Origin: Candidatus Omnitrophota bacterium
GTDB taxonomy: Bacteria; Omnitrophota; Gorgyraeia; Duberdicusellales; 4484-171
NCBI GenBank assembly: GCA_023818995.1
Contig: JAMWDA010000024.1
Location: 1-13,198, forward strand
Direction of reading: 5' to 3'
DNA: 13,198 nucleotides
Part shown: in pieces, positions 1 through 13,198 of the stretch
Layout of the letters: every line of letters begins with the position of its first letter
How positions within the stretch are numbered: the stretch's first letter is position 1
Notes under the pieces: model-generated
Database searches by the model: none
The model's input: the letters and a program-made list of their open reading frames with translations, nothing else
What the model was told of the DNA's origin: nothing
Made by a program: the position numbers and the translations under genes

Positions 1-138
1 GAGACAAAGGGTGAAGGACTCATATCCATTGCAAAGAGCATGGGATATGGTGATGAAAAGATGCTGCTTCAGGATTATTCCTATTACACAGGTCAGATAA
101 GAAGAATTTATAAGGATATTTTTCAATGTCTCTTATAG
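1..138 (+). CDS. C-terminal fragment, probable glutamine-synthetase adenylyltransferase (GlnE-like), 5' partial
   Basis: Frame 1 is open from the window edge to TAG at 136-138 and gives 45 residues. The stretch IAKSMGYGDEKMLLQDYSYY followed by TGQIRRIYKDIF fits the C-terminal pattern of GlnE: a hydrophobic helix with LGY/MGY, then an acidic turn, then LLxDYxxxTxxIRxIYxxIF near the stop. GlnE adenylylates and deadenylylates glutamine synthetase in the cytosol in response to PII and glutamine. Only the last helices are present, so no catalytic residue can be checked, and an unrelated helical C-terminus remains possible. The gene converges on the giant minus-strand gene, and 119 bases overlap it. 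The residues after the conserved part (QCLL) may belong to a junction. That this is real coding sequence is more certain than its name. Confidence 0.58.
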   Translation, partial: ETKGEGLISIAKSMGYGDEKMLLQDYSYYTGQIRRIYKDIFQCLL

Positions 139-183
139 CATTAAAAAGGCGTTGATTAAGAGATGGGTTCCCCTTCACCCTTT
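6..183. repeat. 12-bp inverted repeat flanking the overlap region
   Basis: AAAGGGTGAAGG at 6-17 is the exact reverse complement of 172-183. The arms bracket the overlap of the two convergent genes, about 154 bases apart. This is too far apart for a normal terminator hairpin, and no T-run follows. It may be chance or may mark a rearrangement. Confidence 0.5.
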
Positions 184-3100
184 TAATAATCTCCTTTCCT
201 CTCTTTCTTAGTTGAGGATAATAATCAAAGATAATCTTTGCTCCGATATGTCGCTTTTCGTGGTCTAGATATTTAGAATCAAATAAAAATATAACCTTGT
301 CAAAATCATCTATCTTAATTTGTTTCCCCAATAAATTTAGTAAGTACTTTGCTGCGCGAGCATTAGGGGGTACCATACCACCCATTATCAAATTCTCATG
401 ATTGGTGCCATAAATTTTCTTCTCAAGTTTCTTCATTTCTTCTCGAGTCATGTATATAACTCTCACATTATTATTATATGCTGTAGTACCTCCTCTTTCC
501 CACTGCTGGATAAATTTAAGATCTACTACATAATGCGGCATCACTTCAGGAGCAAAAAGAATTTCTTTAACCCTCTTAATAAAATCAATAAATCTCCCAC
601 CCACCAAATCACCTTCTCTACCCACTTCCTTAATTACCTTTTTATCATTATCGCCTAACTTAAGTTTACTAAACTCCTCTTCAGAAATAGCCTCAGCATG
701 CCATACAATCCTGCCATCGGATAATTTAGCACTACTCTCTATCTTTATCGCTCCTTTTACATCGGGTAAACTTACATAGTAAATGCCATCTCTATGGTAA
801 ATATCTATATCCTTACCTTCCTCTTGGTAAAATCCTCTTAAAATATCTAATGCATGTTGTAAATTAAACACAGGAATAATTTTGTCTGAGGTAACTATAT
901 ACTCTTTATCTTCGCTAAATAAGTTATTTAATAGGTTGGCAATATCTTCTTGTCCAAGCTTTCTCAAAGCTTCTACCAAGCAATTCTCACCTTCTACATC
1001 TGGCTGTCCACGAATATCTATTTTGCCATATACAACTACCGTTATCGGTGGAATATCTTTGCCATCTAATCTGTTAATAATAAAAAGAATATTAAGAATG
1101 TCGTTATTATTCAAAACCACTTTATTACTCCCATATTTAATATCTGTTATCTTAATCTCTCTCATCTTCATACTATTGCCACATATTTCTTTGTATGGTA
1201 TATATAAAGCCTGATTTAGATTTTCTAATTTCTCTATTATCTCTGGATAAGCTTTAAGAAACTCTTTGTGGGCTTCTACTGCTTTTTGGTGGGAGCCAGT
1301 TTCACATTCAACTTTCCCATGTAGAGCAATGGCTTGGAGGGCAATTGATTTTTCGCTCGCACTAAATAACTCATTAAATCTTTCCCAAACCTCTTTTGAG
1401 AAGTAAACCTCTAAGATGCCATCTACTACCCTCTCATAAATAAATACTGGCGGAGCATTGGCTGGCTGGCTGGTCAAAACAAAGAATTTAACCGGCATAC
1501 CTGCTATATGAGAAACACCTCCCTTAAATTCATCAATCTCTTCGTATTTCTTTTCATTAATCACTCCCTCAATTTCCTTAATATCCTCCTCACCCAAATT
1601 CCCAAAGAAGCCTTGGTTTTCTTTAGGCATAGAAGTAGTAGTAATCCTTTCAATAATAGCAGTAATCTGAGAATCATCTAATTTTTCTTGATTGGTGGAA
1701 TTAATAATAACTTGCTTATTAACTTGCTTATCTTCAACTTTAATATCATCCAAACTAACTTTGTTATTATTTGCCCAATTTTCTACAATTGAAGAAACTT
1801 CATTTCTTAATTCTTGGTTCTTATCTTTTAATAAAGGTACCAACTTGATAATATGTGTAGCGGAATTTAATTCCCTGAATTGGGTGTAGATTTCCTTTAT
1901 CTTTATGAGTGCGGTAATCCTTACCGATATATCTATTTTCTCGTCTATAGCAATACTTAAGCAAGTATTCAATAATCTTTCCGCACGATTTCTTATCTCT
2001 TTCTTTTCTTTACGGGATTTATCTTTAGTATCTAATTTATTATTACTTACACTATTTATCAGTCCTGATAAAAAACTACTGTCATTTTTTCCTTTTGAAG
2101 CGTAACCAATAGAGGCTAAAATAGGTAATACTAAATCATAATATTCTTCTCTTTCAGCAATATTTTGTATTACCTCCTTTGCTTTATTTTTAATTTCCTC
2201 CTTTGCTTTATTTTTAATTTTATTACCTAACTCCTTATCTGCTACTATCTTTACCAATATACGCAAAGGATTATGAGATTCACAAACCCACTCTAATAAT
2301 TTGTCAAGTTCATCTAATGCCGTAGAGATATCCTTTAACTTTTCATCTTTGTATGCGCCTTCTAATCTCTCTACATAATAATCTATGGGATGTTTGAAAA
2401 GCAATAATGAATTATCAGTAACTTCCGCAGGATTAAATTTAATATCAAAATTAACAGTAATCGTGTAGCTATCCTTTATTCTTTGCTTTACTGACTTATA
2501 TATGGTCTTTTTACCTCCATACTCAATTCTTAACTTCTCACATACCCATTTTAGATATCCTTCATCTTCTATTACACCTGTCATAAGAAACTTAGCAAAG
2601 GCAAGTCTTCTTAAAGCATTTTCAGACATTAAAATTAAAGCAATAATTCTTTCTTCTTCGGTTTTATCTTTCGCCCTAACATTACCAATCTCTCTGATCT
2701 GTCTTACAATCTCTTCATTAATTATGAATTCTTTTATATTTTCATCACTAAACTTTAATATCAATAATTTCAGTATTTTTCTTTCTTCTTTACTTAATCC
2801 TTTTATTTCTCTCTTTAATTCTTTATACCAACTTTTTGCCTTATCTTCTACTACATCCTCAAAGATATAAATCTCCTTGCTATCTATGGATATGGCTGAG
2901 AGCGGTAATTTTTCTGTTACGCTTTCTTTATCTTCCGTGGTAAGATAATAGATACTTTTTCCTTCGCGTTGTTCAACTTTATTTACTTTAAATACCTTCA
3001 ATCTCTTATTAACATATACTGCCCGTAGTTGTTTATTTTTAGAAGTAAAGTGAGAATTGATTGCGTTCATTACCTCTTTGATATCATCTTCTGTTAAATC

Positions 3101-6100
3101 ATACGCTTGCATACGTGTTAATAAATTATTTATGCTGCTCAATAACTCATCTGAGTCATTATCTAATTGAGATATTGTATTAATCAATGCATTTTTAAAT
3201 TGGTCATTACCTTTACTATTCTCTTCTTCCTTGGGTAAAAGCCAAGGTGAATATTTACCAATTATAGCTCTTGCATTCTTACAAAGTGGGATATCTTTTA
3301 ATTCTGTTACTTGAATTATACCACTTACATTCTGTCTCTTTACCCGGCTTATATCATTATCTTCATTTTGTAAACCACCCATAAGAGGAAGGGAAAGAAT
3401 AAATAAATATGCGGATGATGTTCTTGAACTCCCCAATATTTTCTCTAAACCAATTTTACTCAAGACTCCCCAGATAAAGATACTGAACCCGATAATAGCA
3501 AAAATCTTAGAATGGGAAAGAGGAGCGATTAGAATTAATCCAATTCCACCTATAAAGAGTAATTTTCCAAAAACCTTTGAGAACTTATCCACAATGTTAT
3601 TTGCTTTTTCAAATGCTATTTGTTCATTTACCTTTCTCATCTTTACTCTTGCAATTAATCCTTTTAACAATCTTGAACCATCAGCAGGAGAGAAAGGTAA
3701 GAAGAAATTAAATAAGCCAAGCACCAAATTAATCCAGGCAAAATTAGATAAACCTAAAGCAAAGAATAATCTTGCAAGTAAGAAATTGCTCATCGGCCCG
3801 GCTAAAGCAATCCAAAATTCCTGTTTAGAATTCTCCCAACTTCTGCCTTCTTTATTTCTTCCAATATTAGCTACTGCTCCTAAAGCTAACCTAATTGAAT
3901 CCGTTGGGAAACCGAATCCTTTCGCAGTTAAGGAGTGACATACTTCATGGAATAATACAAATGCCAATATTATGGTAAGAATCTGCCATTTGGTAAATAA
4001 TAATATTCCCAGCAAAGCAAAACTCCAATGTATGCCAAAGTAAATATTGGTGAAAGGTATCCTTACCTCTACTGCTCCCCTCTTAGCTCTAAACCACGCT
4101 CGCTTCTCTCTTCCTTCTTTGAAAACATATACCGGTTTACCAAATTTTTTCTTTTCACTCTTAGAAAATCGGACAGGTGAATAGATAGAAAATTCGTCTC
4201 GTATAGGCTCAACTTGTGCAGCTTCTCCTTTCTCATTAAGAACAAGCCAATATGTAGAGAGTGTATTATTATTATTTGGAAATAGAAATGCACCTAAAAC
4301 AGTGATAATCTTCCCTTCTTTAGACATTATTAATAAAGGTTCATTTTCTGAATTGAAGTATTCTTGGATTTTATCAGCATCTGCCATATATAAATAAACA
4401 GACCTATTTAACTTTTTAATTATTCTTATAAGATTTAATTCGTATTTACCTTCTAATATCAATCCGATTATGCACTGGGCAATTTCTCTCCTCTTGATAT
4501 TAAAGGTTATGGCTAAAGATTCAATAACATAAGGTAAAGCGCCTGTTTTGTTTGTGTCTAAGTTATTTATTAGGTCATCAAGTTTACCTATAATAACATT
4601 CTTTTCACCCTCAGATTTAGGCAATAAATATTTTGACAACTCGGAAAGGCCTTTTTCTTCTAAAAATTCTTTAGCCTTATTTATTTCCAACTTATTATTC
4701 TTCTTATTTAAATTTAAACGGGATAATTCATCTTTGTATTCCCTAAGCTTATCAATATATCTATCTAATACCAACTCACCTTGAAGTGAGTGTGCATTTT
4801 CATCATTAAACTCTACATCCTCCTCCTCGTGTATATCATACTTACCTTTTAACGCTGCAAAATTCATCCTCCAAACTTCTTCGCCAATCTCTGAGAAACG
4901 AATTTTTCCTTTTTCTCCCAAACGCAAGAGATAGAGGAATTTATTTAAGTTTTCTTCTGTCTCATTTATTACAAAATTATCATCTAAATTCTTAAATACA
5001 GCCTTAACTAAACGTTGTAAACCTTGAAGAGAAACATTTCCATTTCCATCTCCAACTTCCTTTAAGACTTTAGGAACATTATATAAGAATAATAATCTCC
5101 TGCGATAATACTCGTATTCGGCAAGCTTTCTCTCTATATCGTAGTCGTTATCGGTCAACTCTCTCTGACTCCCGCTATTTCTAATCCTAACAATATCCTC
5201 AGCTTTGTCTATTTCCTTATTTATCTCATCAACTTTTTCTTGAATAGGTTTAGCCACCTTCTGTGCAGAAACCTTCTGAGCTACTTCTAATATTGACTGG
5301 CGGCAAACTAAGGCTGGTTTGTTTTCAGCTTCTATTGCCTCCTTCAATCCTTGAAGTATTCTCTTCAATGTAATATACTTACGAGCTTTAATAATCCTAT
5401 CAGTTACTTTTTTATTTTCATCCCAATTATTATTATTTAACTGTGCTATCATCACATCTATATCTTCTCTTCTTTTGTGTATTTTTTCCCCTTTTTTAGT
5501 AGTTTTATTCTTATTATTCCAAGCTATAAGCAAATTCTTATATGCCTTCAGTAACTCTATTATCTCCTCTTTTGCCTCACCTAATGTCTTGGGATTATTT
5601 TTATTAAGTAAATTATCAATCACACCCTGTGCTTCTTTTAATCCCACCCTAAAATTCCTATTTGGGTTATTACTCTTATTATTTTCTAAATCATTAATAA
5701 CCTTCCTTATCTCCTCAATAACCGATGAATAATCCTCTTTTTGTCTCTTTATAGCTTTGAGTTCTGTAATCAAGGTTTTAATCTGCTCAAAAGTTTTGGT
5801 AAACACATCTATTACATCTGTGTCTTCTTCTCTCTGCCAATAACTTACCTTTCCTTCTCTTTCTACACTTGCCTCTGCCCATCTTTTAACCATAGAAACT
5901 AACTTAGTCAGCATATTTTCTAATTCTTTCTTTACCTTATTCTTAATATTCTTATCTTTAATCTTACTTAAAATTGATTCCGTAAACTGAATTGTAATAC
6001 CCTCAAAACTAAATCCTGATAAAATGTTGTTAAATTTCTGTCCTAACAACTCCTTTAACTTATCTTTTCCTATAAGATGTACCCTTAAATCACGTTCTGT

Positions 6101-9100
6101 GGTATGAGTGAGAGCCTCTATTGCTTTTACTTTCTCCTCAGGAGTCTTATTACTATCCTCTAAAATTGTTCTTATGGTGTAATAAAAATCTTTTCTTATC
6201 TCATCTCCTCTATTTATACCAGTTAAAGTAACACCTGTAGCAATCCCTTCATTTTCCTTAAAACCAAAGTGTTCTTCTGCCTTATCTATTGCTTTAGAAA
6301 TCTTTGTGGCAAGTTTTTCTGCATACATTCGGAGAAACTCACATATCTTATCCTGTGTATTCTCTTCACCAAATAAAAATTTCATTGCTTCTTCGTTTTG
6401 GGAAATAAGTTTACCTGCCCTTTCTTCCCAAATGTTAGGACCGGTTTTTTGAAGAGAATCAAGAGATGATCTTATTCCTTCTTTTGGATCTTCATTGGGT
6501 ATTTCTTCTGGATCTTCATTGGGTATTGCTAGCACTTCATTAAGAGCTTTACGAGCTTTTGCTTTCTTTGCCTCCTCTTTTAAATCCTCAATATTTTTCT
6601 GGTTACGAGGATCAACTAAGAAACTAAGAGATGTATACCCTTCATATTTCTTTTTATCCTCTTCAGGTAATAGCCCTATAGCCTTCTGAATACCTTGGGA
6701 TAAGTTTTGTAATTTTCCAACTAACGCCTTTACTGCCTCAATATTAACTTTTCCATCATTACCTATTATTGCTACTTCCTCAACATCTATTTTTACTGTT
6801 CTATGATGTAAGGATGAGAACCACAAAATCATCCCTAAAACCTGAGAATATTTCTCCTCATTATTTTTATGAACAATCTTTCCAGCAATTTCCTTAGCAC
6901 TCTCAAGGGTAAGTTGTCCCTGCTCTTTTTCATCCTGGGGTTCTCCCTGCTCATTTTTTCGCTCAATCGCCTTGTGCATCTCGTTAAGAATCTTCTTCTC
7001 CTTTCTTAAAGGTAACTGAGCAAATTTATTAGCTAACCATTTAACCACACCAAACAAAACTCCTATAACCATAAATAAAAGTATACGTGCAAAAAATTGA
7101 TGAATGCTTAGAGCTGAACTAAACAAATTAATTAAACCAAAGTGATTAGCAACAAAATTAATCAGAAAATTAACAATCATCAGAGGAATTATTTTACCCA
7201 TAACCACAGGATTGGCTGAATCTGTTTTTCTTTCTCTACGATTCACTCTATTATACAGAAACTCGGCAAAATTATTATTGCTAACCATCTCTAACACCTC
7301 TTTAAATTTGGTGCGTTTGCTAACAAATTTCTCTGTTTTTAACTTTTGAGGTTTATTTATCCAATCCCATGCCTCTTTTACCTCACCAAATTCAGGAAAC
7401 CCTGCTAATCTATAAAACTCATCAGGATCAAAATTACCTATATTTAATTTCTCAAAAAGCTCAACCAGTTTTTTAGCCTCTGATATTCTTTTCCAATTAC
7501 TTAACTTCGTGGGATGAGTATAAGAAAGATAGGCAAAGGTAAAACGAAGAGCATCTTCATCAATATCAATCCTCTCTCTTCCCAAAAGCTTACTCAATAT
7601 TTTTTTAGCCTCATCTAACTTACGAGGTAACTTATTCCCTCTATAATCCTCGTATTTACGGATAAATCTACTCAATCTACGCACATCTCTATTACCTTTG
7701 AGAGGATAGTCTAAAATAAAGGATGTGACTTCATCCAAAACTGGTTTTTGTTTCTCGTAATTACGTCTTGCCCACCAATTAGGAGAAATCAGGGGTATTC
7801 TTCTCCTACTTAACTCTAAATGCAAAGTAACATAGCCGGGATTACTCATCAGCTCATCTAACAACTCTTTTCTTGTCCATCCATAAGCATTTTCCTGCTG
7901 AACTTTTGATAATAAAGCGCAATATATTTCTCCCATACTAACGGCAAGAGCTAAACTCTTAAAATCAGTATAATTAGATAAGGGTGTTATTTGAGGAATA
8001 GCTAAGAAAGTAAGTATATCGGCAAGTTCTTTCTTTTGATCATTTGTAAGGTCTTCTTGATTATAAACTTCCTTGGCAGGTTCTTTCTTTTGATCATTTG
8101 TAAGGTCTTCTTGATTATAAACTTCCTTGATATATTGATAAACAGATTTAATATAAGTCAATTTTTTATCCGGAGGAAGAGCACTTAGAGGAGTGTTTTT
8201 ATGCTCGTTTTCAAGATTTCCACGAAATTTATTACTTTCATTATCTAAATCTAAAATTAGCTTAACTAATAAAGGAGGTCCAGTAGAAGGATTAGATTCT
8301 AAAATTTGAGCAATTAGTGTTAAAATCTCATCTCCCCTAAGCATCCTATGATGGATATCTTGATAGAAGCTTGGTTTGCCACCTTCATATTTATCGAAGA
8401 ATTTCTCGTCATTTTCAGGGTTTAATTTGTGCAAGACCTTAGCTATCTTTGGATTCCTACTCACATCACCAGGAACGCGCACAGCCTCAGGTAAGATTCT
8501 ATCCTCAAAACTCCGTGCAGTCATAACAATATCCTCAAAACTACGCGCTTTCTGGAAACACATACTCTCTTGTATAGTTTCCTTCTTAAGTGAATCGTAA
8601 TTATTTATTGCCCGCCTTGCTGAATCTCTTAATCTTTTTGCTTCTAAGCGAGACAGATTAGAGACATCTTTATTTCTAGCAATCTCATCAAAGATTTTTT
8701 CTGCCTGCTGCAACACACCCCTAATATTTTGACGCAAAACATCTTCTCCTTCCAGAGAATAAGGAGAAAGGGCTAAATCGCTATCTGTAACCCTATATCT
8801 ATTTCTGATTGCCTGATGTAACTTTTCTTCAAGGAACTTAGATTCTTCTGATTTTTCTCTCTCTTCCTTATTCTTATCCCCATTAATTTCTTCTGCCCGA
8901 CGTAACATACTCTTTATAGACTCAATAATTAATGAGTGAAGTGCCTCTCGGCTATTATGAAGCAGTGCCTCAGAAATATTGATAATATCGCGATAATGGG
9001 CATTAGTAAGTAAATTGCTTAAATCCTTGTCCTCAGATTTGTAAGAACTTACTGTCTCATCTATTATATTCTTACGTGTTTTCTCTCCCTGTGATAATAA

Positions 9101-12100
9101 AGGACGTTCCAGCTCATTTTCTATCTTTTTCTTTACCTCCTCTGGTAATTTTCCTTCATTTTGTATAAAGTTATTTTTATCACATAAGACAATTCGCTCT
9201 CCTTGCTCACCTTGGCGGTTATTTCTATATATTGCCTGTAATAAATCTGAGTATGTCCAATTCTCTCCATCTACAATAAGAAGGTCACGCTCACCCTCAT
9301 AACTATATCCTGTAGCACCACGAACATTAGAGAGGATTATTGTCTTCTCATTTTCTTTCTTTTGTAGTCTATTGATATCCCATACATTATCATCATTACT
9401 AATTTCCGGCGTCTGCCCATCAATAATTTTAATTTCATCCATACCAAATTCCTTCCCTAATTTATCCCTCAACTCTTTTAATAATTCCTCGTTATAACAG
9501 AAAATAAGCATACCCTTATATCCTTTATGTGCCCTCACTAGTTCTACTACCTTATCTATCCTATCCTTACTTTCTACGGAAAGCACCTGGGCATTAAATA
9601 TCGTCTCACTGATGATAAACACTCCCTTACCTAAGTGCAATCTATGTAACATCTCTACACCAGCTAATGTCCCTGAATAACCTAAAACTGAAGTAAAAGG
9701 ACTAAATCTTAACACTTCAGCTAAAGTCGCCTGATGTGTGGTTTCCGTAACATAGATTTTATCCCAATTTATTTCTACCTTATCTTGCTCTTTTCTTTTT
9801 TCATTTTCTCTTTCCTCTTTTATTAACAATGCCGTGAAATATACTGGGTCACTTATTTCCTTATCTATCTGAACCTTTCCTCTATCTTTTGGCTTAGGTA
9901 CTCCATCAACAAATTCATATCTATTACCATCACTAAATCTTGCTTCTAAACAGGCATAAACTGCAGTAGGATTGAGGTTTTTATTATGTATATCTTGCAT
10001 TGCTACCTCATTTAATCCGAATTTTCCATCTAAACCATGGTAAACCATTGGCTCTTCACTTTCCTCTACTGACTTTTTGTCGCTACCCTCCCTAAGAGCA
10101 GCTACCCAATCATAAGCTTTCTCTACTTGTTCTCTACTTAATCCTACCTCAGCTAAGGCTTTAGTAATATGTTTGTGCCCGCCACCAATAATATATGTTA
10201 CTCTATCCGAGAAAGGTATGTGCAGCTCGTCAATTCTCACTATATCCTGGCCGATAAGGGTAGCTAATAAGTCAGGGTCATTTATATTACGAATATGGCC
10301 AAACTGTGTCTGACTAAACACCACAATCTTATTAGGATTAGATAATGCCTCTTTTAAACCTGAAGAATTACTATCGCTATTTCTTAAATCTAACATTTCT
10401 TCATCTGCACTCACCAATTCTAAACCAAAACGAGCTAATAATGGTCGGACAATCTTACCCTTCTCCCCTGGAGGATTTACTAATCCCGATACCTCATCGG
10501 TTTTAACTACCCAAACCATATTTACCTTGGGATTTAGTAAAGACCACACGATATACTCCATTGCTCCACCTAATGTCTTTCCTCCTGATGCCTCAAGAGC
10601 AATACTCTGTTCAGATAAAAGACCCAAAACCATCTGTAATTGCTCGCTTGCCTTTTTCGTGTCAAAAACTTTATTTTCTTCATTTTCTTTTTCATTTTCT
10701 TCTTTTTCATTTTCAAATTCTTTTCTTATAAATTCAAAACCTTCCTTTAATGCTCTTGCCAGTATCTTCATAGCTGCGGTAGTTGGATCATCTTGTTCTA
10801 AACCACTTAGTATAGATTCTCTTACTATTCTGGCAATTATCTGCTCTTTAAATTTTATTATTTCTCCATCATTCTCATTTATATTATTTAAATCAACATT
10901 ATTATTCTTTCCAAGATATATTCCTTCGAGGTCGACCCCTTTAGATTTAGCTTTCTCTATAAGTTCTTGTAATTTATTATTTACATCAACTTCAACCGGC
11001 TTATATTCACCAAATTCTTTTATTAGCAAATTGACTATCGTTGCTTTCTCAATTTCTTCTGGTGTAAGTTGTTTATTATTATTATCATAATCATCATACC
11101 TATTTAATAATTTTTCTAGTTCACTTCCTTCTTTTGCACTTAATATTAAACTTTCATTTTTACACACTACTTTCAGAGAGCTTATATCCTCTTTAGTTAA
11201 TATCGTGAATGCTTTTTTCAGAAGTAGTGTTTTTTTGACGAATTCTTTCCATTTAGGATGTTTGTCATCAATAACAATACCTCCGATTTTAACAATTTTT
11301 CTTTTCTTGGGTGTATTCCAGGCATTCCAGGCATTTTCTAAATTTTCAACTGATTCTCTTTCTATAGCTTCACCTACTTTAACATCCACAGTACTGTTTA
11401 TTATCTCTACAGGAATATAAGCATATCTATTCAAGCCAATCTTTACCCTGATTTTTTGCTGAGAACCATTATTTTCCGCCTCTCGTTGTGCATTTCCAAG
11501 CTCTTTAAGAGATACCTTCTTAGTAAGATACCAATTCATTGCCGCCGTTTCAGAAGGTATAGCCCCATCAAAATTCTCCCTAATATATTCAATCCTTATA
11601 TCTCTCTCCGCCCTCAAAGTTTCTTTAATGGGAAGAGCACCTTGGTAGTTTTTCTCTTCCAAAGCATACTTACTTTTTACCACTTCTATTGCCTTATTTT
11701 TTATTAATCTTATTAGTGGTTTTAACTCTTTATTATTCTCACCCCTTAACCATGCGTTTTCATAATCTATTATTGCTTGTTGGAAATCTATCTGGGCAGA
11801 GATTAAATCTTTCTTTTCTTTATTTTGTTCTTCCTTCAATTCACTCTCAAGTTTGCTCTTTTCCTCTTCTGCATCCTCTCTCCTCTTAAAATGTCCACCT
11901 ACTATATGAGCAAAAATATCTCTGGCATGAGAAGATAACTTACCGACGAAATCAATCCTACTGTAAGGATCAACTTCATTAACTACCTCTGTCACATCTA
12001 ACTTATTATCACCTCCTTGTAAGTTCTTAATAAGTTCCTCAATTATATTAACCGCTTCTTGCTTATTACCTTTTAACAATTCCTTTGCTGCTTTTTCTAA

Positions 12101-13198
12101 CAATTCCTTTGCTGCTTTTTCAACTCCCCCATCGGATAGAGATACACCTTTCTCCTCCAGTTTCTTCTTCAAAGCTGACTTTAAATTTTCAACACTCCAT
12201 TTAAAACCTCCTCCTTCAACAACTCTTCTCACTATCTGACTAATCAATGAGTTTATTTCCTCTTGAGGAAGCTCAACATCTAATTTAACTCTTGTCCCAT
12301 CAGGGAAGATAAACTCTACATTCTCGAATAATCTCCGTGCGTTGGTATTATTATCATTAATTAATCCTTCCTGTGTTAGTAACCTCATACGAAGATGATA
12401 TAGTACGCTTCCTGTAAGTATCGACATCTTAATATAAATATCCTTTATCAGGTTAATCTTGGCTATATAGGAAAGTGATTCCTTAGTATCCTTCATTTTT
12501 TTGAGATACTCTACTGCTTGGGAAACAGGAACATTTTTAGGAAGTATATTATCTAGAAAATCACTACGTTCTTTGTCTTTTAAGTTTAAAATCTTATCTG
12601 CTGACTCATTATATTTTTCTTTATCCTCTTTTCTCTCACCAGCAAGCCATAGAATATCAGCTATAAAATTCTTTAAGTAATCATTTGCTTCTTCCTCATT
12701 CCCTTCTTTAGAAGCTTTAAATGCTTGCAGAAGATAAGCTACTGCGTTGTAAATAGCCTCAGCATACAACCAATCACCATCCGCTGTCCCCCAAGATTCT
12801 CCTTTTTCCTCACGAATTTCGTATTGCTTATAAGCCAACTTTCCAATTATTTCATTTTTATCTGCTCCTTTATTAAAGATTTTTTCTGCCCAATATCTAT
12901 AAAACTCCATCTCATTTTCATAATCTTGCTCATCTGTATTACCCTGCATTATTGCCATAATCTGAGCAGCTAGTTCTATAAACCTATTTTTTAACTCCTC
13001 ATTACGATGAGCAATCTGCTTAAACACCTTACTAACTCCTCCCAATTCCCTTATAACCCTACGTAACTCCTTATATTTGTTGGATATATATCCTCCCCAT
13101 CTCCTCCCCCTATCTAACGCCCCTTCACCTTCATCTGCATAATATTTGGGAAATAATATCCTTGCTACATCTCCCACACCTTTACCAAAACTAACCAA
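20..13198 (-). CDS. Giant multidomain membrane protein with SecA-like ATPase and site-2-protease modules (5' partial)
   Basis: One uninterrupted frame of 4,392 codons ends at TGA (bases 20-22). It is still open at the window edge: the first codon there is TTG (Leu), with no visible ribosome binding site, so the real start is upstream and the protein is longer. Domains seen, by residue in this window: DUF2934-like stretch 116-150; acidic Glu/Asn linker 825-843; SecA-like superfamily-2 core 845-1345 (ASGGKT, DELH, SGT, YRNNRQG); two-helix membrane segment about 2006-2058; M50/site-2-protease 3050-3250 (HEVCH 3084-3088, AGPMSN, PADG); HEAT-like helices about 3622-3816; C-terminal HEKRH 4313-4317. 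The rest is helical, Lys/Glu/Asn-rich sequence that I do not recognise. Size and architecture recall giant proteins of Omnitrophota. Cellular role is unknown; a membrane-anchored motor plus protease is inferred. The last 30 or so residues overlap another gene and may not be native. Confidence 0.93.
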   Translation of the reverse strand: MVSFGKGVGDVARILFPKYYADEGEGALDRGRRWGGYISNKYKELRRVIRELGGVSKVFKQIAHRNEELKNRFIELAAQIMAIMQGNTDEQDYENEMEFYRYWAEKIFNKGADKNEIIGKLAYKQYEIREEKGESWGTADGDWLYAEAIYNAVAYLLQAFKASKEGNEEEANDYLKNFIADILWLAGERKEDKEKYNESADKILNLKDKERSDFLDNILPKNVPVSQAVEYLKKMKDTKESLSYIAKINLIKDIYIKMSILTGSVLYHLRMRLLTQEGLINDNNTNARRLFENVEFIFPDGTRVKLDVELPQEEINSLISQIVRRVVEGGGFKWSVENLKSALKKKLEEKGVSLSDGGVEKAAKELLEKAAKELLKGNKQEAVNIIEELIKNLQGGDNKLDVTEVVNEVDPYSRIDFVGKLSSHARDIFAHIVGGHFKRREDAEEEKSKLESELKEEQNKEKKDLISAQIDFQQAIIDYENAWLRGENNKELKPLIRLIKNKAIEVVKSKYALEEKNYQGALPIKETLRAERDIRIEYIRENFDGAIPSETAAMNWYLTKKVSLKELGNAQREAENNGSQQKIRVKIGLNRYAYIPVEIINSTVDVKVGEAIERESVENLENAWNAWNTPKKRKIVKIGGIVIDDKHPKWKEFVKKTLLLKKAFTILTKEDISSLKVVCKNESLILSAKEGSELEKLLNRYDDYDNNNKQLTPEEIEKATIVNLLIKEFGEYKPVEVDVNNKLQELIEKAKSKGVDLEGIYLGKNNNVDLNNINENDGEIIKFKEQIIARIVRESILSGLEQDDPTTAAMKILARALKEGFEFIRKEFENEKEENEKENEENKVFDTKKASEQLQMVLGLLSEQSIALEASGGKTLGGAMEYIVWSLLNPKVNMVWVVKTDEVSGLVNPPGEKGKIVRPLLARFGLELVSADEEMLDLRNSDSNSSGLKEALSNPNKIVVFSQTQFGHIRNINDPDLLATLIGQDIVRIDELHIPFSDRVTYIIGGGHKHITKALAEVGLSREQVEKAYDWVAALREGSDKKSVEESEEPMVYHGLDGKFGLNEVAMQDIHNKNLNPTAVYACLEARFSDGNRYEFVDGVPKPKDRGKVQIDKEISDPVYFTALLIKEERENEKRKEQDKVEINWDKIYVTETTHQATLAEVLRFSPFTSVLGYSGTLAGVEMLHRLHLGKGVFIISETIFNAQVLSVESKDRIDKVVELVRAHKGYKGMLIFCYNEELLKELRDKLGKEFGMDEIKIIDGQTPEISNDDNVWDINRLQKKENEKTIILSNVRGATGYSYEGERDLLIVDGENWTYSDLLQAIYRNNRQGEQGERIVLCDKNNFIQNEGKLPEEVKKKIENELERPLLSQGEKTRKNIIDETVSSYKSEDKDLSNLLTNAHYRDIINISEALLHNSREALHSLIIESIKSMLRRAEEINGDKNKEEREKSEESKFLEEKLHQAIRNRYRVTDSDLALSPYSLEGEDVLRQNIRGVLQQAEKIFDEIARNKDVSNLSRLEAKRLRDSARRAINNYDSLKKETIQESMCFQKARSFEDIVMTARSFEDRILPEAVRVPGDVSRNPKIAKVLHKLNPENDEKFFDKYEGGKPSFYQDIHHRMLRGDEILTLIAQILESNPSTGPPLLVKLILDLDNESNKFRGNLENEHKNTPLSALPPDKKLTYIKSVYQYIKEVYNQEDLTNDQKKEPAKEVYNQEDLTNDQKKELADILTFLAIPQITPLSNYTDFKSLALAVSMGEIYCALLSKVQQENAYGWTRKELLDELMSNPGYVTLHLELSRRRIPLISPNWWARRNYEKQKPVLDEVTSFILDYPLKGNRDVRRLSRFIRKYEDYRGNKLPRKLDEAKKILSKLLGRERIDIDEDALRFTFAYLSYTHPTKLSNWKRISEAKKLVELFEKLNIGNFDPDEFYRLAGFPEFGEVKEAWDWINKPQKLKTEKFVSKRTKFKEVLEMVSNNNFAEFLYNRVNRRERKTDSANPVVMGKIIPLMIVNFLINFVANHFGLINLFSSALSIHQFFARILLFMVIGVLFGVVKWLANKFAQLPLRKEKKILNEMHKAIERKNEQGEPQDEKEQGQLTLESAKEIAGKIVHKNNEEKYSQVLGMILWFSSLHHRTVKIDVEEVAIIGNDGKVNIEAVKALVGKLQNLSQGIQKAIGLLPEEDKKKYEGYTSLSFLVDPRNQKNIEDLKEEAKKAKARKALNEVLAIPNEDPEEIPNEDPKEGIRSSLDSLQKTGPNIWEERAGKLISQNEEAMKFLFGEENTQDKICEFLRMYAEKLATKISKAIDKAEEHFGFKENEGIATGVTLTGINRGDEIRKDFYYTIRTILEDSNKTPEEKVKAIEALTHTTERDLRVHLIGKDKLKELLGQKFNNILSGFSFEGITIQFTESILSKIKDKNIKNKVKKELENMLTKLVSMVKRWAEASVEREGKVSYWQREEDTDVIDVFTKTFEQIKTLITELKAIKRQKEDYSSVIEEIRKVINDLENNKSNNPNRNFRVGLKEAQGVIDNLLNKNNPKTLGEAKEEIIELLKAYKNLLIAWNNKNKTTKKGEKIHKRREDIDVMIAQLNNNNWDENKKVTDRIIKARKYITLKRILQGLKEAIEAENKPALVCRQSILEVAQKVSAQKVAKPIQEKVDEINKEIDKAEDIVRIRNSGSQRELTDNDYDIERKLAEYEYYRRRLLFLYNVPKVLKEVGDGNGNVSLQGLQRLVKAVFKNLDDNFVINETEENLNKFLYLLRLGEKGKIRFSEIGEEVWRMNFAALKGKYDIHEEEDVEFNDENAHSLQGELVLDRYIDKLREYKDELSRLNLNKKNNKLEINKAKEFLEEKGLSELSKYLLPKSEGEKNVIIGKLDDLINNLDTNKTGALPYVIESLAITFNIKRREIAQCIIGLILEGKYELNLIRIIKKLNRSVYLYMADADKIQEYFNSENEPLLIMSKEGKIITVLGAFLFPNNNNTLSTYWLVLNEKGEAAQVEPIRDEFSIYSPVRFSKSEKKKFGKPVYVFKEGREKRAWFRAKRGAVEVRIPFTNIYFGIHWSFALLGILLFTKWQILTIILAFVLFHEVCHSLTAKGFGFPTDSIRLALGAVANIGRNKEGRSWENSKQEFWIALAGPMSNFLLARLFFALGLSNFAWINLVLGLFNFFLPFSPADGSRLLKGLIARVKMRKVNEQIAFEKANNIVDKFSKVFGKLLFIGGIGLILIAPLSHSKIFAIIGFSIFIWGVLSKIGLEKILGSSRTSSAYLFILSLPLMGGLQNEDNDISRVKRQNVSGIIQVTELKDIPLCKNARAIIGKYSPWLLPKEEENSKGNDQFKNALINTISQLDNDSDELLSSINNLLTRMQAYDLTEDDIKEVMNAINSHFTSKNKQLRAVYVNKRLKVFKVNKVEQREGKSIYYLTTEDKESVTEKLPLSAISIDSKEIYIFEDVVEDKAKSWYKELKREIKGLSKEERKILKLLILKFSDENIKEFIINEEIVRQIREIGNVRAKDKTEEERIIALILMSENALRRLAFAKFLMTGVIEDEGYLKWVCEKLRIEYGGKKTIYKSVKQRIKDSYTITVNFDIKFNPAEVTDNSLLLFKHPIDYYVERLEGAYKDEKLKDISTALDELDKLLEWVCESHNPLRILVKIVADKELGNKIKNKAKEEIKNKAKEVIQNIAEREEYYDLVLPILASIGYASKGKNDSSFLSGLINSVSNNKLDTKDKSRKEKKEIRNRAERLLNTCLSIAIDEKIDISVRITALIKIKEIYTQFRELNSATHIIKLVPLLKDKNQELRNEVSSIVENWANNNKVSLDDIKVEDKQVNKQVIINSTNQEKLDDSQITAIIERITTTSMPKENQGFFGNLGEEDIKEIEGVINEKKYEEIDEFKGGVSHIAGMPVKFFVLTSQPANAPPVFIYERVVDGILEVYFSKEVWERFNELFSASEKSIALQAIALHGKVECETGSHQKAVEAHKEFLKAYPEIIEKLENLNQALYIPYKEICGNSMKMREIKITDIKYGSNKVVLNNNDILNILFIINRLDGKDIPPITVVVYGKIDIRGQPDVEGENCLVEALRKLGQEDIANLLNNLFSEDKEYIVTSDKIIPVFNLQHALDILRGFYQEEGKDIDIYHRDGIYYVSLPDVKGAIKIESSAKLSDGRIVWHAEAISEEEFSKLKLGDNDKKVIKEVGREGDLVGGRFIDFIKRVKEILFAPEVMPHYVVDLKFIQQWERGGTTAYNNNVRVIYMTREEMKKLEKKIYGTNHENLIMGGMVPPNARAAKYLLNLLGKQIKIDDFDKVIFLFDSKYLDHEKRHIGAKIIFDYYPQLRKRGKEIIKRVKGNPSLNQRLFNAIRDIEKYPYKFFLSDLCNRNNPEAASFHHHIPCSLQWI
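185..560 (-). other. C-terminal zincin-like domain with HEKRH motif
   Basis: About residues 4213-4338. The segment runs from MPHYVVDLKFI through NVRVIYMTREEMKKLEKKIY to IDDFDKVIFLFDSKYLDHEK, and ends RHIGAKIIFDYYPQL. The motif HEKRH (4313-4317) has the HExxH form and follows a predicted beta strand (KVIFLFD), as the active-site helix does in zincins. The third ligand cannot be assigned. HExxH occurs by chance in long charged proteins, so this is a candidate only. It is the last domain-like part before the overlap with the plus-strand gene. Confidence 0.35.
1230..1460 (-). other. Degenerate zincin-like segment
   Basis: Residues about 3913-3990. A beta-like stretch (PPVFIYERVVDGILEVYF) precedes a helix IALQAIALHGKVECETGSHQ and KAVEAHKEFL. 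The spacing of H3960, E3964, H3970 and H3977 looks like a zinc-binding helix, but the position expected for the catalytic Glu next to the first His is Gly (HGKVE). If it derives from a metalloprotease it is probably inactive. This is inference from pattern, and a plain structural domain is equally possible. Confidence 0.3.
1459..1473. repeat. Tetranucleotide TGGC tract, 3.75 copies
   Basis: Bases 1459-1473 are a perfect period-4 run. It encodes part of TSQPANAPP in the giant protein. Unlike the other repeats in this window, its unit is not a multiple of three, so a slip by one unit would frameshift the last 430 or so codons of the frame. Confidence 0.85.
1751..2335 (-). other. HEAT-like helical repeat region
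   Basis: About residues 3622-3816. There is a succession of amphipathic helix pairs, with elements such as ISVRITALIKIKEIYTQF and IIKLVPLLKDKNQELRNEVS (the latter is the classic turn of a HEAT unit: LVPLLKDKNxxLRxxV). HEAT-like arrays usually form a curved scaffold that binds other proteins. The repeat number cannot be fixed by eye, and only the last two units are convincing. This region lies between the protease and the C-terminal part. Confidence 0.5.
2173..2220. repeat. 24-bp perfect tandem duplication
   Basis: Identical copies at 2173-2196 and 2197-2220 encode the repeated helix element IKNKAKEE / IKNKAKEV (about residues 3660-3676), inside the HEAT-like helical region. Confidence 0.97.
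3435..4080 (-). other. Site-2-protease (peptidase M50) domain inside the giant protein
   Basis: About residues 3040-3255. A hydrophobic helix (from I3052) leads into the zinc motif HEVCH (H3084, E3085, H3088). Then come WIALAGPMSN (3129-3138), which matches the conserved AGPxxN motif of bacterial site-2 proteases, and LFNFFLPFSPADGSRLL with D3173, which matches the NLLPxxPLDGGR motif that supplies the third zinc ligand. Two further hydrophobic helices follow (KLLFIGGIGLILIAPL and IFAIIGFSIFIWGVL). All predicted catalytic residues are present, so an active intramembrane zinc protease is plausible. The family cleaves transmembrane helices of membrane-bound regulators. The arrangement is closest to the compact SpoIVFB/Rip type: there is no PDZ domain between the motifs, and the separation of HExxH and DG is short. 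The odd point is its position 3,000 residues into a giant polypeptide. Confidence 0.88.
4055..4400 (-). other. Mixed alpha/beta segment preceding the M50 domain
   Basis: Residues about 2930-3045. Beta-like stretches (SVYLYMAD, PLLIMSKEGKIITVLGAFLF, YWLVLNEKGEA, GKPVYVFKEG) stand out from the purely helical sequence before it. The segment runs directly into the protease (VEVRIPFTNIYFGIHWSF). It may be a cytosolic or periplasmic sensor or cap for the protease. I do not recognise a family. Confidence 0.4.
6486..6530. repeat. 24-bp tandem repeat, about 1.75 copies
   Basis: The 18 bases from 6486 recur at 6510 with period 24. The protein reads IPNEDPEE then IPNEDPKE (about residues 2223-2238), a Pro/acid-rich linker between helical segments. 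Confidence 0.93.
7020..7200 (-). other. Two-helix membrane segment in mid-protein
   Basis: About residues 2000-2060. Two strongly hydrophobic stretches, LMIVNFLINFVANHFGLINL (2006-2025) and ARILLFMVIGVLFGVVKWLA (about 2037-2056), are separated by a short polar turn and flanked by basic residues (a RRERK cluster before, LPLRKEKK after). This looks like a membrane hairpin that would anchor the protein between the SecA-like core and the long charged region. By the positive-inside rule both flanks favour the cytosol. No functional motif is visible. Confidence 0.75.
8021..8129. repeat. 54-bp in-frame tandem duplication
   Basis: Copies at 8021-8074 and 8075-8128 (the match continues one base further) differ at a single base (8025 A against 8079 G). 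In the giant protein they encode two 18-residue units, KEVYNQEDLTNDQKKEPA and the near-identical next unit, at residues 1691-1726. The near identity implies a recent duplication. The unit is a multiple of three, so the frame is preserved. Confidence 0.97.
8501..8560. repeat. Imperfect 30-bp tandem repeat
   Basis: The element ATCCTCAAAACT-CG-GC occurs at 8501 and again at 8531. It encodes ARSFED twice, ten residues apart (about residues 1551-1566). Divergence outside the core suggests it is older than the 54-bp and 24-bp duplications. Confidence 0.8.
9164..10666 (-). other. SecA-like superfamily-2 ATPase/helicase domain inside the giant protein
   Basis: About residues 845-1345. Motifs occur in SecA order: Walker A-like EASGGKT (K874); a VVFSQTQFGHI strand at the place of the SecA YGTNNEFGFDYLRD motif; motif II IDELH (D990, E991, H993) followed by IPFSDRVTYII, parallel to SecA VDEVDSILIDEARTPLII; an insertion with YEFVDGVPKPKDRGKVQID resembling the substrate-crosslinking (PPXD) region; GYSGTL (1173-1178) matching the SecA GMTGTA motif; a second RecA-like lobe with MLIFCYN, then RGATGYSYEG (motif V); and QAIYRNNRQGEQGE (from Q1321; motif VI arginines R1325 and R1328). 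Family knowledge: SecA-type cores use ATP to move polypeptide, while related helicases move nucleic acid. The SecA scaffold/wing C-terminal domains are not obvious, so this is a SecA relative rather than housekeeping SecA. ATPase function is likely; the substrate is unknown. Confidence 0.82.
10672..10725. repeat. Low-complexity Glu/Asn/Lys tract
   Basis: A TTTTC/ATTTTC-type pyrimidine-rich stretch on the plus strand reads on the minus strand as a chain of Glu, Asn and Lys (EFENEKEENEKENEENK, residues 825-843). It is a flexible acidic linker directly before the SecA-like core. Confidence 0.85.
11315..11335. repeat. 9-bp tandem repeat, 2.3 copies
   Basis: ATTCCAGGC occurs at 11315 and 11324, with a partial third copy. 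It encodes NAWNAWN (about residues 621-628). It is short but perfect and in frame. Confidence 0.85.
12074..12121. repeat. 24-bp perfect tandem duplication
   Basis: Two identical 24-base copies (12074-12097 and 12098-12121) encode EKAAKELL twice in the giant protein (residues 360-375). They lengthen an amphipathic helix by an exact eight-residue unit. Confidence 0.97.
12749..12853 (-). other. DUF2934-like motif
   Basis: Residues 116-150 contain IIGKLAYKQYEIREEKGESW followed by GTADGDWLYAEAIY. This resembles the DUF2934 consensus, a helix of the form IRxRAYxLWxxxGRPxG, then a short acid loop and DWLxAExEL. The function of that family is unknown; it occurs as a short module in many proteins of uncultivated and Gram-negative bacteria. 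The identification rests on pattern only, and the central Arg and Pro of the consensus are replaced here. Confidence 0.45.

Follow-up and report, generated by a model that had tools for sequence, protein, structure and literature searches.

Giant proteins are an established feature of the Omnitrophota, for which the accessible part of one report describes a Velamenicoccus protein of 39,678 amino acids and giant open reading frames of more than 20 kb (PMC10066038). Gigantic proteins of this phylum are also known to carry Skillet-clade Lipocone domains and, according to the portion of the source at hand, are mosaics of papain-like and metallopeptidases, methylases, signalling domains and transmembrane segments that are seen as predation devices (PMC12419801). 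Outside the phylum, Amoebophilus effectors have been reported, in the excerpt available, with SecA-like helicase-related domains located C-terminally (PMC3482391). In the accessible text, "SecA" and "helicase" each have 0 occurrences in PMC10066038, and "SecA" has 0 occurrences in PMC12419801; the literature, as far as it was searchable, yielded no account of a SecA-like core in Omnitrophota giants.

The stretch of DNA analysed here (the window; 13,198 nucleotides) forms contig C82 in the 1.58-Mb, 222-contig assembly G000 and is occupied by one piece of a giant protein, with no neighbouring genes on the contig (Table 1). The frame's stop (bases 20–22) is at the contig end opposite to the truncated N-terminus, and the C-terminus may therefore not be real. 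As far as the accessible parts of these sources allow comparison, the window resembles the giants of PMC10066038 in being a single giant frame of the same phylum with few annotated domains and several membrane segments, but is cut off at 13.2 kb by the contig end; frames of relatives bearing the same ATPase core reach 15,520 and 25,048 aa. It shares its mosaic make-up with the proteins of PMC12419801, and with the Amoebophilus effectors (PMC3482391), likened by description only, the occurrence of a SecA-like ATPase among the modules of conflict proteins.

A first-pass annotation of positions 3435–10666 (aa 845–3255) had seen a SecA-type motor and an M50 site-2 protease in one polypeptide, and both do lie in the single 4,392-aa frame. 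A function in contact with prey or host cells, which it considered, agrees with how Omnitrophota giants are viewed in the accessible parts of PMC10066038 and PMC12419801. We read the window as belonging to a giant protein of modular build, acting in the envelope or in conflict, and propose, with confidence evenly balanced, that it encodes an internal part of a giant, membrane-tethered protein combining a polypeptide-moving SecA-like ATPase with a drop-in M50 protease.

Table 1. Features of the window, in order along the encoded chain
Feature	Residues (aa)	Nucleotides	Strand	Basis or remark
Single open frame, 4,392 aa, piece of a giant protein		20..13198	-	N-terminus cut off by contig end
SecA-like ATPase module	845-1655	8234..10666	-	Portion alignable to other Omnitrophota giants
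Walker A, ASGGKT	870-875	10574..10591	-	Motif read
Motif II, DELH (DExH)	990-993	10220..10231	-	Motif read
Stretch of ~180 aa from motif II to motif III, matching the SecA preprotein-crosslinking domain in position and size		9677..10219	-	Spacing and hhalign; equivalence inferred
Motif VI, QAIYRNNRQG	1321-1330	9209..9238	-	Motif read
Membrane hairpin	1998-2016 and 2034-2052	7043..7207	-	Hydropathy; uncharged loop; present in G001 too
M50-bearing insertion, widest bounds	3015-3279	3362..4156	-	Absent at site in G001/P0003
Peptidase M50 domain	3048-3255	3434..4057	-	Pfam PF02163
Zinc motif, HEVCH	3084-3088	3935..3949	-	Motif read, alignment
Third M50 motif, PADG	3171-3174	3677..3688	-	Motif read, alignment
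C-terminal module	3859-3995	1214..1624	-	Related stretches in other frames of the genus
Second HExxH motif, HEKRH	4313-4317	248..262	-	Motif read

The ATPase core, whose motif III (SGT) lies at aa 1175, was detected in 28 of 384 Omnitrophota genomes by a search with its profile (A2), the best match falling in a frame of at least 2,000 aa in 23 of these 28. Among 15 aligned cores, drawn from 13 of the core-bearing genomes plus P0004 and P0005, GK[ST] is kept in 14 and DE in every one, which suggests that ATP use has been retained. Profile A2 found nothing in the PDB, viral contigs held no relatives of the core, and a tblastn search of phages and plasmids gave no match. Low cysteine content was abandoned as an indicator of export, as the averages of 0.23% in the cores and 0.35% in canonical SecA come with overlapping ranges.

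The core agrees with SecA (PF07517) in the order and spacing of its motifs, in the size of the long segment from motif II to motif III, and in keeping the P-loop and the DE pair. Motifs II and III are 185 aa apart in the window and 185–215 aa in 9 of the 15 cores (spacing was readable by pattern in seven cores for motifs I–II and nine for II–III, one further misfire being excluded), as against 163–200 aa in 17 SecAs and 30 aa in three DEAD-box controls. The core differs from SecA in its DExH motif, which is DEVD in SecA, in its embedding in a giant chain, and in that no scaffold and tail domains were recognised. The SecA_DEAD profile, which does recover the canonical SecA of the same genome (G000:C125), gave no match to the window over the cut-off, nor among the matches listed at E values up to 1; "SecA-type" thus denotes remote homology. 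Over the cut-off, the same profile matched within two other giant frames (G261, 9,166 aa; G285, 9,619 aa). The core and SecA are bridged by four frames in which SecA domains are recognisable, three of them matched by a local SecA profile and one, G285, not.

Profile comparison by hhalign aligned the 15-row core family with a 17-row SecA family at 87.3% probability (E 3.8e-6), a link that needed the 15-row profile, since a 5-row core alignment reached 0.1%. Against single sequences, more than 50% was obtained for 5 of 17 SecAs, the best of 19 non-SecA superfamily 2 (SF2) controls was a RecG-like protein (57% over 127 columns), and the best of 40 shuffles gave 0.6%. Collinear matches extended over at least 332 columns in 7 of the 17 SecAs and over at most 162 columns in the 19 controls. 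The SecA set comprised the window genome's own protein and 16 loci returned for 27 genomes with matches. The controls were the longest frames at 22 DEAD loci, leaving out L191 and L198 (SecA) and L204 (a SecA locus with the wrong frame picked); L202, among the remaining 19, is probably also a wrong frame, and L141 was picked for display once its score was known.

Could the core be an ordinary SF2 helicase that acts on nucleic acid and resembles SecA through shared RecA folds alone? The window matches no SecA model, Helicase_C matches three of five core members (best 1.9e-5), and among the NCBIfam and PADLOC matches of these five, all weak and each in a single member, is RadD (0.024), besides BilA (0.0036) and ZorD (0.0079). 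Fold comparison is equivocal: the core models are weak (pLDDT 55 and 60), and in VIA-align, where a family missing from the list excludes nothing, SecA ties by Z with other SF2 chains, including chromatin remodellers and DEAD-box proteins. The two longest alignments in that list are, however, to SecA (335 and 316 residues, the others not exceeding 268), and P-loop_SecA (0.0011) and SecA2_Mycobac (0.0046) each match one of the five members. Together with the motif II–III distance, the confinement of long collinear matches to SecAs and the bridging frames, these results make the helicase reading quite unlikely. The spacing and profile tests point to a remote kinship of the core with SecA, and in this restricted sense the SecA-type assignment of the first-pass annotation is supported by motif order, spacing and profile comparison.

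The description of the protease as a complete M50 domain was borne out, with zinc and acidic motifs placed among hydrophobic segments (aa 3065, 3144, 3209 and 3232) and PF02163 scoring well over its cut-off of 27.2 bits (58.4 bits and 8.7e-16 on the domain alone; 49.1 bits on the whole chain). HExxH, GPxxN and DG are held in common with the M50 site-2 proteases, and the Asp of PADG is presumably the metal-binding residue of the family. Differences are the fusion within a giant chain and one extra residue, compared with the other aligned M50s, between N and P in the loop of the third motif. The nearest solved relative is MJ0392 (3b4r; E 0.0012).

At the window's site, the M50 domain is missing from both relatives that can be aligned there, namely same-genus G001/P0003 and G200, a distant collinear giant (15,303-aa frame); weak homology to G200 extends to about aa 3047, which places the insert proper nearer aa 3048–3279. 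The same-genus contig G001:C74 matches the window at 78%. An erroneous join of two genes might be suspected, given that the contig is metagenomic, has a stop codon at one end and lacks the N-terminus at the other. As far as this is testable, though, the M50 domain is in frame with the rest of the chain, homologous sequence flanks it on both sides in two relatives, its codon usage resembles that of the remaining frame, and giant frames of other genomes also carry M50; we consider an assembly artefact highly improbable.

The core and M50 recur together in G200, where M50 lies elsewhere than in the window, and in the 9,937-aa frame of G162, where M50 is below threshold; the objection that no other genome has both domains in one protein is hence inapplicable. 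Of the recurrence that had been looked for, the order held and the spacing did not: the ATPase is upstream of M50 in all three pairs, at differing sites and at distances of roughly 2,100, 4,300 and 1,100 aa, and the three M50s differ in subtype, as judged by eye. Within the frame of the core, M50 was found in 2 of the 28 core-bearing genomes, plus the one sub-threshold case, and not in the other 25; many of the frames in this count end at contig borders, and in unfetched frames an M50 scoring as low as that of G162 would escape the Pfam threshold. M50 domains also occur in giant frames of G219, G256, G303 and G263, genomes taken as core-free on the sole criterion that they are absent from the A2 profile matches. 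In a phylum search with the window's M50, one of the five giant frames listed has the core, that of the window itself, which does not show an enrichment of M50 with the core.

The notion of a conserved device in which the motor feeds the protease found no support in these comparisons. A dedicated machine that threads substrates into an M50 of the same chain would agree with the presence of both domains on one chain and one predicted side and with the recurrence of their order in G200 and, below threshold, G162. We nevertheless hold it to be very unlikely, considering the absence of M50 at the site in two relatives, one of the same genus, the dissimilarity of the three pairs, and the 25 genomes in which no M50 was found in the frame of the core, many such frames being contig-cut. 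On sequence comparison, M50 appears to be a lineage-specific insertion, which we infer to have occurred in the lineage of the window, rather than one half of a conserved motor-protease machine. Its occurrence at varied places in several giants suggests membrane processing of giant chains.

The extra membrane hairpin placed between ATPase and protease by the first-pass annotation was recovered by hydropathy. Counts of K+R over D+E are 5/4 before the hairpin, 0/0 in its loop, 9/3 after it and 12/4 before M50; the charge ahead of the hairpin is nearly balanced, and loops within M50 are positive too (5/4 and 8/4). Parity and charge pattern predict one and the same side for motor and protease, probably the cytoplasmic one, an assignment made from hydropathy and charge. 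For three other giants, the hydropathy-based parity ahead of the core is mixed.

A profile of giant starts, in which a signal-like segment is combined with a C39 peptidase (Pfam match 4.3e-10), matched 18 of the 28 core-bearing genomes and had no match in the other 10; the hydrophobic N-terminus of the P0005 relative is dissimilar to the others. In five genomes (G143, G175, G041, G162 and G186), this start shares contig and frame length with the core, and it is found with the ATPase core more often than M50 is. It is not on the window contig; the start in the same genome is likely on contig C81, which is unjoined to the window. The two starts of the window's genus contain an Ig-like domain, and a TonB_C-OEP fusion adjoins a start in this genus. 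The giant starts of G194 and G277 have pairs of T2SSF genes immediately upstream, and in G143 Tad-like and T2SSF genes are found some 4 to 8 kb upstream; for the G175 start, the one upstream gene examined was without a Pfam match. A further large frame of the genus (G001:C79) mixes kinase-like, phosphatase, ATPase and methyltransferase domains.

Several of these features would also suit delivery of the giant to prey or host cells as a protein of conflict between organisms. ATP is available on the target's side, and there the ATPase and the proteases would function as effector domains or in self-processing. The signal-like starts with C39 peptidase and Ig-like domains, the secretion-type genes near G194, G277 and G143, the mixed domains of G001:C79, the SecA-like helicase-related domains reported for Amoebophilus effectors and the predation devices seen in gigantic Omnitrophota proteins (PMC3482391 and PMC12419801, in their accessible parts) favour this possibility. 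For the window chain, an incomplete frame, neither a delivery system nor a toxin domain nor an immunity gene was established. Its charge pattern fits insertion into the membrane of the producer, the ATPase facing inwards; the one gene examined upstream in G175 lacks a Pfam match, and a TonB_C-OEP fusion adjoins the start in the window's genus. We regard delivery to a target cell as possible, yet doubtful.

In the preferred reading of a membrane-tethered giant, the protein would begin with the signal-like segment and the C39 peptidase and become an envelope-spanning surface protein, its ATPase and M50 both facing the cytoplasm. The SecA-like ATPase may spend ATP on moving polypeptide as this protein is exported or assembled; the simplest substrates would be segments of the giant chain or of its partners. 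M50 would serve as a drop-in processing module for intramembrane cleavage of the giant chain or of another membrane protein and would not be an obligate partner of the motor. A more specific version, in which the signal segment starts export, the built-in SecA-derived ATPase translocates the rest and C39 or M50 modules trim the product, seems unlikely to us; if true, Omnitrophota giants would bring their own SecA-derived motor. For the question of how a small bacterium exports and uses a protein of at least 10,000 aa, the recurrent SecA-like ATPase offers a concrete enzymatic handle, open to expression, P-loop mutation and localisation.

Over the window as a whole, the 4,392-aa chain matched 0 NCBIfam families, Rfam (at the gathering threshold) and tRNA searches of the DNA returned none, and the C-terminal part around HEKRH had no Pfam match. 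Relatives of the C-terminal module of Table 1 occur in further frames of this genus, on G001:C79 (twice), G001:C63, G000:C8 and G000:C4.

The window comprises the complete contig C82 of a 1.58 Mb assembly in 222 contigs, and its single-frame chain combines, as the first-pass annotation had stated, an ATPase, a membrane hairpin and a site-2 protease domain (Peptidase_M50, PF02163; hereafter M50) in one polypeptide. M50 is the sole Pfam domain above cut-off in the whole chain (5.9e-13). Window-type chains resemble the gigantic Omnitrophota proteins as described in passages of PMC10066038 and PMC12419801.

Features of the window chain and of two further Omnitrophota loci (G, genome; C, contig; L, locus)
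Feature	Position	Strand	Remarks
Single frame, 4,392 aa	base 13198 to stop at bases 20-22	-	N-terminus off contig end
SF2-type ATPase motifs ASGGKT, DELH, SGT, QAIYRNNRQ	aa 870-1329		by sequence
Two-helix membrane hairpin	aa 1998-2052		by sequence
M50 domain	aa 3048-3255		by sequence
C-terminal module	window 1214-1624, aa 3859-3995		related segments in various frames within the genus, 2 in G001:C79
HEKRH, second HExxH	window 248-262, aa 4313		near contig end
TonB_C-OEP fusion	L129:6482-8728 (G000:C81)		749 aa; two TonB C-terminal stretches and outer-membrane efflux domain
M50 in G263:C2	37045-37464 of 57,756-aa open frame		Pfam 2.5e-19

The ATPase module (the "core") appears to be linked to SecA remotely, a link supported by motif spacing, by profiles and by SecA_DEAD domains in giant frames, i.e., very long single-frame Omnitrophota proteins. 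In SecA, the gap between GKT and DEVD measures 104 aa in 16 of 17 sequences (125 aa in the remaining one) and that between DEVD and TGT 163–200 aa in all 17. Among 15 aligned cores, which retain GK[ST] in 14 cases and DE in all, motifs I and II are 104–119 aa apart (readable in 7) and motifs II and III 185–215 aa (readable in 9); motifs II and III are separated by 30 aa in three DEAD-box controls. Profile-profile comparison of the 15-row core alignment with a 17-row SecA alignment gave 87.3% (E 3.8e-6) over 340 columns. Against single SecAs, the core family exceeded 50% in 5/17 (top 93.8%), while 19 non-SecA SF2 controls reached at most 57.1% (in a 127-column match at the second RecA domain) and 40 shuffles of the best-scoring SecA at most 0.6%. 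Since 12 of the 17 SecAs score under the best control, the argument rests on match length and collinearity: at least 332 columns were matched in 7/17 SecAs, but at most 162 in the 19 SF2 controls. Four frames in which SecA domains can be recognised (G368, G261, G111, G285) matched the core family at E 1.1e-12 and SecA at 7.2e-63.

Among the 28 genomes searched, SecA_DEAD exceeded its own cut-off within the giant frames G261:C5 (9,166 aa) and G285:C31 (9,619 aa). Five core members scanned singly yielded Helicase_C in three (best 1.9e-5) and P-loop_SecA in one (0.0011). Fold models of the core are weak (pLDDT 55 and 60); among the 50 matches listed for them, Z values are tied at 11.9–13.6 and four are SecA, which accounts for the two longest alignments (335 and 316 residues; the rest ≤268). 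The earlier designation "SecA-type" is supported, in the sense of a remote link, by spacing, profiles and two other giants; a SecA_DEAD profile search found no match in the window itself.

A core match (E 0.001 or better) was obtained in 28 of 384 Omnitrophota genomes, nine of which have weak best matches only (E 1.4e-6 to 5.3e-4) and call for caution. The best match lies in a frame of at least 2,000 aa in 23 genomes and of 1,081–1,509 aa in the other five; core-bearing frames reach 15,520 aa in G007, 15,303 in G200, 14,792 in G143 and 25,048 in G186. Three proteins came out of a search with the window core that scored only the 1,705 candidates with the highest word overlap: that of the window itself, P0003 (Omnitrophica, 76%) and P0004 (40%). 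The P0004 core, used as query in turn, added P0005. P0004 (6,158 aa) is labelled Deltaproteobacteria, which may reflect a mislabelled bin or horizontal transfer; P0005 (7,316 aa) carries an N-terminal hydrophobic segment and, by eye, many ~80-aa repeats ahead of the core.

Among the open-licence PMC papers searched, which include PMC10066038, PMC12057145, PMC12419801, PMC11573180, PMC3482391 and PMC10469934, none was found that names a SecA-like core or a fused site-2 protease in Omnitrophota giants; PMC10469934 contains "Omnitrophota" and "SecA", but concerns SecADFY in Patescibacteria. Outside this set stand the Velamenicoccus paper and a preprint cited in PMC12057145, West-Roberts 2023 (10.1101/2023.11.21.568195), which is the closest to the subject and may describe these domains.

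The first-pass annotation had further suggested, as one of several roles, that the device could feed substrates to the protease. The window's match to P0003 (65%) breaks off at aa 3015 and resumes at 3279 (38%), with the two blocks lying next to each other in P0003; the same-genus relative G001 has an identical junction and, being by all appearances the same or almost the same organism, was counted together with P0003. G200 shares five collinear blocks with the window and runs across the M50 site without M50. As M50 is missing at this site in both alignable relatives, the most parsimonious explanation is that it was inserted in the window's lineage, a dedicated motor-protease device is unlikely, and the evidence speaks against M50 as part of a conserved design. 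The codon usage of the insert resembles that of the remainder of the frame.

Co-occurrence of both domains does recur: among the 28 core genomes, PF02163 and the core share a frame in G000 (the window's assembly) and G200, and G162 has an M50-like HEIGH...GPITN...NLLPIPAFDG downstream of the core (22.4 bits, under the 27.2 cut-off). In G086, an M50 match without the DG residues lies in a giant frame, and a weak core match on a different contig. The window M50 matched 180 of the 384 genomes, mostly, among the matches listed, in frames of 200–400 aa; at least four further giant frames carry an M50 above the Pfam cut-off (G219, 20,993 aa; G256, 4,315; G303, 5,791; G263, 57,756). Among close relatives 0.55–1.75 times as long as the window protein, a protein search with the window M50 brought up nothing besides the protein of the window itself. 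The giant frames retrieved contained 12 HExxH motifs, which fall into several kinds.

Lysine plus arginine versus aspartate plus glutamate counts are 5/4 ahead of the hairpin, 0/0 in its loop and 9/3 after it, 12/4 in the 34 residues preceding M50 and, within M50, 5/4 after HExxH and 8/4 after DG. The positive-inside rule would put the ATPase side and the N-terminal flank of M50 in the cytoplasm, and the two helices between ATPase and M50 would place both on one side. In MJ0392-type site-2 proteases, the N-terminus and the active site are on the cytoplasmic side. A shared side for motor and protease is predicted from charges and helix number in the window, but the placement of the core is tentative given the mixed helix parity between signal-like segment and core in other giants (one weak helix in G175, three in G007, four in G143 by hydropathy). 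We favour a giant tethered in the membrane, in which the SecA-like motor would face the cytoplasm and M50, gained in the window's lineage, would serve as a processing module. The main rival, in which the giant is an effector, draws on the SecA-like helicase-related domains reported among Amoebophilus effectors in PMC3482391. Retention of the Walker motifs suggests that the core meets ATP, whether within the producing cell or inside a target cell.

The starts of G143, G175, G194, G200:C14, G277 and G041 have in common an N-terminal segment of the pattern FKSSFKxWIRVVAFI...VFLPEQVAQA, which we call signal-like on the basis of its sequence and of which G007, G000:C81 and G001:C178 have looser versions; BLAST detected no similarity between these starts and the hydrophobic N-terminus of P0005. 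In G143 and G175, a C39 peptidase follows (Pfam 4.3e-10). A segment-plus-C39 profile matched 18 of the 28 core genomes, several through the C39 part alone, and lies on the core's contig with equal frame length in G143, G175, G041, G162 and G186. The related start on G000:C81 carries a putative Ig domain along with two C39 stretches, and adjoins the TonB_C-OEP fusion and, by eye, RND-type transporters. Paired T2SSF genes, which we take to be TadB/TadC-like (Tad-pilus-like), lie 0.55–0.65 kb upstream of the start in G194 and G277, and a Tad-like and a T2SSF gene ~4 to 8 kb upstream in G143 (loci L132, L134 and L081); the single upstream gene tested in G175 gave no match. The 6,607-aa frame on G001:C79, which matches the C-terminal module of the window chain twice, contains kinase-like, histidine-kinase-like ATPase, phosphatase and methyltransferase domains within the 4,900 aa scanned.
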